Origin: Ulvibacter algarum
GTDB taxonomy: Bacteria > Bacteroidota > Bacteroidia > Flavobacteriales > Flavobacteriaceae
Assembly: GCA_947488905.1 (NCBI GenBank)
Contig: CANLBJ010000001.1
Location: 620,001-684,000, forward strand
Direction of reading: 5' to 3'
Length of the DNA stretch: 64,000 bases
Shown here: positions 1 through 64,000 of the stretch, piece by piece
Layout: every line of letters starts with the position of its first letter
Position numbering within the stretch: the stretch's first letter is position 1
The notes under the pieces: generated by a model
What the model saw: the letters and a program-made list of their open reading frames with translations, nothing else
Told to the model about the DNA's origin: nothing
Database searches by the model: none
Made by a program: the position numbers and the translations under genes

Positions 1-545
1 TCCCATCTTAGGGCAGAATAGAATAAAATAGACATTAAACAAATGGCACCTGCGTATACTTCTGCCTCAACGGCACTAAACCAAAAACTGTCTGTAAATG
101 CAAAAGCAAGTGATCCTACAAATGATGCAGCAAGAATCCCTTTAAGGTTATCATCGTTTATTTCGCCCATTTTACCCACTACGTTGCGAAGCAAAATTGT
201 AAGTGACCAGAACATAAATAAAATAGTAAAGGCACTCTGAAACACAGACATTAAGTTAATAGTCAGCGCAATGTTTGAAGGTTCCATAGCAAAAATGGAG
301 AAAAAAGCACCTAATAATTGGTACAAAGGCGCTCCTGGTGGATGCCCTACCTCTAGATTACTAGCGGTGGTAATATACTCGCCAGCATCCCAGAAACTCG
401 CTGTAGGCTCTACACAGAGCCAGTAAGTTACAAGTGCGATTGCAAACACTGTCCATCCTAATATCTTATTCCATTTATCAAAGTGAAAGGAACCCATAAA
501 AAAAGTTAATTTTGGTTGTGGCGAATTTACTAATAAATTACGCAT
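1..545 (-). CDS. DUF2723 / GT117 family membrane glycosyltransferase (partial, C-terminus off the window)
   Basis: Reading the minus strand gives an open frame of about 181 codons that runs off the left edge. The motif FWDAGEY (about residues 51-57) followed by LEVGHPPGAPLYQLLG is characteristic of DUF2723 proteins (GT117, protein O-mannosyltransferase-like), large polytopic inner-membrane enzymes thought to use a lipid-linked sugar donor; the acidic residues in this first periplasmic loop are the expected catalytic site. Hydrophobic helices flank the motif. Two ATG starts are possible: 545, or 497 (MGSFHFDKWNK), which matches where homologues usually begin. No promoter was recognised for it between 546 and 630. 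The family assignment is firm; the acceptor is unknown. Confidence 0.85.
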   Translation of the reverse strand, partial: MRNLLVNSPQPKLTFFMGSFHFDKWNKILGWTVFAIALVTYWLCVEPTASFWDAGEYITTASNLEVGHPPGAPLYQLLGAFFSIFAMEPSNIALTINLMSVFQSAFTILFMFWSLTILLRNVVGKMGEINDDNLKGILAASFVGSLAFAFTDSFWFSAVEAEVYAGAICLMSILFYSALRW

Positions 546-630
546 CCGCCTATAATTAATGCTTAACGTAAAGCAAAGACGATATATTTTACTTCAGAAA
601 TATTAATTAAATATTTTTTTTGCTTTTTGT

Positions 631-660
631 TTGTTTAAAATAAAGAAAATAGTAAATTTG
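631..660 (+). promoter_or_regulatory. Bacteroidota-type promoter of tRNA-Gln
   Basis: TTG at 631-633, a 19-nt spacer, then TAAATTTG at 653-660, an exact match to the Bacteroidota sigma-ABfr consensus (TTG / TAnnTTTG). The predicted start point is about 10 bases before the tRNA. It is the cleanest two-box promoter in the window. Confidence 0.8.
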
Positions 661-677
661 CACCCGCAATAATATAT

Positions 678-748
678 TGTCCTATGGTGTAATGGTAACA
701 CATCGGTTTTTGGTACCGTCGTTCTAGGTTCGAGTCCTAGTAGGACAA
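678..748 (+). tRNA. tRNA-Gln (anticodon TTG)
   Basis: A full cloverleaf can be drawn. The acceptor stem TGTCCTA (678-684) pairs with TAGGACA (741-747), with discriminator A748. A D-arm with GGTAA follows. The anticodon arm has loop TTTTGGT, giving anticodon TTG (reads CAA, Gln). The T-arm CTAGG/CCTAG (724-728, 736-740) has loop TTCGAGT. The 3' CCA is not encoded. It stands alone with its own promoter and terminator. Confidence 0.95.
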
Positions 749-760
749 CTATAATTGTTA

Positions 761-793
761 AAGGTCACAGTTTCAATACTGTGACCTTTTTTT
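761..793 (+). terminator. Intrinsic terminator of the tRNA-Gln unit
   Basis: A perfect 10-bp stem, AAGGTCACAG (761-770) with CTGTGACCTT (779-788), has an 8-nt loop and runs into a T tract to 793. Confidence 0.9.
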
Positions 794-875
794 ATGCGCA
801 AAATTTACTATTTTATTGACCTTTAAATGGTGATATTTAACCAGAGCTTTTGGGTCGTCTGTTTTCAGACTAGAT

Positions 876-917
876 AAAAAAAAGAGTCGCAACGTGAATG
901 TTGTGACTCTTTTTTTA
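876..917. terminator. Bidirectional terminator after the antiporter operon
   Basis: A 13-bp stem, AAAGAGTCGCAAC (881-893) with GTTGTGACTCTTT (900-912), is flanked by A and T runs on both sides, so it can act in both directions. It lies about 40 bases past the stop of the minus-strand antiporter. Confidence 0.85.
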
Positions 918-952
918 ATATAAAATGTTTGTTTTAAGTTTTTAAATTCTAC

Positions 953-2215
953 CTACTCTTGCTCTATAGATGGCGCCTTCCATCTTACTTCTCCCACTGC
1001 AGTACTGTTTGCTTCTTTAACAGCCTTACCACTGCGTCGCTTATCATAAATCATAGCTCCGGTCATAATTAAACTTGTACCTATGATAACAAATAATAAG
1101 ATACCTGGCTCAAAAGCTGCAATTTCAGCTTCTACAGGTATTGCGTAAAATAGAAGCACAGTAATTAAACCACGTGGAGCTATAAATAATTGTGGCAAAA
1201 TATCTTTCCCCACAAAAATGCGGAGTAGTACAAATCTAATAATGTAAATAGATGCGATAATTAATAGGCTAATAATAGCCACATTAAGGTCAAATAAAGA
1301 GGCTACGGCAATTGTAAGGCCAAATATCACAAAGAAGAATGTACGTACCACAAAAGCTGTCTCTGCGGTGATGGTGTGAAGTTCATGATAAATATGGTGA
1401 GCTTTCTCGTAGTGTAAGAATTTTTTAAACTTTCCTTGAAAGAATAACTTCATGTTTGCGATAATCAAACCAAAAATCAAAATTATAATTAATGAAGACA
1501 GGTGCATTTTTTTACCCACTGCATATAATAATAACAATACAGCAATCAATAAAAACAATTTCACTTGGCTTTTTATCTTCTGAAATATTAAGATAATTGC
1601 ATAACTAGCTACTGTAGCAATCACAATGGTGATAAGTAAGTTTCCTGTAAAGCCGATAACGCCTCCATCACTTTCTGGATCTAGTTTTCCAGATAGAAAA
1701 TAGAACATCATAATCCCAATGATGTCAGAGAATGTGCTTTCATATATATGAAACTCTTTCTTTGATTGCACTAAGCCTGATACACTTGGGATAATAATCG
1801 CACTTGATAAAATAGAAAGTGGTGTTGCGTATAACCAAGCAGATGATATTGTCATGCCTTCTATGAAATACATTAATATTTCTGCAGCAACCCAAGTGGA
1901 GAGTATTAAGCCAACGAGAGCAACGGTAAATGCTTTTAAAATGGGCCATAGTTTTTCTCGTTTGAGCTCTAGCTCTAAGGCGGCCTCAAGCACAATCATT
2001 ATTAAACCTACAATCCCTAAAACTTCTAGAATAGGAAAGAAGTCTAGTTTTTCTTCAATAAAGTAATTCATTACATATTGAAGCCCAACACCTAAAATGA
2101 TAAGCATCAATACGGCTGGAATGTTTGTTTTCTTAGATAGTCCATTAAATAAAAACGACAATATGATTATCGAAGCTACTGCTATGATGACATTATATGA
2201 TGATAATATTTCCAT
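953..2215 (-). CDS. Cation:proton antiporter (CPA family, NhaP/KefB-like membrane domain)
   Basis: This 420-residue protein is almost entirely membrane-embedded (about a dozen hydrophobic helices) and starts with an N-terminal helix followed by the NIPAVLMLIILG segment typical of sodium/hydrogen exchanger domains. There is no cytosolic TrkA-N/RCK extension, only a short basic/polar tail of about 35 residues. It would exchange monovalent cations for protons across the inner membrane. It is the last gene of a three-gene minus-strand operon, 6 bases after the MscS-like gene, and ends at a strong terminator. The pairing with a channel-like protein and a P-loop ATPase is unusual and suggests that ion flux is sensed or gated. 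Ion specificity cannot be read from the sequence. Confidence 0.85.
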   Translation of the reverse strand: MEILSSYNVIIAVASIIILSFLFNGLSKKTNIPAVLMLIILGVGLQYVMNYFIEEKLDFFPILEVLGIVGLIMIVLEAALELELKREKLWPILKAFTVALVGLILSTWVAAEILMYFIEGMTISSAWLYATPLSILSSAIIIPSVSGLVQSKKEFHIYESTFSDIIGIMMFYFLSGKLDPESDGGVIGFTGNLLITIVIATVASYAIILIFQKIKSQVKLFLLIAVLLLLYAVGKKMHLSSLIIILIFGLIIANMKLFFQGKFKKFLHYEKAHHIYHELHTITAETAFVVRTFFFVIFGLTIAVASLFDLNVAIISLLIIASIYIIRFVLLRIFVGKDILPQLFIAPRGLITVLLFYAIPVEAEIAAFEPGILLFVIIGTSLIMTGAMIYDKRRSGKAVKEANSTAVGEVRWKAPSIEQE

Positions 2216-2221
2216 TATAAA

Positions 2222-2899
2222 TTATGCTTTGTTAGTGAGGTTGTGTGATTCTAAATATTTTTTTAAGCTAGAAGAAGAACCGTGCTCCAGTAAGCTACAT
2301 TTAATGTTAATTGTACTTGCATCTACTCTTTCAATTCTTGGTTTTGTAGCAGTATCTGCATAAGGTGATATGAATAATAGTGATTCTATTTGAGCAATGG
2401 TGTGTTCACTTTTAATATCAAAATTCACGTATCCTGCATTATTTTGTTTGTGACCTATTTGAACCACTTTATTGCGTAAAGAACCGTATTGGAGTATTGT
2501 GGTGCGATTTGTATCGTTTAATACTAAGCTAAACATATTTAATTTAAGAATAACGCCTAATTCTTTATCATCAACGATAAAAGTGTCTCCTACTTTTACA
2601 TTTTTATTGAGTTTAAATTTTGCCCCATACACAAAGTCAATAATTTGATCTTTAAATATAAATCCGGTTAGTATTAGGAAAACAGTGTGTGGTATTACGT
2701 TTATATTTATAAACTCGTACAGTAAAATTGGGGTTGCTATGAGTATAAGCAGTACGATAATTTGTCCTCTGTAGTTGTTTAGATCTTTGCGTTTGTTTTT
2801 AGGTAATAGCATACCGTAGCCTGTAAATCCTGCTAATAATACTATAATTAAGATTCCAACTACTAGAAATGATTTCCAGAAAAATGTCCAATATTCCAT
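2222..2899 (-). CDS. Small MscS-like membrane protein
   Basis: This 225-residue protein has three predicted N-terminal helices (about residues 10-30, 45-65, 70-88). A soluble part follows, beginning KVGDTFIVDD and continuing as a beta-rich stretch that ends in ILQYGSLRNKVVQIG. That order (helix, then KVGD beta-domain, then a loop equivalent to the 'IPN' turn) resembles the MscS beta-domain, but the canonical glycine/alanine-packed pore helix is not obvious. I infer an MscS-fold channel or a non-conducting relative. Its start codon overlaps the stop of the upstream ATPase by one base (TAATG), so the two are translationally coupled. The antiporter follows 6 bases later. Confidence 0.55.
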   Translation of the reverse strand: MEYWTFFWKSFLVVGILIIVLLAGFTGYGMLLPKNKRKDLNNYRGQIIVLLILIATPILLYEFININVIPHTVFLILTGFIFKDQIIDFVYGAKFKLNKNVKVGDTFIVDDKELGVILKLNMFSLVLNDTNRTTILQYGSLRNKVVQIGHKQNNAGYVNFDIKSEHTIAQIESLLFISPYADTATKPRIERVDASTINIKCSLLEHGSSSSLKKYLESHNLTNKA

Positions 2900-5220
2900 T
2901 AGTTGATGATTTTATGAATTTCGTTAGTAACTACAGGGTTTATGCTTATCCCGTTAGTGATATCTCTCAATATTATTTTTGAATGAAATAACTGAGAAAT
3001 GGTTTGTTTAAACTGTTTGTCATCAGAAAACTTGACAAGCTCTTTAAGTTCAATATCATTAAGCTTTATGTATCTGTCTAGCTGATTTAAAATAGCTTTT
3101 TGGTTTGATGAAAATGTATCTCTCAGTTTATCAAGTTTCATATTAAAGTGCACATTACCACTTTCTGTTTGGTTAGTCATGTAAGTCCATGTTTGTAGGC
3201 AGACACCTATGTTATGGTCACAATGTCTAGCAATTTTACGTATTCTTTTTTGTAATCTTTCTGTGTCTAGAACATCGCCATTATCGTTTACGAGTTCTTG
3301 TTGTGATGCTTCATGCCTCAGCATAAGAGCGTTTACTATTAATGCCTCTGAAGTTTTAGAAACATCTACTGTTGCAGTAAAGATGGCTTCAAACTCAATC
3401 CAACTTTGAAGTCCGTTTGCAGTACCTGTAGTGCAGCCTATCATCATAAAAAATTGATCACCGTGTATTGCTATAAATTGTTTTATTTCTTTAGCAATAT
3501 CTAACATTGACATCCCTGGTGTTTGCCATAGCTCAACATCATCTATTAGAATGTAATTTTTTGATGCTGCGTCACTGTTTTTTACAATTTCTTGTAAAGC
3601 ATTTGTTATTGAGTGGTCACATTTAAATTTTCTACCGTTAATGGTTGCGTTGCTATTTGGTTTTAAAACTACAGGTTTGTTGTCGCTAAGTTTTTTAATA
3701 ATAGCTTCAAAAAATGAGGTTTTTCCAGAAAGACGTTCTCCTTTTACTAAAAGGGCGCCGTCAAAACCTTTCTGCCAAGAAGAATAAGCTCTTAGTGCCT
3801 TTGACTCTAGTGTTTCTCTCTCTAGTAAGAATAGATCTCCTATAAATGTACGGTTAAGAAATAAGGCGTCATATTGCTCATTATGATCTTTAGCTGTCCT
3901 AAAATCAATTAATTCTTGGGTAGCTAGTTTAGTATTCACATTTCCGAAGGGAAGCACCTCACTATACTTAGATTTTATCTTGTTCCAGAAAGAAGCAACA
4001 ATTGTGTTTGCTTGTTTAATAGAAGTGTTGCCGTACTTGTTTAAAGGACGATGAAAAGGGACTAAAAAAAGTTCTTTCTCATCAAATAAGTAAGACACGA
4101 CAAGATTGTCTTTTATATTACTATAGATAGTTTCAAACTTTTTTGAAGCGTACCCATTGTAAGAAGTAAACTCTTCTGTGAGTCTCTCTTGTTGTTTTTT
4201 TAACTGTACAGTTTCTAGTGCGCGCTCTTTTGATTGTGCAAAACGCAGGTTGTTTAATAGGTTAGAAAATTGTGACAAGATATTTGTACGTACCAGCTCT
4301 TGTTTAGAAAAAATCTCTACTAGTTCTGTTGCGATTTCTGCTTCATACCATTTTGATAAAGATTTATGCATGCTTAGCTGTCTGTTAATCACTAAGCCGT
4401 TGTCAATATTGATAGGGACAGATAATACGCCTTGTTTTTTTAATGTATCAAAAAGCGTTGTTTCTTGAGCTACATCCCCGTGCCCTATTTTTTCTGCACT
4501 AGCCATCAACTTTTTTATATGGGCGATAGCATCATCAATAGTGGTAATGTCTTTAGGTAATGGGTTGTTATGTTGAGATAGAAAATCTAAAAAAGTTTTG
4601 TTAGTTTTTTCTAAGCTATCTATATGATTTATAGTGGCGGTATAGGTAGTTCTTACTTTTTTTAATTTTGCTTTTAAAGTAGAAACACTATTTATTTGAG
4701 CTTCTATTTTATCCAGTTGTTCAATAATAACGGGTAATGGGCTACTGTATGTATTTTGGTTAAATGCTACTTGTTGTGGTTTTAGTTTTTTAATACCATC
4801 AGTATCGTTTGCAATGTTGTTTTTAGTTTCTTCTATCGCCTTTTTAAGAATTGTAACAGACTTATCATTAAGATTTTTAAAACTTTCTTCGGAAATTTTA
4901 GCATCTATTAATTTTTGCTCCGCTTCATTAAGATTGATAATTATATCTCTAAAAAGTAGAGCTAAGTCCTTGCATCTCTTCGGAAATGTGAAATTATAGA
5001 GATAGGTAGTTAAAGACTCTTCTGAGATTTTTTTTAAAACTACCTCTTCATCAATCTGAGATTTTACAGAAGCTGCTTTGAACCAATTAATAAATGAAAT
5101 GATAGAAGTTGCGTAATTAAGAGCTGGTATGTCACTATTGGTAGACGATATACTATTAGTTTTAAGATTCTCGATATTATCTAAGAATTCTTGGGTGGCA
5201 GCTGCATACTCTTGTTGCAT
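2899..5220 (-). CDS. Large coiled-coil P-loop ATPase (STAND/AAA-like), function unknown
   Basis: This 773-residue protein has no signal peptide. Residues about 1-430 are mostly helical with heptad-like charged stretches (predicted coiled coil). A P-loop follows at about 492-500 (GERLSGKTS) and a Walker B-like strand at about 551-558 (YILIDDVE). The segment FFMMIGCTTG after it could hold a sensor-type residue. The last 150 residues look like a helical bundle plus a winged-helix-like end, the usual order in AAA/STAND regulators. It is the first gene of an operon with an MscS-like protein (1-base overlap) and a cation antiporter, behind a long inverted repeat. I do not recognise a named family. 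A cytosolic nucleotide switch controlling the two membrane partners is inference from context only. Confidence 0.6.
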   Translation of the reverse strand: MQQEYAAATQEFLDNIENLKTNSISSTNSDIPALNYATSIISFINWFKAASVKSQIDEEVVLKKISEESLTTYLYNFTFPKRCKDLALLFRDIIINLNEAEQKLIDAKISEESFKNLNDKSVTILKKAIEETKNNIANDTDGIKKLKPQQVAFNQNTYSSPLPVIIEQLDKIEAQINSVSTLKAKLKKVRTTYTATINHIDSLEKTNKTFLDFLSQHNNPLPKDITTIDDAIAHIKKLMASAEKIGHGDVAQETTLFDTLKKQGVLSVPINIDNGLVINRQLSMHKSLSKWYEAEIATELVEIFSKQELVRTNILSQFSNLLNNLRFAQSKERALETVQLKKQQERLTEEFTSYNGYASKKFETIYSNIKDNLVVSYLFDEKELFLVPFHRPLNKYGNTSIKQANTIVASFWNKIKSKYSEVLPFGNVNTKLATQELIDFRTAKDHNEQYDALFLNRTFIGDLFLLERETLESKALRAYSSWQKGFDGALLVKGERLSGKTSFFEAIIKKLSDNKPVVLKPNSNATINGRKFKCDHSITNALQEIVKNSDAASKNYILIDDVELWQTPGMSMLDIAKEIKQFIAIHGDQFFMMIGCTTGTANGLQSWIEFEAIFTATVDVSKTSEALIVNALMLRHEASQQELVNDNGDVLDTERLQKRIRKIARHCDHNIGVCLQTWTYMTNQTESGNVHFNMKLDKLRDTFSSNQKAILNQLDRYIKLNDIELKELVKFSDDKQFKQTISQLFHSKIILRDITNGISINPVVTNEIHKIIN

Positions 5221-5246
5221 ATAAATGTGTTAGTAAGATAGGTTCT

Positions 5247-5287
5247 TATTGATGTGACATCAAACTTAATGGAAAGTCACATCAATA
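5247..5287. promoter_or_regulatory. Long inverted repeat upstream of the ATPase operon (candidate operator)
   Basis: The perfect 12-bp arms TATTGATGTGAC (5247-5258) and GTCACATCAATA (5276-5287) are separated by 17 bases. The left arm also carries the odd-length palindrome TGATGTGACATCA (5250-5262). The repeat sits 27-67 bases before the ATPase start and has no T tract after it on the minus strand, so it looks like a protein-binding site rather than a terminator. TGATGTCA recurs near 5371-5379. Confidence 0.55.
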
Positions 5288-5409
5288 TATGAAAAATTAT
5301 ATAAAATAAAATTACCGTGTAATATTGCTCTCTTGTAGCTCCTCTAGTAATAAAGGTTGTAAATTAAATTGTGATGTCAAAAATAAGTAATTAAATAGTA
5401 TGTGGTAAG

Positions 5410-5610
5410 TTAATCTGTAGACTCTAAGCTAAATAGCTCGTGTACTGTTACTTTTAAGGTCTTTGATAGTTTTAGTGCTAGTACGGTGCTTGGTACATAT
5501 CTATTTTTCTCAATAGAGCTTATTGTTTGACGAGAAACACCAATTGCTGTGGCTAATTCATCTTGAGTTAAGTTTTGAATTGCCCTTTGTATTTTAATGG
5601 TATTAATCAT
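5410..5610 (-). CDS. Small XRE-family helix-turn-helix regulator
   Basis: This 66-residue protein is essentially one HTH_3 domain. The pattern TQDELATAIGVSRQTISSIEKNRYVPS (residues about 15-41) contains the recognition helix, and a short acidic tail ends it. It is a DNA-binding repressor of the minimal type seen next to small membrane proteins. Its ATG overlaps the TGA of the upstream membrane-protein gene (ATGA), so the pair is co-translated. A palindrome over the pair's promoter (6085-6102) suggests autoregulation. Whether it also binds the inverted repeat ahead of the ATPase operon is untested. Confidence 0.9.
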   Translation of the reverse strand: MINTIKIQRAIQNLTQDELATAIGVSRQTISSIEKNRYVPSTVLALKLSKTLKVTVHELFSLESTD

Positions 5611-6062
5611 TTGTATATTTTTTTCATTCCTTCAAAACCTAATATATACATAAGTAATAAGCAAGACAGCATATTAAAATGGCTTAGTTCAACCGCTATT
5701 TGCTGAAAGTTATCACTAACTAGTGCGCTCATTATTGTTGTAATATATGGAGTGATAATGATAAAAAATATAGAACATATAAATGCAAATAACATGGCTT
5801 TGCCTCTAAGAGTATCTATCATTTCATCTTCCATTTTTTCTTTTGCAAGTACAACCATGGCAAGACCAATAACACCGGCTGTTTTAATTGAATAAAGTAA
5901 AAGAAACGATGGGTTAACTGTTTTTGCTAACCACAAAAATGAGACGAAACATCCTATGGCAAGTGTCCAGCCTATTGGTTTTGCTTTATTAGGTAATTTA
6001 AAGGTTGTCCACTTCTCGAGGGTGTGTAGTTCTTTTTCAGTGCAAGATTTTTCAGTAACCAT
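5607..6062 (-). CDS. Four-helix membrane protein paired with an XRE regulator
   Basis: From ATG 6062 the protein has 151 residues; a longer reading from TTG 6083 would overlap the promoter, so I chose the ATG (MVTEKSC). A polar N-terminus of about 30 residues is followed by four predicted helices (about 31-50, 55-72, 88-110, 120-143). Between helices 2 and 3 lies an acidic stretch, KEKMEDEMIDT. The arrangement (small polytopic protein plus a 66-residue HTH, 4-base overlap) is common in Firmicutes and Bacteroidota, but the function is not established. It may act as a membrane sensor or anti-repressor for the regulator. Confidence 0.7.
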   Translation of the reverse strand: MVTEKSCTEKELHTLEKWTTFKLPNKAKPIGWTLAIGCFVSFLWLAKTVNPSFLLLYSIKTAGVIGLAMVVLAKEKMEDEMIDTLRGKAMLFAFICSIFFIIITPYITTIMSALVSDNFQQIAVELSHFNMLSCLLLMYILGFEGMKKIYK

Positions 6063-6080
6063 AATAATAAATTTAGAATA

Positions 6081-6102
6081 CAAATGTAAAGAAAACTTTA
6101 CA
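6081..6102 (-). promoter_or_regulatory. Promoter -7 box with overlapping palindrome (candidate XRE operator)
   Basis: On the minus strand TACATTTG (6088-6081) matches the TAnnTTTG -7 box and would start transcription about 13 bases before ATG 6062. It overlaps the perfect palindrome TGTAAAG-AAAA-CTTTACA (6085-6102), so a bound regulator would block polymerase. A related GTAAGTTTTAC lies just upstream. Confidence 0.6.
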
Positions 6103-6156
6103 TAGCGGAAAGTAAGTTTTACAATTTGTATTTAATTAATACTTTTCTTATAAATT

Positions 6157-6186
6157 AAAAGCCCCAACATAATTGTTGGGGCTTTT
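6157..6186. terminator. Terminator of the TM2 gene
   Basis: A 12-bp stem, AAAAGCCCCAAC (6157-6168) with GTTGGGGCTTTT (6175-6186), has a 6-nt loop. It lies just downstream of the minus-strand TM2 gene and separates it from the membrane-protein/XRE pair. Confidence 0.85.
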
Positions 6187-6208
6187 AAATAAATATGGTT
6201 ATACTTTA

Positions 6209-6562
6209 TTATAGTCCTGGATATTTTTTAGTAATAATGTCAATTAGATCTACAATTGCCCAAACTCCTAGACCTCCAAAGGTTACGATAAAAAGGATGT
6301 TCCATCCTATAGGGCTTCCTAGGTACCAACGGTGAGCTGCTAGAGGCCATAAAAAGATAAAAAGTAATAGAGCGATTAAAAAAGTGTCATCTGATGCAGC
6401 TGCTGCAGGAGATGTCATTATAGATGTATCGGCTGTGTCATCAGTAATGTTAGTTATTTCGGTAGTATTTGTGCTTGATGTTCTAGTTACCGGAAAACCA
6501 GCATAGCTATTTGTGGTCATTAAAAGAATAAATGCAAATAGTAAAGTAATTTTAAGTTTCAT
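6209..6562 (-). CDS. Secreted/membrane TM2-domain protein
   Basis: This 117-residue protein begins with a signal peptide (MKLKITLLFAFILL...SYAG). A Ser/Thr-rich linker (residues about 25-55) follows, then two helices. The second half carries the TM2 signature: AHRWYLG (about 76-82) and a terminal helix with GGLGVWAIVDLIDI. TM2 proteins of Bacteroidota are small envelope proteins of unknown role. A promoter (6588-6595) and a terminator (6157-6186) make it a single-gene unit. Confidence 0.8.
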   Translation of the reverse strand: MKLKITLLFAFILLMTTNSYAGFPVTRTSSTNTTEITNITDDTADTSIMTSPAAAASDDTFLIALLLFIFLWPLAAHRWYLGSPIGWNILFIVTFGGLGVWAIVDLIDIITKKYPGL

Positions 6563-6587
6563 ATTTTATGTATTATTGTTGGTGATT

Positions 6588-6595
6588 CAAAAATA
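6588..6595 (-). promoter_or_regulatory. -7 box of the TM2 gene
   Basis: TATTTTTG on the minus strand (complement of CAAAAATA) matches TAnnTTTG. The predicted start is about 20 bases before ATG 6562. No clear TTG lies at -33. Confidence 0.5.
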
Positions 6596-6606
6596 TAATT
6601 ATTTAG

Positions 6607-7482
6607 ATGAAATATACCCTTAAGTTTTTCTTTTTTTTCTTGATTTCTTATCTGTCTGTAGCCCAAGAAGTGCCTTATGAGTATATGGGAGCTATCAAAC
6701 TAAATGATTCTTCATTTATATCTTATAAAATTATTTTTAATGAACTTGATGGGATTGTTAAAGGGTATTCAATTTCAGATATGGGTGGTCCTTATGAGAC
6801 TAAGTCTAGCATTGAAGGAGTCTATAATGAAGAAGAAAAGTCTTTTAGTTTTAATGAGTTAGATATCGTTTATACAAAGTCATCAATAGATAGTTTTGAT
6901 ATGTGTTTAGTTCATTTTTCAAGCGATATTAGAAAGCTAAATTCAAATAGGGTTATTGAAGGCTTATTTAAGGGTAAATATGTAGATGATAAGCCTTGTT
7001 TAGACGGAGAGTTGTTTTTAACAAATATGGAGATTGCTCTAGAAAGGGTAAAAAAAATAGATAAAAAATTACAGAAATCTAAGAGGGTTTCGCAAGAAGT
7101 AAAAGATAAATTTAATGCCATGTCAGTTGTAGACACTTTAACTCAGAGTTCTATTAAAGTTAAAGAAAACTTGAATGTTTTTGCAGAAGGTAATGAGGTT
7201 ATTTTTTCTATTTATGATTCTGGTAAAGTAGATGATGACCGTATTAATCTGTTTGTAAATGATAAATTGGTTTTAAGTAATTATGCTATTACCGCAAACA
7301 AAGAGAAAATTATTTTAAAAAGACAAAAAGAACCTTTGAGAATCAAAATAGTAGCATTAAATGAAGGTTTTTCTGCACCTAATACAGTAAAAATAGAGGC
7401 GTTAGATCAAAATAATTTAATGACAACAAGGACAATTTTAAAGACTGAAGAAGAGGCTTATATTACTTTTTTGTTTAAATAA
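6607..7482 (+). CDS. Secreted protein with C-terminal Ig-like/CBM-like domain, unknown
   Basis: This 291-residue protein has an N-terminal signal peptide (hydrophobic to about residue 19, VAQ|E). Residues 20-150 form a beta-rich region of short alternating strands that I cannot assign. Residues about 190-291 contain DSGKVDDDRINLFVNDKLVLSNY followed by KIVALNEGFSAPNT. That pattern ('D..DGD.I.L.VNG ... N.G..PPNTA') recurs in secreted Bacteroidota proteins as an extracellular beta-sandwich. It is transcribed away from the TM2 gene and ends flush against the convergent lipoprotein gene. No enzyme motif is visible. Confidence 0.6.
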   Translation: MKYTLKFFFFFLISYLSVAQEVPYEYMGAIKLNDSSFISYKIIFNELDGIVKGYSISDMGGPYETKSSIEGVYNEEEKSFSFNELDIVYTKSSIDSFDMCLVHFSSDIRKLNSNRVIEGLFKGKYVDDKPCLDGELFLTNMEIALERVKKIDKKLQKSKRVSQEVKDKFNAMSVVDTLTQSSIKVKENLNVFAEGNEVIFSIYDSGKVDDDRINLFVNDKLVLSNYAITANKEKIILKRQKEPLRIKIVALNEGFSAPNTVKIEALDQNNLMTTRTILKTEEEAYITFLFK

Positions 7483-8094
7483 TCACCTGTTTTTTATCGC
7501 AATACTCTCATTGTGTAAACGCCACCCATAACCGGCCTCATTGGTCTCATCAATATCAAAGACAGAGTAATACCTAAACATGTTGTTAGGGTTTTTTGTG
7601 TCAACAAAAATTGGATTTAGCTGAGCTTCCTTATGGCTTTCGTGTATAGCAAAAGGATTTACAACCGGCAACCATTGTCCATTTTTTAAAATATATAAAT
7701 GGTATTTATGAAATTGAGGATCCTTAAGTTTTGTGTCAACAAGTAAAAGATCACGATCAAACTCATCAAAACGCAACATTTTTAAAGTAGCACCATACGT
7801 CTTAGCGAGTTTTAACGATGGTGCTTTATTGTCCTCAAAATTTATGGTGGTAATCCCTTTGTTTTTATCAATGTTTTGTACAAACCCATAAAACGGAATA
7901 TTGTCTGCTTTGTAATTTGCACTCACGGCACCATTAGGTAAAGTGGTAGTGATCACTTCCGGCTCCGTATTTATTTCTTCTGAAATAATTACAGTTTCAG
8001 ATTTTGGCTCGCCTATGATAACCTTGTTTGTGTTTTCTGAGCTACTACCGCATGCTGCAAAATAAAAAAGGGGAATTAAAAGCGAGAATTTCAT
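7483..8094 (-). CDS. Predicted lipoprotein, unknown function
   Basis: The start is taken as ATG 8094 (MKFSLLIPLF), because a longer reading needs a TTG and breaks the signal peptide. A type II signal peptide ends in the lipobox FAAC (Cys about residue 15), and the low-complexity Ser/Glu segment after it is a typical lipoprotein tether. The remaining 170 residues show no motif that I recognise. It follows the UspA gene by 24 bases on the same strand and is probably co-transcribed. Its stop abuts that of the convergent gene with no spacer. Confidence 0.65.
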   Translation of the reverse strand: MKFSLLIPLFYFAACGSSSENTNKVIIGEPKSETVIISEEINTEPEVITTTLPNGAVSANYKADNIPFYGFVQNIDKNKGITTINFEDNKAPSLKLAKTYGATLKMLRFDEFDRDLLLVDTKLKDPQFHKYHLYILKNGQWLPVVNPFAIHESHKEAQLNPIFVDTKNPNNMFRYYSVFDIDETNEAGYGWRLHNESIAIKNR

Positions 8095-8118
8095 TAAAGA
8101 ATATTTCAGAACCAAAAA

Positions 8119-8940
8119 TTATATTTTAAATGTTATTACAGGCATTTGTGCGTGATTAACAAGGTCTTCGCTAATGCTACCGTTAAAAAAATGAGAGATT
8201 CCTTTTTTGCCATGAGTATTCATACCTATCAAATCAGCATTGTTGTCTTTTGCAAATCCTAATATTCCTTTTTCTACAGATGTATCGTTATAGACGTTAA
8301 GTGTGTAATTGTCTGCGCCCATACCCTTCACAAAGTTTTTCATAAGATCAAAAGCCTGTGTTGTTGTTTTAAAGCCGCTTGGGGTGTTTACGTAGAGAAG
8401 GTGCATTTTAGCATCCATTTTCTTTGCAAATTTTTGAGCATTATCAAATGCCTTTCTTCCTTCTTCAGAAAAATCTGTAGCAAACACAAAGTTGTCCACT
8501 GTAAATGTGGTGTGCGCATTTTTAATTACTAAAACTGGTATTGATGAGGTGCGCACTACTTTTTCTGTATTACTACCTATAAACATTTCTTTAAACCCAC
8601 TAGCGCCATGCGATCCCATAACAACTATGTCAACCTCTTTGTTTTCTGCAGCTTCTTTAATATCATCATAAATCTCACCATGACCTAGGGCTTCATGCAC
8701 ATTAACACCTTGTAAAAAATCTTTTTGTAAAAGTTCTGCAAACTTTTTTTCTGCAAGTTTCATAAAAAAGAGTGCTTCTGGCATAGCATTTCCGTCAACT
8801 CCTTTTATAAGGTTAGAGGGTAGCTCCATAGAGTGTAATAGGTATATCTCACAATCTTGCTTGTTTGCTATTTGTACTGCTACTCTCAGTGCATTCTCTG
8901 CTTGGTCTGAAAAATCTGTAGGGACTAAAATTCTTTTCAT
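8119..8940 (-). CDS. Tandem universal stress protein (UspA x2)
   Basis: This 273-residue protein consists of two Usp domains. The first starts MKRILVPTDFSDQAENAL and contains VVMGSHGASGFKEMFIGSNTEKVVR (residues about 105-130), the ATP-binding G2xG9xG(S/T) signature. The second starts near residue 150 (FVFATDFSEEGRKA) and ends with GMNTHGKKGISHFFNGSISEDL, a slightly degenerate version of the same loop. It is a cytosolic nucleotide-binding stress protein; tandem forms are common in Flavobacteriaceae. A lipoprotein gene follows on the same strand. Confidence 0.92.
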   Translation of the reverse strand: MKRILVPTDFSDQAENALRVAVQIANKQDCEIYLLHSMELPSNLIKGVDGNAMPEALFFMKLAEKKFAELLQKDFLQGVNVHEALGHGEIYDDIKEAAENKEVDIVVMGSHGASGFKEMFIGSNTEKVVRTSSIPVLVIKNAHTTFTVDNFVFATDFSEEGRKAFDNAQKFAKKMDAKMHLLYVNTPSGFKTTTQAFDLMKNFVKGMGADNYTLNVYNDTSVEKGILGFAKDNNADLIGMNTHGKKGISHFFNGSISEDLVNHAQMPVITFKI

Positions 8941-9030
8941 AAGTGTTGATTTTGGTTGAATCTTAAAGGTAACTATTTAGTATTAAATCTTTAAAGATAA
9001 AACACTCTTTTTTAAAACAAAAATAAATAG

Positions 9031-9038
9031 TATATTTG
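9031..9038 (+). promoter_or_regulatory. -7 box of the rimP-nusA-infB operon
   Basis: TATATTTG exactly matches TAnnTTTG. Transcription would start near 9045, leaving a leader of about 58 bases before rimP ATG 9103. Confidence 0.65.
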
Positions 9039-9063
9039 CAGCGAATTTGATATTTAACGAGTT

Positions 9064-9089
9064 GAGGGGACATACAGTCCCCTCTTTTT
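9064..9089 (+). promoter_or_regulatory. Terminator-like hairpin in the rimP leader (candidate attenuator)
   Basis: The perfect stem GAGGGGAC (9064-9071) / GTCCCCTC (9077-9084), with a 5-nt loop, is followed by TTTTT. It lies between the promoter and rimP, and the upstream gene is on the other strand, so it cannot be that gene's terminator. It has the shape of a premature terminator. Confidence 0.65.
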
Positions 9090-9102
9090 ATAGAATAAAT
9101 TG

Positions 9103-9564
9103 ATGCGCGACGAGGTAGTAGAATTATTAGACCAAGCACTGGCAGAGAACCCTTCATTATTTTTAATAAATTTAGAAATAACGGCAGATAATCAGATACG
9201 TGTAGTCCTTGATGGAGATAATGGTGTAAAGGTTGAAGACTGTATTTCTATAAGTAGAGCAGTAGAGCATAATCTAGATGAAGAGCTTGATTTTTCTATA
9301 GATGTAATGTCTTGTGGTGCTACAGAGCCTTTAATGATGACACGTCAGTATGTTAAAAACATAGGAAGGACTGTTGTTGTAAATACAAATAAGGGAGAGA
9401 AGATAGAGGCAACTCTTACGGCAGCAAACGATGAGAATATTACTCTTAACTGGAAGGCAAGAGAGCCTAAGCCGGTTGGTAAAGGTAAGGTAACTGTTCA
9501 AAAAGAAGCGGTAATACCATACAGCGAAATAACACAAACGAAAGTGATGATAAAATTTAATTAA
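9103..9564 (+). CDS. rimP: Ribosome maturation factor RimP
   Basis: This 153-residue protein starts at ATG 9103 (MRDEVVELLD); the TTG just before it is ignored. It has the RimP two-domain layout. The N-terminal alpha/beta domain carries VVLDGDNGVKVEDCISISRAVE (residues about 37-58) and the CGATEPL segment that follows. The C-terminal Sm-like barrel ends KVMIKFN. RimP binds the 30S subunit during maturation. The rimP-nusA-infB order is conserved in bacteria, and here nusA follows by 8 bases. A terminator-like hairpin in the leader suggests attenuation of the operon. Confidence 0.95.
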   Translation: MRDEVVELLDQALAENPSLFLINLEITADNQIRVVLDGDNGVKVEDCISISRAVEHNLDEELDFSIDVMSCGATEPLMMTRQYVKNIGRTVVVNTNKGEKIEATLTAANDENITLNWKAREPKPVGKGKVTVQKEAVIPYSEITQTKVMIKFN

Positions 9565-9572
9565 TTAAGAGC

Positions 9573-10805
9573 ATGGAAAATTTAGCGTTGATTGATTCTT
9601 TTTCAGAATTTAAAGATGACAAACAGATAGACAGAGTAACGCTTATGGCGATACTGGAAGAGGTTTTTAGAAATGCACTCAAAAAGAAATACGGGAGTGA
9701 TGATAATTTTGATATTATTGTAAACCCTGATAAAGGAGATTTAGAAATCTGGAGAAACCGTGTAGTGGTTGAAGATATTGATGTGATGGATCCTAATGAA
9801 GAGATTTCAATAACAGATGCGCGTAAGATAGAAGATGATTTTGAGGTAGGTGAAGAAGTGTCTGAAGAAGTGAAGTTGATGCATTTGGGACGTCGTTCTA
9901 TTTTGGCTTTACGTCAAAACTTGATAAGCAAAATCCATGAGCATGATAATACGATTATCTATAAGCAGTTTAAAGATATGGAAGGTGAGATATATACTGC
10001 AGAAGTGCACCATATACGTCACAGAGCAGTTATCTTATTAGATGATGAGGGCAATGAGATGATAATGCCAAAAGATCGCCAGATACCTTCAGACTTTTTT
10101 AGAAAAGGAGATAATGTGCGTGGTATTATTGAGAGTGTAGAGCTAAAAGGAAATAAGCCTACAATAATTATGTCTCGTGCTAGCCCATTATTCTTAGAAA
10201 AATTATTTGAACAAGAAATACCAGAAGTTTTTGATGGTCTTATTAATGTTCAAAAAGTAGTTCGTATACCTGGTGAGAAGGCTAAAGTAGCAGTAGATTC
10301 TTATGATGACCGTATAGATCCTGTAGGAGCTTGTGTGGGAATGAAAGGATCTCGTATCCATGGTATTGTACGTGAGTTAGGAAATGAAAATATTGATGTA
10401 ATTAATTATACAGAAAATATTAACTTGTTTATTACACGTGCATTGAGCCCTGCAAAAGTAACGTCTGTTAAAGTTAACGAAGAGACTATGCGTGCAGAGG
10501 TGATTTTAAAGCCAGAAGAAGTTAGTAAAGCGATTGGTCGTGGAGGTCATAACATTCGTCTTGCTGGTCAACTTACTGGTTATGAAATAGATGTGCTTCG
10601 TGAAGGAGCAGAAGAAGATGTAGAGCTTAAAGAATTCTCAGATGAGATTGAAGCTTGGATTATTGCAGAATTCCACAAAATTGGTCTTGATACGGCTAAG
10701 AGTGTGTTGGAATATGATATGAAAGATCTTGTGAATCGTATTGATCTTGAAGAAGAAACAATACAACATGTGATTGACATATTAAAACAAGAGTTTGAAG
10801 AGTAA
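9573..10805 (+). CDS. nusA: Transcription termination/antitermination factor NusA
   Basis: At 410 residues it matches the short NusA of Bacteroidota, which lacks the C-terminal acidic repeats. The order is: an N-terminal RNA-polymerase-binding domain (to about 125), an S1 domain (about 130-200), KH1 with GACVGMKGSRIHGIVRELGNE (about 251-271), and KH2 with IGRGGHNIRLA (about 317-327). It binds RNA polymerase and nascent RNA to modulate pausing, termination and antitermination. Being second in the rimP-nusA-infB operon, it could act on the leader hairpin at 9064-9089, as NusA autoregulation does in Escherichia coli; that is inference. Confidence 0.97.
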   Translation: MENLALIDSFSEFKDDKQIDRVTLMAILEEVFRNALKKKYGSDDNFDIIVNPDKGDLEIWRNRVVVEDIDVMDPNEEISITDARKIEDDFEVGEEVSEEVKLMHLGRRSILALRQNLISKIHEHDNTIIYKQFKDMEGEIYTAEVHHIRHRAVILLDDEGNEMIMPKDRQIPSDFFRKGDNVRGIIESVELKGNKPTIIMSRASPLFLEKLFEQEIPEVFDGLINVQKVVRIPGEKAKVAVDSYDDRIDPVGACVGMKGSRIHGIVRELGNENIDVINYTENINLFITRALSPAKVTSVKVNEETMRAEVILKPEEVSKAIGRGGHNIRLAGQLTGYEIDVLREGAEEDVELKEFSDEIEAWIIAEFHKIGLDTAKSVLEYDMKDLVNRIDLEEETIQHVIDILKQEFEE

Positions 10806-10859
10806 TAACAATCCATTACTTTTACAATTTAGAATACAAAATTTAGTAGACCCATATTT

Positions 10860-13739
10860 ATGGCAGAAGTAAAATCAATAAGGCTTAATAAAGTACTCAA
10901 AGAATTTAATATTTCTTTGGATCGTGCTGTAGAGTTTTTAAAATCTAAGAGCATCGAGATAGAGGCGCGTCCTACTACTAAGATTTCAAGTTCTGAATAC
11001 GAACACCTAGCATCACAGTTTGCGAAGGATCGTGAGAAGAAAGTAGAATCTAAAGAAGTAGGTGCAGAAAAGCGCAAGGAAAAAGAAGAGCTTTTAGCAG
11101 AAAAATTACGTGAAGAAGAAGAGAAGGCTGCAAAAGCTGAAGCTTCTAGGGTAATTAGAGCAGAGGCGTCTCTTGCTGGAACTAAGCAAGTAGGCAAACT
11201 TGACCTTGATGCAAAAGGAAAAGTTGTGAAGCCAGCTCCAAAAGTTGAGGAGAAGGTAGAAGCGCCTAAGCCGGTTGAAACACCTAAAGTTGAAAAACCT
11301 AAGGTTGAGGAAAAGAAAGCTCCAAAACCTGAAGTGGTAACTGCTAAGGCTGAAAAGCTGAAGTTGAAAATTATTAAAGAAGCACCTAAGCCAGAAAAGC
11401 CTGTTGTTGAAAAGCCTGTTGTTGAAAAACCAGTCGTTTCAGAAACTAAGCCTAAAGAGGTGAAGGAAGCTCCTAAAAAAGAAGAGGTTGCTCCTGTAGT
11501 TGAGAAGCCTACAAAAACAACTGCCGAAGATACAGAATTGTCTAAAGAAGAAGCGGCAGCACCGGGTGCTGTAGCAAAGACAGATGTTATTAAGACAGAA
11601 TATAAAAAATTAAATGGCCCTAACTTTACAGGAGCCAAAATAGATCTTTCTAAGTTTAAAAAACCAGAAAAGAAAAAACCAGATACTAAGCCAGGTGAAA
11701 AACGTGGTAAGCGCCGTCGTATTAGTAAAGAAGGTACAGGTACAAGTACAGGTGGAGGACAACGCGGTCCAAGAACTAACACTAGAGGGCGTAAGCCAGC
11801 TGCAGGTAGATCTCATACACCAAAAGAAGAGCCTAGTGAAGCAGAAGTACAAAAACAAGTACGTGAAACTTTAGAAAAACTTCAAGGAAAGTCTTCTAAA
11901 GGTAAGGGTGCTAAGTATAGAAGAGATAAGCGTGATACTCACCGTCAAAAAACGGAAGAGGAATTAGCACAACAAGAGTTAGAGAACAAAGTACTTAAGG
12001 TAACTGAGTTTGTTACGGTAAGTGAGGTTGCAACGATGATGGATGTTCCGGTAACAAATATTATCTCGGCTTGTATGTCATTAGGGATGATGGTTACAAT
12101 GAACCAGCGTCTAGATGCTGAGACAATTTCTATTGTTGCAGAAGAGTTTGATTATGAAGTAGAGTTTGTTAATGCAGATATTGAAGAGTCAATACAAGAA
12201 GAAGAGGATGCTCCAGAAGACTTAAAAGAAAGAGCTCCTATTGTTACTGTAATGGGTCACGTAGATCACGGTAAAACATCTTTACTTGATTACATACGTA
12301 AAGAAAACGTTATTGCAGGAGAATCAGGAGGAATTACACAGCATATTGGTGCATACGGTGTTCAGTTAGAGAATGGTAAAAAAGTTGCTTTCTTAGATAC
12401 ACCAGGTCACGAGGCCTTTACGGCAATGCGTGCTCGTGGTGCTCAAGTTACAGATATTGCTATTATTGTAGCAGCTGCAGATGATGACATCATGCCGCAA
12501 ACAAAAGAAGCAATTTCTCACGCACAAGCTGCGGGAGTACCTATCATATTTGCTATAAACAAAATTGATAAGCCAGATGCTAATCCAGAAAAGATTAAAG
12601 AAAAACTAGCACAAATGAACCTTCTTGTAGAAGACTGGGGTGGAAAAATCCAATCTCACGATATCTCTGCAAAAATGGGAACAGGAGTTAAAGAACTACT
12701 TGAAAAAGTATTGCTTGAAGCAGAATTACTAGAGCTAAAAGCAAATCCAGATAAATCAGCTTCTGGTACCGTAGTAGAAGCCTTTCTTGATAAAGGTCGT
12801 GGATATGTTTCTACTATATTGGTTCAGGCAGGTACACTTAAGGTAGGTGACTACGTTCTTGCTGGGCAAAACAGTGGTAAAGTAAAAGCAATGCAAGATG
12901 AGCGTGGCAATAAAGTAAAATTTGCTGGACCATCTACACCGGTATCTATATTAGGATTAGACGGAGCGCCTCAAGCAGGTGATAAGTTTAGTGTCTTTGA
13001 GGATGAGCGTGAAGCAAAAGATATTGCAAGTAGAAGAACACAATTACAACGTGAGCAATCTGTGCGTACACAACGTCATATTACTCTTGATGAAATTGGA
13101 CGTCGTATTGCACTTGGTGACTTTAAAGAGCTTAATATTATCCTTAAGGGTGATGTTGATGGATCTGTAGAGGCATTAACAGATAGTTTCCAGAAACTAT
13201 CTACAGAGGAGATACAGGTAAATATTATACATAAAGCAGTTGGACCTATCACAGAGAGTGATGTGTTATTAGCAAGTGCATCAGATGCAATTATTATTGG
13301 ATTTAACGTGAGACCTATGGGTAACGCACGTCAAATAGCAGACCAGGAAGAAATTGACATCCGTATGTACTCTATTATCTATGCAGCCATTAATGATCTT
13401 AAAGACGCGATGGAGGGAATGTTATCTCCAGAGATGAAAGAAGAGATTACAGGTACTGCAGAAATTAGAGAAACATTTAAGATATCTAAGGTTGGTACCA
13501 TTGCAGGTTGTATGGTCTTAACTGGTAAGATTATCAAGGCAGCAGACATTCGCTTAATTAGAGAAGGTGTTGTGGTGTATACAGGTAAGCTAGAATCTCT
13601 TAAACGTTTTAAAGATGATGCTAAAGAAGTGGCTAAAGGTTACGACTGTGGTATGCAGATTAAAAACTACAACGACATAAAAGAAGGAGATATTATTGAG
13701 TGCTTCCAGGAAGTAGCTGTGAAGAAGAAGTTGAAGTAG
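10860..13739 (+). CDS. infB: Translation initiation factor IF-2
   Basis: This is a 959-residue IF-2. Residues 1-60 hold an IF2-N motif. Residues about 60-370 are a highly charged Lys/Glu/Pro linker with EKPVV repeats and an RG/K-rich stretch. A second IF2-N domain lies at about 380-430. The G domain has G1 GHVDHGKTS (about 466-474), G3 [15 protein letters not shown] and G4 NKIDKP, and domains II, III and C2 follow. It delivers initiator tRNA to the 30S subunit with GTP. It is the last gene of the operon, 54 bases after nusA, followed by a strong terminator. The long linker produces large spurious reading frames on the other strand. Confidence 0.98.
11394..11438 (+). repeat. Three 15-bp tandem repeats within infB
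   Basis: GAAAAGCCTGTTGTT occurs twice, followed by one diverged copy, encoding EKPVV x3 in the flexible linker of IF-2. It is a site where repeat-number change would stay in frame. Confidence 0.85.
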
Positions 13740-13764
13740 ATTTTACAATAGTAAATTAATATAC

Positions 13765-13801
13765 AAAGCCGAGATTCAATTTGAATCTCGGCTTTTTTTT
13801 G
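13765..13801 (+). terminator. Terminator of rimP-nusA-infB
   Basis: A 15-bp near-continuous stem, AAAGCCGAGATTCAA (13765-13779) with TTGAATCTCGGCTTT (13781-13795), continues into T8. It starts 26 bases after the infB stop. Confidence 0.92.
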
Positions 13802-13893
13802 CTTGCTTCGGAAATATGAATGGGTTTAACCTCGTGCTAAATATCAAGATGATCACAGTTTTTTTTTTTTTTGAAAAATATCTAGCCAAATTT

Positions 13894-14278
13894 CTACACG
13901 TTTTTAATGCGACCCATTTTAATTAAAATTAGATTATGATCAATAATTGCTATGTCGCCAAAAGCTAGAATCGTGTCAAAATAAGTAAAATGTATAGTGT
14001 CGTTTTTGATATAATTAGTGCCTCTACGCAATTTACTTTTTGGAAAGCTGTGATATTAAATATGAAGCTAGAATCTCTTTAGATGCAAAATTATTGCTCT
14101 CTACTAGTGTTTCCTGTTCAGTTGTTAAAATGTAGACTTAATCCTTGACTGTATTCTGTAAAATATATTGAGTTTGTGTGTGGCTTTCAATAAAATCAAC
14201 ATCGGTAAATGTGCAGGGTTGATTTGTGAAGAAATATAATTGAAGACCGGTATTTAATGCTGTTTTTAAATTATTGAT
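13894..14278 (-). pseudogene. Probable decayed gene fragment, unidentified
   Basis: On the minus strand an open frame of 46 codons from 14278 is broken by TAA (14140-14138), continues for 34 codons in the same frame, stops at 14035, and resumes in another frame after an A5 run for about 45 codons to TAG at 13896-13894. The peptide pieces read like ordinary protein (FTDVDFIESHTQ; EILASYLISQLSK; FTYFDTILAFGD). There is no start codon at the upstream end. I read this as a gene fragment with one nonsense and one frameshift mutation. I cannot name the family, and chance open frames in AT-rich DNA remain possible. The rest of the 13.74-14.31 kb gap holds only the infB terminator and a hairpin. Confidence 0.35.
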
Positions 14279-14289
14279 TTAAAAACAGC
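14259..14289. repeat. Perfect 13-bp hairpin downstream of the SPOR gene
   Basis: GCTGTTTTTAAAT (14259-14271) and ATTTAAAAACAGC (14277-14289) are separated by TATTG. It lies 18 bases past the stop of the minus-strand SPOR gene and may be its transcript 3' end, but no T tract follows the stem on that strand. Confidence 0.6.
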
Positions 14290-14306
14290 AAATTGTAACG
14301 GTGATC

Positions 14307-14696
14307 TTATTTATTAGGCTTTAATATAAAAGCAGATTCAAATTTTGTTTTAATTTCTATAAGAGCACGATCAGCCTCTAGGTGAGTGCCAAAATTTCCA
14401 ACCCAAACCTTATAGTTGGGAGTTTCATATTCTATTGTTGCAGGCCAAGTACCATAAGAGTATTTGTAGTTTTTTAATACTTCGTTTGCTTGATTAAGAT
14501 TTCCGTAGTACAATTGAATTGTAAAGCCATCGCCTAGTTTATTGTCTTTTTCAAGTTCTTTTTTAACCTTTAAAAGTTTGTCTATTTTAGGGTCTGCATT
14601 AACTGTAACAGACGGGTTTTGAGCACTTAAAATTTCAGAAGAAAATAGAAAGATAATGCTTGCTATAACCGGTATATAAAAAGAAGATTTTTTCAT
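14307..14696 (-). CDS. Secreted SPOR-domain protein
   Basis: The start is ATG 14696 (MKKSSFYIPV), giving 129 residues. A signal peptide runs to about residue 25 (LSAQ|N). A short charged linker (KIDKLLKVKKELEKDNK) is followed by a C-terminal SPOR fold: GFTIQLYYGNLNQANEVLKNYK, then YKVWVGNFGTHLEADRALIEIK. SPOR domains bind denuded peptidoglycan glycans at division sites. In Flavobacteriaceae small stand-alone SPOR proteins of this kind are frequent. A -7 box lies just upstream (14715-14722). It is divergent from the respiratory operon. Confidence 0.88.
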   Translation of the reverse strand: MKKSSFYIPVIASIIFLFSSEILSAQNPSVTVNADPKIDKLLKVKKELEKDNKLGDGFTIQLYYGNLNQANEVLKNYKYSYGTWPATIEYETPNYKVWVGNFGTHLEADRALIEIKTKFESAFILKPNK

Positions 14697-14714
14697 AATA
14701 TTTTGTGTTGTGTG

Positions 14715-14722
14715 CAAATGTA
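14715..14722 (-). promoter_or_regulatory. -7 box of the SPOR gene
   Basis: TACATTTG on the minus strand (complement of CAAATGTA) exactly matches TAnnTTTG, about 19 bases before ATG 14696. Confidence 0.55.
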
Positions 14723-14820
14723 CAAGAGAATAACTAAATCCAGATGTGTTTTATTATTTAGAATAAGTATAAATTAGTATTTAACGAATTGTTTGCATTT
14801 CGTAAATCGTCTTAAAGTGG

Positions 14821-14828
14821 TACTTTTG
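14821..14828 (+). promoter_or_regulatory. -7 box of the act-cox respiratory operon
   Basis: TACTTTTG matches TAnnTTTG. Transcription would start near 14835, giving a leader of about 85 bases before actA. A TTTG lies upstream at a longer than usual spacing (about 25), so only the -7 box is convincing. Confidence 0.5.
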
Positions 14829-14919
14829 TGCTGTTATTTATGGCAAAATTACCGTAAACCATTTAGTTTATGTTGTAACCAATTACGTGCCAAACTATTG
14901 ACAATAATTAACCATTAGT

Positions 14920-16212
14920 ATGCAAAAGGTGAATTTTAAGAATATTTCCTCACGAGTGTCGCTTGTTATAGTGGCAGCAATGTTAGCGTTCTCTATGTCT
15001 GCATCTGCGCAAACAGAAGAAGGTGGTGCGGGTGATGCGGTAGCAGGAAAAACGTTGTTTAATGCAAATTGTGCAGCTTGTCACAAACTAGATAAGAAAG
15101 CAACCGGTCCTGCCTTAAGAGGTGTGGCGGGTAAATATGACCGTGATTGGTTGTATAAGTGGATAGGTGACAGTCAAGGATTGATAAAGTCTGGTGATGC
15201 GCTTGCAATAGAGATTTTTGAGGCGAACAATAAGTCTGTGATGACTTCTTTTCCTGCACTCTCTAACGGTGATATTGATAATATATTAGCTTATACAAGC
15301 GAACCTAAACCAGAACCTGTAATTGTTGCTCCTATTGATGGTGGTGGGAAAGGTCAAGGTGGTGGTATGTCAAATAACATTATTCTTGCTGCATTAGCTT
15401 TTGTTTTCTTGTTGTTAATGACAATGTTGTTCTTGGTAACAAGTACTCTAAAGAAAATAGCATCGCACAATGGTGTTGAGTATGCTGCAAAAGAAGCTAA
15501 GAAGCCTTTATGGAAAGCGTTTGTTGAAAATCAATTTTTAATGTTGGTGTCTGCAGTCTTGTTATTGTTAACTGCTGCTTATTTTATGTATGGTTTCTTT
15601 ATGCAGGTAGGGGTAGATCAAGGTTATGCGCCGGTACAGCCTATACATTACTCACACAGAATACATGCTGGTGATAACGAGATTGACTGTAATTACTGTC
15701 ACTCTTCTGCTAGAAAAAGTAAGCATTCTGGTATTCCTTCATTAAATGTTTGTATGAATTGTCATAAAAACATCGCCGAGGTTTCAGAAGATGTTTATAA
15801 TGAAGGTATGGATGAGTATGGGGTTGATTACAACAAGGAGATTGCAAAGTTATATGATGCAGTTGGTTGGAATACAGAAACAATGGGTTACACAGGTGAG
15901 TCAAAACCAGTAAAATGGGTGCGTATTCATAATCTTCCTGATTTTGCATACTTTAATCACTCACAGCACGTAACGGTTGCTGGTGTTGCTTGTCAAAAGT
16001 GTCACGGACCTGTTGAAGAGATGGAGATAATGGAGCAGTTCTCTCCACTTACTATGGGGTGGTGTATTGATTGTCACCGAGAGACAAATATTAATGTAGC
16101 AGGTAACGAGTATTACGAAAAAATTCACGAAGAACTTTCTAAGAAATATGGTGTTGAGCAGTTAACTGCAGCTCAGATGGGTGGATTAGAATGTGGTAAG
16201 TGTCACTACTAA
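14920..16212 (+). CDS. actA: Alternative complex III subunit A, multiheme cytochrome c with fused N-terminal monoheme domain
   Basis: This 430-residue protein has a signal peptide (to about residue 30) and then a class I cytochrome c domain with CAACH at 51-55. Hydrophobic segments follow at about 152-176 and 205-230. A pentaheme module ends it, with CxxCH at 257, 278, 358, 382 and 425. ActA carries electrons from the ACIII quinol site to the oxidase side in the periplasm. Classical ActA has only the five-heme part; the extra N-terminal domain makes six hemes and could replace a soluble cytochrome c. It is the first gene of an eight-gene operon, with actB following after 40 bases. Confidence 0.93.
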   Translation: MQKVNFKNISSRVSLVIVAAMLAFSMSASAQTEEGGAGDAVAGKTLFNANCAACHKLDKKATGPALRGVAGKYDRDWLYKWIGDSQGLIKSGDALAIEIFEANNKSVMTSFPALSNGDIDNILAYTSEPKPEPVIVAPIDGGGKGQGGGMSNNIILAALAFVFLLLMTMLFLVTSTLKKIASHNGVEYAAKEAKKPLWKAFVENQFLMLVSAVLLLLTAAYFMYGFFMQVGVDQGYAPVQPIHYSHRIHAGDNEIDCNYCHSSARKSKHSGIPSLNVCMNCHKNIAEVSEDVYNEGMDEYGVDYNKEIAKLYDAVGWNTETMGYTGESKPVKWVRIHNLPDFAYFNHSQHVTVAGVACQKCHGPVEEMEIMEQFSPLTMGWCIDCHRETNINVAGNEYYEKIHEELSKKYGVEQLTAAQMGGLECGKCHY

Positions 16213-16252
16213 TAAGTAGGATTTAAAAATTAAGAAAATTAAAAGTTAATAA

Positions 16253-19200
16253 ATGGCATCAAACAAGAAATACTGGAAAAGTGTTGAAGAGCTGGATCAA
16301 AACAGTTCTATTGTTAAGACGCTACAAGAAAATGAATTTGTAGAACCAATTCCTACAGATGAATTTTTGGGCGATAAAGAAACACTTGAGGCTTCATCAA
16401 CGACGCGTCGTGATTTCTTAAAGTATGTAGGTTTTACTACAGCAGCTGCTTCATTAGCAGCATGTGAGGGTCCGGTGATTAAATCGATTCCTTATGTAGT
16501 TGCTCCAGACGAGATTGTTCCTGGTGTAGCTAACTATTATGCTACAACAATAGCAGATGGTTTTGATTTTGCTAATGTTTTAGTGAAAACACGTGAAGGC
16601 CGTCCTATTAAAATAGAAAGAAATGATTTGGGTGCTGGTGCTGTAAATGCAAGAGTGCACGCTTCTGTATTATCTTTATATGATAATAATAGATTAAAGT
16701 ATCCTAGAGTAGGTGATGAGAATGTTACTTGGGATGCATTTGATGTAGCTGCAACAGCAAAGTTGAAGTCTATGGCAGGTAAAAATGTTGTGTTGTTAAC
16801 ACAGACTTTTGCGAGTCCTTCTACTTCAAAACTTATAAAAGAATTTACTTCGGCAAACCCTGGTGTTCGCCACGTAACATACGATACTGTTTCTTCTTCT
16901 GGAGCACTTGATGCTTATCAACAGAAATTTGGAACACGCGCTATGGCAGACTATGACTTCGGAAAAGCTGAAGTTATTGTTTCTGTTGGTGCAGATATTT
17001 TAGGTGATTGGCAAGGTGGTGGTTATGATGCAGCTTATGCGCAAGGACGTATTCCGAAGGATGGAAAAATGTCTAAGCATATTCAGTTTGAAGCAAATAT
17101 GACATTGTCTGGTGCAAATGCTGATAACCGTATTCCTGTAAAGCCTAGTGATCAAATAAAAGTTTTAAATGCTTTAACTGGTGGTAGTGTTTCTGGTTTG
17201 TCTGATAAAGTGGTTAAAGCTGTTGAGATGGCAAAAAGGCACATTAGCAAAGCTGGAACAAAAGCGGTGATTGTAACTGGTCTTCCTGATACAGCTTCTC
17301 AAAGAAGAGTGTTAGATGCAAATGCTGGAAGTGTTGTTATGGATACGGTTCATCCAAGGATGACTCGTTCTGCAAACAATGCAGAGGTTCAAAAAGTAAT
17401 GAATGGCGTTATTGATGGTAGCGTTAAGGGGTTAATTACAGTAGGAGTTGATCCTGTGTATTCTTTCCCGAATAAAGATTTTAAAGCAGCATATCAAAAA
17501 CTTGAAATGTCTCTTGCTTTTGCGATGAAATTTGATGCTACGGCTTCATTAGCGCAAATGGTGGCTGCTACTCCACATTACCTTGAATCTTGGGGTGATG
17601 TTCAAATGAAAAAAGGATCGTATAGTTTAATGCAACCTACGATACGTCCATTATATAAGACGAGACAATTTCAGGAAACTTTATTGGCTTGGACTAAAAA
17701 TGATACATCTTATTTAGATTATATCAAGGAGACTTGGTCTAGTGTATTGGGTGGTACTTCTTGGAATAAGGCTTTAGAAGCTGGTGTTTTAGCTTCTGCA
17801 ACTTCTGTAGATGTTGCTCCTCAGGTTGATGGTGATATGTTAGAGTCAAGTAGTTCTCACGGTGCAATGTCATCTACTCAAGGTGGTGGTATGGAGCTTG
17901 TGTTGTATACTAAGACTGCATTAGGTGATGGTCAGCAGGCTAATAACCCTTGGTTGCAAGAAATGCCAGATCCTATAACTAGAGCATCTTGGGATAACTA
18001 TGTAACTGTATCTGCAGCTGATGCGAAAGATTTAGGTCTTGAGAATCATAACGTAGCAAACGGTGGCTTAAACGGAAGTTTGGTTAATGTTACTATGGGT
18101 GGAGTTACTGTTGAGAACGTACCTGTATTAATACAGCCTGGACAAGCGCCGGGATCTGTTGGTTTGGCCTTAGGTTATGGTAAGGTGGAAGCTGTTCAAG
18201 AAGAAATGCAAACAGGAGTAAATGCTTACTGTTTTAATAATTTTTCTTCAGCTACACAAACGGTTTCTTTAGAGAAAGTTGCTGGTGAACATGAGTTTGC
18301 TTGTGTTCAATTACATAATACAATGATGGGTAGAGATATCATTAGAGAAACTTCTCTAGAGATATTTAATACTAAGAGTGCTCACGATTGGAACCCTGTA
18401 CCTCAGGTTTCTAAAGATCATGAAGAAATTCCTGTTACATCTCCGGATGCAGATTTATGGACTTCTTTTGATCGTTCTGTGGGGCATCACTTTAATCTTT
18501 CTATAGACCTTAATGCTTGTACTGGTTGTGGTGCTTGTGTTATTGCTTGTCATAGTGAAAACAATGTGCCTGTAGTAGGTAAAAGTGAAGTAAGACGTAG
18601 TCGTGATATGCACTGGTTACGTATTGATAGATATTATTCTGCAGAAGAAACTTTTGATGCAGATCAAGATAAGAAAGAAGGTTTTAATGGTTTATTTGGT
18701 GACAATGGCTCTTTAGGAGGCTTTGGTGAATTAGAAGATCCAGCTGCAAATCCTCAGGTAGCTTTTCAGCCTGTTATGTGTCAGCACTGTAATCACGCTC
18801 CTTGTGAGAGTGTTTGTCCTGTAGCTGCAACATCACACGGTCGTCAAGGTCAAAACCAAATGGCTTATAACCGTTGTGTAGGTACAAGATATTGTGCAAA
18901 CAACTGTCCATATAAAGTGCGTCGTTTTAACTGGTTCTTGTATAACGAGAATGATGAGTTTGATTATCACATGAATAACGATATGGGACGTATGGTTTTA
19001 AATCCAGATGTTAATGTTCGTTCTAGAGGTGTGATGGAGAAGTGCTCTATGTGTATTCAGAAAACACAGCTAAGTATATTAGAAGCAAAACGTGATGGTC
19101 GTTCTGTAAAAGATGCAGAATTCCAAACAGCTTGTTCTAGTGCTTGTGATAAAGGAGCGATGGTTTTTGGTGATATCAATGATCACGATAGTGAAGTATT

Positions 19201-19297
19201 TAAAAGTAAGAAAGATAAGAGAATGTATCACTTGTTAGAAGCCGTAGGTACAGAGCCTAATGTCTTTTATAAGACAAAAGTGAGAAACTCTAAATAA
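16253..19297 (+). CDS. actB: Alternative complex III subunit B, molybdopterin-like/iron-sulfur protein
   Basis: This 1014-residue protein is an ActB1-ActB2 fusion. A Tat-type signal lies at about 51-72 (TTRRDFLKYVGF...LAAC). A molybdopterin-oxidoreductase-fold domain, which in ACIII holds no Mo cofactor, follows to about residue 730. The C-terminal ferredoxin part (about 745-960) has four cluster motifs: CTGCGACVIAC, CQHCNHAPCESVC, CVGTRYCANNC and CSMC...CSSAC. It is exported folded and docks on ActC, passing electrons through its clusters. Length and order match other Bacteroidota ActB. Confidence 0.95.
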   Translation: MASNKKYWKSVEELDQNSSIVKTLQENEFVEPIPTDEFLGDKETLEASSTTRRDFLKYVGFTTAAASLAACEGPVIKSIPYVVAPDEIVPGVANYYATTIADGFDFANVLVKTREGRPIKIERNDLGAGAVNARVHASVLSLYDNNRLKYPRVGDENVTWDAFDVAATAKLKSMAGKNVVLLTQTFASPSTSKLIKEFTSANPGVRHVTYDTVSSSGALDAYQQKFGTRAMADYDFGKAEVIVSVGADILGDWQGGGYDAAYAQGRIPKDGKMSKHIQFEANMTLSGANADNRIPVKPSDQIKVLNALTGGSVSGLSDKVVKAVEMAKRHISKAGTKAVIVTGLPDTASQRRVLDANAGSVVMDTVHPRMTRSANNAEVQKVMNGVIDGSVKGLITVGVDPVYSFPNKDFKAAYQKLEMSLAFAMKFDATASLAQMVAATPHYLESWGDVQMKKGSYSLMQPTIRPLYKTRQFQETLLAWTKNDTSYLDYIKETWSSVLGGTSWNKALEAGVLASATSVDVAPQVDGDMLESSSSHGAMSSTQGGGMELVLYTKTALGDGQQANNPWLQEMPDPITRASWDNYVTVSAADAKDLGLENHNVANGGLNGSLVNVTMGGVTVENVPVLIQPGQAPGSVGLALGYGKVEAVQEEMQTGVNAYCFNNFSSATQTVSLEKVAGEHEFACVQLHNTMMGRDIIRETSLEIFNTKSAHDWNPVPQVSKDHEEIPVTSPDADLWTSFDRSVGHHFNLSIDLNACTGCGACVIACHSENNVPVVGKSEVRRSRDMHWLRIDRYYSAEETFDADQDKKEGFNGLFGDNGSLGGFGELEDPAANPQVAFQPVMCQHCNHAPCESVCPVAATSHGRQGQNQMAYNRCVGTRYCANNCPYKVRRFNWFLYNENDEFDYHMNNDMGRMVLNPDVNVRSRGVMEKCSMCIQKTQLSILEAKRDGRSVKDAEFQTACSSACDKGAMVFGDINDHDSEVFKSKKDKRMYHLLEAVGTEPNVFYKTKVRNSK

Positions 19298-19327
19298 GAT
19301 AACTAACTAAGAAATAGTATATAAAAT

Positions 19328-21073
19328 ATGGCGTCGCATTACGAAGCACCTATTAGAAGGCCCTTGGTTATAGGAGATAAAAGCTACCACGACATTACTG
19401 TCGATGTTGCTGCTCCTGTGGAGGGTAAAGCCAATAAATCTTGGTGGATTGTATTTACTATTGCTCTTGTTGCCTTTTTATGGGGATTAGGGTGTATTAT
19501 CTATACAGTTTCAACCGGAATTGGAGTTTGGGGATTAAATAAAACCGTAGGTTGGGCCTGGGATATTACCAACTTTGTTTGGTGGGTAGGTATTGGTCAC
19601 GCGGGAACATTGATTTCTGCAGTACTTTTGTTATTTAGACAAAAGTGGAGAATGGCTATTAACCGTTCTGCAGAGGCTATGACAATCTTCTCTGTAGTAC
19701 AGGCAGGATTATTCCCTATTATACATATGGGTCGTCCTTGGTTGGCTTATTGGGTATTACCTATACCAAACCAGTTTGGTTCATTATGGGTAAACTTTAA
19801 TTCACCATTACTGTGGGATGTATTTGCGATCTCTACATATCTTTCTGTATCACTAGTATTCTGGTGGACTGGATTATTGCCAGATTTTGCAATGATACGT
19901 GATAGAGCAGTTACACCATTTACAAAGAAAATTTATAGTATACTTTCATTTGGTTGGTCTGGTCGTGCAAAAGACTGGCAACGTTTTGAAGAGGTATCAT
20001 TGGTTCTTGCAGGTTTAGCTACACCGCTTGTACTTTCTGTACACACGATTGTATCTTTTGATTTTGCAACATCAGTTATACCAGGATGGCATACGACTAT
20101 CTTCCCTCCATATTTTGTGGCGGGTGCAGTATTCTCTGGATTTGCAATGGTAAACACGCTTCTTATAGTTATGAGAAAAGTGTCTAACTTAGAGAATTAT
20201 ATTACAATACAACATATTGAATTAATGAACATAGTAATTATGGTTACTGGTTCTATTGTTGGTGTCGCATATATTACTGAGTTATTTATTGCTTGGTATT
20301 CTGGTGTAGAGTATGAGCAGTATGCTTTCTTGAACAGAGCAACAGGACCTTACTGGTGGGCTTACTGGTCTATGATGACATTTAATGTATTCTCTCCACA
20401 ATTTATGTGGTTCAAGAAATTGCGTACAAGTATAATGTTCTCTTTCTTTATCTCTATTGTTGTGAACATTGGGATGTGGTTTGAACGTTTTGTTATTATT
20501 GTAACTTCATTACACCGTGATTACTTACCATCTTCTTGGACAATGTTCTCGCCTACATTTGTAGACATAGGGATATTTATAGGAACCATCGGATTCTTTT
20601 TTGTGTTATTCTTGTTATACGCAAGAACATTCCCGGTAATTGCACAAGCAGAGGTGAAATCTATATTGAAGGGTTCTGGAGCTAAGTATAAAAAATTAAG
20701 AGCAGAACATGGTGATGATGTTAAGCATTACGATGCAGTAGTACGTGAGACAAAAACAGTATCTGTTAAATCTCCAGTAACTAATAAAGGTTTACTTACT
20801 GCGGAAGGACAACAAGAAAAAGCTAATAGTTTATTAAATAAGCTAGGTTCTTTTGACGCAGCAACACAGACTGCAGATAATCTTAAGAAAATTAGTGGTG
20901 TTGGTCCAGTGATGGAGAAGAAATTACATCAGTTAGGTATCTTTACTTTTGCTCAGGTGAGTAAGATGGATGATGCAGACTACGATTTATTAGATGATAT
21001 TATTGGTGAGTTCCCTGGACGTGCAAAACGTGATGACTGGGCTGGACAAGCTTCAAATTTAAAAAACAACTAA
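19328..21073 (+). CDS. actC: Alternative complex III subunit C, NrfD-like quinol-binding subunit with C-terminal helix-hairpin-helix extension
   Basis: This 581-residue protein has an N-terminal tail and then about ten membrane helices of the NrfD/PsrC family (about 35-440), including the IGHAGTLISAVLLLFRQKWR and HMGRPW segments near the quinol site. Unlike classical ActC, it continues for about 130 residues. The end carries NLKKISGVGPVMEKKLHQLGI (about 518-540), a helix-hairpin-helix of the type fused to some NADH-dehydrogenase-related or ribosomal L21-like proteins. The first part is firm; what the cytosolic extension binds is unknown. actD follows after 2 bases. Confidence 0.93.
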   Translation: MASHYEAPIRRPLVIGDKSYHDITVDVAAPVEGKANKSWWIVFTIALVAFLWGLGCIIYTVSTGIGVWGLNKTVGWAWDITNFVWWVGIGHAGTLISAVLLLFRQKWRMAINRSAEAMTIFSVVQAGLFPIIHMGRPWLAYWVLPIPNQFGSLWVNFNSPLLWDVFAISTYLSVSLVFWWTGLLPDFAMIRDRAVTPFTKKIYSILSFGWSGRAKDWQRFEEVSLVLAGLATPLVLSVHTIVSFDFATSVIPGWHTTIFPPYFVAGAVFSGFAMVNTLLIVMRKVSNLENYITIQHIELMNIVIMVTGSIVGVAYITELFIAWYSGVEYEQYAFLNRATGPYWWAYWSMMTFNVFSPQFMWFKKLRTSIMFSFFISIVVNIGMWFERFVIIVTSLHRDYLPSSWTMFSPTFVDIGIFIGTIGFFFVLFLLYARTFPVIAQAEVKSILKGSGAKYKKLRAEHGDDVKHYDAVVRETKTVSVKSPVTNKGLLTAEGQQEKANSLLNKLGSFDAATQTADNLKKISGVGPVMEKKLHQLGIFTFAQVSKMDDADYDLLDDIIGEFPGRAKRDDWAGQASNLKNN

Positions 21074-21075
21074 GT

Positions 21076-21612
21076 ATGGCTTCTAAAGTGATACACGCAC
21101 TCTATAACGATGACGACTTGTTAATGCAAGCTGTCAAAGAGACACGCGCAAAGCATTACCATATTGAAGAAGTGTACACACCTTTCCCTGTACACGGGCT
21201 AGATAAAGTAATGGGACTTGAACCTACACGTATTGCTATTACAGCATTTATGTATGGTCTTGTAGGTATAACAGTTGCAACCTTAATGATGAATTTCATC
21301 ATGATAGAAGACTGGCCACAAGATATTGGTGGTAAACCAAGTTTCAGTTATATTGAAAACATGCCGGCTTTCGTACCGATTATGTTTGAATTAACTGTAT
21401 TTTTTGCAGCGCATTTAATGGTAATAACATTTTATATGCGTAGTAAATTATGGCCTTTTAAGAAAGCTGAAAATCCTGATGTGAGAACTACAGATGATCA
21501 CTTTTTAATGGCAGTAGATACTGGAAATAATAACTTAGAAGAAATGTCAAAATTCTTCTATGGTACAGGAGCAGTAGAAATAAGTATAGTAGAATCTGAA
21601 GATGATCACTAA
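21076..21612 (+). CDS. actD: Alternative complex III subunit D (DUF3341)
   Basis: At 178 residues it fits the DUF3341 family. A cytosolic N-terminus contains HYHIEEVYTPFPVHGLD (about 26-42), the family hallmark. Two membrane helices follow at about 54-76 and 98-120, then an acidic tail. It is a small structural membrane subunit of ACIII packed against ActC. Only 2 bases separate it from actC, and its stop lies 1 base before the actE start. Confidence 0.93.
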   Translation: MASKVIHALYNDDDLLMQAVKETRAKHYHIEEVYTPFPVHGLDKVMGLEPTRIAITAFMYGLVGITVATLMMNFIMIEDWPQDIGGKPSFSYIENMPAFVPIMFELTVFFAAHLMVITFYMRSKLWPFKKAENPDVRTTDDHFLMAVDTGNNNLEEMSKFFYGTGAVEISIVESEDDH

Positions 21613-21613
21613 A

Positions 21614-22291
21614 ATGAGAAAAACACTTAATATAGGTATCGCACTTCTTGCATTAATAACGATGGTTTCTTGTCAAAATGACTTAGATCCTAACTATCAG
21701 TTTATGCCTAATATGTATGCACCAATAAGTTATGAAACTTATGGTGAATATAACATAGATGGTTTTGAAAATGGCCAAGAAGCAAAATTGCCAGTTGCAG
21801 GAACAGTACCAAGAGGTTTTCAGCCTTTTGATTACACAAACTCACCTGAAGATATTGATAGAGCAAAATCAGAATTAAAAAATCCTCTTGAATATACTGA
21901 GGATAACTTGGCTGCAGGAGCACAGTTATATAATATTTATTGTGCAGTATGTCATGGAGATAAAGGAGACGGACAAGGAATTCTTGCAAAGCGTGAAAAG
22001 TTTTTAGGAATACCAAGTTATGCAGCTGCAGGAAGGTTGATTACTGAAGGTGGAGTTTACCACGTGCAAATGTATGGTTTAAATACAATGGGTTCTTATG
22101 CTTCTCAAACGAATGAAGAAGAGAGATGGCAAATTACACAACATGTAATGAACTTAAAGGCCACTTTAGAAGGAAGGCCAATTCAAGAACCTAAGAAAGT
22201 TGATGACGGGGATAATCCAAAAATGGCTGTTACAAGTGATGCAAATGCAACACCAACAGAGTTAGAGGAAGACAACATCAACATACAATAA
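21614..22291 (+). CDS. actE: Alternative complex III subunit E, monoheme cytochrome c lipoprotein
   Basis: ATG 21614 (MRKTLNIGI) is preferred over ATG 21602, which would overlap actD. It gives 225 residues. A type II signal peptide with lipobox (MVSC) anchors it to the membrane. A cytochrome c domain has CAVCH near residue 114 and distal Met candidates in MYGLNTMGSY. The C-terminal tail is acidic and disordered. ActE is the periplasmic heme c subunit of ACIII and a candidate electron exit to the oxidase. Confidence 0.93.
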   Translation: MRKTLNIGIALLALITMVSCQNDLDPNYQFMPNMYAPISYETYGEYNIDGFENGQEAKLPVAGTVPRGFQPFDYTNSPEDIDRAKSELKNPLEYTEDNLAAGAQLYNIYCAVCHGDKGDGQGILAKREKFLGIPSYAAAGRLITEGGVYHVQMYGLNTMGSYASQTNEEERWQITQHVMNLKATLEGRPIQEPKKVDDGDNPKMAVTSDANATPTELEEDNINIQ

Positions 22292-22317
22292 TAAAGAATA
22301 CAAAGAATAGCTAAGAT

Positions 22318-23703
22318 ATGTATACGCTACCTAGTAAATTAAAAATATTTGCAATCATCTTTATGGTGGTAGGAGCCCTTGGGTTGGTCTATAGTTTTAT
22401 GGCTGCACCATCGACAACTGCTGAAGTTAAAGAAATGATGGCTGGCCATGATGATCACGGAACACATCATGAAGAAGATACTCATAACGTTGCAGCACAT
22501 GGTGAAGATCATGATGAAATGGCAACTGCAGCTGCTCATAGAGCAGAAGGAGAACACGGTCATTCTGCTGAAGATGATTCTGCTCATAGTAGTGAGGAGA
22601 AACATTTAGAACACTCTTTACATCAAATGCAAAACAGACCTTGGTCTGCGTTGTATATTGCTTGTTTCTTTTTCTTTATGATTTCACTTGGTGTATTAGC
22701 ATTTTATGCTGTTAACATTGTTGCTCAAGCCGGATGGTCTCCAGTACTTTTTAGAGTTATGGAAGCGATTACAGCATACTTAGTTCCAGGTGGTATTATT
22801 ATGTTTGTTTTATTAGCACTTTCGGGATTCCACGTGAATCACTTATTCGTATGGGCAGATCCAGAAGTTGTAGCACATGATAAATTATTACAAGGTAAAG
22901 CTGGTTGGTTAAACGGAACAGGTTTATTAATTAGAGCTGCTATATTTATGGGTGGTTGGATAACTTATCGCTACTTTGCAGTTCGTAATTCTAGAAGAGA
23001 TGACGATGCCTCTGATAATAGATGGTATAAAAAGAACTTTAAAATTTCCGCAGCATTTTTAGTATTCTTTCTTTACTCAGAATCTATGATGTCTTGGGAC
23101 TGGCTAATGAGTTTTGATCCACACTGGTTCTCTACTTTATATGGTTGGTATATTCTTGCGGGTATGATGGTTTGTGGTATTACGACTATAGCTATTATTA
23201 CTATACTTCTTAAATCTCAAGGATATTTAGAATTTGTAAATGATAGTCACATACATGATTTAGCTAAGTTTATGTTTGGATTTAGTATTTTCTGGACTTA
23301 CCTATGGTTCTCTCAATTTATGTTAATCTGGTATGCAAACATTCCTGAAGAAGTAACTTACTTTATAACAAGAATTGAAGACTTTAAGTTACCTTTCTTT
23401 GGTATGCTAATACTTAATTTTATTTTCCCATTACTATTACTTATGAATAGTGATTATAAGAGAGTGAATTGGTTTGTTGTAATGACAGGTATTGTAATAC
23501 TTGGAGGTCACTATGTTGATGTTTATATGTTGATTACACCTGCAACTGTTGGTACAAGCTGGTTCATAGGATTACCAGAAATTAGTGCAATATTATTCTT
23601 TTTCGGATTGTTTGTTTTTGTAGTGTTTACTGCATTGACAAAAGCACCTTTACTTGTGAAGAACAACCCTTTCTTGAAAGAAAGTAAGAACTTCCATTAT
23701 TAA
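22318..23703 (+). CDS. actF: Alternative complex III subunit F, membrane subunit with His-rich N-terminal loop
   Basis: This 461-residue protein has one N-terminal helix (about 9-28) and then about 65 residues very rich in His, Asp and Glu (to about 98). Nine or ten further helices follow in the ActF arrangement. ActF is the second, smaller relative of ActC in ACIII and contributes to a possible proton pathway. The His-rich loop (blocks such as HDDHGTHHEED) should be periplasmic or cytosolic next to helix 1 and looks metal-binding. Copper or zinc delivery to the neighbouring oxidase is a guess. coxB follows after 25 bases. Confidence 0.92.
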   Translation: MYTLPSKLKIFAIIFMVVGALGLVYSFMAAPSTTAEVKEMMAGHDDHGTHHEEDTHNVAAHGEDHDEMATAAAHRAEGEHGHSAEDDSAHSSEEKHLEHSLHQMQNRPWSALYIACFFFFMISLGVLAFYAVNIVAQAGWSPVLFRVMEAITAYLVPGGIIMFVLLALSGFHVNHLFVWADPEVVAHDKLLQGKAGWLNGTGLLIRAAIFMGGWITYRYFAVRNSRRDDDASDNRWYKKNFKISAAFLVFFLYSESMMSWDWLMSFDPHWFSTLYGWYILAGMMVCGITTIAIITILLKSQGYLEFVNDSHIHDLAKFMFGFSIFWTYLWFSQFMLIWYANIPEEVTYFITRIEDFKLPFFGMLILNFIFPLLLLMNSDYKRVNWFVVMTGIVILGGHYVDVYMLITPATVGTSWFIGLPEISAILFFFGLFVFVVFTALTKAPLLVKNNPFLKESKNFHY

Positions 23704-23728
23704 TTAATTATTTAGAAGACAGATAACG

Positions 23729-24799
23729 ATGACCGCATTTTTAGTTGTATTAGTAATCATTCTCTTTGGAGTTACTGTTTGGCAGTTGAATAAGATATTC
23801 AATATGTCTAAAACAGCAGATGAATTAGGGGATTCTTCAGAAGTTGCAAATTTAAAAGACAATAATATTAACGGATGGTTAATGTTAGGTTTGGCAATTT
23901 TCACTTATGGCCTTTTAATTATATGTTTCTGGAAATGGGGCGATGTTTTATTACCTCAAGCTGCATCTGAGCATGGAGCAGAAACAGATAACTTAATGTT
24001 AATATCAATGGCTCTCATTTTTGTAGTCGGATTTTTTACATTATGGTTGTTAAGTTGGTTTTCATTTAAATACAGAGGTAACGAAACAAATCGTGCTTTG
24101 TTTTTTGCAGACAATGATAAATTAGAGTTTATCTGGACTATTATTCCAGTAATTGTTTTAGCGGGGCTTATCATATATGGTCTTTTTACTTGGACAGACA
24201 TAATGAATGTTGACGAGGAAAATGAAGATATTATGGTCGTAGAATTATATGCTTACCAGTTTGATTGGAGAGCACGTTATTCTGGAGCTGATAATACTTT
24301 AGGTGAAGCTAATGTTAGATTAATCGAAGGCGTTAATCAGCTAGGAGTTGATGTATCAGATCCTAATTCACAAGATGATATTGTTGTAAATGAACTTCAC
24401 TTGCCAGTAGGTCAAAAAGTTGTGTTTAAGATGCGTTCTCAAGATGTATTACACTCAGCTTATATGCCTCACTTTAGAGCACAAATGAACTGTGTACCTG
24501 GTATGATAACTCAATTTGCTTTTACACCAACAATTACTACAGAAGATATGCGTCTTGATAGTGAAGTAGTTGCTAAGGTGAAAAAAATAAACAATATTAG
24601 AAAAGAGAATAGTATTGAGTTAGTTCAAAAAGGTGATGAAGCTTTAGAGCCTTACGAGTTTGATTATATGCTTCTTTGTAATAAAATATGTGGTACTAAT
24701 CACTACAACATGCAAATGAAGATAATCGTTGAATCTCAAGAAGATTTTGACGCTTGGTTGGCAGAACAGCCTAACCTAGGAACGACTTTAAAAAAATAA
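23729..24799 (+). CDS. coxB: Cytochrome c oxidase subunit II (CuA)
   Basis: This 356-residue protein has three N-terminal hydrophobic segments, one more than the usual two. A periplasmic cupredoxin domain follows. The CuA ligands are visible: His in LHSAYMPHF (about 244-252) and CNKICGTNHYNM with C317, C321, H325 and M328. Between the PGM turn and C317 lie about 60 residues, longer than in classical subunit II, including a Lys-rich helix-like insert. No heme c domain is fused. It receives electrons from ACIII and passes them to subunit I. Confidence 0.96.
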   Translation: MTAFLVVLVIILFGVTVWQLNKIFNMSKTADELGDSSEVANLKDNNINGWLMLGLAIFTYGLLIICFWKWGDVLLPQAASEHGAETDNLMLISMALIFVVGFFTLWLLSWFSFKYRGNETNRALFFADNDKLEFIWTIIPVIVLAGLIIYGLFTWTDIMNVDEENEDIMVVELYAYQFDWRARYSGADNTLGEANVRLIEGVNQLGVDVSDPNSQDDIVVNELHLPVGQKVVFKMRSQDVLHSAYMPHFRAQMNCVPGMITQFAFTPTITTEDMRLDSEVVAKVKKINNIRKENSIELVQKGDEALEPYEFDYMLLCNKICGTNHYNMQMKIIVESQEDFDAWLAEQPNLGTTLKK

Positions 24800-24839
24800 A
24801 TAACAAGAGTACCGTTTAACGGAAATTCAATAAGAAGAT

Positions 24840-26666
24840 ATGTCAGCACACGCAAACGACCACGCAGTAGATCTCCACGACGATCACGGGCATCATCATA
24901 AACAAACGTTTATAACTAAGTACATTTTTAGTACTGATCATAAAATGATTTCTAAGCAATACCTAATAACAGGTTTGTTTATGGGTATCATTGGTATTGC
25001 AATGTCTATTTTGTTTAGAATGCAATTAGCTTGGCCAGAAGAGCCATTTACAATATTTGAAGTATTATTAGGTAAATGGGCAGAAGGTGGAGTAATGGAT
25101 CCTAATGTTTATTTAGCTTTAGTAACTATACATGGTACCATAATGGTATTCTTTGTATTGACTGCAGGACTTAGTGGTACCTTTAGTAACTTATTAATTC
25201 CATTGCAAATTGGAGCACGTGATATGGCTTCAGGATTCCTTAACATGGTATCTTATTGGTTATTCTTTATTTCATGTACAATAATGTTAGCTTCATTATT
25301 TGTTGAAGCGGGACCAGCTGCTGCAGGTTGGACTATTTACCCACCTTTAAGTGCATTGCCACAGGCAATTCCTGGTTCTGGAACGGGTATGACATTATGG
25401 TTAGTGTCTATGGCAATATTTATTGCATCGTCATTAATGGGTTCACTTAACTACATAGTTACTGTATTAAATTTAAGAACTAAAGGAATGTCTATGACTA
25501 GACTTCCATTAACAATCTGGGCGTTTTTTGTAACAGCAATTATTGGTGTTGTTTCTTTCCCAGTTTTATTATCTGCTGCATTAATGTTAATAATGGATAG
25601 GAGTTTTGGAACTTCTTTCTTCTTGTCTGATATCTATATTGCAGGTGAGGTATTACATAATCAAGGTGGATCGCCTGTGTTATTTGAACACTTATTTTGG
25701 TTCTTAGGTCACCCAGAAGTATATATTGTAATTCTACCGGCAATGGGAATGGTTTCTGAAATTATGGCAACTAATGCTCGTAAACCTATTTTTGGTTATC
25801 GTGCAATGGTAATGTCTATTCTGGCCATCGCATTCTTATCTACAATTGTATGGGGTCACCATATGTTTATTTCAGGTATGAATCCATTCTTAGGTTCTGT
25901 ATTTACATTTACAACATTATTAATTGCAATTCCGTCTGCAGTAAAATCCTTTAACTGGATCACCACTCTTTGGAAAGGTAATTTACAGATGAACACAGCC
26001 ATGTTGTTTTCTATTGGTTTTGTTTCTACTTTTATAACAGGTGGACTTACAGGAATCATTTTAGGAGATAGTGCACTAGATATTAATGTTCACGATACTT
26101 ACTTTGTTGTAGCTCACTTTCACTTAGTGATGGGTATATCTGCATTGTATGGTTTATTTGCAGGAGTTTACCATTGGTTCCCTAAAATGTTTGAAGGAAA
26201 ATTACTTAATAAGAATTTAGGTTATGTACACTTTTGGGTTACTATAGTAGGTGCCTATGGAGTATTCTTCCCAATGCACTTTATTGGGATGGCCGGCTTA
26301 CCAAGAAGATATTATACAAATACAGCATTCCCATATTTTGATGATCTAGCAGACGTAAATGTAGTGATTACAGTATTTGCAATTATTACAGCAGCGGCAC
26401 AATTAGTATTCTTGTATAACTTTATAAGCTCAATGTTCTTCGGAAAAGTAGGACCTAAGAATCCTTGGAAATCTACAACGCTTGAATGGACAACAGATCA
26501 TAAGCATATACACGGTAACTGGGTTGGACCTATTCCAGAAGTTCACAGATGGTCTTATGACTACAGTAAGTTGAACAAAGATGAAACTGATTATGTTATA
26601 CCTGGGCAAGATTATATCCCACAACACATACCGTTACAAGATAACGAAGAAGAGTTACATCATTAA
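24840..26666 (+). CDS. ctaD: Cytochrome c oxidase subunit I (heme-copper oxidase)
   Basis: This 608-residue protein has twelve or more helices. The motif WFLGHPEVYIVILPAMG holds the CuB His and the cross-linked Tyr, WGHHMF carries the two further CuB His, and HDTYFVVAHFHLVMG carries the heme a3/a His ligands. The N-terminus is His/Asp-rich (HDDHGHHH at about 13-20). It reduces oxygen to water while pumping protons. It is the final gene of the act-cox operon, followed by a strong terminator. Subunit III and assembly genes are not in this window. Confidence 0.97.
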   Translation: MSAHANDHAVDLHDDHGHHHKQTFITKYIFSTDHKMISKQYLITGLFMGIIGIAMSILFRMQLAWPEEPFTIFEVLLGKWAEGGVMDPNVYLALVTIHGTIMVFFVLTAGLSGTFSNLLIPLQIGARDMASGFLNMVSYWLFFISCTIMLASLFVEAGPAAAGWTIYPPLSALPQAIPGSGTGMTLWLVSMAIFIASSLMGSLNYIVTVLNLRTKGMSMTRLPLTIWAFFVTAIIGVVSFPVLLSAALMLIMDRSFGTSFFLSDIYIAGEVLHNQGGSPVLFEHLFWFLGHPEVYIVILPAMGMVSEIMATNARKPIFGYRAMVMSILAIAFLSTIVWGHHMFISGMNPFLGSVFTFTTLLIAIPSAVKSFNWITTLWKGNLQMNTAMLFSIGFVSTFITGGLTGIILGDSALDINVHDTYFVVAHFHLVMGISALYGLFAGVYHWFPKMFEGKLLNKNLGYVHFWVTIVGAYGVFFPMHFIGMAGLPRRYYTNTAFPYFDDLADVNVVITVFAIITAAAQLVFLYNFISSMFFGKVGPKNPWKSTTLEWTTDHKHIHGNWVGPIPEVHRWSYDYSKLNKDETDYVIPGQDYIPQHIPLQDNEEELHH

Positions 26667-26693
26667 TAAAGTATATAACTCATCGTATAATAT

Positions 26694-26725
26694 AAAAGCC
26701 CTTTCAATTCTGAAAGGGCTTTTTA
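26694..26725 (+). terminator. Terminator of the act-cox operon
   Basis: A 13-bp perfect stem, AAAAGCCCTTTCA (26694-26706) with TGAAAGGGCTTTT (26711-26723), has a 4-nt loop and runs into T's. It starts 28 bases after ctaD. Confidence 0.92.
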
Positions 26726-26771
26726 TATTATATACCCCTTAATGGGTATGTTTTAGTATCCTATTGACAAT

Positions 26772-26779
26772 TACATTTG
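26772..26779 (+). promoter_or_regulatory. -7 box of a short transcription unit before ruvB
   Basis: TACATTTG matches TAnnTTTG exactly and lies downstream of the ctaD terminator. It would start a transcript near 26785. Confidence 0.5.
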
Positions 26780-26784
26780 TGCCA

Positions 26785-26854
26785 TACCAGATAAGTTAAT
26801 ATATAGGAATATTCCTGGTCAAATTAAACCGTGTTGAGGAGCGCGGTTTTTTTT
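26785..26854 (+). ncRNA. Candidate small RNA (or attenuated ruvB leader)
   Basis: A promoter box at 26772-26779 is followed about 45 bases later by a terminator-like hairpin: AAACCGTG (26826-26833) / CGCGGTTT (26842-26849) plus T8. The roughly 70-nt product would contain the 12-bp palindrome AGGAATATTCCT enclosed by ACCAG...CTGGT, so it is foldable. There is no coding frame of note. It could be an independent small RNA or a prematurely terminated ruvB leader. A second -7-like box (TATATTTG, 26911-26918) lies only 5 bases before the ruvB ATG and would give a nearly leaderless ruvB mRNA. Confidence 0.4.
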
Positions 26855-26922
26855 ATTTCTGAAATATTCATTTCATTACCCTACAAGCTATTATTAAAAT
26901 ATTCCCTTCGTATATTTGTTAT

Positions 26923-27945
26923 ATGAATGAATTCCTAGATCCTTCAGAAGAAAATTTAAGCAGCCAAGATTTAGATATCGAAAAAACGTTGCGTCCACTA
27001 TCTTTTGAAGATTTTACAGGGCAAGATCAAGCATTAGAAAATTTACAAATATTTGTGCAAGCAGCTAATCAAAGAGGAGAGGCGTTAGATCATACATTGT
27101 TTCATGGTCCTCCAGGATTAGGTAAAACAACATTAGCTCATATTTTAGCTAACGAACTTGAAGTGGGTATAAAAGTAACCTCTGGTCCTGTACTTGATAA
27201 GCCAGGAGATCTTGCAGGATTACTTACTAATCTTGAAGAAAGAGACGTTTTGTTTATTGACGAGATTCACCGTCTTAGTCCCATTGTAGAAGAATATCTT
27301 TATTCTGCTATGGAAGACTACAAGATTGATATCATGATTGAGTCTGGGCCCAATGCTAGATCAGTACAAATACATTTAGCGCCTTTCACATTAGTAGGGG
27401 CTACTACAAGATCGGGTCTTTTAACGGCGCCTATGCGTGCTCGTTTTGGTATTGCATCAAGATTACAATATTATAGTACAGAACTTCTCACCACTATATT
27501 ACAGCGTAGCGCAGGTATATTAAATATGCCTATATCTATGGAAGCCGCCATAGAGATTGCGGGCCGTAGTAGAGGTACTCCTAGAATTGCAAACGCGCTA
27601 CTTAGAAGAGTACGTGATTTTGCGCAAATAAAAGGTAATGGAAACATAGATATCGCAATAGCAAGATTTGCTTTAAACGCATTAAATGTTGATGCCCATG
27701 GTCTTGATGAGATGGATAATAAAATATTGACAACCATCATAGACAAGTTTAAAGGTGGTCCTGTTGGGATTACAACTATAGCCACTGCAGTCTCAGAATC
27801 TCCAGAAACTATAGAAGAAGTGTATGAGCCTTTTTTAATACAACAAGGTTTTATAATGAGAACACCTAGAGGGCGCGAAGTTACAGAAGCAGCATACAAA
27901 CATTTAGGAAAAGCAAAAGGTCCTATTCAAGGAGGTTTATTTTAA
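26923..27945 (+). CDS. ruvB: Holliday junction branch migration ATPase RuvB
   Basis: At 340 residues it is the usual RuvB length. Walker [10 protein letters not shown] (about 63-71), Walker [10 protein letters not shown] (about 108-116), the sensor-1 region GATTRSGLL, the arginine-finger segment APMRARFG and a C-terminal winged helix ([15 protein letters not shown]) are all present. RuvB hexamers drive branch migration with RuvA, which is encoded separately at 33 kb. The stop codon overlaps the next start by one base (TAATG), linking it to the P450 gene. Confidence 0.98.
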
Positions 27946-29273
27946 TGAAAGAAAAAAAACAAATACCGGAAGTATCTTTAGCTAGATTTTTAAAACACTC
28001 TCTAGACATTCTAAAAAATCCATTGCCATTTCACAATGACAACTTTGAGAGATTGGGTAATACTTTTAGGCTCAATATCAGTTTTACAGACTCGGTACTT
28101 TTTTCTAGAGATGCTGGTTTGTTGCAACACGTTTTACAAAAAAACCAACGAAATTATACAAAGTCAACTATACAAACAGAAGATTTAGCAAAATACGTAG
28201 GCAAAGGGTTGCTCACCGCAGAGGGAGCTCACTGGCAAACACAGCGCAAACTAATCCAGCCAGCTTTTCATAAAAAACAATTAGTACTATTATTAGATAA
28301 TATCAAGGAGGCAATAACTTCTGAAATATTAAAGATTGAAACTAGTACCAATTTTGATGTTTTCCCAGTTATGAATGATTTGGCATTTCAGACCGTAGCA
28401 AAATCATTGTTTAGTAGTGCTATAGACGAAGCAGAAATCAATCAAGTACAACACATAACAGAAGCAGCTCAAAAAATGCTTGTCAAAGAATTAAGACAGC
28501 CTTATTTAAGTTGGTGGTTTAAAGCAAGTGGAAAAATAGAAAAACACGTTGCGCTCACTAGAGAAGCGAGGGTTATTTTAAAAAAGCTTATTGTTGACAG
28601 AAAACAGAGTACACACCGCTTTGATGATTTACTAGACATGCTACTCGATGCAAGATACGATGATGGCAGTGCTATGGAAGAGGAACAATTAATTGATGAG
28701 TTGCTTATTCTTTTTACAGCGGGACATGAGACTACTAGTAACGCACTCACTTTTGCAACAGAGCTTTTAGCACAACACCCAGAGGTGCAAGAAAATATTT
28801 TAAATGAAATAGCAGGCTTTTCTTCAAAAGATTTGATGCAATCATTAAAAGAGAGCCCCTATACTCAGGCAGTAATAGAGGAGAGTATGCGACTTTATCC
28901 TCCAGCATACTTCATTGACCGTGTAAATATAGAGGATGATAATTTTAAAGAAACTCATATCCCTAAAGGTTCAAATCTATTGTTTTCAATTTATGAAATA
29001 CATCGTGACCCAACACTGTGGGAAGATCCTTTAAAATTTAAACCAGAACGCTTTATTGGTGTTCCTAAAAATCAATATTCAGCTCATTATTTTCCTTTTG
29101 GGGCAGGACCTCGTATGTGTATAGGTAATAATTTTGCTATGTATGAGATGGTGATGGCGGTACAGGCATTAGTGTCAAATTTCAAGATCGCTCATAAAAC
29201 TTCAGAAATTGAAATCACCCCTTTGATTACCTTAAAGCCTAAAAATGCTATCTTACAGTTTGAGAAAAGATAG
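27945..29273 (+). CDS. Cytochrome P450
   Basis: This 442-residue P450 has no membrane anchor. The I-helix oxygen-binding motif AGHETTS is at about 264-270, the K-helix ExxR is in EESMRLYPP (about 315-323), and the heme loop FGAGPRMCIG has the thiolate Cys at 392. It resembles the bacterial CYP102/CYP110-like fatty-acid or terpene-type enzymes, but the substrate cannot be read from sequence and no dedicated reductase gene is adjacent. It starts one base inside the ruvB stop and precedes queG by 6 bases, an odd place for an oxygenase. Confidence 0.95.
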   Translation: MKEKKQIPEVSLARFLKHSLDILKNPLPFHNDNFERLGNTFRLNISFTDSVLFSRDAGLLQHVLQKNQRNYTKSTIQTEDLAKYVGKGLLTAEGAHWQTQRKLIQPAFHKKQLVLLLDNIKEAITSEILKIETSTNFDVFPVMNDLAFQTVAKSLFSSAIDEAEINQVQHITEAAQKMLVKELRQPYLSWWFKASGKIEKHVALTREARVILKKLIVDRKQSTHRFDDLLDMLLDARYDDGSAMEEEQLIDELLILFTAGHETTSNALTFATELLAQHPEVQENILNEIAGFSSKDLMQSLKESPYTQAVIEESMRLYPPAYFIDRVNIEDDNFKETHIPKGSNLLFSIYEIHRDPTLWEDPLKFKPERFIGVPKNQYSAHYFPFGAGPRMCIGNNFAMYEMVMAVQALVSNFKIAHKTSEIEITPLITLKPKNAILQFEKR

Positions 29274-29279
29274 TACACC

Positions 29280-30203
29280 TTGTTGCAAAAAACACAATAC
29301 ACAACTCTTATCAAAAACGAGGCAAAACGCCTTGGGTTTCTCTCGTGTGGTATAAGCAAAGCTGGGTTTCTAGAAGAAGAAGCGCCGCGGTTAGAAACAT
29401 GGCTTAATAAAAACATGCACGGTGAGATGTCGTACATGGAAAACCATTTTGACAAGCGCCTCGACCCTACAAAACTTGTGGAGGGTAGCAAGAGTGTTAT
29501 ATCTTTGTTACTCAACTATTACCCTCAAGAGCTACAAAATGAAGAAGCTTTTAAAATCTCTAAATACGCATACGGCACAGATTATCATTTTGTTATAAAA
29601 GAAAAATTAAAAGAGTTGCTTAATACTATTTCTTCGGAAATAGGAGAAGTTCACGGTCGTGCTTTTGTTGACAGTGCGCCAGTATTAGACAAAGCGTGGG
29701 CAGCAAAAAGCGGATTAGGTTGGATAGGGAAACATAGTAATTTACTTACCAAACAAACAGGATCGTTTTATTTTATAGCAGAACTAATAATAGATCTAGA
29801 TTTAGACTATGATTTACCTGTTACAGATCACTGTGGTAGTTGTACTGCTTGCATTGATGCTTGCCCTACACAAGCAATTGTAGGGCCTTATGTTGTAGAT
29901 GGTAGTAAATGTATCTCTTATGCAACCATAGAGCTCAAAAATGAAATGCCAGCACATTTCAGTAATAAAATGGATGACTGGATGTTTGGTTGTGATATTT
30001 GTCAAGACGTTTGCCCCTGGAATCGTTTTAGTCAATCGCACCAAGAACCACTTTTTGATCCTAATCCTAAGTTGCTTTCAATGAGTAATAAAGAGTGGGA
30101 AGAAATAACAAAAGAAGTGTTCTCAGAAATTTTTAAAAAAAGCCCAATAAAAAGAACCAAGTTTGAAGGCTTAAAAAGAAATATCAATTTTTTAAAGAAT
30201 TAA
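29280..30203 (+). CDS. queG: Epoxyqueuosine reductase QueG
   Basis: This 307-residue protein has no in-frame ATG near the conserved N-terminus, so it must start at TTG 29280 (or 29283). The early segment [15 protein letters not shown] and the cobalamin-domain region are typical. Two 4Fe-4S clusters are held by [12 protein letters not shown] (about 184-195) and [11 protein letters not shown] (about 239-249) with an isolated Cys in [12 protein letters not shown]. The enzyme reduces epoxyqueuosine to queuosine in tRNA using cobalamin. The short form lacks the HEAT extension of proteobacterial QueG. It is co-transcribed with ruvB and the P450. Confidence 0.95.
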
Positions 30204-30279
30204 TGAGCGTGAGATATTCTCATCATTTTTACTTAATAAACAATTAACTTAAATTTTTAAAGCCATCCCAAAGATTAAT

Positions 30280-30287
30280 TATCTTTG
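30280..30287 (+). promoter_or_regulatory. -7 box of maeB
   Basis: TATCTTTG matches TAnnTTTG and would start transcription about 18 bases before ATG 30313. Confidence 0.6.
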
Positions 30288-30312
30288 TTAGACACTTAAA
30301 TTATTCCTCTAT

Positions 30313-32613
30313 ATGAGTTCACCCAGTAAAAGAAGAGAAGCCTTATTATACCACGCAAAGCCAAAACCGGGTAAGATAGAAGTAGTTCCCACAAAGAAAT
30401 ATGCAACACAACGAGATTTGTCATTAGCTTATTCTCCTGGAGTTGCCGTGCCTTGTTTAGAGATCGCAAAAGATGTAGAAAACGTTTATAAATACACAGC
30501 AAAAGGAAACTTAGTAGCCGTTATATCTAACGGTACCGCAGTTTTAGGTCTTGGTAACATAGGTCCAGAAGCGTCAAAACCTGTAATGGAAGGTAAAGGT
30601 TTGCTTTTTAAGATTTTTGCAGATATTGATGTGTTTGATATAGAGGTAGATACAGAAGATGTAGATTCTTTTATTGAGACTGTAAAAAATATTGCGCCTA
30701 CTTTTGGTGGTATTAATCTAGAAGACATAAAAGCACCAGAAGCTTTTGAGATTGAGCGAAGATTAAAAGAAGAGCTTAACATCCCAGTTATGCATGATGA
30801 CCAGCACGGGACTGCAATAATCTCTGCGGCAGCATTGTTAAACGCCTTAGAAATTACAGAAAAAGATATATCAAAAGTAAAGATTGTTATAAGTGGAGCA
30901 GGAGCTGCTGCGGTTTCTTGCACCAGATTGTACAAAGCCTTTGGGGCAAGTGCAGAAAACATTGTAATGATTGATAGTAAAGGTGTTATTCGCAAAGATC
31001 GTGATAGCCTTACTGCAGAGAAAGCTGAGTTTGCTACAGATCGTAAAATAGATACACTTGATGAGGCAATGAAAGATGCAGATGTATTTGTGGGTCTTTC
31101 TATTGCAAATATTGTGAAGCCAGCGATGCTAAAATCTATGGCAAAGAAACCTATTGTTTTTGCAATGGCAAATCCAGATCCAGAGATAGAATATGATCTT
31201 GCTATAAAAACAAGAGATGATATTATTATGGCAACGGGGCGTAGTGATCATCCTAATCAAGTAAACAATGTGCTTGGTTTTCCTTTTATATTTAGAGGAG
31301 CACTAGATGTTCGTGCAACAAAAATTAACGAGGCTATGAAAATGGCTGCAGTAAAAGCATTAGCAGATCTAGCTAAAGAAGCCGTGCCAGAACAGGTGAA
31401 TATTGCTTATGGTGAGACCAAACTTATTTTTGGGACAGATTATATTATCCCTAAGCCTTTTGATCCTCGTTTAATAGCAAAGGTTCCTCCTGCTGTAGCA
31501 AAAGCTGCTATGGAAAGTGGTGTTGCAACAGCGCCTATTAAAGATTGGCAAAAATATGAAGATGAGTTAAATGAGCGTATGGGGAGTGATAATAAGATTA
31601 TCAGGCTCTTAATGAATCGTGCTAAGACTAGCCCAAAACGTATTGTGTTTGCAGAGGCAGATCACCTAGATGTGTTAAAAGCTGCACAAATAGTTCATGA
31701 TGAGGGTATTGGTGTTCCTATTCTTTTAGGAAGAAGAGATGTGATAGAAGAGTTAATGGAGCAGATAGAGTATGATAGAGATGTTACTATCATTGATCCT
31801 AAAAGTGACGAGGAAGCTGATCATAGAAATAGATACGCAGAAAAACATTTTGAAAACAGACAACGAAGCGGGATTACTTATTATGATGCTCAAAGTATGA
31901 TGCGTGAGCGTAATTATTTTGCTTCAATGATGGTAAATGAAGGTGATGCAGATGCTATGATTTCTGGTTATTCTAGAGCTTATCCTTCTGTAGTAAGACC
32001 TGTGCTAGAGACAATAGGAAGATTTGATGGTGTTAGTAAAGTAGCAACTACAAATATGATGTTGACAAAAAGAGGGCCTTTATTTATTTCAGACACCTCT
32101 ATTAATATTGACCCTACGGCAAAAGAATTAGCAAAGATTGCGCAGATGACTAACTATACCATGAAAATGTTTGGCCTTGATCCTGTGATTGCAATGATAT
32201 CTTATGCTAATTTTGGTTCTTCAAAAGATCCTCATGCAACAAAGGTGAGAGACGCAGTGCAGTATTTGCACCGTACTAATCCAGATATGCATGTAGACGG
32301 AGAGTTGCAAACAGATTTTGCTCTTAATGCCGAAATGCTAAAAAAGAAATTTCCGTTTTCTAAACTGGCTGGTAAAAAGGTCAATGCATTAATATTTCCT
32401 AATTTAGATTCTGCTAACAGTAATTATAAATTGCTTAAAGAGTTAAATAATGTGGAGTCTATTGGGCCTATAATGCTTGGTATGCGTAAACCTGTGCATA
32501 TTTTACAGCTAGGGGCAAGCGTAGAAGAAATTGTAAATATGGCTGCGGTTGCTGTTGTAGATGCACAACAAAAAGAGAGACGTGCTAAAGAAGGTACAAA
32601 GCAAAATTTTTAA
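30313..32613 (+). CDS. maeB: NADP-dependent malic enzyme with phosphotransacetylase-like C-terminus
   Basis: This 766-residue protein is the MaeB-type fusion. Residues 1-430 form the malic enzyme: YSPGVAVPC, the catalytic/metal site EDIKAPEAFEIERRL followed by HDDQHGTA, and the nucleotide-binding ISGAGAAAVSC. Residues about 435-760 are a PTA-like domain (PKRIVFAEADHLDVL ... GPIMLGMRKPVHIL) that usually acts as a regulatory acetyl-CoA-binding module rather than a transferase. It oxidatively decarboxylates malate to pyruvate, giving NADPH. It is a single-gene unit with its own promoter and a terminator about 120 bases downstream. Confidence 0.97.
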   Translation: MSSPSKRREALLYHAKPKPGKIEVVPTKKYATQRDLSLAYSPGVAVPCLEIAKDVENVYKYTAKGNLVAVISNGTAVLGLGNIGPEASKPVMEGKGLLFKIFADIDVFDIEVDTEDVDSFIETVKNIAPTFGGINLEDIKAPEAFEIERRLKEELNIPVMHDDQHGTAIISAAALLNALEITEKDISKVKIVISGAGAAAVSCTRLYKAFGASAENIVMIDSKGVIRKDRDSLTAEKAEFATDRKIDTLDEAMKDADVFVGLSIANIVKPAMLKSMAKKPIVFAMANPDPEIEYDLAIKTRDDIIMATGRSDHPNQVNNVLGFPFIFRGALDVRATKINEAMKMAAVKALADLAKEAVPEQVNIAYGETKLIFGTDYIIPKPFDPRLIAKVPPAVAKAAMESGVATAPIKDWQKYEDELNERMGSDNKIIRLLMNRAKTSPKRIVFAEADHLDVLKAAQIVHDEGIGVPILLGRRDVIEELMEQIEYDRDVTIIDPKSDEEADHRNRYAEKHFENRQRSGITYYDAQSMMRERNYFASMMVNEGDADAMISGYSRAYPSVVRPVLETIGRFDGVSKVATTNMMLTKRGPLFISDTSINIDPTAKELAKIAQMTNYTMKMFGLDPVIAMISYANFGSSKDPHATKVRDAVQYLHRTNPDMHVDGELQTDFALNAEMLKKKFPFSKLAGKKVNALIFPNLDSANSNYKLLKELNNVESIGPIMLGMRKPVHILQLGASVEEIVNMAAVAVVDAQQKERRAKEGTKQNF

Positions 32614-32732
32614 ATGTAATGGTACTTCAGAAATTTTAACTATTCACGATTTTTAGGTTTGACTTTTTTAAGTTATTGTTTTAAAATCAAGACTATTACG
32701 TGTTTGTTTTGTAAAATTTTATAAATTAAATT

Positions 32733-32778
32733 AAACAGTTCTTTTCTCATTTTTAGAGATAAGAGCTGTTTTTTTTGC
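32733..32778 (+). terminator. Probable maeB terminator (imperfect hairpin)
   Basis: AAACAGTTCTTTTCTC (32733-32748) pairs with GAGATAAGAGCTGTTT (32756-32771), with one wobble and one mismatch, and a T8 tract follows. It lies 120 bases after maeB. The rest of the 32.6-33.08 kb gap holds only the ruvA promoter and a 45-codon minus-strand open frame (32731-32868) that I do not call as a gene. Confidence 0.65.
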
Positions 32779-33053
32779 GTCTAGTATTTGTTTAGAAATA
32801 TAGCTCAAACTATCACTATGTTTAATTTTTAATGAACTGTATTGTCTAAAGCGACCTGAATTGAGCGTTTAAAAAAAAGTTTCTACATTAGTTTTTAACC
32901 CTAGACAAAATGATTTTCTATTGAGTGTACTTCCATATTATTAAAATTTCCGGAGTAATAGTGCTTTGTATTGCAAGATTCTAGCAATTTTAACATTCTT
33001 AATGTTAAGTTAATTTCCTTCTTTTATGCCGTGCCAATGCCCAATTAATATAT

Positions 33054-33061
33054 TATATTTG
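33054..33061 (+). promoter_or_regulatory. -7 box of the ruvA-sprA operon
   Basis: TATATTTG matches TAnnTTTG about 21 bases before ruvA ATG 33083. Confidence 0.55.
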
Positions 33062-33082
33062 AAGCCTTAAAAAGCAGCAATA

Positions 33083-33664
33083 ATGATCCACCACCTTCAG
33101 GGAAGAATGATTGAGAAAAATCACACAGATGTTGTGATAGAATGCAATGGTGTGGGGTATTTTATAAATATATCATTACATACATTTTCTCAACTACCTA
33201 CTACAGAAAATGTGCTTTTATACACACATTTACAAGTAAAAGAAGATTCGCACTCGTTGTATGGTTTTTCTACAAAAACAGAGCGTGAGATTTTTAGATT
33301 ATTGATTTCTGTGTCTGGAGTTGGAGCGAGTATAGCTAGAACGATGCTTTCTTCATTGAGTCCAAAACAGGTAATGGAAGCTATAGCTTCTGAAGATGTG
33401 CCGGTTATTCAATCTGTTAAAGGAATTGGGGCAAAAACAGCGCAAAGAGTCATTTTAGATCTAAAAGATAAAATAATTAAAGTATTTGGGATGGAAGATG
33501 TTTCTTCTATTTCGAGCAATACGAACAAAAATGAAGCGTTATCTGCTTTGGAGACCTTAGGTTTTGCTAGGAAAGTGGCAGAAAAGGTGTGTGACAAGAT
33601 TGTCCAGCAACACCCAGAGGCAACAGTAGAGGAGATAATTAAACAAGCTTTAAAAAATTTGTAA
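33083..33664 (+). CDS. ruvA: Holliday junction DNA-binding protein RuvA
   Basis: This 193-residue protein has the N-terminal OB domain (MIHHLQGRMIEK ... THLQVKEDSHSLYGF). It has two helix-hairpin-helix motifs: LLISVSGVGASIARTML (about 74-90) and VIQSVKGIGAKTAQRVILDLKDK (about 108-130). The C-terminal domain (ALSALETLGF...) contacts RuvB. RuvA tetramers hold Holliday junctions for RuvB. In Flavobacteriia ruvA is regularly followed by sprA, as here, with a gap of 4 bases. Confidence 0.97.
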   Translation: MIHHLQGRMIEKNHTDVVIECNGVGYFINISLHTFSQLPTTENVLLYTHLQVKEDSHSLYGFSTKTEREIFRLLISVSGVGASIARTMLSSLSPKQVMEAIASEDVPVIQSVKGIGAKTAQRVILDLKDKIIKVFGMEDVSSISSNTNKNEALSALETLGFARKVAEKVCDKIVQQHPEATVEEIIKQALKNL

Positions 33665-33668
33665 CCTT

Positions 33669-36600
33669 TTGAACACGAACAACTACGCAATCACAAACAG
33701 TTTTTATAAGCTGTTATTCGTTTTAAGTATACTCATTAGTGGTACTATTACCGCACAAGAAACGGACCCTGACCCCAACGAGGAGGAAACACCCGAAGTA
33801 ACTACGGTTGCTATGGGTAAAATGGAGCTTCCATCCCCGCCAAGTATTAAGGATTTATATATTTATGATCCATTAACTGATAGGTATATCTACAACCAGA
33901 TGTTGGGAGATTTTAATATTTCTCACCCTATTCTTTTAACTCCAGAAGAGTATCAAGACCTCATTTTAAAAGAGGAAATGAAAAACTATTTTAAGGATAA
34001 AATAAGTGCATCTGATGGTAAGAAGGAAGGGTCTGAAGATTTACAGAAAAATTTATTGCCTTCATTTTATGTTCAATCAAACTTTTTTGAATCTGTTTTT
34101 GGTGGTAACACGATAGAGGTAATCCCACAAGGTAGTGTAGAGATGGATCTTGGTTTACTTTTTACAAGACAAGATAATCCAGCTTTCTCTCCAAGAAACA
34201 GAACAAATTTATCTTTTGATTTTGATCAGCGTATTAGCTTAAGTTTATTAGGTAAAGTAGGAGAGCGTCTACAAGTAACAGCAAATTATGATACACAATC
34301 TACGTTTGACTTTCAGAATCAAATAAAATTAGAATTCACGCCTACAGAGGATGACATTATCCAGAAGATAGAAGTAGGTAACGTGAGTATGCCATTAAAC
34401 AGTACTTTAATTCAAGGAGCACAAAGTCTTTTTGGTGTAAAGACACAGTTGCAGTTTGGTAAAACAACTATAACCGGTGTGTTCTCAGAACAAAAATCTG
34501 AAACCCGTTCTGTTACTGCAGAAGGTGGAGCAACGGTTACAGATTATGAGTTTTTTGCTTCGGAATATGATGAAAATCGTCACTTCTTTTTAGCACATTA
34601 TTTTAGAGATAACTATAACAGATCTTTAGAGCAATACCCTTTTATTAGTAGCAATATTCAAGTTACTAGAGCAGAAATCTGGATTACTAACAGAACAAAC
34701 AGAACAGAAGATGTGCGTAACATTGTTGCGATACAAGATATTGGAGAGTCTGATATTGCTAATATTGGTCTTGATTTTCCTCCAGGTGGTTTTTTAAATA
34801 AACCTCGTTCTGCTTTTCCAGACAACAGTAATAATGATTTTAATCCTTTTGGGATAGAAGGAAATGAGATGTCTATTTTAAATGCTCAAATTAGAGATAT
34901 CGCTACAGTAGATTCAGGTTTTGGTATTACAGTAAATGATGGTACAGATTTCGCTTCTTTAGAAAATGCACGTAGACTTCAGTCTAATGAGTATGATTTA
35001 AATACTCAATTAGGTTACATCTCTTTAAACCAACGTTTAAATAATGATGAAGTTTTAGGGGTTGCTTTCCAGTATACTGTAAACGGACAAGTGTTTCAGG
35101 TAGGTGAATTTAGTACGGATGGTGTTGACGCTAATGGTGGTGAACTACCAGTAGATCCAAATTCTGACCCAGATGATTTACCAGAAGCGGCTATACAGCA
35201 AAACCTTGTTGTAAAACTATTAAAGAGTAGTATTACAAATGTAAATGAGCCGGTTTGGGATTTAATGATGAAGAACATCTATTCTCTTGGTGCTTTACAA
35301 TTAGAAAAAGAAGACTTTAGATTAAACATATTATATACAAACCCATCGCCTATTAATTATATCACGGCGGCAGAAGGTAGTATGGAGTTTCCTGCAGAGC
35401 CTTTGCCAGATGATGTTGATAATACGATTTTACTTAAGGTGTTTAATCTTGATAGGTTAAATAACAACAATGACCCGCAACAAGGAGGAGATGGTTTCTT
35501 TGACTTTTATCCAGGGATAACCGTAGATCAACGTAACGGTCGTATCATTTTTACAAGTGTTGAACCTTTTGGTGAATACTTGTTTAACAAATTATCAACT
35601 CCAGAAAACGGACCTGAGCAATACACGATTCCAGAAACGTATAATGCAAACCAAGATAAGTACGTTTATAGATCGCTATACCGCACAACAAAAACACAAG
35701 CAGAACAAGAGGATAGTGATAAAAACTTATTCCAGATAAAGGGTAAGTATAAGTCTACAGGGTCAGATGGTATTCCTATTGGGGCATTTAATATTCCTCA
35801 AGGATCTGTTACTGTTACTGCTGGTGGTCGTACCCTTGTAGAAGGTGTTGATTATACGGTAAATTATCAATTAGGTAGAGTACAAATAATTGATCCTGCG
35901 TTACAGGCATCAAATACGCCAATAATTATTAGTGTAGAGAATAACACATTGTTTGGACAACAAACAAAACGTTTTACTGGGTTAAACGTAGAACATAAGT
36001 TTAATGAAAACTTCTTGATAGGAGGTACTTATTTAAACTTAAATGAGCGACCATTAACTCAAAAATCTAACTATAATAGTGAGCCTATTAATAACACCGT
36101 TTTTGGTTTTAATACAGCTTATTCTACAGAGGCGCCATTTTTAACAAGATTAGTAAATAAATTACCAAACATTGATACAGATGTGGAGTCTAATGTATCT
36201 GTGCGTGGAGAGTTTGCTTACTTGATGCCCGGGTCACCTAAGGTTTCAGACTTTGGAGGTAAAGCAACAGCGTATGTTGATGATTTTGAAGCTTCGCAAA
36301 CTGGGCTTGACATTAGTTCGCCTTTATCTTGGTCTTTATCAAGTGCACCTATTGATTTTGGAGGTGAAGTAGAAACTAATATGTTGTCTTATGGTTACAA
36401 GCGTGCAAAGTTAAACTGGTACACAATTGATCCAGTATTTTATAGCTCTAGAAGGCCTGATGGTATTTCTGATGATGATCTTTCTTCGCCTTTTACGCGT
36501 AGAGTTTTTAGGGACGAAATTTTCCCTAACCAAGATATTATTCAGGGACAAACACAAGCATTATTTACGTTAGATTTAAATTATAATCCTACAGAGAGGG

Positions 36601-39600
36601 GTCAGTACAATTATACGCCAAATGCAACGGTAGATGGAAATGGAGAGAATAATGTATTGCCAAATCCTCAAGATAACTTTGGTGGGATAATGCGCCAATT
36701 AAGTACTACAGATTTTGAAAGATCTAATGTAGAGTACATTCAGTTTTGGGTTATGAATCCTTTTTTATATGATGAAAATGCCACAAATATGGGTGGTACA
36801 CTACGTTTTAATTTGGGTAACATTTCCGAAGACATCTTAAAGGATGGTCGTAAAGTTTATGAGAATGGATTACCTGAAGAAGCTGGTAGTACAGCCGGTA
36901 CTATTGATGTTCCTTATGGTAAAGTACCTGCAAATCAAGCTTTGATATACACTTTTGATAGCACTGGAGATGCTCGTGTTGCTCAAGATATTGGGTATGA
37001 TGGTTTTAGTGACGCAGAAGAAATGGGTCGTTTTAATACTGGAGGCCTTAACTATGGTACCGATCCTGCAAGAGATAATTATTTATATTTCTTACAAGCA
37101 GAAGGTACTATTAGAGAAAGATATAAGCAATACAATGGGGCAGAGGGTAACTCGCCAGAGCAAGTGACAGACACAAATAGAGGTAATAGTTCTGTGCCAG
37201 ATGTTGAAGATATTAACCGTGATAAGTCTATGAACACGGTAAATAGCTATTTTGAATACGAAATTCCTATTACGCCTGGTACTATGAATGCTGTGGCAAA
37301 CGAGTATGTTACAGATTTTAAGCAACTAGACGTTATTGCCCCTAATGGGGAGTCTATCCCTACAGAATGGGTTCAGTTTAAAATTCCTATTAGTGAGCCA
37401 GATAGAGCAGTAAATGGTATTACAGACTATAGGTCTATCCGTTTTATGCGTATGTATATGGCTGGTTTTGAACAAGAAACTACCCTTCGTTTTGGTACGA
37501 TGGAGCTTGTAAGAGGTGATTATAGAAGATACACACAAACACTAGATGCAACAGGAGAAGATCCAGCGCTTGATGATACTGTGTATGAAGTTGAGGCGGT
37601 AAATATTCAAGAAAACGAAAATAGATTACCTATTCCTTACCGTTTACCACCTGGAGTTGTTAGAGAAGAATTAAATAACAACAATAATATTATAAGACAA
37701 AATGAACAGTCTCTAGCAATGCGTGCTTGTGGGTTAGAGCCTGAGGATGGTCGTTCTGTATATAAAAACTTTCAAGTAGACATGCGTCAGTATGAAAACC
37801 TTGAGATGTTTATTCACGCAGAATCTCTAGCAGACGAGGTGCCTTTAGCAGATGGGGAGATGGTTGCTTTTATACGTTTAGGTAATGACCTTTCTGAAAA
37901 TTTTTATGAAATACAAGTGCCATTAAACCCAACAATGTTTGGGACAACAAGTGATGAAGAGATATGGCCAGCAGCAAATAGATTAAATCTTCGTTTGAGC
38001 TTATTGCAAGCTATTAAAAGTTTAGTGCTAGATCCTAATACACCTTTGCCAGCGGCAACATCAGATGGGGTTGTTTTCTATAATGAGTCTGAACTTGGAG
38101 ATGGTGACATCGCAGGAGAAAACGAACTTCGTATAGGTATAAAGGGTAATCCTAGCTTCGGAAATGTTAGAATCATTATGCTTGGTCTAAAAAATGCAGG
38201 CACCATGGATATTTGTGGGGAGGTTTGGTTCAATGAACTGCGCCTTTCAGAATTAAAAAATCAAGGAGGATGGGCAGCTGTTGCAAGTTTAGATGCAAAC
38301 CTTGCAGATTTTGCAAACGTTACAGCAACAGCAAGCAAAAGTACTATAGGTTTTGGTTCTGTAGATCAATCTCCTAACGCTAGGAGTAGAGAAGACGCAG
38401 AGGGTTATGATATGGTAACAAACCTTAATCTTGGACAAATGTTACCTAACAAATGGGGTATACAATTGCCATTTAATTATGGGCGATCTGTAGAGACTAT
38501 AACGCCACAATATGATCCAGAGTTTCAAGATATCGAGCTAGAATCTAGATTAGATAATACTGCAACTGCAGAAGAACGCGATCGTATATTAGAACAATCT
38601 ATAGATTATACAAAAAGACAAAGTGTAAATTTAATAGGGGTTCGTAAAGAAAGATCTGGTGATGGTGCGCCTAACGTATATGATATAGAGAACTTCACTT
38701 TTTCTGGATCTTATAATCAATTAGATCATCATGATTTTGAAGTTGAAGAAGCTTTTGAGCAAGTAGTTAGAGCAGGGGCAACCTATAATTATAACTTTAA
38801 TGCTAAAACTATAGAGCCATTTAAAAAGAATGATTCTTTATTTACATCTAAGTATTTACAGTTCTTAAAAGACATTAACCTAAACTATTTGCCTTCTAAT
38901 ATTAATGTAGGATCAAATATTACTCGTAAATATAATGAGCAGAAGTTTAGAGAGATTAATCTACTTGAAGGTAATTTACCTGCGCCAAAACTTTATCAGC
39001 GTAACTATTTATTTGACTGGAACTACGGTGTAAACTGGAACTTAACAAAGTCACTACGTTTTAACTTTACAGCAACCAACAATCGTATAGTTAATAATTA
39101 TATTGATGAAGATGGAGTGGTAGATAATAGTATAGGGGTTTGGGACGGTTTCTTTGATATAGGAGATCCTAACTTACACCAACAGCAATTAGAATTAAAT
39201 TATGAATTACCTTTTGATAAACTGGCATTCTTAAAGTTTATAAGAGCTACCTATAGTTACACAGGTAACTTTCAGTGGCAAGGTGGTAGTGATTTATTTA
39301 ATGATATAGATATTGCATTAAGTGATGGAACTACTAATTCATATAATTTAGGAAATTCGGTTCAAAATTCTAGTGCTCACAGAATTAATACAAACCTTGA
39401 TTTTAATAGTTTATATCGTTCTGTTGGGCTTACTAAAAAGAGAGCTACAAATTCAAGAAATAGTTCGACTAAGAGAGGTGATAATATAAAAGGAGGTAAA
39501 AATTCACTTTCTGTAGGTAAAGAAAGTGCTACTGCAAGGGGTGCGCAAGGGTCAAGTTTATCTGCAGGTGATAAAGCAGCAAATACCTTAATAGGTCTTG

Positions 39601-40919
39601 CTACAATGATCAAAAAAGTGCAACTTAATTATACTCAAAATGAGGGTACTTACCTACCAGGTTACACACCAACAATAGGTCTAGCGGGTACTTTAAAACC
39701 TACCACAGGCTTCACGTTAGGTAGCCAGCGTGATGTACGTGAAGAGGCAGCAAGAAAAGGATGGTTAACATTGTATCCAGAGTTTAACGAGCAGTATACA
39801 GAAACAGATACGAGACAATTAGATATACAAGCAAACTTAGAGCCTTTAAATGATTTAAAAATTGATTTAAATGCAAACAGGACGTATTCAGAAAACTACA
39901 CTGAAAACTATATAGTTACTGATAACTTGTATAATTCTTTGACTCCTAATACCTCCGGAAATTTTAATATTTCAACATTCTTATTAAAAACGGCATTTGG
40001 TAAAAGCGACGAGAACGGTTCTGCTCCTTTTGACGAGTTTAGATCAAATAGAAAAATCATAGCAGAAAGATTAGCTACAGATTTTTATGGTGGTGATGGT
40101 TTTGCAACAGATGATGATGGGTATCCTGTAGGATTTGGTAAAACAAGTCAAGATGTATTATTACCAGCATTTTTAGCTGCATATAAAGGTAGTGATGCTA
40201 GTAGTGAAGACACAGGGTTTTTGAGAGGCGTTCCTTTGCCTAACTGGGATATCAAGTATACAGGTTTAATGAAGCTAGATTGGTTTAAGAAAAACTTTAA
40301 GCGTTTTTCTTTACAACATGGATATCAAGCAGGATATACGGTTAATCAGTTTCAGACTAACCTTGATTATAACCGTCAAGATCCTACAGAGACAGATCAA
40401 GCAGGGAACTTTAAAAGTGAGTACTTCTTGACCAATGTGAACCTAACAGAACAATTCTCTCCATTAATAAGAGTAGATTTTGAAATGAAAAATTCTGTAA
40501 AAATACTTGCAGAACTAAGAAAAGATAGAGCATTAGGCTTAAGTTTTGCAAACAACTTGCTTACAGAGATTGTAGGGAATGAAGTAACTCTAGGTTTAGG
40601 GTATAGACTTAAAGACCTACGTATCGCCACAAACTTTGGTGGAAAGAAACAAATATTAAAAAGTGATTTAAACTTTAAGCTTGATGGATCTGTTAGAAAC
40701 AACAAAACAATAATTAGATACTTAGACTTAAATAACAATCAGATTACCGCGGGACAAACTATATATGGTTTACAATTTAGTGCAGATTATGCACTAAGTA
40801 AAAACCTAACTGCATTGTTCTACTATGATCATACATTCTCTGAGTATGCTATTTCAACGGCATTCCCACAGACAACAATTAGAAGTGGATTAACACTTCG
40901 ATATAACTTCGGAAACTAA
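33669..40919 (+). CDS. sprA: SprA, outer-membrane translocon of the type IX secretion system
   Basis: At 2416 residues it has the expected size for SprA. A signal peptide ends near residue 30 (ISGTITAQ). Early sequence SPPSIKDLYIYDPLTDRY and a large set of beta strands follow, matching the giant single-chain barrel known for this family. A low-complexity Gly/Ser/Lys loop lies near residues 1920-1980. The chain ends in an aromatic strand, TIRSGLTLRYNFGN, suited to BAM recognition. SprA is the pore for type IX secretion and is needed for gliding adhesins. The start codon is TTG, 4 bases after ruvA; no better start is available. gcvH follows after 26 bases. Confidence 0.97.
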   Translation: MNTNNYAITNSFYKLLFVLSILISGTITAQETDPDPNEEETPEVTTVAMGKMELPSPPSIKDLYIYDPLTDRYIYNQMLGDFNISHPILLTPEEYQDLILKEEMKNYFKDKISASDGKKEGSEDLQKNLLPSFYVQSNFFESVFGGNTIEVIPQGSVEMDLGLLFTRQDNPAFSPRNRTNLSFDFDQRISLSLLGKVGERLQVTANYDTQSTFDFQNQIKLEFTPTEDDIIQKIEVGNVSMPLNSTLIQGAQSLFGVKTQLQFGKTTITGVFSEQKSETRSVTAEGGATVTDYEFFASEYDENRHFFLAHYFRDNYNRSLEQYPFISSNIQVTRAEIWITNRTNRTEDVRNIVAIQDIGESDIANIGLDFPPGGFLNKPRSAFPDNSNNDFNPFGIEGNEMSILNAQIRDIATVDSGFGITVNDGTDFASLENARRLQSNEYDLNTQLGYISLNQRLNNDEVLGVAFQYTVNGQVFQVGEFSTDGVDANGGELPVDPNSDPDDLPEAAIQQNLVVKLLKSSITNVNEPVWDLMMKNIYSLGALQLEKEDFRLNILYTNPSPINYITAAEGSMEFPAEPLPDDVDNTILLKVFNLDRLNNNNDPQQGGDGFFDFYPGITVDQRNGRIIFTSVEPFGEYLFNKLSTPENGPEQYTIPETYNANQDKYVYRSLYRTTKTQAEQEDSDKNLFQIKGKYKSTGSDGIPIGAFNIPQGSVTVTAGGRTLVEGVDYTVNYQLGRVQIIDPALQASNTPIIISVENNTLFGQQTKRFTGLNVEHKFNENFLIGGTYLNLNERPLTQKSNYNSEPINNTVFGFNTAYSTEAPFLTRLVNKLPNIDTDVESNVSVRGEFAYLMPGSPKVSDFGGKATAYVDDFEASQTGLDISSPLSWSLSSAPIDFGGEVETNMLSYGYKRAKLNWYTIDPVFYSSRRPDGISDDDLSSPFTRRVFRDEIFPNQDIIQGQTQALFTLDLNYNPTERGQYNYTPNATVDGNGENNVLPNPQDNFGGIMRQLSTTDFERSNVEYIQFWVMNPFLYDENATNMGGTLRFNLGNISEDILKDGRKVYENGLPEEAGSTAGTIDVPYGKVPANQALIYTFDSTGDARVAQDIGYDGFSDAEEMGRFNTGGLNYGTDPARDNYLYFLQAEGTIRERYKQYNGAEGNSPEQVTDTNRGNSSVPDVEDINRDKSMNTVNSYFEYEIPITPGTMNAVANEYVTDFKQLDVIAPNGESIPTEWVQFKIPISEPDRAVNGITDYRSIRFMRMYMAGFEQETTLRFGTMELVRGDYRRYTQTLDATGEDPALDDTVYEVEAVNIQENENRLPIPYRLPPGVVREELNNNNNIIRQNEQSLAMRACGLEPEDGRSVYKNFQVDMRQYENLEMFIHAESLADEVPLADGEMVAFIRLGNDLSENFYEIQVPLNPTMFGTTSDEEIWPAANRLNLRLSLLQAIKSLVLDPNTPLPAATSDGVVFYNESELGDGDIAGENELRIGIKGNPSFGNVRIIMLGLKNAGTMDICGEVWFNELRLSELKNQGGWAAVASLDANLADFANVTATASKSTIGFGSVDQSPNARSREDAEGYDMVTNLNLGQMLPNKWGIQLPFNYGRSVETITPQYDPEFQDIELESRLDNTATAEERDRILEQSIDYTKRQSVNLIGVRKERSGDGAPNVYDIENFTFSGSYNQLDHHDFEVEEAFEQVVRAGATYNYNFNAKTIEPFKKNDSLFTSKYLQFLKDINLNYLPSNINVGSNITRKYNEQKFREINLLEGNLPAPKLYQRNYLFDWNYGVNWNLTKSLRFNFTATNNRIVNNYIDEDGVVDNSIGVWDGFFDIGDPNLHQQQLELNYELPFDKLAFLKFIRATYSYTGNFQWQGGSDLFNDIDIALSDGTTNSYNLGNSVQNSSAHRINTNLDFNSLYRSVGLTKKRATNSRNSSTKRGDNIKGGKNSLSVGKESATARGAQGSSLSAGDKAANTLIGLATMIKKVQLNYTQNEGTYLPGYTPTIGLAGTLKPTTGFTLGSQRDVREEAARKGWLTLYPEFNEQYTETDTRQLDIQANLEPLNDLKIDLNANRTYSENYTENYIVTDNLYNSLTPNTSGNFNISTFLLKTAFGKSDENGSAPFDEFRSNRKIIAERLATDFYGGDGFATDDDGYPVGFGKTSQDVLLPAFLAAYKGSDASSEDTGFLRGVPLPNWDIKYTGLMKLDWFKKNFKRFSLQHGYQAGYTVNQFQTNLDYNRQDPTETDQAGNFKSEYFLTNVNLTEQFSPLIRVDFEMKNSVKILAELRKDRALGLSFANNLLTEIVGNEVTLGLGYRLKDLRIATNFGGKKQILKSDLNFKLDGSVRNNKTIIRYLDLNNNQITAGQTIYGLQFSADYALSKNLTALFYYDHTFSEYAISTAFPQTTIRSGLTLRYNFGN

Positions 40920-40945
40920 AAAACTAAAAATAAATACTTATTAAA

Positions 40946-41326
40946 ATGAATGTACCAGCAAATTTAAAGTATACAAAAGAACACGAGTGGATTTTAATTG
41001 AAGGTGATGTAGCTACCGTAGGTATCACAGATTTTGCCCAAGGAGAATTAGGTGATATTGTTTATGTAGAAGTAGAAACACTAGATGAAACACTTGATAT
41101 AGAAGAAGTGTTTGGAACAGTAGAAGCTGTAAAGACAGTTTCAGATTTGTTTTTACCATTAACAGGAGAGATCATAGCTTTTAATGATTCACTAGAGTCT
41201 GAGCCAGAAAAGGTGAATAGTGACCCTTATGGAGATGGATGGATGATAAAAATTAAATTTACAAACCCAGAAGAGGTAGAAGCACTTCTTGATGATGCAG
41301 CTTATAAAGAACTTATCGGGGCCTAA
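40946..41326 (+). CDS. gcvH: Glycine cleavage system H protein
   Basis: This 126-residue protein is the lipoyl carrier of glycine decarboxylase. YTKEHEWI (about 9-16) opens the fold. The lipoylated Lys lies in the segment [17 protein letters not shown] (about residue 63). A C-terminal helix ends it. It shuttles the aminomethyl group between the P, T and L proteins, which are not encoded here. The ruvA-sprA-gcvH order is conserved in Flavobacteriia. Its last 35 bases overlap the start of the VanZ-like gene. Confidence 0.97.
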
Positions 41327-41684
41327 AAACCTTTTTATTATATGTGTTTTATACACTATAGTAATAACAATCTTTTTATTGATCCCTGTATCTACAGGGA
41401 TCTCTACAAACTTACCCATTGATAAATTAGTGCACATTGTTATAAATGCCGCACTAATTTTTTTATGGTTAGCTTATTTTTTTAAGAAAGGTCTATTAAC
41501 AGAGCAAAAAGCTATAATAACACTACTATTCTTATCGATTGCTTACGGCATAATTATTGAGTTATGTCAAGAATATTTCACAACTTCAAGGTCTGCAGAT
41601 GTCTTTGATGTAGTAGCAAATATCGTGGGATGTTTAACAGGCTTGTTTATTTTTAAATATTTAAAATTTAAATTTTCAAGTTAA
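41292..41684 (+). CDS. VanZ-like membrane protein
   Basis: The protein has about 130 residues and four helices. Family features are the SLIP-like opening [21 protein letters not shown] (Asp-Lys-x-x-H), then [32 protein letters not shown] near the C-terminus. This ELxQ...R..D..D...N..G motif defines VanZ-like proteins. Starts at ATG 41292 or 41295 both lie inside gcvH in another frame; the longer overlap is plausible because a start in the gap would cut helix 1. The role is unknown outside teicoplanin-resistance VanZ; no van genes are nearby, so I do not infer resistance. Confidence 0.85.
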
Positions 41685-41746
41685 ACGAATTAATCTTTTT
41701 AGATTAGTTAGTTTTTACATAATTTAGCAACAGTAAACTACAATAT

Positions 41747-42475
41747 ATGGAACCGAAAAAAAATCCGAAAGCAGATGTGAGCAGAAATAGCTCTATCTTT
41801 CTATTAGCTGGTCTAGCTTTAATGTTGTTTCTCTCTTGGCAAGCCATTGAGTGGAAGACATATGACAAGACTGATTACGATCTAGCAGGTCTTGATGTAA
41901 GTGATGAACTAGAAGAAATAGTTCCAATCACGCAACCACTTACACCTCCGCCACCACCACCTCCACCGCCACCAGCGCCAGAGGTTATTGAAGTAGTTGA
42001 AGATGAAGAAGAGGTTGAAGAGACTATTATTGAATCTACAGAGACAAGTCAAGAAGAAGAGATTGTTGAAGTAGAAGAGATTGTAGAAGAAGAAATCGTT
42101 GAAGAAGAAATTGCAGATGTACCATTTGCAGTTATTGAAAATGTGCCAATTTACCCAGGATGTGAGTCTGCAAAAGGAAATGCAGGTAAGAAAGCATGTA
42201 TGAGTGAAAAAGTACAGAAGTTTGTACAAAAGAAATTTGATACAGAATTAGCTTCAGAACTTGGACTTGAAGGACGTCAACGTATTTCTGTTCAATTTAA
42301 AATTGATAAAAGTGGTAACATCACTAATATACTTGCACGTGCACCACACCCTAGATTAGAGCGTGAAGCAAAAGAAGTAATTGGTTCTTTACCTAAAATG
42401 ACACCAGGTAAGCAACGTGGTAAGCCAGTAGGAGTACTTTACTCTTTACCTATCTTATTCCAGGTTGATAACTAG
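41747..42475 (+). CDS. TonB-family energy transducer
   Basis: This 242-residue protein has one N-terminal membrane helix (about 18-36, SIFLLAGLALMLFLSWQA). It then has a Pro run (about ten Pro, residues 66-78) and a Glu/Val-rich periplasmic spacer. The TonB C-terminal domain (about 145-242) has NVPIYPGCE near its start and ends with VLYSLPILFQVDN. It couples the inner-membrane proton force to outer-membrane receptors, such as the one at 50-52 kb. ExbB/ExbD are not adjacent. A terminator follows. Confidence 0.93.
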   Translation: MEPKKNPKADVSRNSSIFLLAGLALMLFLSWQAIEWKTYDKTDYDLAGLDVSDELEEIVPITQPLTPPPPPPPPPPAPEVIEVVEDEEEVEETIIESTETSQEEEIVEVEEIVEEEIVEEEIADVPFAVIENVPIYPGCESAKGNAGKKACMSEKVQKFVQKKFDTELASELGLEGRQRISVQFKIDKSGNITNILARAPHPRLEREAKEVIGSLPKMTPGKQRGKPVGVLYSLPILFQVDN

Positions 42476-42514
42476 AATACACAAATAAGCGTACTTAAAA
42501 GTATTGCTTGTTTT

Positions 42515-42552
42515 AAAACCTCAATGACCTTATGGACATTGAGGTTTTTTTT
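42515..42552 (+). terminator. Terminator of the sprA-gcvH-tonB region
   Basis: A perfect 12-bp stem, AAAACCTCAATG (42515-42526) with CATTGAGGTTTT (42537-42548), is followed by T's. Confidence 0.9.
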
Positions 42553-42604
42553 GTGGGTTATATATTTATGTGTTTTTAGTATACAAATTGATTGAAATTA
42601 TAAC

Positions 42605-42988
42605 CTATTCAATTTTAATCATATCAATATATGCATCAATATTGTCACTTTTAGAATGGATTTTAAACTCATTACCATTAGTTTCTATGATGTTTGAGTA
42701 TATCTTTCGGCCAATCATTATTTCTTTGTTTTTATAGTTCAATATGTCTTTATACGTTAAAATATACTCACAATCTGAAGTCCATTCTACTGTTGTTATA
42801 ATTGTAATTCCTTTGGTTTTAATATTTTCATATTGCAAAGAATCATTTCTTATTATTAATTGTTTCTCACCTGTGCTTAAATCAACATAACTAAATGTTC
42901 CTGTTTTAAACCTACTACAATTTTTATCTTGAGATTTACAGTTTATGCATACACCTAGAAACAATAGAATGCTAATTTTTATTTTCAT
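42605..42988 (-). CDS. Small predicted lipoprotein
   Basis: The start is ATG 42988 (MKIKISILLF), giving 127 residues; upstream in-frame codons would spoil the signal peptide. A lipobox-like VCINC places the lipid Cys near residue 17. The mature part begins KSQDKNCSRFKTGTFSYVDL and later has WTSDCEYILTY. It resembles a family of short Bacteroidota proteins with a CxxF(K/R)TG(K/T)F opening that are often mislabelled in databases as DNA topoisomerase IV; that comparison is from memory. No catalytic motif is visible. Confidence 0.6.
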   Translation of the reverse strand: MKIKISILLFLGVCINCKSQDKNCSRFKTGTFSYVDLSTGEKQLIIRNDSLQYENIKTKGITIITTVEWTSDCEYILTYKDILNYKNKEIMIGRKIYSNIIETNGNEFKIHSKSDNIDAYIDMIKIE

Positions 42989-43095
42989 TTTGATATGTGT
43001 TTTATTCACTACGTCTAATATAGACATTAATTAAAAACAATAAAAACTAGATATACTTATACTATTTCTAATTAATTTGTAATGTCTCATCATCA

Positions 43096-43130
43096 AAAAA
43101 CCCTTGCAACTTATAAAGTTACAAGGGTTT
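43096..43130 (-). terminator. Terminator of ahcY
   Basis: AAACCCTTG-C-AACTT pairs with AAGTT-A-CAAGGGTTT around a 3-nt loop. On the minus strand it runs into T6. It lies about 70 bases past the ahcY stop. Confidence 0.8.
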
Positions 43131-43198
43131 AAATATTTAAATTTTCCGAAGAAAACAATCAAGCTAAATTCATTTTTCGATTTCAGCTTCGATTTCAT

Positions 43199-44512
43199 TT
43201 AGTATCTGTAGTACTCAGGCTTAAATGGCCCTTCTACTGTAACACCAATGTATTCTGCTTGATCTTGCTTTAATTCTGTAAGCTCAACTCCTATTTTTTC
43301 AAGGTGTAATTTTGCTACTTTCTCATCAAGATGCTTAGGAAGCATGTATACTTTGTTCTCGTACTTGTCGCTATCTTTCCATAACTCAATTTGAGCTAAC
43401 GTTTGGTTTGTAAATGAATTACTCATTACAAAACTAGGGTGACCTGTAGCGCAACCTAAGTTTACTAAACGACCTTCTGCAAGAAGGATAATGTCTTTAC
43501 CATCTTCAAAAGTGTATTTATCTACTTGTGGCTTGATTTCGTCTTTTACAGCGTTTTTGTTTAACCATGGCACATCAATCTCGTTATCAAAGTGACCTAT
43601 GTTACAAACAATAGTTTTGTCTTTCATTGCTTCAAAATGCTCTGGGCGTACAATATCTTTGTTACCTGTAGTAGTAATCACGATATCTGCATTAGGCACG
43701 ATAGTCTCAAGTTTTTTAACTTCAAAACCGTCCATTGCAGCTTGTAATGCGCAAATAGGGTCAATCTCTGTAACAGTAACAATAGAACCAGCACCTTTAA
43801 AAGAAGCGGCAGTACCTTTACCTACATCACCGTATCCACATACAACTACGCGTTTACCAGCAAGCATAATATCTGTAGCACGACGTATCGCATCTACAGC
43901 ACTCTCACGACAACCGTATTTGTTGTCAAATTTAGACTTAGTTACACTATCGTTAATGTTGATAGCTGGCATAGGTAATGTTCCGTTTTTAACACGCTCA
44001 TATAATCTATGTACTCCAGTAGTAGTCTCTTCACTTAATCCTTTTACACCTGCGGCTAATTCTGGATACTTATCTAATACCATATTAGTAAGGTCACCAC
44101 CATCATCAAGAATCATGTTAAGTGGCTTGCGATCTTCACCAAAGAAAAGTGTTTGCTCTATACACCAGTCAAATTCTTCTTCATTCATCCCTTTCCACGC
44201 ATAAACAGGTGTTCCTGTTGCTGCAATTGCTGCTGCTGCTTGATCTTGAGTAGAGAAAATGTTACAAGAACTCCAAGTTACTTCTGCACCTAAGGCTTGT
44301 AAAGTTTCAATTAAAACTGCCGTCTGGATCGTCATATGCAGACACCCTGCAATACGCGCACCTTTAAGTGGTTGTTCATCTTTGTATTCTTCTCTAAGTG
44401 ACATAAGCCCAGGCATTTCTGCTTCGGCAAGATCAATTTCTTTTCTTCCCCATGCGGCAAGAGAGATGTCTTTTACTTTATTTGCTACGTATGTTTTTGT
44501 TTCTACAGACAT
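43199..44512 (-). CDS. ahcY: Adenosylhomocysteinase (SAH hydrolase)
   Basis: This 437-residue protein covers the whole family. The substrate domain has [16 protein letters not shown] (about 57-72) and the DDGGDLTN loop. The NAD-binding GYGDVGKG is at about 221-228. The catalytic Lys/Asp region is [16 protein letters not shown], and the C-terminus is KPEYYRY. It splits S-adenosylhomocysteine to adenosine and homocysteine in the methyl cycle. Transcription is monocistronic, with a -7 box at 44625-44632 and a leader of about 105 bases. That leader contains a small CTTCCA/TGGAAG hairpin but no SAH-riboswitch core that I can recognise. Confidence 0.98.
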
Positions 44513-44624
44513 ATAGTTTGTTTATCTTCCATATTATTCTGGAAGCAATTATTAAATCATTAATTCAATCAGTCGAGATTTTTAAGTATAATTACTTATT
44601 TTTAATCTTTTAGACTTTAGACTG

Positions 44625-44632
44625 CAAAAATA
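44625..44632 (-). promoter_or_regulatory. -7 box of ahcY
   Basis: TATTTTTG on the minus strand (complement of CAAAAATA) matches TAnnTTTG. It implies a leader of about 105 bases. Confidence 0.45.
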
Positions 44633-44653
44633 CTCATAATCCCTTAATTATTA

Positions 44654-45283
44654 ATGCCTCTTTACAAAACTATAACAGTTGGCCCTACCACCGAAGTACT
44701 CGTCTGGAAGATTACAGAATCTTTTGAAGACTTAGTAGATGATATTGTGCTTACACCACATTGCCAATCTCGCGTAGACGGTATGAAAAGTGATTTACAC
44801 AAACGTGGTTTTATGAGTGTACGACATTTATTAAAAGCAAAAGGGTATACAGATTTTGATTTGATATATGATCAAAACGGAAAACCACATTTAAAAGACG
44901 GTAAAAAAATATCAATAACACATAGTTATACTTTTTCTGCTATTATAATTAGCGATATAGAAGTGGGTATAGATATAGAAAAGCAACGTGATAAGATTTT
45001 AAAGATTGCTCATAAATTCACACCTATTGAGGAGTATAGAACTATTGCTAATCACGATGCCCTCATAAGAAAACTCACCATGGTTTGGGGAGCAAAAGAA
45101 TCTTTGTACAAAAGTTTTTCTACACCAGGTGTCCGGTTTTTAGAGCACATCTATGTAGAAGATTTTAGGCTAGATGATGCGGGTTCTGAAGCTACTGTAT
45201 CTGCTTATAACAAAACAGAGCAGTATCAAGTTTTCTTTTCTGAGTTTGAAGAATTCACATTAGTTTATGCCATTATAGAATAA
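44654..45283 (+). CDS. 4'-phosphopantetheinyl transferase superfamily protein
   Basis: This 209-residue protein has the two acidic motifs of the family. VGIDIEKQRDKI (about 98-109) supplies the Mg-binding Asp/Glu. WGAKESLYK (about 153-161) supplies the KExxYK motif. SITHSY before them is the substrate-binding His segment. It transfers 4'-phosphopantetheine from CoA to carrier proteins; the length fits the Sfp/AcpT type rather than the short AcpS. Its stop is 1 base before the next start, so it forms an operon with the GGGP-synthase-like gene. Confidence 0.92.
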   Translation: MPLYKTITVGPTTEVLVWKITESFEDLVDDIVLTPHCQSRVDGMKSDLHKRGFMSVRHLLKAKGYTDFDLIYDQNGKPHLKDGKKISITHSYTFSAIIISDIEVGIDIEKQRDKILKIAHKFTPIEEYRTIANHDALIRKLTMVWGAKESLYKSFSTPGVRFLEHIYVEDFRLDDAGSEATVSAYNKTEQYQVFFSEFEEFTLVYAIIE

Positions 45284-45284
45284 T

Positions 45285-45989
45285 ATGCAAGAATTATTTT
45301 ATTCTGAAATGTTAAGCGCCATAAAAAGAGGTGATAAGTTATTAGCGATTCTAATAGATCCAGAAAAGTTTGCGGTAAGTGAAGTCTCAAATTTTTTAAT
45401 AAAAATACCCAAAGAGACTACCCATCTTTTTGTGGGCGGAAGTACAGACTTAAATGACAAAATAAATGAGGTGGTTACTGCTTTAAAAAAGTACAGTAAA
45501 CTCCCTGTTTTTTTATTTCCGGGGAGTCATCATCAAATTACAGATGCCGCAGATGCTTTGCTTTTTTTGTCTTTACACTCAGGCAGAAATCCTGAATATT
45601 TAATAGGACAACAAGTGAGGGCGGCTTCTACATTAAAAAGTACTAGCTTAGAGATTATCCCTACTAGTTATTTGTTAATTGACGGCGGCAATGAGTCTGC
45701 AGTTGCAAGAGTAAGTGAGACAGTTGCAATGTCTCAAGAGTCTATTTCTATAATTGCAGACACAGCATTAGCGGGTCAAATGATGGGTGCGAGGTTGGTA
45801 TATCTAGAGGCAGGAAGCGGTGCTAAAGTTCCAGTGTCTCATGCAATAATAAAAAGTGTAAAAAATACTCTTTCTATTCCGGTATTAGTGGGTGGAGGGA
45901 TAAGAACAAAAGAGCAAAGAGAACAGGCCTACCTAGCAGGAGCAGACCTTGTGGTGATGGGGACAGTTTTTGAAGATATAACAATTTAA
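45285..45989 (+). CDS. Geranylgeranylglyceryl phosphate synthase-like (PcrB/GGGPS) protein
   Basis: This 234-residue TIM barrel has the full set of family motifs: LLAILIDPEKF (about 19-29), LFVGGSTDLND (about 48-58), VFLFPGSHHQITDAADALLFLSL, YLEAGSGAKVPV (about 174-185) and LVGGGIRTKEQ (about 205-215). The enzyme joins glycerol-1-phosphate to a polyprenyl diphosphate, the archaeal ether-lipid step, and group II homologues occur in Bacteroidota. Whether this cell makes glycerol-1-phosphate and what the lipid product does are unknown. It is coupled to the phosphopantetheinyl transferase gene. Confidence 0.92.
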   Translation: MQELFYSEMLSAIKRGDKLLAILIDPEKFAVSEVSNFLIKIPKETTHLFVGGSTDLNDKINEVVTALKKYSKLPVFLFPGSHHQITDAADALLFLSLHSGRNPEYLIGQQVRAASTLKSTSLEIIPTSYLLIDGGNESAVARVSETVAMSQESISIIADTALAGQMMGARLVYLEAGSGAKVPVSHAIIKSVKNTLSIPVLVGGGIRTKEQREQAYLAGADLVVMGTVFEDITI

Positions 45990-46002
45990 GTTGCAGAGAG
46001 AA

Positions 46003-46572
46003 ATGAAAACAGCTGATATTATGAAAATTGTTATATCTAGTTTTGGCTTTTTCTGTATTGCAGGTTTTTTTTATATAATAAATCAATTAGAGGATAAAAA
46101 TCACGTTAATGATATAGAGCATACTCAGCTTTTAGATGATGTCTTTTCAGAATTTATTAAAGAAGATTTTGAACAACAATTCGATTTAAAAAATCATAAT
46201 GTAATATTATATCATTATGGCGAAAACACTGAAGAAGGTGCTAGAATATTGGTTCAAACTAGAGCTAATGTCATTACCATAGACTTGCCTTCATCTGATA
46301 ATGAAATAAAGAATTTTAGTGTTGATTCTTTTAAAGAAACTAAAACTGGTTTTTCAATTACTTGTTCTTACGGAGGAGGAAAAGATTATTATAACAGAGA
46401 GTTTTTTTTTGAAATAGATACTTCAAATGATGCTGTCTCTTTTTATAAAATAAAAGGGAGCTACTCAAACTATGCAATCCATGAGAAACAAAAAGGAGAG
46501 AAATTAATTGAGCCAAAAATAAATTTAAGTGACTTTAAATTATTTAGCTATTTAGAAAACAGTATAATTTAG
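46003..46572 (+). CDS. Single-pass membrane protein, unknown
   Basis: I take ATG 46003 (MKTADIMKIV), giving 189 residues; a TTG at 45991 and an ATG at 46021 are alternatives. One helix lies at about 7-27. The rest is a soluble, beta-rich, very Asp/Glu/Asn-rich domain with no motif that I recognise (YGGGKDYYNREFFFEID near the middle). It follows the GGGP-synthase-like gene by 13 bases and may be in the same transcript. The codon use is AT-rich like the surrounding small genes. Confidence 0.6.
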   Translation: MKTADIMKIVISSFGFFCIAGFFYIINQLEDKNHVNDIEHTQLLDDVFSEFIKEDFEQQFDLKNHNVILYHYGENTEEGARILVQTRANVITIDLPSSDNEIKNFSVDSFKETKTGFSITCSYGGGKDYYNREFFFEIDTSNDAVSFYKIKGSYSNYAIHEKQKGEKLIEPKINLSDFKLFSYLENSII

Positions 46573-46670
46573 AAATACTTTTTTTGAATTTGGCCTTGTT
46601 TTTTGAAGAGCTTTAATTTCTTTTTTTGTGCTTTTTACTATTCCTATCTTTACATCACAAAACTTCAACA

Positions 46671-46931
46671 ATGAATATTTCAGTAGAATTAACACTCACA
46701 CCACTTCAAGACAACTTTGAGCCGCCTATTATAGATTTTATAAAAAAACTGCGTGATTCTGGACTTACAGTGCTAGAAAACCCTTTAAGTACACAGGTTT
46801 ATGGTGAGTATGATGCTGTAATGAAAGTCTTACAAGTAGAAATGAAAACGGCACTAGAAGCTGTAGATAATGGCTTATTGTATATGAAAATAGTTAAAAC
46901 AGATAGAAGCGATTATGAGCCACATTTTTGA
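46671..46931 (+). CDS. Thiamine-binding (MTH1187/YkoF-like) small protein
   Basis: This 86-residue protein starts at ATG 46671 (MNISVELTLTPL). Its ferredoxin-like fold with ISVELTLTPLQDNF, IDFIKKLRDSGL and VYGEYDAVMKVL matches the DUF77/thiamine-binding family, whose members bind thiamine or its pyrimidine part. It overlaps the PnuC-family transporter by 17 bases, and the run of genes ends at a TPP riboswitch, so a thiamine role is well supported by context. A near-consensus -7 box (TATCTTTA, 46645-46652) lies just upstream. Confidence 0.85.
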   Translation: MNISVELTLTPLQDNFEPPIIDFIKKLRDSGLTVLENPLSTQVYGEYDAVMKVLQVEMKTALEAVDNGLLYMKIVKTDRSDYEPHF

Positions 46932-47547
46932 TTTTCTTTTTGGGCAGTATTCAGATTATAATACAATAGATATAGTATTAGAATTAGTTGCCGTTTTTTT
47001 TGGGGTAGCCTCTGTTATTTGCTCTTGGCGTAATAGTGTGTGGGTGTTTCCTACCGGTATGATTAGTACTGCTATTTTTGTCTACCTTCTTTTAAAGTGG
47101 ATGCTTTTAGGCGATATGATGATTAACGGCTATTACTTTATAATGAGTATTTATGGATGGTATCTCTGGACAAAAAAAGTAGGCGATACAGAGGCAACAC
47201 CAATGGGCAGAGCAAGCTTAAAAGAGCATAAAATTTCGGCATTGATATTTGTGGCGACATTAGTTTTTGTATTTGTAGTGTATCAAGCCTTTGATAAGTG
47301 GAATTCTTGGACGGCTTATGTTGATACTGTAACTACAGCCATCTTTTTTGTTGGGATGTGGCTCATGGCAAAACGTAAAATTGAAAATTGGATTTACTGG
47401 ATTATTGGCGATATTATTTCGGTGCCATTATATTTTTATAAAGGATTTACATTTACAAGTTTTCAATATTTCTTATTCACATTTATCGCCATAGGAGGTT
47501 ATTTTGCATGGAAAAAACACTTAAACAAAGAGACAGTTCTTGCATAA
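46915..47547 (+). CDS. pnuT: PnuC-family vitamin transporter, probably thiamine (PnuT-like)
   Basis: This 210-residue membrane protein has about seven helices. The family motifs are CSWRNSVWVFPTGM (about 41-54), YGWYLWTKK (about 80-88), and WIYWIIGDIISVPLYFYKGF near the end, as in PnuC. PnuC proteins facilitate diffusion of vitamin precursors that are trapped by phosphorylation. Its neighbours (thiamine-binding protein, a NadR-like ATPase and a TPP-controlled receptor) favour thiamine over nicotinamide riboside. It overlaps genes on both sides (17 and 40 bases). Confidence 0.85.
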   Translation: MSHIFDFLFGQYSDYNTIDIVLELVAVFFGVASVICSWRNSVWVFPTGMISTAIFVYLLLKWMLLGDMMINGYYFIMSIYGWYLWTKKVGDTEATPMGRASLKEHKISALIFVATLVFVFVVYQAFDKWNSWTAYVDTVTTAIFFVGMWLMAKRKIENWIYWIIGDIISVPLYFYKGFTFTSFQYFLFTFIAIGGYFAWKKHLNKETVLA

Positions 47548-48065
47548 AGGTAGTGTTGTTTGGGCCAGAATCTTCTGGTAAAACTACATTAGCAAAACTG
47601 CTTGCATTACATTATAAAACACAATGGGTGCCAGAGTACATGCGTGCTTATTTACAAGATAAGTGGGATAAGAATCAAGAAGTTTGTACTCGTGAAGATT
47701 TAATGCCCATAGCAAAAGGGCAGCTACTACTCGAAAATGATAAAGCAGCAACCGCTAATCAATACCTTTTTTGTGATACTAATCTAGATGAGCTCGTTGT
47801 TTATTCTAAATTTTATTATGATGGCTTTTGTCCTGAACAAATAATTAATGCTGCCTCACAATCTAAATACAGTCTTTTTTTACTCACATATATAGATACA
47901 CCCTGGGAAAAAGACGATTTACGTGACAGACCCAATGATAGACGCTTACTTTTTTCTATTTTTGAGTCATACTTAAAAGATAAAAAACTCCCCTATATTA
48001 TTTTAAAAGGAACCAATGACGAGCGATTACAGAAAGCTGTAAAAGCAATAAAGAATTTAGGATAA
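47508..48065 (+). CDS. NadR-like P-loop kinase (AAA_28), candidate vitamin kinase
   Basis: This 185-residue protein has Walker A FGPESSGKTTLAK (about 18-30), then WVPEYMRAYLQDKW, CDTNLDELVVYSKFYY (about 86-101) and RDRPNDRR (about 140-147, lid-like). These are the markers of the NadR/ribosylnicotinamide-kinase fold. It begins inside pnuT (40-base overlap), so the transporter and kinase are made together; phosphorylation would trap the imported vitamin. By context the substrate may be thiamine, but NadR-type kinases act on nicotinamide riboside, so the assignment is open. Confidence 0.82.
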   Translation: MEKTLKQRDSSCIKVVLFGPESSGKTTLAKLLALHYKTQWVPEYMRAYLQDKWDKNQEVCTREDLMPIAKGQLLLENDKAATANQYLFCDTNLDELVVYSKFYYDGFCPEQIINAASQSKYSLFLLTYIDTPWEKDDLRDRPNDRRLLFSIFESYLKDKKLPYIILKGTNDERLQKAVKAIKNLG

Positions 48066-48069
48066 AAAA

Positions 48070-49593
48070 ATGTTCACACCAGACGATAAAGATTACTTAA
48101 ATAAAAAGGGGATTACAACTAAAGAAGCAAACAGGCAACTTGAGGCACTCGTTAACGGAATCCCGTTTGCAGATGTTGTTACACCTGCAACAATAGGTAA
48201 TGGGGTAGAGATATACACAGAGGCAGAACAATTAGAGCTAGTGAGTTTTTATGATGATGTTCGTCAAGATAGAGAGATAGTAAAGTTTGTGCCAGCTTCT
48301 GGAGCAGCAACAAGAATGTTTAAACACCTCACTAGATTTTTAGATGAGTTTGATCCAGAAGAAGAGTTAATAAACACCTATCTCAATAAACCCGAGAATG
48401 CACTAGCAAAAGAATTTTTTGCAAATTTTAAAGAGTTTGCATTTAAAAAATTAGTTAGAAATAAGATACGTGAGCATTATCCTTCTTTTAAAAAAATGAC
48501 TAAAGGACCAAGGTATAAAGCATTAGCAGAAATGCTTCTAAAAAAACCTGGATTAAATTATGGTACCTTACCTAAAGGGTTAATTCCTTTTCATAAATAT
48601 ATAAAATACTTCACTACTGCTTTTGAAGAGCAATTATTTGAAACAGCATATTACGCAGCTTCTAGTGAGGGAGTTAAGGTTCATTTTACATTTGCAGAGC
48701 AACATGTAGATAAATTTAAAGATGTATATACTAGCGTAAAAAAAAGGGTTGTAAAAAAGACAAAAACAGAATTTGATATTACATACTCATTTCAAAAAAC
48801 TGATACCGACACCATTGCCGTAGATAAAGGTTCTAACCCAATAAGAAACACTGAGGGAGAACTACTTTTAAGACCTTCTGGCCACGGAGCGTTACTCAGT
48901 AACCTTAATGACATTGATGCAGATATTATTTTTATTAAAAACATAGATAATGTTGTTTGCGAAAAGTTTGTACCAGAAATGGCCTACTATAAAAAAATAC
49001 TTGCAGGTAAATTAGTGGCGATTCAAAAACAAGTTTTTAAATTAATTGAACAGCTAGACGCAGGTGTGAGTGATGAGAAATTAAACGATATAAAATCATT
49101 TGTATGGAACAGTTTGTACTGTAAATCTAAGCCAGAAACTATAGCAGATTTAAGAAGCGTTTTAAACAGACCAATACGTGTGTGTGGTGTAGTTAAAAAT
49201 ACTGGAGCACCCGGCGGTGGTCCTTTTTGGGTAAGAAAAAACAAGCAAGATTCTTTACAAATAGTAGAAGCAGCACAAATAAATATTGATGATGCGTTGC
49301 AAAAAAAATCACTTGATGATGCTACTCATTTTAACCCTGTAGATTTAGTTTGTGGAGTAAGGGATTATCAAGGCAATAAATTTAATTTACATGATTTTAA
49401 AGATACAGAAAGTGGTTTTGTGACTCAAAAATCGTATCTAGGTATGCCTATAAAAGCCTTAGAGCTTCCAGGATTATGGAACGGAGCAATGGCAAACTGG
49501 AACACCATTTTTGTAGAGGTGCCATTGTCAACTTTTAATCCAGTAAAAACAGTAAATGATCTGCTTAAAAAAGAGCACAGACCATTAGTATAA
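48070..49593 (+). CDS. DUF4301 protein, unknown function
   Basis: This 507-residue cytosolic protein matches the DUF4301 family. VKFVPASGAATRMFKHL (about 76-92) is a nucleotidyltransferase-like opening, and HFTFAEQHVDKF, RPSGHGALLSNLNDIDADIIFIKNIDNV (about 264-291) and RVCGVVKNTGAPGGGPFWV (about 372-390) follow. These resemble sugar-nucleotidyltransferase folds (GxGxRM loop, then substrate loops). Catalysis has not been shown that I know of. It lies 4 bases after the NadR-like gene and one base before arfB, within the thiamine-like cassette. Confidence 0.85.
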   Translation: MFTPDDKDYLNKKGITTKEANRQLEALVNGIPFADVVTPATIGNGVEIYTEAEQLELVSFYDDVRQDREIVKFVPASGAATRMFKHLTRFLDEFDPEEELINTYLNKPENALAKEFFANFKEFAFKKLVRNKIREHYPSFKKMTKGPRYKALAEMLLKKPGLNYGTLPKGLIPFHKYIKYFTTAFEEQLFETAYYAASSEGVKVHFTFAEQHVDKFKDVYTSVKKRVVKKTKTEFDITYSFQKTDTDTIAVDKGSNPIRNTEGELLLRPSGHGALLSNLNDIDADIIFIKNIDNVVCEKFVPEMAYYKKILAGKLVAIQKQVFKLIEQLDAGVSDEKLNDIKSFVWNSLYCKSKPETIADLRSVLNRPIRVCGVVKNTGAPGGGPFWVRKNKQDSLQIVEAAQINIDDALQKKSLDDATHFNPVDLVCGVRDYQGNKFNLHDFKDTESGFVTQKSYLGMPIKALELPGLWNGAMANWNTIFVEVPLSTFNPVKTVNDLLKKEHRPLV

Positions 49594-49997
49594 TGGATAA
49601 AAATCTTCTTATTACAGAGCTTACTTTTAGGGCAGTGCGCAGTAGCGGCCCCGGTGGTCAGCACGTAAATAAAACATCTTCAAAAGTAGAGGCGCACTTT
49701 AACGTAAAAGAGTCAAAAGCTCTTACAACTTCAGAAATAGCACGTCTATCAGATAAGCTAAACAACAGAATATCTGGTGATGGTTTTTTAGTGCTTAGTT
49801 GTAGTGAATCTCGCAGCCAGCACAGAAATAAAGCAATTGTAATACAACGTATGCTTTTACTTATTTCTGAAAATTTAAAGGTTCAAAAAAGGCGAAAGAA
49901 AACAAAACCCTCTAGAGGTGCGATAGAAAAAAGACTTCATTCTAAGAAAAATCACGCACTTAAAAAGGTGAATAGAAGGCGTCCATCAATAGATTAA
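49593..49997 (+). CDS. arfB: Ribosome rescue factor / peptidyl-tRNA hydrolase ArfB
   Basis: This 134-residue protein has the GGQ loop VRSSGPGGQHVNKTSSKVE (about 10-28) of class I release factors and a basic C-terminal tail (KVQKRRKKTKPSRGAIEKRL ... VNRRRPSID) that enters the empty mRNA channel. It releases peptides from stalled ribosomes. ATG overlaps the previous stop by one base (TAATG). The TPP-riboswitch unit follows after a gap. Confidence 0.95.
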   Translation: MDKNLLITELTFRAVRSSGPGGQHVNKTSSKVEAHFNVKESKALTTSEIARLSDKLNNRISGDGFLVLSCSESRSQHRNKAIVIQRMLLLISENLKVQKRRKKTKPSRGAIEKRLHSKKNHALKKVNRRRPSID

Positions 49998-50040
49998 TAT
50001 TTTTTTTCATTTTTTATTATTTCAGAATAAAAAATGAATC

Positions 50041-50048
50041 TATCTTTG
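50041..50048 (+). promoter_or_regulatory. -7 box of the TPP-riboswitch unit
   Basis: TATCTTTG matches TAnnTTTG, placing the transcription start about 5 bases before the riboswitch. Confidence 0.65.
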
Positions 50049-50055
50049 CCGCACA

Positions 50056-50165
50056 TCTCAAAGGGGTGCCAGATTAAATTTTGTATTACATTATTTAAGA
50101 AAGCTGAGATTATACCCATAGAACCTAGAACAGGTAATGCTGTTTAGGAATTTGCTTCAGAGATT
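50056..50165 (+). ncRNA. TPP riboswitch (THI element)
   Basis: The conserved pieces appear in order: GGGGTGCC (50063-50070), GCTGAGAT (50103-50110), ATACCC (50112-50117), GAACCT (50121-50126), CAGGTAATGCTG (50131-50142) and AGGAA (50146-50150). The CTGAGA...ACCC...GAACCTG core is diagnostic. The following 160 bases contain GGTCTA (50221-50226) / TAGACC (50262-50267), perhaps part of the expression platform. I see no clear terminator there, so translational control is likely. It controls the receptor gene at 50325, and together they fill the 49.998-50.324 kb gap. Confidence 0.95.
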
Positions 50166-50324
50166 TAATTGGTTCCTTACAGAACTAAATAAATACTGAA
50201 CGGAGTTAAGGTGCATATTTGGTCTAAAATATGCAATGGAGAATTATGTTATTTCTTCAGGTAGACCAACAACCTAATCAACCAGAATAATTGCCCTTTT
50301 TATTCGTCATAATTTTTAGAACGA

Positions 50325-52505
50325 ATGAAAATATTTACTATTTCCGCAGCAATTGTATTAAGTAGTTTGAGCTTGTACGCACAAGAAAAAGTGCAGGATA
50401 CTACCAAGCTTGAAAAACTAGAAGAGGTGTTAATTAAATCTGTAAGAGTAGAGGCAGATTCACCTATTACCCACTCAAATCTAACTGCAAAAGAACTTGA
50501 AAAAAGAAATCTAGGACAGGATATCCCATACATGCTTAATTATTTGCCATCTGTTGTTACCACTAGTGATGCAGGAGCAGGTGTAGGATATACTTATTTT
50601 AGAGTGCGTGGTAGTGATGGTTCTCGTACAAACGTAACGCTTAACGGGATTCCTTTTAATGATGCAGAAAGCCAAGGTACATTTTTTGTAAACCTTCCAG
50701 ATTTCACCTCTAGTGTAGAGAGTTTACAACTACAGCGAGGCGTGGGTACATCTACTAACGGTAGTGGCGCTTTTGGGGCAAGTCTTAATCTATTAACAGA
50801 CGCGGTTCAAGAAGAAGCGGGTGGTTCAATCTCAAATTCTTTTGGTTCTTTTAATACACGCAAACACAATGTAAAGTTTACAACAGGTTTGCTTAACGAG
50901 CACATAGAGATTGCTGGACGTTTATCAAACATTGTGAGTGATGGATATATAGATAGAGCCTCTTCAGATTTAAAATCTTATTTTTTACAAGGTTCTTATA
51001 AAGACAAGAATACATTAATTAAAGCCATCACCTTTGGAGGTCGCGAAGAAACTTATCAAGCCTATTACGGTATTGATGCAGAAACATTAGAAGATGACAG
51101 AACGTTTAATACTGTTGGGCAAATGTTTGATGCAGATGGAAATTTTGAAGGCTATTATGATAATGAAGTGGATAATTATGCCCAAGATCACTATCAGTTA
51201 TTATGGAATCAAAAAATAGATAATAACTGGAGTACCAATTTATCTTTAAACTACACGTATGGTCGCGGTTATTTTGAGCAATTTAGAGATGCTGGAGATT
51301 TTGACTTTTTAGGTGCAGAACCTATTGTGCTAAATGGAGAGACCATAGATGAGACAGATTATATAAGACGTAGAGCTTTAGACAATGACTTCTATGCGGT
51401 TAATGCTAATGTAAATTATAAAGATGAAAATTGGGATATCTCTGGTGGCTTGTTTTATAGTTATTATGATGGAGATCATTTTGGCGAAATATTATACAGC
51501 CAGTACCCAATAGGTTATAATTATAAAGACCACTATTATGATGCCACTGGAGTAAAAAAAGAAACTACAATTTTTACTAAAGCTACTTATAAAATTAATG
51601 ATCAATGGGCTGTTTTTGGAGATTTACAAGGACGTTTTTTAAACCATACTATAAACGGAATGACCTCTGATAGAGAACCCTTAAATGTAGATGTGAGTTA
51701 TGACTTTTTTAACCCAAAAGCAGGAGTGTCATACAAGCATGATGATAATAACCAGCTATATGCATCTTATGGTAGAGCAAATAGAGAGCCTCGTAAAGAT
51801 GATTTTGAAAATGGTCTTTTTGTAGCAGAACGTTTAGATGATATAGAACTGGGATGGCGATATGCTACAGAAAAAGTGAAGGTGAACACAAATGCTTTTT
51901 ATATGGATTATAAAGATCAATTAATCTTAACCGGAGCGATTGATGATATAGGTCAACCTATAAGAGCAAGTAGTGGAGAGAGCTATCGTTTAGGGTTAGA
52001 AATTGATGCCACCCTAGATATTTCAGAAAAAATAAGAGTGCAGCCTAATGTTGCATTTAGTACTAATAAAAACAAAGATTTCTTTTTTGAAAGAGATGGC
52101 GTTTTAACAAATCTAGGAAATACAAAGCTTGCGTATTCTCCAGCAGTTGTGGCTGGTAATGCAATTATTTATCGCCCAATAAATAACGTTGAAATTGGAT
52201 TTTTATCTAAGTATGTGAGCAAACAATACATGGGAAATATAGATAGTGAGGCTTCTACGCTTGATGCTTACTTTGTGAGTGATTTAAATGTAATGTACAC
52301 GCTTAGTGATATCCCGGTTGTAAAAGAGATTGTTTTTTCTGGACTAGTAAATAATATCTTTAATAAAAAGTACGTGAATAATGGGTATTTCTACACGTAT
52401 GATGATGATTTTAGTGTTCCTGGAGAAGTAACTACAATAGAGGGTGCAGGATATTTTCCGCAGGCGACTATCAACTTTTTACTAGGAGCAACAGTTAAGT
52501 TTTAA
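50325..52505 (+). CDS. TonB-dependent outer-membrane receptor, TPP-controlled (probably thiamine)
   Basis: This 726-residue protein has a signal peptide (to about residue 19, LYAQ). A TonB box-like segment follows (EEVLIKSVRV, about 32-41), then a plug domain (YMLNYLPSVVTTSDAGAGVGYTYFRVRGSDGSRTNVTLNGIPFND) and a 22-strand barrel ending in an aromatic strand (INFLLGATVKF). There is no N-terminal carboxypeptidase-like domain, so it is a plain receptor rather than a SusC type. The TPP riboswitch in its leader and its position next to the pnuT cassette point to thiamine or a thiamine derivative. Its stop overlaps the convergent gene by 4 bases. Confidence 0.93.
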   Translation: MKIFTISAAIVLSSLSLYAQEKVQDTTKLEKLEEVLIKSVRVEADSPITHSNLTAKELEKRNLGQDIPYMLNYLPSVVTTSDAGAGVGYTYFRVRGSDGSRTNVTLNGIPFNDAESQGTFFVNLPDFTSSVESLQLQRGVGTSTNGSGAFGASLNLLTDAVQEEAGGSISNSFGSFNTRKHNVKFTTGLLNEHIEIAGRLSNIVSDGYIDRASSDLKSYFLQGSYKDKNTLIKAITFGGREETYQAYYGIDAETLEDDRTFNTVGQMFDADGNFEGYYDNEVDNYAQDHYQLLWNQKIDNNWSTNLSLNYTYGRGYFEQFRDAGDFDFLGAEPIVLNGETIDETDYIRRRALDNDFYAVNANVNYKDENWDISGGLFYSYYDGDHFGEILYSQYPIGYNYKDHYYDATGVKKETTIFTKATYKINDQWAVFGDLQGRFLNHTINGMTSDREPLNVDVSYDFFNPKAGVSYKHDDNNQLYASYGRANREPRKDDFENGLFVAERLDDIELGWRYATEKVKVNTNAFYMDYKDQLILTGAIDDIGQPIRASSGESYRLGLEIDATLDISEKIRVQPNVAFSTNKNKDFFFERDGVLTNLGNTKLAYSPAVVAGNAIIYRPINNVEIGFLSKYVSKQYMGNIDSEASTLDAYFVSDLNVMYTLSDIPVVKEIVFSGLVNNIFNKKYVNNGYFYTYDDDFSVPGEVTTIEGAGYFPQATINFLLGATVKF

Positions 52506-52936
52506 TTAGAAATACGAACAGAGTTGCCTGTGCGCTGTGCACGATATGCTTGCATAGGGTAAATGTCTGGTTGTGTTTGGTGTTGTCCCGTAATGATATC
52601 ATAGGAGTTTGAGTCAGTGTCGCAAGTACAAGTAGCGATAATGCCTTCAAGCTCCATAGTAGAACAGCTAGTTACTGGGTGATTAGGGTCTGCAAGATCA
52701 TAGGCGGTATATAGGTCATTGTTTACATTATAAACTACTATGCCACGTACACCTAACTGTTGTATAACTACAGAGTTTCCAGGAAAAATAAGGCCGTTGT
52801 ATTCTGGTAAATCTAGGTTTAGATTTATGTTTACAAGTGGATCTATAAGGTTTGGGTTATCATCATCTTGATCATCACTACGTTTACAAGAAGTGAAAGC
52901 TAAGGCAATAATTAATAGAAAAAATATGTTTTTCAT
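52502..52936 (-). CDS. Rieske-like lipoprotein lacking the usual His ligands
   Basis: This 144-residue protein has a type II signal peptide with lipobox FTSC (Cys about 17) and an acidic linker. The domain order (VVYNVNNDLYTAYDLADPNHP, then CSTMELEG, CTCDTDSNSYDIITG, and QPDIYPMQAYRA) follows the Rieske fold, in which CxH...CxxH bind a 2Fe-2S cluster. Here the expected His positions are replaced, leaving Cys residues only. It may be a Rieske fold with a different metal site or none. This is inferred from spacing and the YDxxTG/P..Y landmarks. It is convergent with the thiamine receptor gene. Confidence 0.6.
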   Translation of the reverse strand: MKNIFFLLIIALAFTSCKRSDDQDDDNPNLIDPLVNINLNLDLPEYNGLIFPGNSVVIQQLGVRGIVVYNVNNDLYTAYDLADPNHPVTSCSTMELEGIIATCTCDTDSNSYDIITGQHQTQPDIYPMQAYRAQRTGNSVRISN

Positions 52937-52994
52937 GATAGTTTGTAATGGTATGTTTTAAATACTTGCAAAGATGCAACAATTTATTTTTTTG

Positions 52995-53037
52995 TATATT
53001 TGTTTTAATCAAATCCCGTGTAAAATGGGATTTTTTT
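52995..53037 (+). promoter_or_regulatory. greA promoter box with immediate terminator-like hairpin
   Basis: TATATTTG (52995-53002) matches TAnnTTTG. About 8 bases later comes the stem AAATCCC (53011-53017) / GGGATTT (53027-53033), then a T tract. The nearest upstream plus-strand gene ends 490 bases earlier, so the hairpin is probably part of the greA leader. Confidence 0.55.
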
Positions 53038-53152
53038 ATTCCTGAGATTGTGAGTTAATTGAGGTTGATGGTGCAATTACTCTAATCTTAACAGAAATAT
53101 TAATTTATAAGAAACACGAAGTTGTACTTCTGTTGATTAAAACGAAATAATT

Positions 53153-53629
53153 ATGAGTAAAGTATCTTATTATACAATAGAAGGCTTAAAAAGTCTAAAA
53201 GATGAACTAAATCATTTAAAAGATGTAGAGCGTCCTGCGGCGTCTAATGATATTGCAGAAGCACGTGATAAGGGTGATTTAAGTGAGAATGCAGAGTATG
53301 ATGCAGCAAAAGAAGCGCAAGGAATGTTAGAAATGCGTATTTCAAAACTAGAAGCAATTGTTGCAAACGCAAGAGTTATAGATGAGTCGCAGTTAGACAC
53401 GTCTAAGGCGCTTATTCACTCTACCGTAAAAATTAAAAATGAAACTAATGGTGCTACAATGACTTACAAGTTAGTAGCAAATAGTGAGTCTGATCTTAAA
53501 ACAGGAAAAATATCTGTAGACTCGCCTATAGGTAAAGGTTTGTTAGGTAAAACAGTAGGTGAACATGCAGAGATACAGGTGCCTAGTGGTACAATGCGTT
53601 TTGAGATTGTAGAAATAACAAGAGAATAA
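53153..53629 (+). CDS. greA: Transcription elongation factor GreA
   Basis: At 158 residues it matches GreA. The N-terminal coiled coil has the acidic tip EARDKGDLSENAEYDAAKEAQ (about 37-57), which enters the RNA polymerase secondary channel to stimulate cleavage of backtracked RNA. The C-terminal FKBP-like domain contains DSPIGKGLLGKTVGE. It is directly followed (no gap) by the HIT gene. Its long leader starts with a hairpin. Confidence 0.97.
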   Translation: MSKVSYYTIEGLKSLKDELNHLKDVERPAASNDIAEARDKGDLSENAEYDAAKEAQGMLEMRISKLEAIVANARVIDESQLDTSKALIHSTVKIKNETNGATMTYKLVANSESDLKTGKISVDSPIGKGLLGKTVGEHAEIQVPSGTMRFEIVEITRE

Positions 53630-54019
53630 ATGGCTTCAATATTCACAAAAATCATTGACGGTGAGATTCCTTGTTATAAAGTAGCAGAAGACGATAAACA
53701 TATTGCGTTTCTTGACATTAATCCTAACGCAAAAGGGCACACACTATGTATACCAAAGAAAGAAGAAAATAAAATCTTTGATCTTAATAAAGAGGCATAT
53801 TTAGATTTGATGGAGTTCTCTAGAAAAGTAGCAATAGCTTTAGAAAAAACAGTCTCATGCAAACGTGTTGGGATGTCTGTAATTGGGCTAGAAGTGCCAC
53901 ACGTACACGTGCATTTAATTCCCTTAAATGATATGAAAGAGATGACTTTTATGCATAAAGTGGAGATGAGTGAAGCTGATTTTGTAGACCTGGCAGGTGC
54001 TATTGGGAGTAATTTATAA
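53630..54019 (+). CDS. HIT family protein
   Basis: This 129-residue protein opens with ASIFTKIIDGEIPCYKV. It carries the histidine triad HVHVHLIPL (about 88-96) plus the upstream pattern DINPNAKGHTLCIPK. It is a nucleotide hydrolase of the Hint type, usually acting on purine nucleoside phosphoramidates. Its ATG begins immediately after the greA stop, a pairing that is common in Bacteroidota. Confidence 0.95.
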   Translation: MASIFTKIIDGEIPCYKVAEDDKHIAFLDINPNAKGHTLCIPKKEENKIFDLNKEAYLDLMEFSRKVAIALEKTVSCKRVGMSVIGLEVPHVHVHLIPLNDMKEMTFMHKVEMSEADFVDLAGAIGSNL

Positions 54020-54034
54020 TAAATTTATATTTTC

Positions 54035-54085
54035 AAATTGGAAATTTTAGACGGTCTATTTTGCCACTAAAATTTCCAATTTTTA
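54035..54085. terminator. Bidirectional terminator between hit and the glycosyltransferase genes
   Basis: A perfect 16-bp stem, AAATTGGAAATTTTAG (54035-54050) with CTAAAATTTCCAATTT (54067-54082), has a 16-nt loop. It abuts the stop codon of the minus-strand glycosyltransferase and serves both convergent units. Confidence 0.85.
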
Positions 54086-55573
54086 CGCTTTACTAGTTAA
54101 ACTCTTAAAGAATACAAACCCAAACCCAATAAAGAGCATTAAGTGAAAAGGGAAAAGCCCAAAGTCTCCTCCTTGATCGCCTACAATAAATGCAGAGTAC
54201 ATACCAAAGGCAAAATATAACATTAGTATACCTTCAAAAATCACGTTTACAGAGACGTTTTTCTTTAAGTATTTATTGCCTTTCCACTTGTCTTTAATAC
54301 TATTAATATTAAACTTAGGCGTACGTACAAATTCACTTTTCTTACCTATGTGCCCTTCAATAACAGCAATTGTGTTGTGTAGTGAAAACCCCATTGCTAC
54401 AGAGAAGAACGTAAAAAACATACCTATATAGCGTATAAACTGTTTAAACCCGCCACCATAAACACTCTTATACATATACCAGTAGCAGATAAAGAAAATG
54501 ATAGTGCTAATTACAAAAAAGCTCATTACAAAGAAGTACACTTTGAGATGTTCATATTCATTTTTAATATAAAGCATTGGGATACTTAAAATAGCAACAA
54601 GAAAAATGTTTAAAAACATCGTGCTATTTAATAAATGAAGCAAACTGTGAATTTTTGTTTTCTTAGAAACGGTATCACTCGCTAAAACACGCCTAGCCAT
54701 TTTCTGAAAATTCTCTGCACCACCTTTGTTCCATCTAAACTGCTGTGAGCGTGCGGCACTTATTACCACAGGTAACTCTGCAGGAGTCTCAACATCTTCT
54801 AGGTACTTAAATTTCCATTTTTTTAATTGCGCACGATAACTTAAATCAAGATCTTCTGTTAGCGTATCACCTTCCCAGTTACCAGCATCAAGAATACATT
54901 CTTTTCTCCATACCCCAGCAGTACCGTTAAAATTAATAAAATGACCTTTACTGTTTCTACCTACTTGTTCTAGTGTAAAATGAGCGTCTAGTGCAAATGC
55001 TTGCACTTTAGTTAATAGAGAATAGTCTTTATTAATGTGCCCCCATCTAGTTTGTACAACACCTATTTCTGGATCTTTAAAATAAGGAATGGTGCTATAT
55101 AGCCAGTTTTTCTGCGGAAGGAAATCTGCATCAAATATGGCAATAAATTCGCCTTTTGCAATTTTCAACCCTTCTTTTAAAGCACCTGCTTTAAAGCCAG
55201 ATCTATCTGTTCTTGTAATATGTTTAATGTCTAGACCGGTAGCTTGCAATCTTTTAATGTGCGCAGCTGTAGTAGCTAGGGATTCATCTGTAGAGTCATC
55301 TAGTACTTGTATCTCTAGTTTTCCTTCAGGGTACTCAAGAAGCGCAATGTTCTCAAGCAATCTATCCATTACATATAGCTCGTTGTAAACAGGAAGTTGA
55401 ATAGTAACAACAGGAATTTCATTTGGTTTTGAAAAATCAAATTCTACACTAACTTCTTTCTTCTTCTTAGCGCTGAGGTAATTAAAAAGCAGATTGAGTT
55501 GGGCTATTGCATACATCAAGATGAGCAATAACGCAATAGAATAAATAACCATAACGATGGTTTGCCAAATCAT
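54083..55573 (-). CDS. Membrane glycosyltransferase family 2 (cellulose-synthase-like)
   Basis: This 496-residue protein has an N-terminal helix, then a GT2 catalytic domain, then four or five C-terminal helices. The conserved residues are visible: DDSTDES (about 92-98), FDADF (about 148-152), TEDLDLSYRAQ (about 238-248) and QQFRWNKG (about 276-283), i.e. the D,D,D,QxxRW set of processive enzymes. It probably polymerises or extends a glycan at the inner membrane. It overlaps the preceding GT2 gene by 4 bases (ATGA) and ends at the terminator. Confidence 0.92.
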   Translation of the reverse strand: MIWQTIVMVIYSIALLLILMYAIAQLNLLFNYLSAKKKKEVSVEFDFSKPNEIPVVTIQLPVYNELYVMDRLLENIALLEYPEGKLEIQVLDDSTDESLATTAAHIKRLQATGLDIKHITRTDRSGFKAGALKEGLKIAKGEFIAIFDADFLPQKNWLYSTIPYFKDPEIGVVQTRWGHINKDYSLLTKVQAFALDAHFTLEQVGRNSKGHFINFNGTAGVWRKECILDAGNWEGDTLTEDLDLSYRAQLKKWKFKYLEDVETPAELPVVISAARSQQFRWNKGGAENFQKMARRVLASDTVSKKTKIHSLLHLLNSTMFLNIFLVAILSIPMLYIKNEYEHLKVYFFVMSFFVISTIIFFICYWYMYKSVYGGGFKQFIRYIGMFFTFFSVAMGFSLHNTIAVIEGHIGKKSEFVRTPKFNINSIKDKWKGNKYLKKNVSVNVIFEGILMLYFAFGMYSAFIVGDQGGDFGLFPFHLMLFIGFGFVFFKSLTSKA

Positions 55574-56265
55574 TTTTTGAAAGAGTATTTAAAAATCCAA
55601 CCCAGAATTTTTACGCCTGCAAATATAGCACCTTTTACCGTACCTGAAATTTTTGAAACACCTATTCGGTTTCTATATTTCATAGGTACTTCTACATACG
55701 TAAATTTCTTTTTTAATGCTTTTAATTGCATCTCTACAGTCCAGCCATAGGTCTTGTCTTCCATATTTAATGAAAGTAATTTGTCATATTTAATGGCCCT
55801 AAAAGGACCTAAATCTGTAAAGGTAGATCTAAAAAACAATGTCATTAATGTGGTAGCGAGCCAGTTACCAAATATCTGCGGAAAAGTCATAGATCCATCT
55901 TCTCTTAGTTTTGTGATACGAGCGCCAACTACAAAATCAATATCACGCTCAATAATAGGGGCGACGAGCTCTGTTAATTGTTCTGGGTAGTCACTATAAT
56001 CACCATCTAGAAAAACAATAATATCTGGAGGAGTACTTAAAGTAGCGATGTAGTCCATCCCTTTTAAGCACGCATAACCGTAACCCTTTTTGTCTTCTTG
56101 TAAGACGGTTGCACCATTTTGAGCAGCTACCTTTTCTGTATTATCTGTAGAGTTATTGCTTATCACAATAACCTCATTCACCATTTTTGGGATGGCTTGC
56201 AGTACAAGCCCAATGGAGTCTTCCTCATTATAAGCGGGAATAATAACTTTAATTATAGAATTCAT
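55570..56265 (-). CDS. Glycosyltransferase family 2, dolichyl-phosphate-mannose-synthase-like
   Basis: This 231-residue GT2 domain has no C-terminal membrane anchor apart from a weak hydrophobic helix. It opens IPAYNEEDSIGLVLQAIP and has the metal-binding DGDYSDYPEQL (about 86-96). GPFRAIKYDKLL (about 154-165) and YRNRIGVSKISG (about 203-214) are typical of DPM1-like enzymes that load a sugar onto polyprenyl phosphate. It may feed the neighbouring processive GT2. It begins one base inside the stop of the MORN gene (TAATG) and overlaps the next gene by 4 bases. Confidence 0.92.
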   Translation of the reverse strand: MNSIIKVIIPAYNEEDSIGLVLQAIPKMVNEVIVISNNSTDNTEKVAAQNGATVLQEDKKGYGYACLKGMDYIATLSTPPDIIVFLDGDYSDYPEQLTELVAPIIERDIDFVVGARITKLREDGSMTFPQIFGNWLATTLMTLFFRSTFTDLGPFRAIKYDKLLSLNMEDKTYGWTVEMQLKALKKKFTYVEVPMKYRNRIGVSKISGTVKGAIFAGVKILGWIFKYSFKK

Positions 56266-56771
56266 TAAAAAGAAACGTTTGGGTTGTCTAGCCTAAATGC
56301 AGTTATAGAGGTCCATTCATTTATTTTTTTCCCATTTTTATATTCCTCTGCCTTCACAATTCTTTTGTTTTTGTAACGTAATGCAAATCCGTTTTTTTGA
56401 TTGTCTTTAAACTGAAACTTGCTTTTATTTCGGCCTGCAATATCGTAAAAAATCCACCATTTTTCTGCACTACCATTTTCAAAGTGTCCTTCTTTTAGTA
56501 ATTGCCCTTCTTTATTGTAGCAATACCAGTATCCGTGTTTTTTATTATTGCTGAAATGCCCTTGAAATGACACCTCTCCATTTTGATGATAAAAAGTCCA
56601 ATAACCGGTTTTAATATCCATTGATTTCCAACCTTCGGCTTTTAGCCTCCCGTTGGTATCATATTCTTTTATATACGTTCTTTCAACCGTTACTATTTCC
56701 GAAGAAATAGCTTCTTGTATTGTACCAAGCAATAAAATAGGCAGGATGAGTAAGACGTTTAATAATTTCAT
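56265..56771 (-). CDS. Secreted MORN/YwqK-like repeat protein
   Basis: This 168-residue protein has a signal peptide (to about 22). It contains several MORN_2-type repeats: GYWTFYHQNGEVSFQGHF (about 56-73), GYWYCYNKEGQLLKEGHF (about 80-97) and KWWIFYDIAGRN. Such repeats form a curved beta sheet and are found in the misnamed 'YwqK antitoxin' family of Bacteroidota. It is the first gene of the unit that leads into the two glycosyltransferases, but no enzymatic role can be inferred. Confidence 0.85.
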   Translation of the reverse strand: MKLLNVLLILPILLLGTIQEAISSEIVTVERTYIKEYDTNGRLKAEGWKSMDIKTGYWTFYHQNGEVSFQGHFSNNKKHGYWYCYNKEGQLLKEGHFENGSAEKWWIFYDIAGRNKSKFQFKDNQKNGFALRYKNKRIVKAEEYKNGKKINEWTSITAFRLDNPNVSF

Positions 56772-56808
56772 AACTCCTTAGACGAAAAAGTTTAAGTCTA
56801 CTAACGGT

Positions 56809-57669
56809 TTAATTTGATAATTTATTTAAAAGTAACGTTGCTTTTGCAATATAACCGTAATCTGTAGATGGATTATTTTTTGCAGCTTCAAGACACTCTC
56901 TACCAAGTTTTTTTGCTGTTTTTGTGTCGTTTAGTTCTAATGCTAGTTCTGCACGATAATAGGTGTACCAGAATCTGTTAGGCTCCATTTGTCTTGCTTT
57001 GTCAAACCATTTAACTGCAGTAGTTAACTCAAAGTTTTTATGGTAATAGAATTGAGCCGAGTCAAAATATGTTTGAGCGCTTATGTCTTCTTTGGTATTC
57101 ATTATTTTATCTTCAATCTCTTGAAAGATAATTGCATCTGTATCTACAAAAACAGGTAACACTATTTTAGTGTTTTCCCAGGCAATGATTAAATCACCTC
57201 CGTTAGCGGTGTAATTTTCAAAATAGATCGCTAGGGTTTCTCTTGTGTCTTCAGTTTTTTTAGGAAGTGTTTTAATTCTGGTAAAATCATTTTTCTCGTC
57301 ATAGTCAGCAGATCCCCATAGTTTAGTGTTGCTATGTAAAATAATAGTCCATTCATCTTTGTTAGGGATGGAGTATAACCCATATGTGCCAGCAGGTATT
57401 GTAACGTCTGCGATAGTTACTTCTTTATCAAAAGTTAGTTTAGTAGAAGCGTTTGCGCCAGTTCTCCAAATGCGATCGTAGGGTATTAATCCTCCAAAAA
57501 CAACACGATCTTGTTTGTTAGGTTGTCCATAGTCTAAAGTAGCTTTTGCGAGACCTATATTATAGTCTGCGGTTACTCTAGGACTTAGGCTTGGTTTGTT
57601 AATTTGAGCACTCATAAGGTTTGTTATTAGTGTTAAAAGTGTAATTAATGTGATTTTAAAAAAGTTCAT
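56809..57669 (-). CDS. DUF2911 protein with TPR-like C-terminus
   Basis: This 286-residue protein has a signal peptide (to about 21, LMSAQ). A DUF2911 domain (about 24-180) contains YDRIWRTGANASTKLTF, IPAGTYGLYSIP and the TIILH strand. Two or three TPR-like helix pairs follow (about 205-286, ending LLLNKLSN). DUF2911 proteins are periplasmic and of unknown function. It is on the same strand as the MORN gene, 37 bases before it. Confidence 0.88.
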   Translation of the reverse strand: MNFFKITLITLLTLITNLMSAQINKPSLSPRVTADYNIGLAKATLDYGQPNKQDRVVFGGLIPYDRIWRTGANASTKLTFDKEVTIADVTIPAGTYGLYSIPNKDEWTIILHSNTKLWGSADYDEKNDFTRIKTLPKKTEDTRETLAIYFENYTANGGDLIIAWENTKIVLPVFVDTDAIIFQEIEDKIMNTKEDISAQTYFDSAQFYYHKNFELTTAVKWFDKARQMEPNRFWYTYYRAELALELNDTKTAKKLGRECLEAAKNNPSTDYGYIAKATLLLNKLSN

Positions 57670-57720
57670 TAGGCAGTTATTTTTTTTCTTAGACGGTCTA
57701 GATTAATTAAACTAACGTAA

Positions 57721-57758
57721 AAAAGACCTCTCTAAATAGAATAATAGAGAGGTCTTTT
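57721..57758. terminator. Terminator of the polyferredoxin/FAD-oxidoreductase unit
   Basis: A 14-bp perfect stem, AAAAGACCTCTCTA (57721-57734) with TAGAGAGGTCTTTT (57745-57758), has a 10-nt loop. It follows the minus-strand stop at 57787 by about 30 bases and can work in either direction. Confidence 0.88.
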
Positions 57759-57786
57759 GTTATGTTAAAAATTATTAGTGAGATTC

Positions 57787-59376
57787 TTATTTATTATTCA
57801 TCAACTCCATCAAATCAACATCATTACCTAATAATACATCTGTAGGGTTAATACGACCATCAAGAGAGCCGTTTTCTAGTTTAAGAACTCCACGTGGGCA
57901 TACTGCAGAACAAACGCCACAACCTACACAAGAGCTACGTACAATGTTCTCACCTTTTTGGGCATAGGCTCTAACGTCTATTCCCATTTCGCAACTGTTA
58001 GAACAGTTACCGCAAGAGATACATTGACCACCGTTTGTGGTAATTCTAAATTTAGAAAACATACGTTGTTGAAACCCTAATACTGCTGCCATTGGGCAAC
58101 CAAAACGACACCAAGCTCTGTTTCCTAAAATTGGGTAAAAACCTGTGCCTATTACACCAGAGAAAATGGATCCAATATAAAAACCATAAGCAGAACGCAT
58201 ACCACCAGCTGGAAGGTAAAATACTTCGTTTGTTGTTCCTGTATAATGCATTGCTATTAATGAAACTATTACAAGGGCATACCCTATGGCTCCATAACGT
58301 GCATCTTTTCCTAATTCGTGGCGTTTAAAAACCATAATTACAACAAATACTAGTGTTAGAAAACCTCCAACAAATAATAAAAAATTGTCTTTATTGAACC
58401 AGTACTTTTCAGCATCATACCCTAAATATGTATAAATAACGGCTGTTGTCATCACTACTGAAAACACAAGTACCGTGTGGATTAACCAGCGTTCTAATTT
58501 CCAGGCTGACATTTTTTTAGATGATAAATGTCTAAAAGGATCACCAGCCGTTTCGGCAAGACCTCCACAACCACACACCCAAGAGCAATACCATCTTTTA
58601 CCATACTTGTATGTTAGAAAAGGAGAAATTACAAAGATTGATAGAATTCCAAATATTAGAAATGCCATCCCTATTGTCCCAGAATTTATAAACTGATCTA
58701 CACGCCACTGGTCAAAAGCATAGTAGTTTAATGGCCACATATTTTTAATATCGTTATAAGGCACATCAGAGTTTAAACGATACATAAACTCAGGGATTAA
58801 AAATGCAAATGCCATCTGGAAAAACATAACAGATGCTGTGCGGAGTTGTTGGTATCTATTGTGGCGATATTTAAGCATAAACTTATAGCCAAAAGCTACA
58901 ATTGCTACTGTATATAAAGTTCCGTAAACAAACCACTGGCTAGCGTTTCTGCCGCTTAAAAGTTGGCTTAATGGGTCAAAAAGAGCAATGAGTCCAGTGT
59001 TTGATGCTCCATCTGTGCCAAGGCCTAAAAGCTCTGCAAAGAAATAAAGTACAATATAAAATAAGGTGAGTACTACACCTAAAACCCAACCCCATGTGCC
59101 TCTAGATGAAATTGATTTAAACCAAGCTTCATCATTTTTTATTCCTTCAAGTTTTGTGAGGTATTCATCTCTAGAGTATATAACTACTCCACCAATTATT
59201 AGCCCTAATGAGAGAGTTAAAAAGAGTCCTTTATAAGGTAATTCTACATTAGCTAATGCAAGTACTAAGATAAACAAGCCTGTAAAACCTATCCCTAATG
59301 CAACTTTCTTTTTTGTTGAAATGTCTTGTGCATTTGGTTTTGCAAGAGACATACTTTCGTTAATTTTTGAATTCAT
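57787..59376 (-). CDS. Polyferredoxin membrane protein (CcoG/NapH/NosR-like)
   Basis: This 529-residue protein has about eight membrane helices. A central cysteine loop WYCSWVCGCGGLAE (about 263-276) and CRFGCPMAAV (about 428-437) are cysteine-proline loops of the NapH/CcoG type. Two 4Fe-4S motifs lie near the C-terminus: CISCGNCSNSC (about 457-467) and CVGCGVCSAVCPRG (about 486-499). It should move electrons across or along the inner membrane. The next-upstream gene encodes an FAD oxidoreductase, so the two probably form an electron-transfer pair. I cannot say whether the acceptor is a nitrogen oxide or another substrate; no nos, nap or nrf gene is in the window. Confidence 0.85.
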   Translation of the reverse strand: MNSKINESMSLAKPNAQDISTKKKVALGIGFTGLFILVLALANVELPYKGLFLTLSLGLIIGGVVIYSRDEYLTKLEGIKNDEAWFKSISSRGTWGWVLGVVLTLFYIVLYFFAELLGLGTDGASNTGLIALFDPLSQLLSGRNASQWFVYGTLYTVAIVAFGYKFMLKYRHNRYQQLRTASVMFFQMAFAFLIPEFMYRLNSDVPYNDIKNMWPLNYYAFDQWRVDQFINSGTIGMAFLIFGILSIFVISPFLTYKYGKRWYCSWVCGCGGLAETAGDPFRHLSSKKMSAWKLERWLIHTVLVFSVVMTTAVIYTYLGYDAEKYWFNKDNFLLFVGGFLTLVFVVIMVFKRHELGKDARYGAIGYALVIVSLIAMHYTGTTNEVFYLPAGGMRSAYGFYIGSIFSGVIGTGFYPILGNRAWCRFGCPMAAVLGFQQRMFSKFRITTNGGQCISCGNCSNSCEMGIDVRAYAQKGENIVRSSCVGCGVCSAVCPRGVLKLENGSLDGRINPTDVLLGNDVDLMELMNNK

Positions 59377-59386
59377 TATTTAGAGA

Positions 59387-60691
59387 TTATGCGGTTTGTA
59401 GTTGATTGTTGTATGCAGCTAAAATTTGATTTTCAAACTGCTTGTAGAATTCTGGATCAAAATTGGCCTCTGGGAGGTGTTTAATTACATAATCTACATC
59501 TCGTTTTTCAGTTAGCCATTTGTCAAAATTTTCGTGACGCATTCTAATTCCAAAAGTATTGATACCTAAAAATAGTTTAGAATCTTTATCATAAGCTACC
59601 GTAATACATTTGTCCTCATCTGGATGCATCCAGTGAAAATGTGCCTCTTGCTCACTTTTGCTTCGTTCGCTGAAAACCCAACCATAGGTTTGGTATTCAA
59701 TATCTAAAAACTTAGCGCTGTTAAACCAATGTCCAGGTTTGTATTCAATTTTATTTCCGCAGATAGTTTGAGCCAGTGTTTCGCCCATCATTCTACCTGT
59801 GTACCAAACTGCCTCTATAGGGCGGCGCATTCCTATAGGTTCGTGCTGCTCAGCACAATCACCTATAGCATACACATCTTTAATATTTGTTTCTAGAAAA
59901 CGATTTACTTTTACACCTCTACCTAGTTCAATACCACTTTCTTTTAAAAAGTCAATATTTGGAGAAACTCCAGCAGTTAGCCCAACCACATTACACGGTA
60001 ACTCTTCTCCAGTTTCAGTAATTACTACTGCTTTCGCTCGGCCATTTTCGTCACTAATAATTTCTTTTAAATTAGTTCCTAATCGTAAATCTATATGGTG
60101 GTCAAGTATGTGTTTGTTAATTAAACCACTTTCGCCCGCTGGCAAAACGCCATTCCAAAAACTGTCTTCACGAACTAGAAATGTAACGGGTATATTTCGA
60201 GACCGAAGCATTTCTGCCATCTCAATTCCTATTAATCCTCCACCTACAATTACCGCTCTATTACAAGTTTCTTTATCTGGGGCATTAGCTTCTAGTTTTT
60301 CTAAATCTTGATAAGAATATAATCCTTGTACACCTTTAAGGTCTTGTCCGGGCCATCCAAATTTATTTGGCTTAGAACCTGTAGCAATAATTAAAGAATC
60401 ATAGGCTATTTTTTCACCTTCTGAAGTTACCAATGTTTTATCATCTGTAAGTACTTGCTTAATGTAAGCACGTTTTAAATCTATGCGATTTTTTTTCCAG
60501 AAGTAGTCCTCATAAGGTTTTGTGTGTTCGTATTTCATATGACCCATATACACATACATAAGTGCGGTACGAGAGAAAAAATGATCTGTTTCTGCAGATA
60601 TAATAGTGATTTTATTATCTGAGAGTTTTCGAATATGTCTTGCGGCTGTAACACCTGCAATTCCATTTCCTATAATGACAATGTTTTTCAT
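59387..60691 (-). CDS. NAD(P)/FAD-dependent oxidoreductase (NirB/rubredoxin-reductase-like)
   Basis: ATG 60691 (MKNIVIIGNG) gives 434 residues; the longer reading starts at a TTG. The FAD site GNGIAGVTAARHIRK (about 8-22), the NAD site VIVGGGLIGIEMAEML (about 151-166) and the second flavin motif VYAIGDCAEQ (about 280-289) are all in place. It is a pyridine-nucleotide disulfide oxidoreductase fold without a redox-active Cys pair, as in NirB N-terminal domains and rubredoxin reductases. It lies 10 bases before the polyferredoxin gene in the direction of transcription. A palindrome at 60757-60774 lies upstream. Confidence 0.9.
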   Translation of the reverse strand: MKNIVIIGNGIAGVTAARHIRKLSDNKITIISAETDHFFSRTALMYVYMGHMKYEHTKPYEDYFWKKNRIDLKRAYIKQVLTDDKTLVTSEGEKIAYDSLIIATGSKPNKFGWPGQDLKGVQGLYSYQDLEKLEANAPDKETCNRAVIVGGGLIGIEMAEMLRSRNIPVTFLVREDSFWNGVLPAGESGLINKHILDHHIDLRLGTNLKEIISDENGRAKAVVITETGEELPCNVVGLTAGVSPNIDFLKESGIELGRGVKVNRFLETNIKDVYAIGDCAEQHEPIGMRRPIEAVWYTGRMMGETLAQTICGNKIEYKPGHWFNSAKFLDIEYQTYGWVFSERSKSEQEAHFHWMHPDEDKCITVAYDKDSKLFLGINTFGIRMRHENFDKWLTEKRDVDYVIKHLPEANFDPEFYKQFENQILAAYNNQLQTA

Positions 60692-60756
60692 ATTGGTTGG
60701 GTATTTATTCAAATAGAAAATACGTTACTCAAATGAAGATTCTAAATTTTAAATAA

Positions 60757-60774
60757 AAATTACAAGTGTAATTT
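60757..60774. promoter_or_regulatory. 18-bp palindrome upstream of the redox operon (candidate activator site)
   Basis: AAATTACA-AG-TGTAATTT is a perfect palindrome. Its centre is about 75 bases before ATG 60691. If the weak -7-like TTCATTTG (60730-60737, minus strand) is used, the palindrome would be centred about -42, the class II activator position used by Crp/Fnr-type proteins. It does not match the classic Crp or Fnr half-site. No other feature is seen between 60692 and 60995. Confidence 0.4.
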
Positions 60775-60995
60775 AATACCAAATACAGAAAATCTCTTTA
60801 AACTATTTTGAATATGTTCTCTACTATGTCGCATTTCAAGTTACAAACTTTACAGAAAGTGATGATTATTATTTCATTATTATTTTTTTTTGCTTCGGAA
60901 GTGTTGATTTTAAAGGGTTTTTTAGATTTGTTAGAATATGCTTTGTAAGTATGTCTAAATGTGAATGACTTAATAGCTATCAATAAATAAATAGT

Positions 60996-61709
60996 ATGAA
61001 AAATTTAATGCTAGTTCTTACAGTGCTTTTTTCTGTAAACCAAACCATAACTTTTGCACAATCAACCGAAACATTTTTTAATGATAGCAATTCTTTTTTT
61101 AAGAGTTATGTGTCAAACGGAAAGGTAGATTACAAGGCAATAGTTGCCAACCCTGAAGCTTTAAATAATTTAATGAAACAGGCTCAAAGCATTAAAATTT
61201 CAGAAAAAGATGCGGCGGTATTTCAATCATTTTGGATTAATGCTTATAATATTTCAGTAATAAAAGGGATTGTAGATGAGTTTCCAATAAACTCTCCGTT
61301 AGATAAAAAAGGCTTTTTTGATAAAGCTACTTATGAGCTAGCGGGTCAAAAAATTACTTTAAATGATATTGAAAATAAGATGTTGCGAGCAAAATTTAAA
61401 GATGCACGTTTTCACTTTGTGTTAGTTTGTGGTGCAAAAGGATGCCCTCCATTAATTGCCGAAGCTTATAGACCTTCAACTTTAGAAAAGCAATTAGAAA
61501 CCCAAACAGTAAAAGCTTTAAATAATGATTTATTTATAAAAGCTTCAGGTAAAAAAGTTGCCGTTTCTGAAATTTTTAAATGGTATAAAGAAGATTTTGT
61601 ACGAGATGGAAACGAAGTAGATTTTTTAAACAAGTATCGATCTAATAAAATTGATGCTGGAGCAAAGCTAAGTTACTATACCTACGACTGGAGATTAAAC
61701 AGTAAATAA
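60996..61709 (+). CDS. DUF547 secreted protein
   Basis: This 237-residue protein has a signal peptide (to about 21, TFAQ) and the DUF547 domain. KVDYKAIVANPEALN opens it, then FWINAYNISVIKGIVDEFP (about 78-96), HFVLVCGAKGCPPLIAEAY (about 137-155) and the C-terminal FLNKY and YTYDWRLN. The Cys/Asp/His pattern has prompted a papain-like-hydrolase proposal. The function is unknown, but these proteins often accompany redox or envelope genes. It is divergent from the FAD oxidoreductase. Confidence 0.92.
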   Translation: MKNLMLVLTVLFSVNQTITFAQSTETFFNDSNSFFKSYVSNGKVDYKAIVANPEALNNLMKQAQSIKISEKDAAVFQSFWINAYNISVIKGIVDEFPINSPLDKKGFFDKATYELAGQKITLNDIENKMLRAKFKDARFHFVLVCGAKGCPPLIAEAYRPSTLEKQLETQTVKALNNDLFIKASGKKVAVSEIFKWYKEDFVRDGNEVDFLNKYRSNKIDAGAKLSYYTYDWRLNSK

Positions 61710-61837
61710 AACTAAGGCGTATCTCTACTGCCTTTTAAAAATAAACCACTAATTCATTTTAAGTCTTCCTTTGTCAGCTAAGCCATTTGTTGCCTAGTTG
61801 ACACGAGAAGCACAACCTAAACCTAAAATTACACCCT

Positions 61838-62758
61838 ATGAAAAATTTAAAATTTACATTGCTTTTTGCTATTCTATTAGCGCCAATTGTAACCATAAAT
61901 GCACAAGAAGATTATGATACAGAATTAAGTAATGTACAAGAGTTTACACCCTCTAAACTTTTGGAAAAAGGACAATGGGACATTAAATTTTTTAATAGTA
62001 TTTACACACAAACAAAGCGAACAGATGAGGGGTCTAATAGTGTTGATATCCCTAGAGAGACATTTTTTACAAACACTACAGAGGTGTACACCGGTGTTAG
62101 TGAGAACAGACGTGTTAATGTAGGTCTTGTTTTTCAAGTAAGAGCAAATAACTTTGGTGGTAGCACATTTGATGCATTGTCTTTTAATGATAATACCACA
62201 GATTCTAGAAGTGGATTAACAACCGTTGCACCTTCAATAAGAGTGCAGCCTTTTGCAAGCATTTCAAATTTTTCTATTACAAGTTCATTGTTTATTCCGG
62301 TATTTAAAGATGTTGCTAATGCACCTTATTTAGACAAGCGTAGTTTTTTCTGGGAAACTAAGTTTTTCTATGATAAAACTTTTGGTAAAGACAAATGGCA
62401 AATTTTTACAGAAGCAGACTTAGGATACAATTTTGGGGAAGATGCAATAGATGCAGATCCGTTAACTGAAAACGTAAGTGAGCGTTTTGCAAATGAGAGT
62501 TTGTTTTTACCAGTAAGCGCTTTCTTAAGTTATTTTCCAACAAACAAGTCTACCGTATTTGTAAATGCCCAACAAGCTTTTTTGATAGATTTAGGGAACA
62601 ATTTTTCTCAAAATTATACACAATTAGGATTAGGGGGTAAATATCAATTAACAGATGTATTAAATGTAGAGGCTTCTTACGGAAAATTTGTGAGAGGTGA
62701 GAGTTTTCAGGGTTTAGGAGAAACATTTAGTATAGGTTTGAGAGCGATTATTAACTAA
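61838..62758 (+). CDS. Outer-membrane beta-barrel protein, unknown ligand
   Basis: This 306-residue protein has a signal peptide (to about 23, TINAQ). Alternating amphipathic strands follow, and it ends in a short aromatic-type strand (FSIGLRAIIN). The number of strands fits a barrel of 10-12. It resembles transporter-like OM proteins annotated in Flavobacteriia next to redox genes. No TonB box or plug is present. A terminator hairpin follows. Confidence 0.7.
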   Translation: MKNLKFTLLFAILLAPIVTINAQEDYDTELSNVQEFTPSKLLEKGQWDIKFFNSIYTQTKRTDEGSNSVDIPRETFFTNTTEVYTGVSENRRVNVGLVFQVRANNFGGSTFDALSFNDNTTDSRSGLTTVAPSIRVQPFASISNFSITSSLFIPVFKDVANAPYLDKRSFFWETKFFYDKTFGKDKWQIFTEADLGYNFGEDAIDADPLTENVSERFANESLFLPVSAFLSYFPTNKSTVFVNAQQAFLIDLGNNFSQNYTQLGLGGKYQLTDVLNVEASYGKFVRGESFQGLGETFSIGLRAIIN

Positions 62759-62787
62759 AGTTATTTTATATTTTTGTTCAATTTTTT

Positions 62788-62825
62788 AAACCTTTCAGTA
62801 ATATTTTAACTGAAAGGTTTTTAAC
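62788..62825 (+). terminator. Terminator of the beta-barrel gene
   Basis: A perfect 12-bp stem, AAACCTTTCAGT (62788-62799) with ACTGAAAGGTTT (62809-62820), continues into T's. Confidence 0.85.
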
Positions 62826-62882
62826 ATGCTATCTAATTTTAACTTTATATCTTTAAAAACTAAAATCATTTTTATTGGCCTT

Positions 62883-63890
62883 ATGAAAAACAGTATATTT
62901 TTATTTTTTGCTTTTGTATTACTTAGTAGTTGTGAGGCGCAACAATCTAAAATTAATGCAGTAAGCTTTGTTTCATCTGGTAAAGAAGTAGCAGAAGAAC
63001 ACGTTGCAGCTGTAAAAAACATTAACGCAAATTATGCTGCAGTAATGCCTTTTGGTTTTATAAAAGATTTAGAGTCGCCAGAGATAATGCATAATACAGA
63101 TAGGCAATGGTTTGGAGAAACTAAAGCAGGTATAATGCAATATGCAAGTATGCTTGAAAAGCAAGAGATAGCCGTAATGGTTAAGCCTCAAATATGGATT
63201 TGGAGAGGTGAGTTTACAGGGTATTTAAAGATGGATTCTGAAGAAAAATGGAAGCAACTTGAAGACTCTTATTCAACATTTATACTTACATATGCAGAAG
63301 CTGCGCAAGAGCTAAATGCCGAAATTTTCTGTATTGGAACAGAGTTAGAGCAATTTATAAATCACAGACCAGAATATTGGTTTACGCTTATTTCAGAAAT
63401 TAAAAAAGTATATAAAGGCAAGTTAACCTATGCTGCAAACTGGGATGAATATAAAAGAGTACCTTTTTGGGAAGAACTAGATTATATAGGTGTGGATGCT
63501 TATTTTCCCATTTCAGAAAGTAAAACACCGTCAATTGAAGAGGCTAAAAAAGGATGGCAACGTTGGAAAAAAGAATTATTAGAAGTTTCTACTGCAAATA
63601 GAAAACCCATTATTTTCACTGAGTATGGCTATAGAAGCGTAGACTTTTCTGGTAAAGAACCTTGGAAAAGTGATCGTTCTATGCCAGGCATAAATATGGA
63701 AGCGCAAACTAATTTAACTAAAGCGCTCATTGAAGAGTTATACCCAGAGCCTTGGTTTAAAGGAGGGTTTATCTGGAAATGGTTTATTGAGCATGATAAA
63801 GTAGGAGGTGCAGAAAACAACCAGTTTACTCCACAAAACAAACCTGTTGAAGAAGAATTGAAAAAGTATTTTAGTCTTTATTCTAAATAG
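62883..63890 (+). CDS. GH113-like glycoside hydrolase lipoprotein
   Basis: The start is ATG 62883 (MKNSIFLFF), giving 335 residues; upstream codons in frame do not make a signal peptide. The lipobox LLSSC (Cys about 17) anchors it. A TIM barrel follows with the candidate acid/base Glu in FCIGTELEQF (about 145-154) and the candidate nucleophile in IIFTEYGYRS (about 241-250). Other landmarks are YAANWDEYKRVPFWEELDYIGVDAYFP and GGFIWKWF. The arrangement fits GH113-type beta-mannanase-like enzymes. Substrate specificity is open. No polysaccharide-utilisation genes are nearby. Confidence 0.8.
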   Translation: MKNSIFLFFAFVLLSSCEAQQSKINAVSFVSSGKEVAEEHVAAVKNINANYAAVMPFGFIKDLESPEIMHNTDRQWFGETKAGIMQYASMLEKQEIAVMVKPQIWIWRGEFTGYLKMDSEEKWKQLEDSYSTFILTYAEAAQELNAEIFCIGTELEQFINHRPEYWFTLISEIKKVYKGKLTYAANWDEYKRVPFWEELDYIGVDAYFPISESKTPSIEEAKKGWQRWKKELLEVSTANRKPIIFTEYGYRSVDFSGKEPWKSDRSMPGINMEAQTNLTKALIEELYPEPWFKGGFIWKWFIEHDKVGGAENNQFTPQNKPVEEELKKYFSLYSK

Positions 63891-63956
63891 ATTTGTGATT
63901 TAAATTAACTATTTTTTTATCGTATTTATACAGCTTTTTTGTTAGGAATACTTTAT

Positions 63957-64000
63957 TTATCCTACTAACTGCTTGTGAAAAATGTCATCTACATCCTGCT
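63957..64000 (-). CDS. Possible C-terminal end of a minus-strand gene (partial)
   Basis: The minus strand from the right edge reads QDVDDIFHKQLVG and then TAA at 63957-63959. Thirteen codons are too few to identify a family, so this is only a candidate 3' end. The 63.89-63.96 kb stretch otherwise holds nothing that I can name. Confidence 0.25.
   Translation of the reverse strand, partial: QDVDDIFHKQLVG

Follow-up and report, generated by a model that had tools for sequence, protein, structure and literature searches.

A conserved ATPase–MscS-fold gene pair associated with ion transporter genes in Ulvibacter algarum and other bacteria

Organization of the three-gene locus

The stretch of DNA analysed here, which we call the window, comprises 64,000 nucleotides of the Ulvibacter algarum genome (contig CANLBJ010000001.1, positions 620,001 to 684,000) and carries three minus-strand open reading frames that lie where the initial annotation, made from the sequence alone, had placed an operon. 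The first gene encodes an ATPase of 773 residues (2899..5220), the second a 225-residue MscS-fold membrane protein (2222..2899) and the third a CPA-type cation/proton antiporter of 420 residues (953..2215). The translational coupling and close spacing proposed for these genes are both seen in the sequence; base 2899 is common to the stop codon of the ATPase gene and the start codon of the MscS-like gene (TAATG), and 6 bases (2216-2221) separate the MscS-like stop from the antiporter start. A terminator-like hairpin lies past the antiporter gene on the same strand (871..922), with T/A runs flanking it and 23-nt arms (871-893 and 900-922) that are 87% complementary, as judged from the sequence and a repeat finder. 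The hairpin and its T-run agree with the terminator that had been claimed for this end of the operon; the hairpin is absent from the output of a consensus terminator scan. On the other side, 5' of the ATPase gene, a repeat search revealed an inverted repeat without strand assignment (5247..5287) that consists of two perfect 12-nt arms (5247-5258 and 5276-5287) and a 17-nt spacer. The repeat had been described as large; it is present but modest, with arms of 12 nt only, and from its sequence it is a possible operator. The whole three-gene segment is single-copy in the genome, as is the ATPase, and the operon is flanked in the window by rimP-like (9100), nusA-like (9573) and infB-like (10860) genes, which were named by eye from resemblance.

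The identification of the third gene product as a CPA antiporter held, with a Pfam Na_H_Exchanger score of 71.4 bits against a cut-off of 26.2. The protein contains a candidate F-S-D motif with D164 that may bear on ion specificity and coupling, recognized in the sequence only, and its orthologues in other genera are 70-76% identical. In other Flavobacteriaceae genera the antiporter orthologue lies beside rimP-nusA-infB without the ATPase-MscS pair, and in several of those genera the antiporter also adjoins a gene for a large membrane protein that resembles the one encoded at 3-545 of the window. Because the rimP-like, nusA-like and infB-like landmarks flank the window operon too, the pair was either gained or lost next to an antiporter already resident there; and since in these relatives the antiporter keeps its position with no pair next to it, the antiporter can work alone.

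Folds of the ATPase and of its membrane partner

An AlphaFold model of the ATPase (pLDDT 78, mostly 84-94 in the ATPase part) consists of an N-terminal region of ~430 residues made up mainly of long helices, followed by an Orc/Cdc6-like AAA+ domain with a winged-helix end (residues 445-773), which agrees with the long helical N-terminus and winged-helix-like end first read from the sequence. The best structural match is A. pernix ORC2 (Z 15.4, rmsd 5.2 over 303 residues) and the AAA+ fold is also near those of RuvB, RFC and NSF; the AAA+ core, lid and winged helix are thus present by model and fold search, a search that barely covered the N-terminal helices 1-430. The ATPase has no named family in Pfam, NCBIfam or PADLOC and no nSTAND profile match in Pfam, and shows a weak match to Pfam AAA_14 and weak MarR-like matches. 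Among its relatives, AAA_22 is over the cut-off in L120 and L210, and nSTAND3 appears in L120 only, at 20.3 bits, below its cut-off of 27.2. Sequence matches in the PDB were confined to short P-loop or helix stretches and were taken as chance, as was the best single-sequence match, a Piwi protein, which is limited to the helical part.

Both nucleotide-binding motifs noted at the outset were confirmed in the ATPase sequence, Walker A as GERLSGKTS (residues 494-502; 3715..3741, minus strand) and Walker B as YILIDDVE. The GERLSGKT of the window ATPase has the Walker A form GxxxxGK(S/T), and among 117 aligned relatives the first glycine is present in 115, the second in all 117 and the lysine in 92. 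At Walker B the window ATPase has D-D as its acidic pair, but most relatives have E-N, N-D or something similar, and D-E is rare. The lid motif that aligns with the Orc/Cdc6 GDxR box, the site of the sensor-2 arginine, is GN(I/V)G-like and lacks the arginine, an equivalence judged by eye. Because the Walker A lysine is lost in 25 of the 117 relatives and the Walker B pair is rarely D-E, the alignment suggests that the ATPase is a nucleotide-binding switch rather than a motor, and that hydrolysis may be slow or absent in some members. The relatives from Alcanivorax, Gallionella and Myxococcota have ATPases with membrane helices of their own. For the Alcanivorax ATPase, a search with its N-terminal part found no sequence relative in the PDB, so an MscK-like origin of this part is unproven.

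When searched alone, the 225-residue protein gave no Pfam MscS match above the cut-off, and it belongs to no named NCBIfam or PADLOC family. A profile built from four sequences, this protein and three relatives, matched H. pylori MscS with an E value of 3e-8, and Pfam MS_channel_2nd is above the cut-off in the three relatives. The protein was modelled (pLDDT 84) as three N-terminal helices, a beta domain and an alpha/beta end, and the model aligns with E. coli MscS (2vv5) over 214 residues (Z 10.7, rmsd 5.9). All of its 43 best structural matches are MscS channels. Thus the fold search returned a channel fold, in line with the small MscS-like membrane protein that had been proposed, and not the non-channel fold that would have spoken against it.

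Conservation of the pair and its architectures

A single-sequence search of genome contigs with the window ATPase gave no match, and a search with a profile of solo ATPases, those whose pair with an MscS-fold gene stands alone as described below, gave 80 loci. In a set of 98 genomes, comprising its own and those of relatives, the ATPase was detected, apart from the window copy, in only two genomes, both from another family of the order, one of which carries the locus L042 described below. By profile search, 61 of 395 genomes of the phylum have a member of the ATPase family. In a scan of named genomes the family turned up in Bacteroidota, Balneolota, Rhodothermota, Ignavibacteriota, Calditrichota, Gemmatimonadota and Acidobacteriota, and further in Pseudomonadota, Thermodesulfobacteriota, Bdellovibrionota and Myxococcota, many of the genomes that carry it being metagenome assemblies. 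A gene matching the MscS profile lies directly downstream of the ATPase gene, in the same orientation, in 35 of the 38 loci that make up a first set and in 73 of 75 in a second, which was found by the solo-ATPase profile, was scored by the MscS profile from the first set and has some genomes in common with it. Other genes of the same loci match the MscS profile in 4 of 407 and 18 of 412 cases (about 1-4%), which rules out chance adjacency. The linkage spans at least nine phyla. The exception is one family (f89) of six loci (L260, L262, L264, L266, L267, L270) in which the ATPase, ~1120 residues where complete, has no MscS gene seen next to it. Homologues of the ATPase are not scattered with unrelated neighbours. 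The initial view of the three-gene operon as the unit stands as regards a conserved gene set, but the real unit is the far wider ATPase-MscS pair.

The pair occurs in four architectures. The window arrangement, with ATPase, MscS-fold and CPA antiporter genes on one strand, is found at 10 loci, namely the window, L042, L096, L097, L101 and L102, and L257, L259, L261 and L265 from an independent later search. Gene content and gene order in L042 match those of the window, but identity is 72% for the antiporter, 25% for the ATPase and 24% for the MscS-like protein; in L101 and L102 the middle protein has only 185-187 residues and falls under the profile threshold. The antiporter gene is adjacent and convergent in L114, L115 and L256, and nearby in L255. 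In the second architecture, seen at 11 loci (L043, L044, L098-L100, L258, L263, L268, L269, L271, L272), the ATPase and an SLC12-type cation-chloride cotransporter (Pfam AA_permease/SLC12) form one fused protein, and an MscS-fold gene accompanies the fusion. L043 and L044 encode proteins of ~1670 residues with an SLC12-like start and the ATPase as C-terminal half, and the MscS-like gene then follows. The third is a conserved five-gene cluster at five loci (L111, L119, L120, L129, L130) that encodes a 414-residue membrane protein, a CPA antiporter-ATPase fusion of ~1500 residues, an MscS-fold protein, TrkH and TrkA, assigned by Pfam for L120 and the L111 TrkH and by phmmer for the other loci. 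Pfam Na_H_Exchanger is found in the L120 fusion, four others are alike and L195 is weaker; the L111 MscS-fold gene is under the profile threshold. The solo form is the commonest and consists of an ATPase of ~1000 residues (sometimes ~400) and a longer MscS protein on their own. Some solo loci contain a second MscS gene and a CorA gene, and a uridine-kinase-like gene lies near solo pairs in 35 of 120 loci, a count in which some genomes appear twice.

These architectures differ in the pore helix of the MscS-fold protein. Solo partners have a canonical MscS pore helix, for example GIAVGFASQDILKNIFGG, whereas transporter-linked partners lack it, the window protein having LILTGFIFKDQIIDFVYG instead. 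In the window protein the Gly/Ala-rich TM3a pore helix with its GF(A/S)xQD-type signature is absent, and the corresponding region, TVFLILTGFIFKDQIIDFVYG, has 1 G/A in 24 residues, where solo relatives usually have 5-10. A regular expression for the pore signature matched 94 of 97 solo partners, 5/5 partners of membrane-fused ATPases and 1/30 transporter-linked partners, and the count of G/A per 24 residues was 5-10 in 93/95 solo and 0-4 in 17/18 linked proteins, the rows of this comparison being related by descent and covering about two independent ATPase lineages. One linked protein, from L100, keeps a G/A-rich helix (8 G/A in 24). A fresh set of sequences gave 1-5 for linked and 6-7 for solo proteins. 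From its sequence, the window MscS-like protein has lost the canonical pore helix and so may not be a channel.

On a midpoint-rooted tree of 121 ATPase domains, built with a quick method, the CPA-operon and SLC12-fusion forms group together (SH-aLRT 99), whereas the CPA fusions are placed on the side of the solo forms (87 for that group). Since the CPA fusions are thus set apart from the CPA-operon and SLC12 forms, the tree indicates at least two events in which transporter linkage originated or was exchanged. Loss of the pore signature is seen in two separate ATPase lineages.

Proposed function and its alternatives

With about even confidence, we propose that the ATPase is a nucleotide-dependent switch that acts via its MscS-fold membrane partner and has on several occasions been co-opted for the control of ion transporters. 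Gene linkage, fusions, folds and pore-signature loss are observed; the physical complex, its heptameric assembly, tension sensing, the direction of control and the ion concerned are inferred. The ATPase and the MscS-fold protein would form one regulatory module, in which an Orc/Cdc6-type, STAND-like switch changes state with nucleotide on the cytoplasmic side of an MscS-fold assembly that is expected to be a heptamer. The solo pair would be a nucleotide-regulated MscS channel, while in the window form and the fusions the partner, its pore signature lost, would serve to sense membrane tension or to provide a docking platform. The output would be an ion transporter, the CPA antiporter in the window and elsewhere SLC12 or CPA plus Trk, and in these transporter-linked forms the ATPase would control the transporter. 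Since the ATPase is covalently joined to transporters of two distinct families, the fusion sequences imply direct ATPase-transporter coupling in these proteins. Where the genes share an operon, their linkage is not in itself proof that the proteins touch. The antiporter that stands without the pair in Flavobacteriaceae relatives, the f89 ATPases with no MscS gene seen next to them, the shared descent behind the pore comparison and the G/A-rich helix of L100 also count against the proposal. The physiological role is probably turgor or ionic homeostasis. A more specific version is tentative, and we hold it at rather less than even confidence: the AAA+ switch would read the state of the cell via the MscS-fold protein, gating an MscS channel with ATP in the solo form, and the pore would have been lost at least twice upon rewiring to CPA, SLC12 and Trk proteins, so that what had been a channel became a subunit for sensing. 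The initial suggestion of a nucleotide switch that alters ion flux fits the repeated fusion and operon linkage to transporters, but a channel role is doubtful for the window partner, which has no canonical pore helix.

The solo pairs with a canonical pore, as the commonest form, and the antiporter that stands alone in relatives are also what would be expected if the pair were an ATP-gated MscS-type channel and the antiporter or cotransporter were merely co-expressed in an osmotic response, without physical coupling. The covalent fusion of two different transporter families to the ATPase and the degenerate pore helix of the transporter-linked partners argue against this explanation, which we consider unlikely, if a serious contender. 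It is improbable that the ATPase is an AAA+ assembly or quality-control factor that builds or dismantles oligomers of the MscS-fold protein and transporter; its fold is near not only that of Orc but also those of RuvB, RFC and NSF, and it is constantly paired with an oligomeric membrane protein, but loss of the Walker A lysine in a fifth of the family and a poorly kept Walker B acid pair would be unlikely for a motor, and covalent transporter fusion better suits a resident regulator.

The modelled winged-helix end and the weak MarR-like matches would also suit an Orc/Cdc6-like transcription regulator of the neighbouring ion-transport genes. However, the fusions put the ATPase domain on integral membrane transporters and the ATPases of Alcanivorax, Gallionella and Myxococcota have their own membrane helices, making such a role very improbable. 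Membrane-targeted defence, raised at the start, is not supported and is the least probable reading. An ATPase that senses phage infection and opens a membrane effector would resemble some defence designs that combine a P-loop switch with a membrane protein, and weak matches to PADLOC mad8 (best 3e-6) occur in 7 of 25 relatives. Against this, none of the three window proteins matched a PADLOC family at E 1, no ATPase homologues were found in phages or plasmids, the genes occupy conserved chromosomal sites, solo pairs have the uridine-kinase-like gene nearby in 35 of 120 loci, and the partners are housekeeping ion transporters.

MscS is usually viewed as a passive, autonomous valve, and the ways in which bacteria tie ion transport to turgor and energy state are for the most part still to be worked out. 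If the regulatory switch that we propose is correct, MscS-fold proteins can be nucleotide-controlled and serve as sensors for other proteins, and the ATPase-MscS module offers a directly testable candidate for the regulation of SLC12 and CPA transporters in bacteria. A search limited to the open-access papers of PMC found no published description of an MscS system with a dedicated ATPase, of the ATPase-MscS composition or of MscS with an ATPase, STAND protein or SLC12. Each fold by itself is known. The window protein shares the three-helix, beta-domain, alpha/beta fold with MscS, YnaI and MscK, and solo partners share the canonical pore helix too; it differs from the MscS family in its short length (225 residues) and missing pore signature. 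Similarly, the P-loop AAA+ core, lid and winged helix are common to the ATPase, Orc1/Cdc6-type AAA+ proteins and STAND NTPases (AAA_22, nSTAND3), but in contrast to these proteins the ATPase family has a helical N-terminus, a membrane partner, what by eye is GN-x-G in place of the Orc GDxR box, a weak Walker B and no link to replication. In KefC/KefF, KhtTU and TrkH/TrkA an antiporter or Trk channel is joined by a cytosolic nucleotide-binding regulator, and TrkH/TrkA are themselves part of the five-gene architecture; here the proposed regulator would differ in being an AAA+ protein that has an MscS-fold partner, and not an RCK or quinone-reductase-like subunit. Finally, the transporter of the SLC12 fusions and its C-terminal domain are like those of prokaryotic SLC12 cotransporters. 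SLC12 relatives in other genomes are mostly unfused proteins of ~745 residues, whereas the fusions carry an additional ATPase module of ~930 residues and are followed by an MscS-fold gene.

Divergence within the operon and the antiporter neighbourhood

The antiporter of the window (956-2215) shares 72-76% identity with its orthologues in other families (L042 and L096, loci of ATPase relatives in other genomes), whereas the ATPase and MscS-like protein (2225-5220) share only about 22-25% identity with the operon partners found at these two loci. By these identities, the regulators change far faster than the transporter. In relatives from other genera of the window's own family, rimP-nusA-infB directly adjoins the antiporter gene, while in the window the two are about 6.9 kb apart; the intervening stretch (2216-9100) harbors the ATPase-MscS pair and, among others, genes for an XRE-type HTH protein, a TM2-domain protein and a UspA-like protein.

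Fused transporters and additional MscS genes

A conserved five-gene ion cluster is shared by L111, L119, L120, L129 and L130 and consists of a 414-residue membrane protein, a CPA-ATPase fusion, the MscS-fold gene, TrkH and TrkA; the membrane protein is weakly similar to the CPA portion of the fused protein. At L195, from Gemmatimonadota, the ATPase is joined to a CPA-like transporter and a gyrA-like gene adjoins; no MscS gene was seen up to the contig end.

Three solo ATPase-MscS pairs (L144, L158 and L194) are followed by a second MscS gene. The next gene in L144 and L158, the two loci to which the Pfam assignment is limited, encodes a CorA Mg2+ transporter, and a gene of size similar to CorA occupies that place in L194.

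Soluble ATPases and ATPases with membrane helices

In the f89 family (L260, L262, L264, L266, L267 and L270) the ATPase is a soluble version of ~1120 residues where complete, with neither an MscS gene nor a transporter as neighbour. Several of these loci lie at a single conserved site with a DnaK-like gene nearby. The ATPases of Alcanivorax, Gallionella, Bacteriovoracia and Myxococcota relatives (L206, L208, L209, L210, L211 and L213-L215) carry about 4-7 membrane helices in an N-terminal region of their own, and some contain a signal and a coiled coil. These proteins look as though a piece of an MscK-like channel had become attached to the ATPase.
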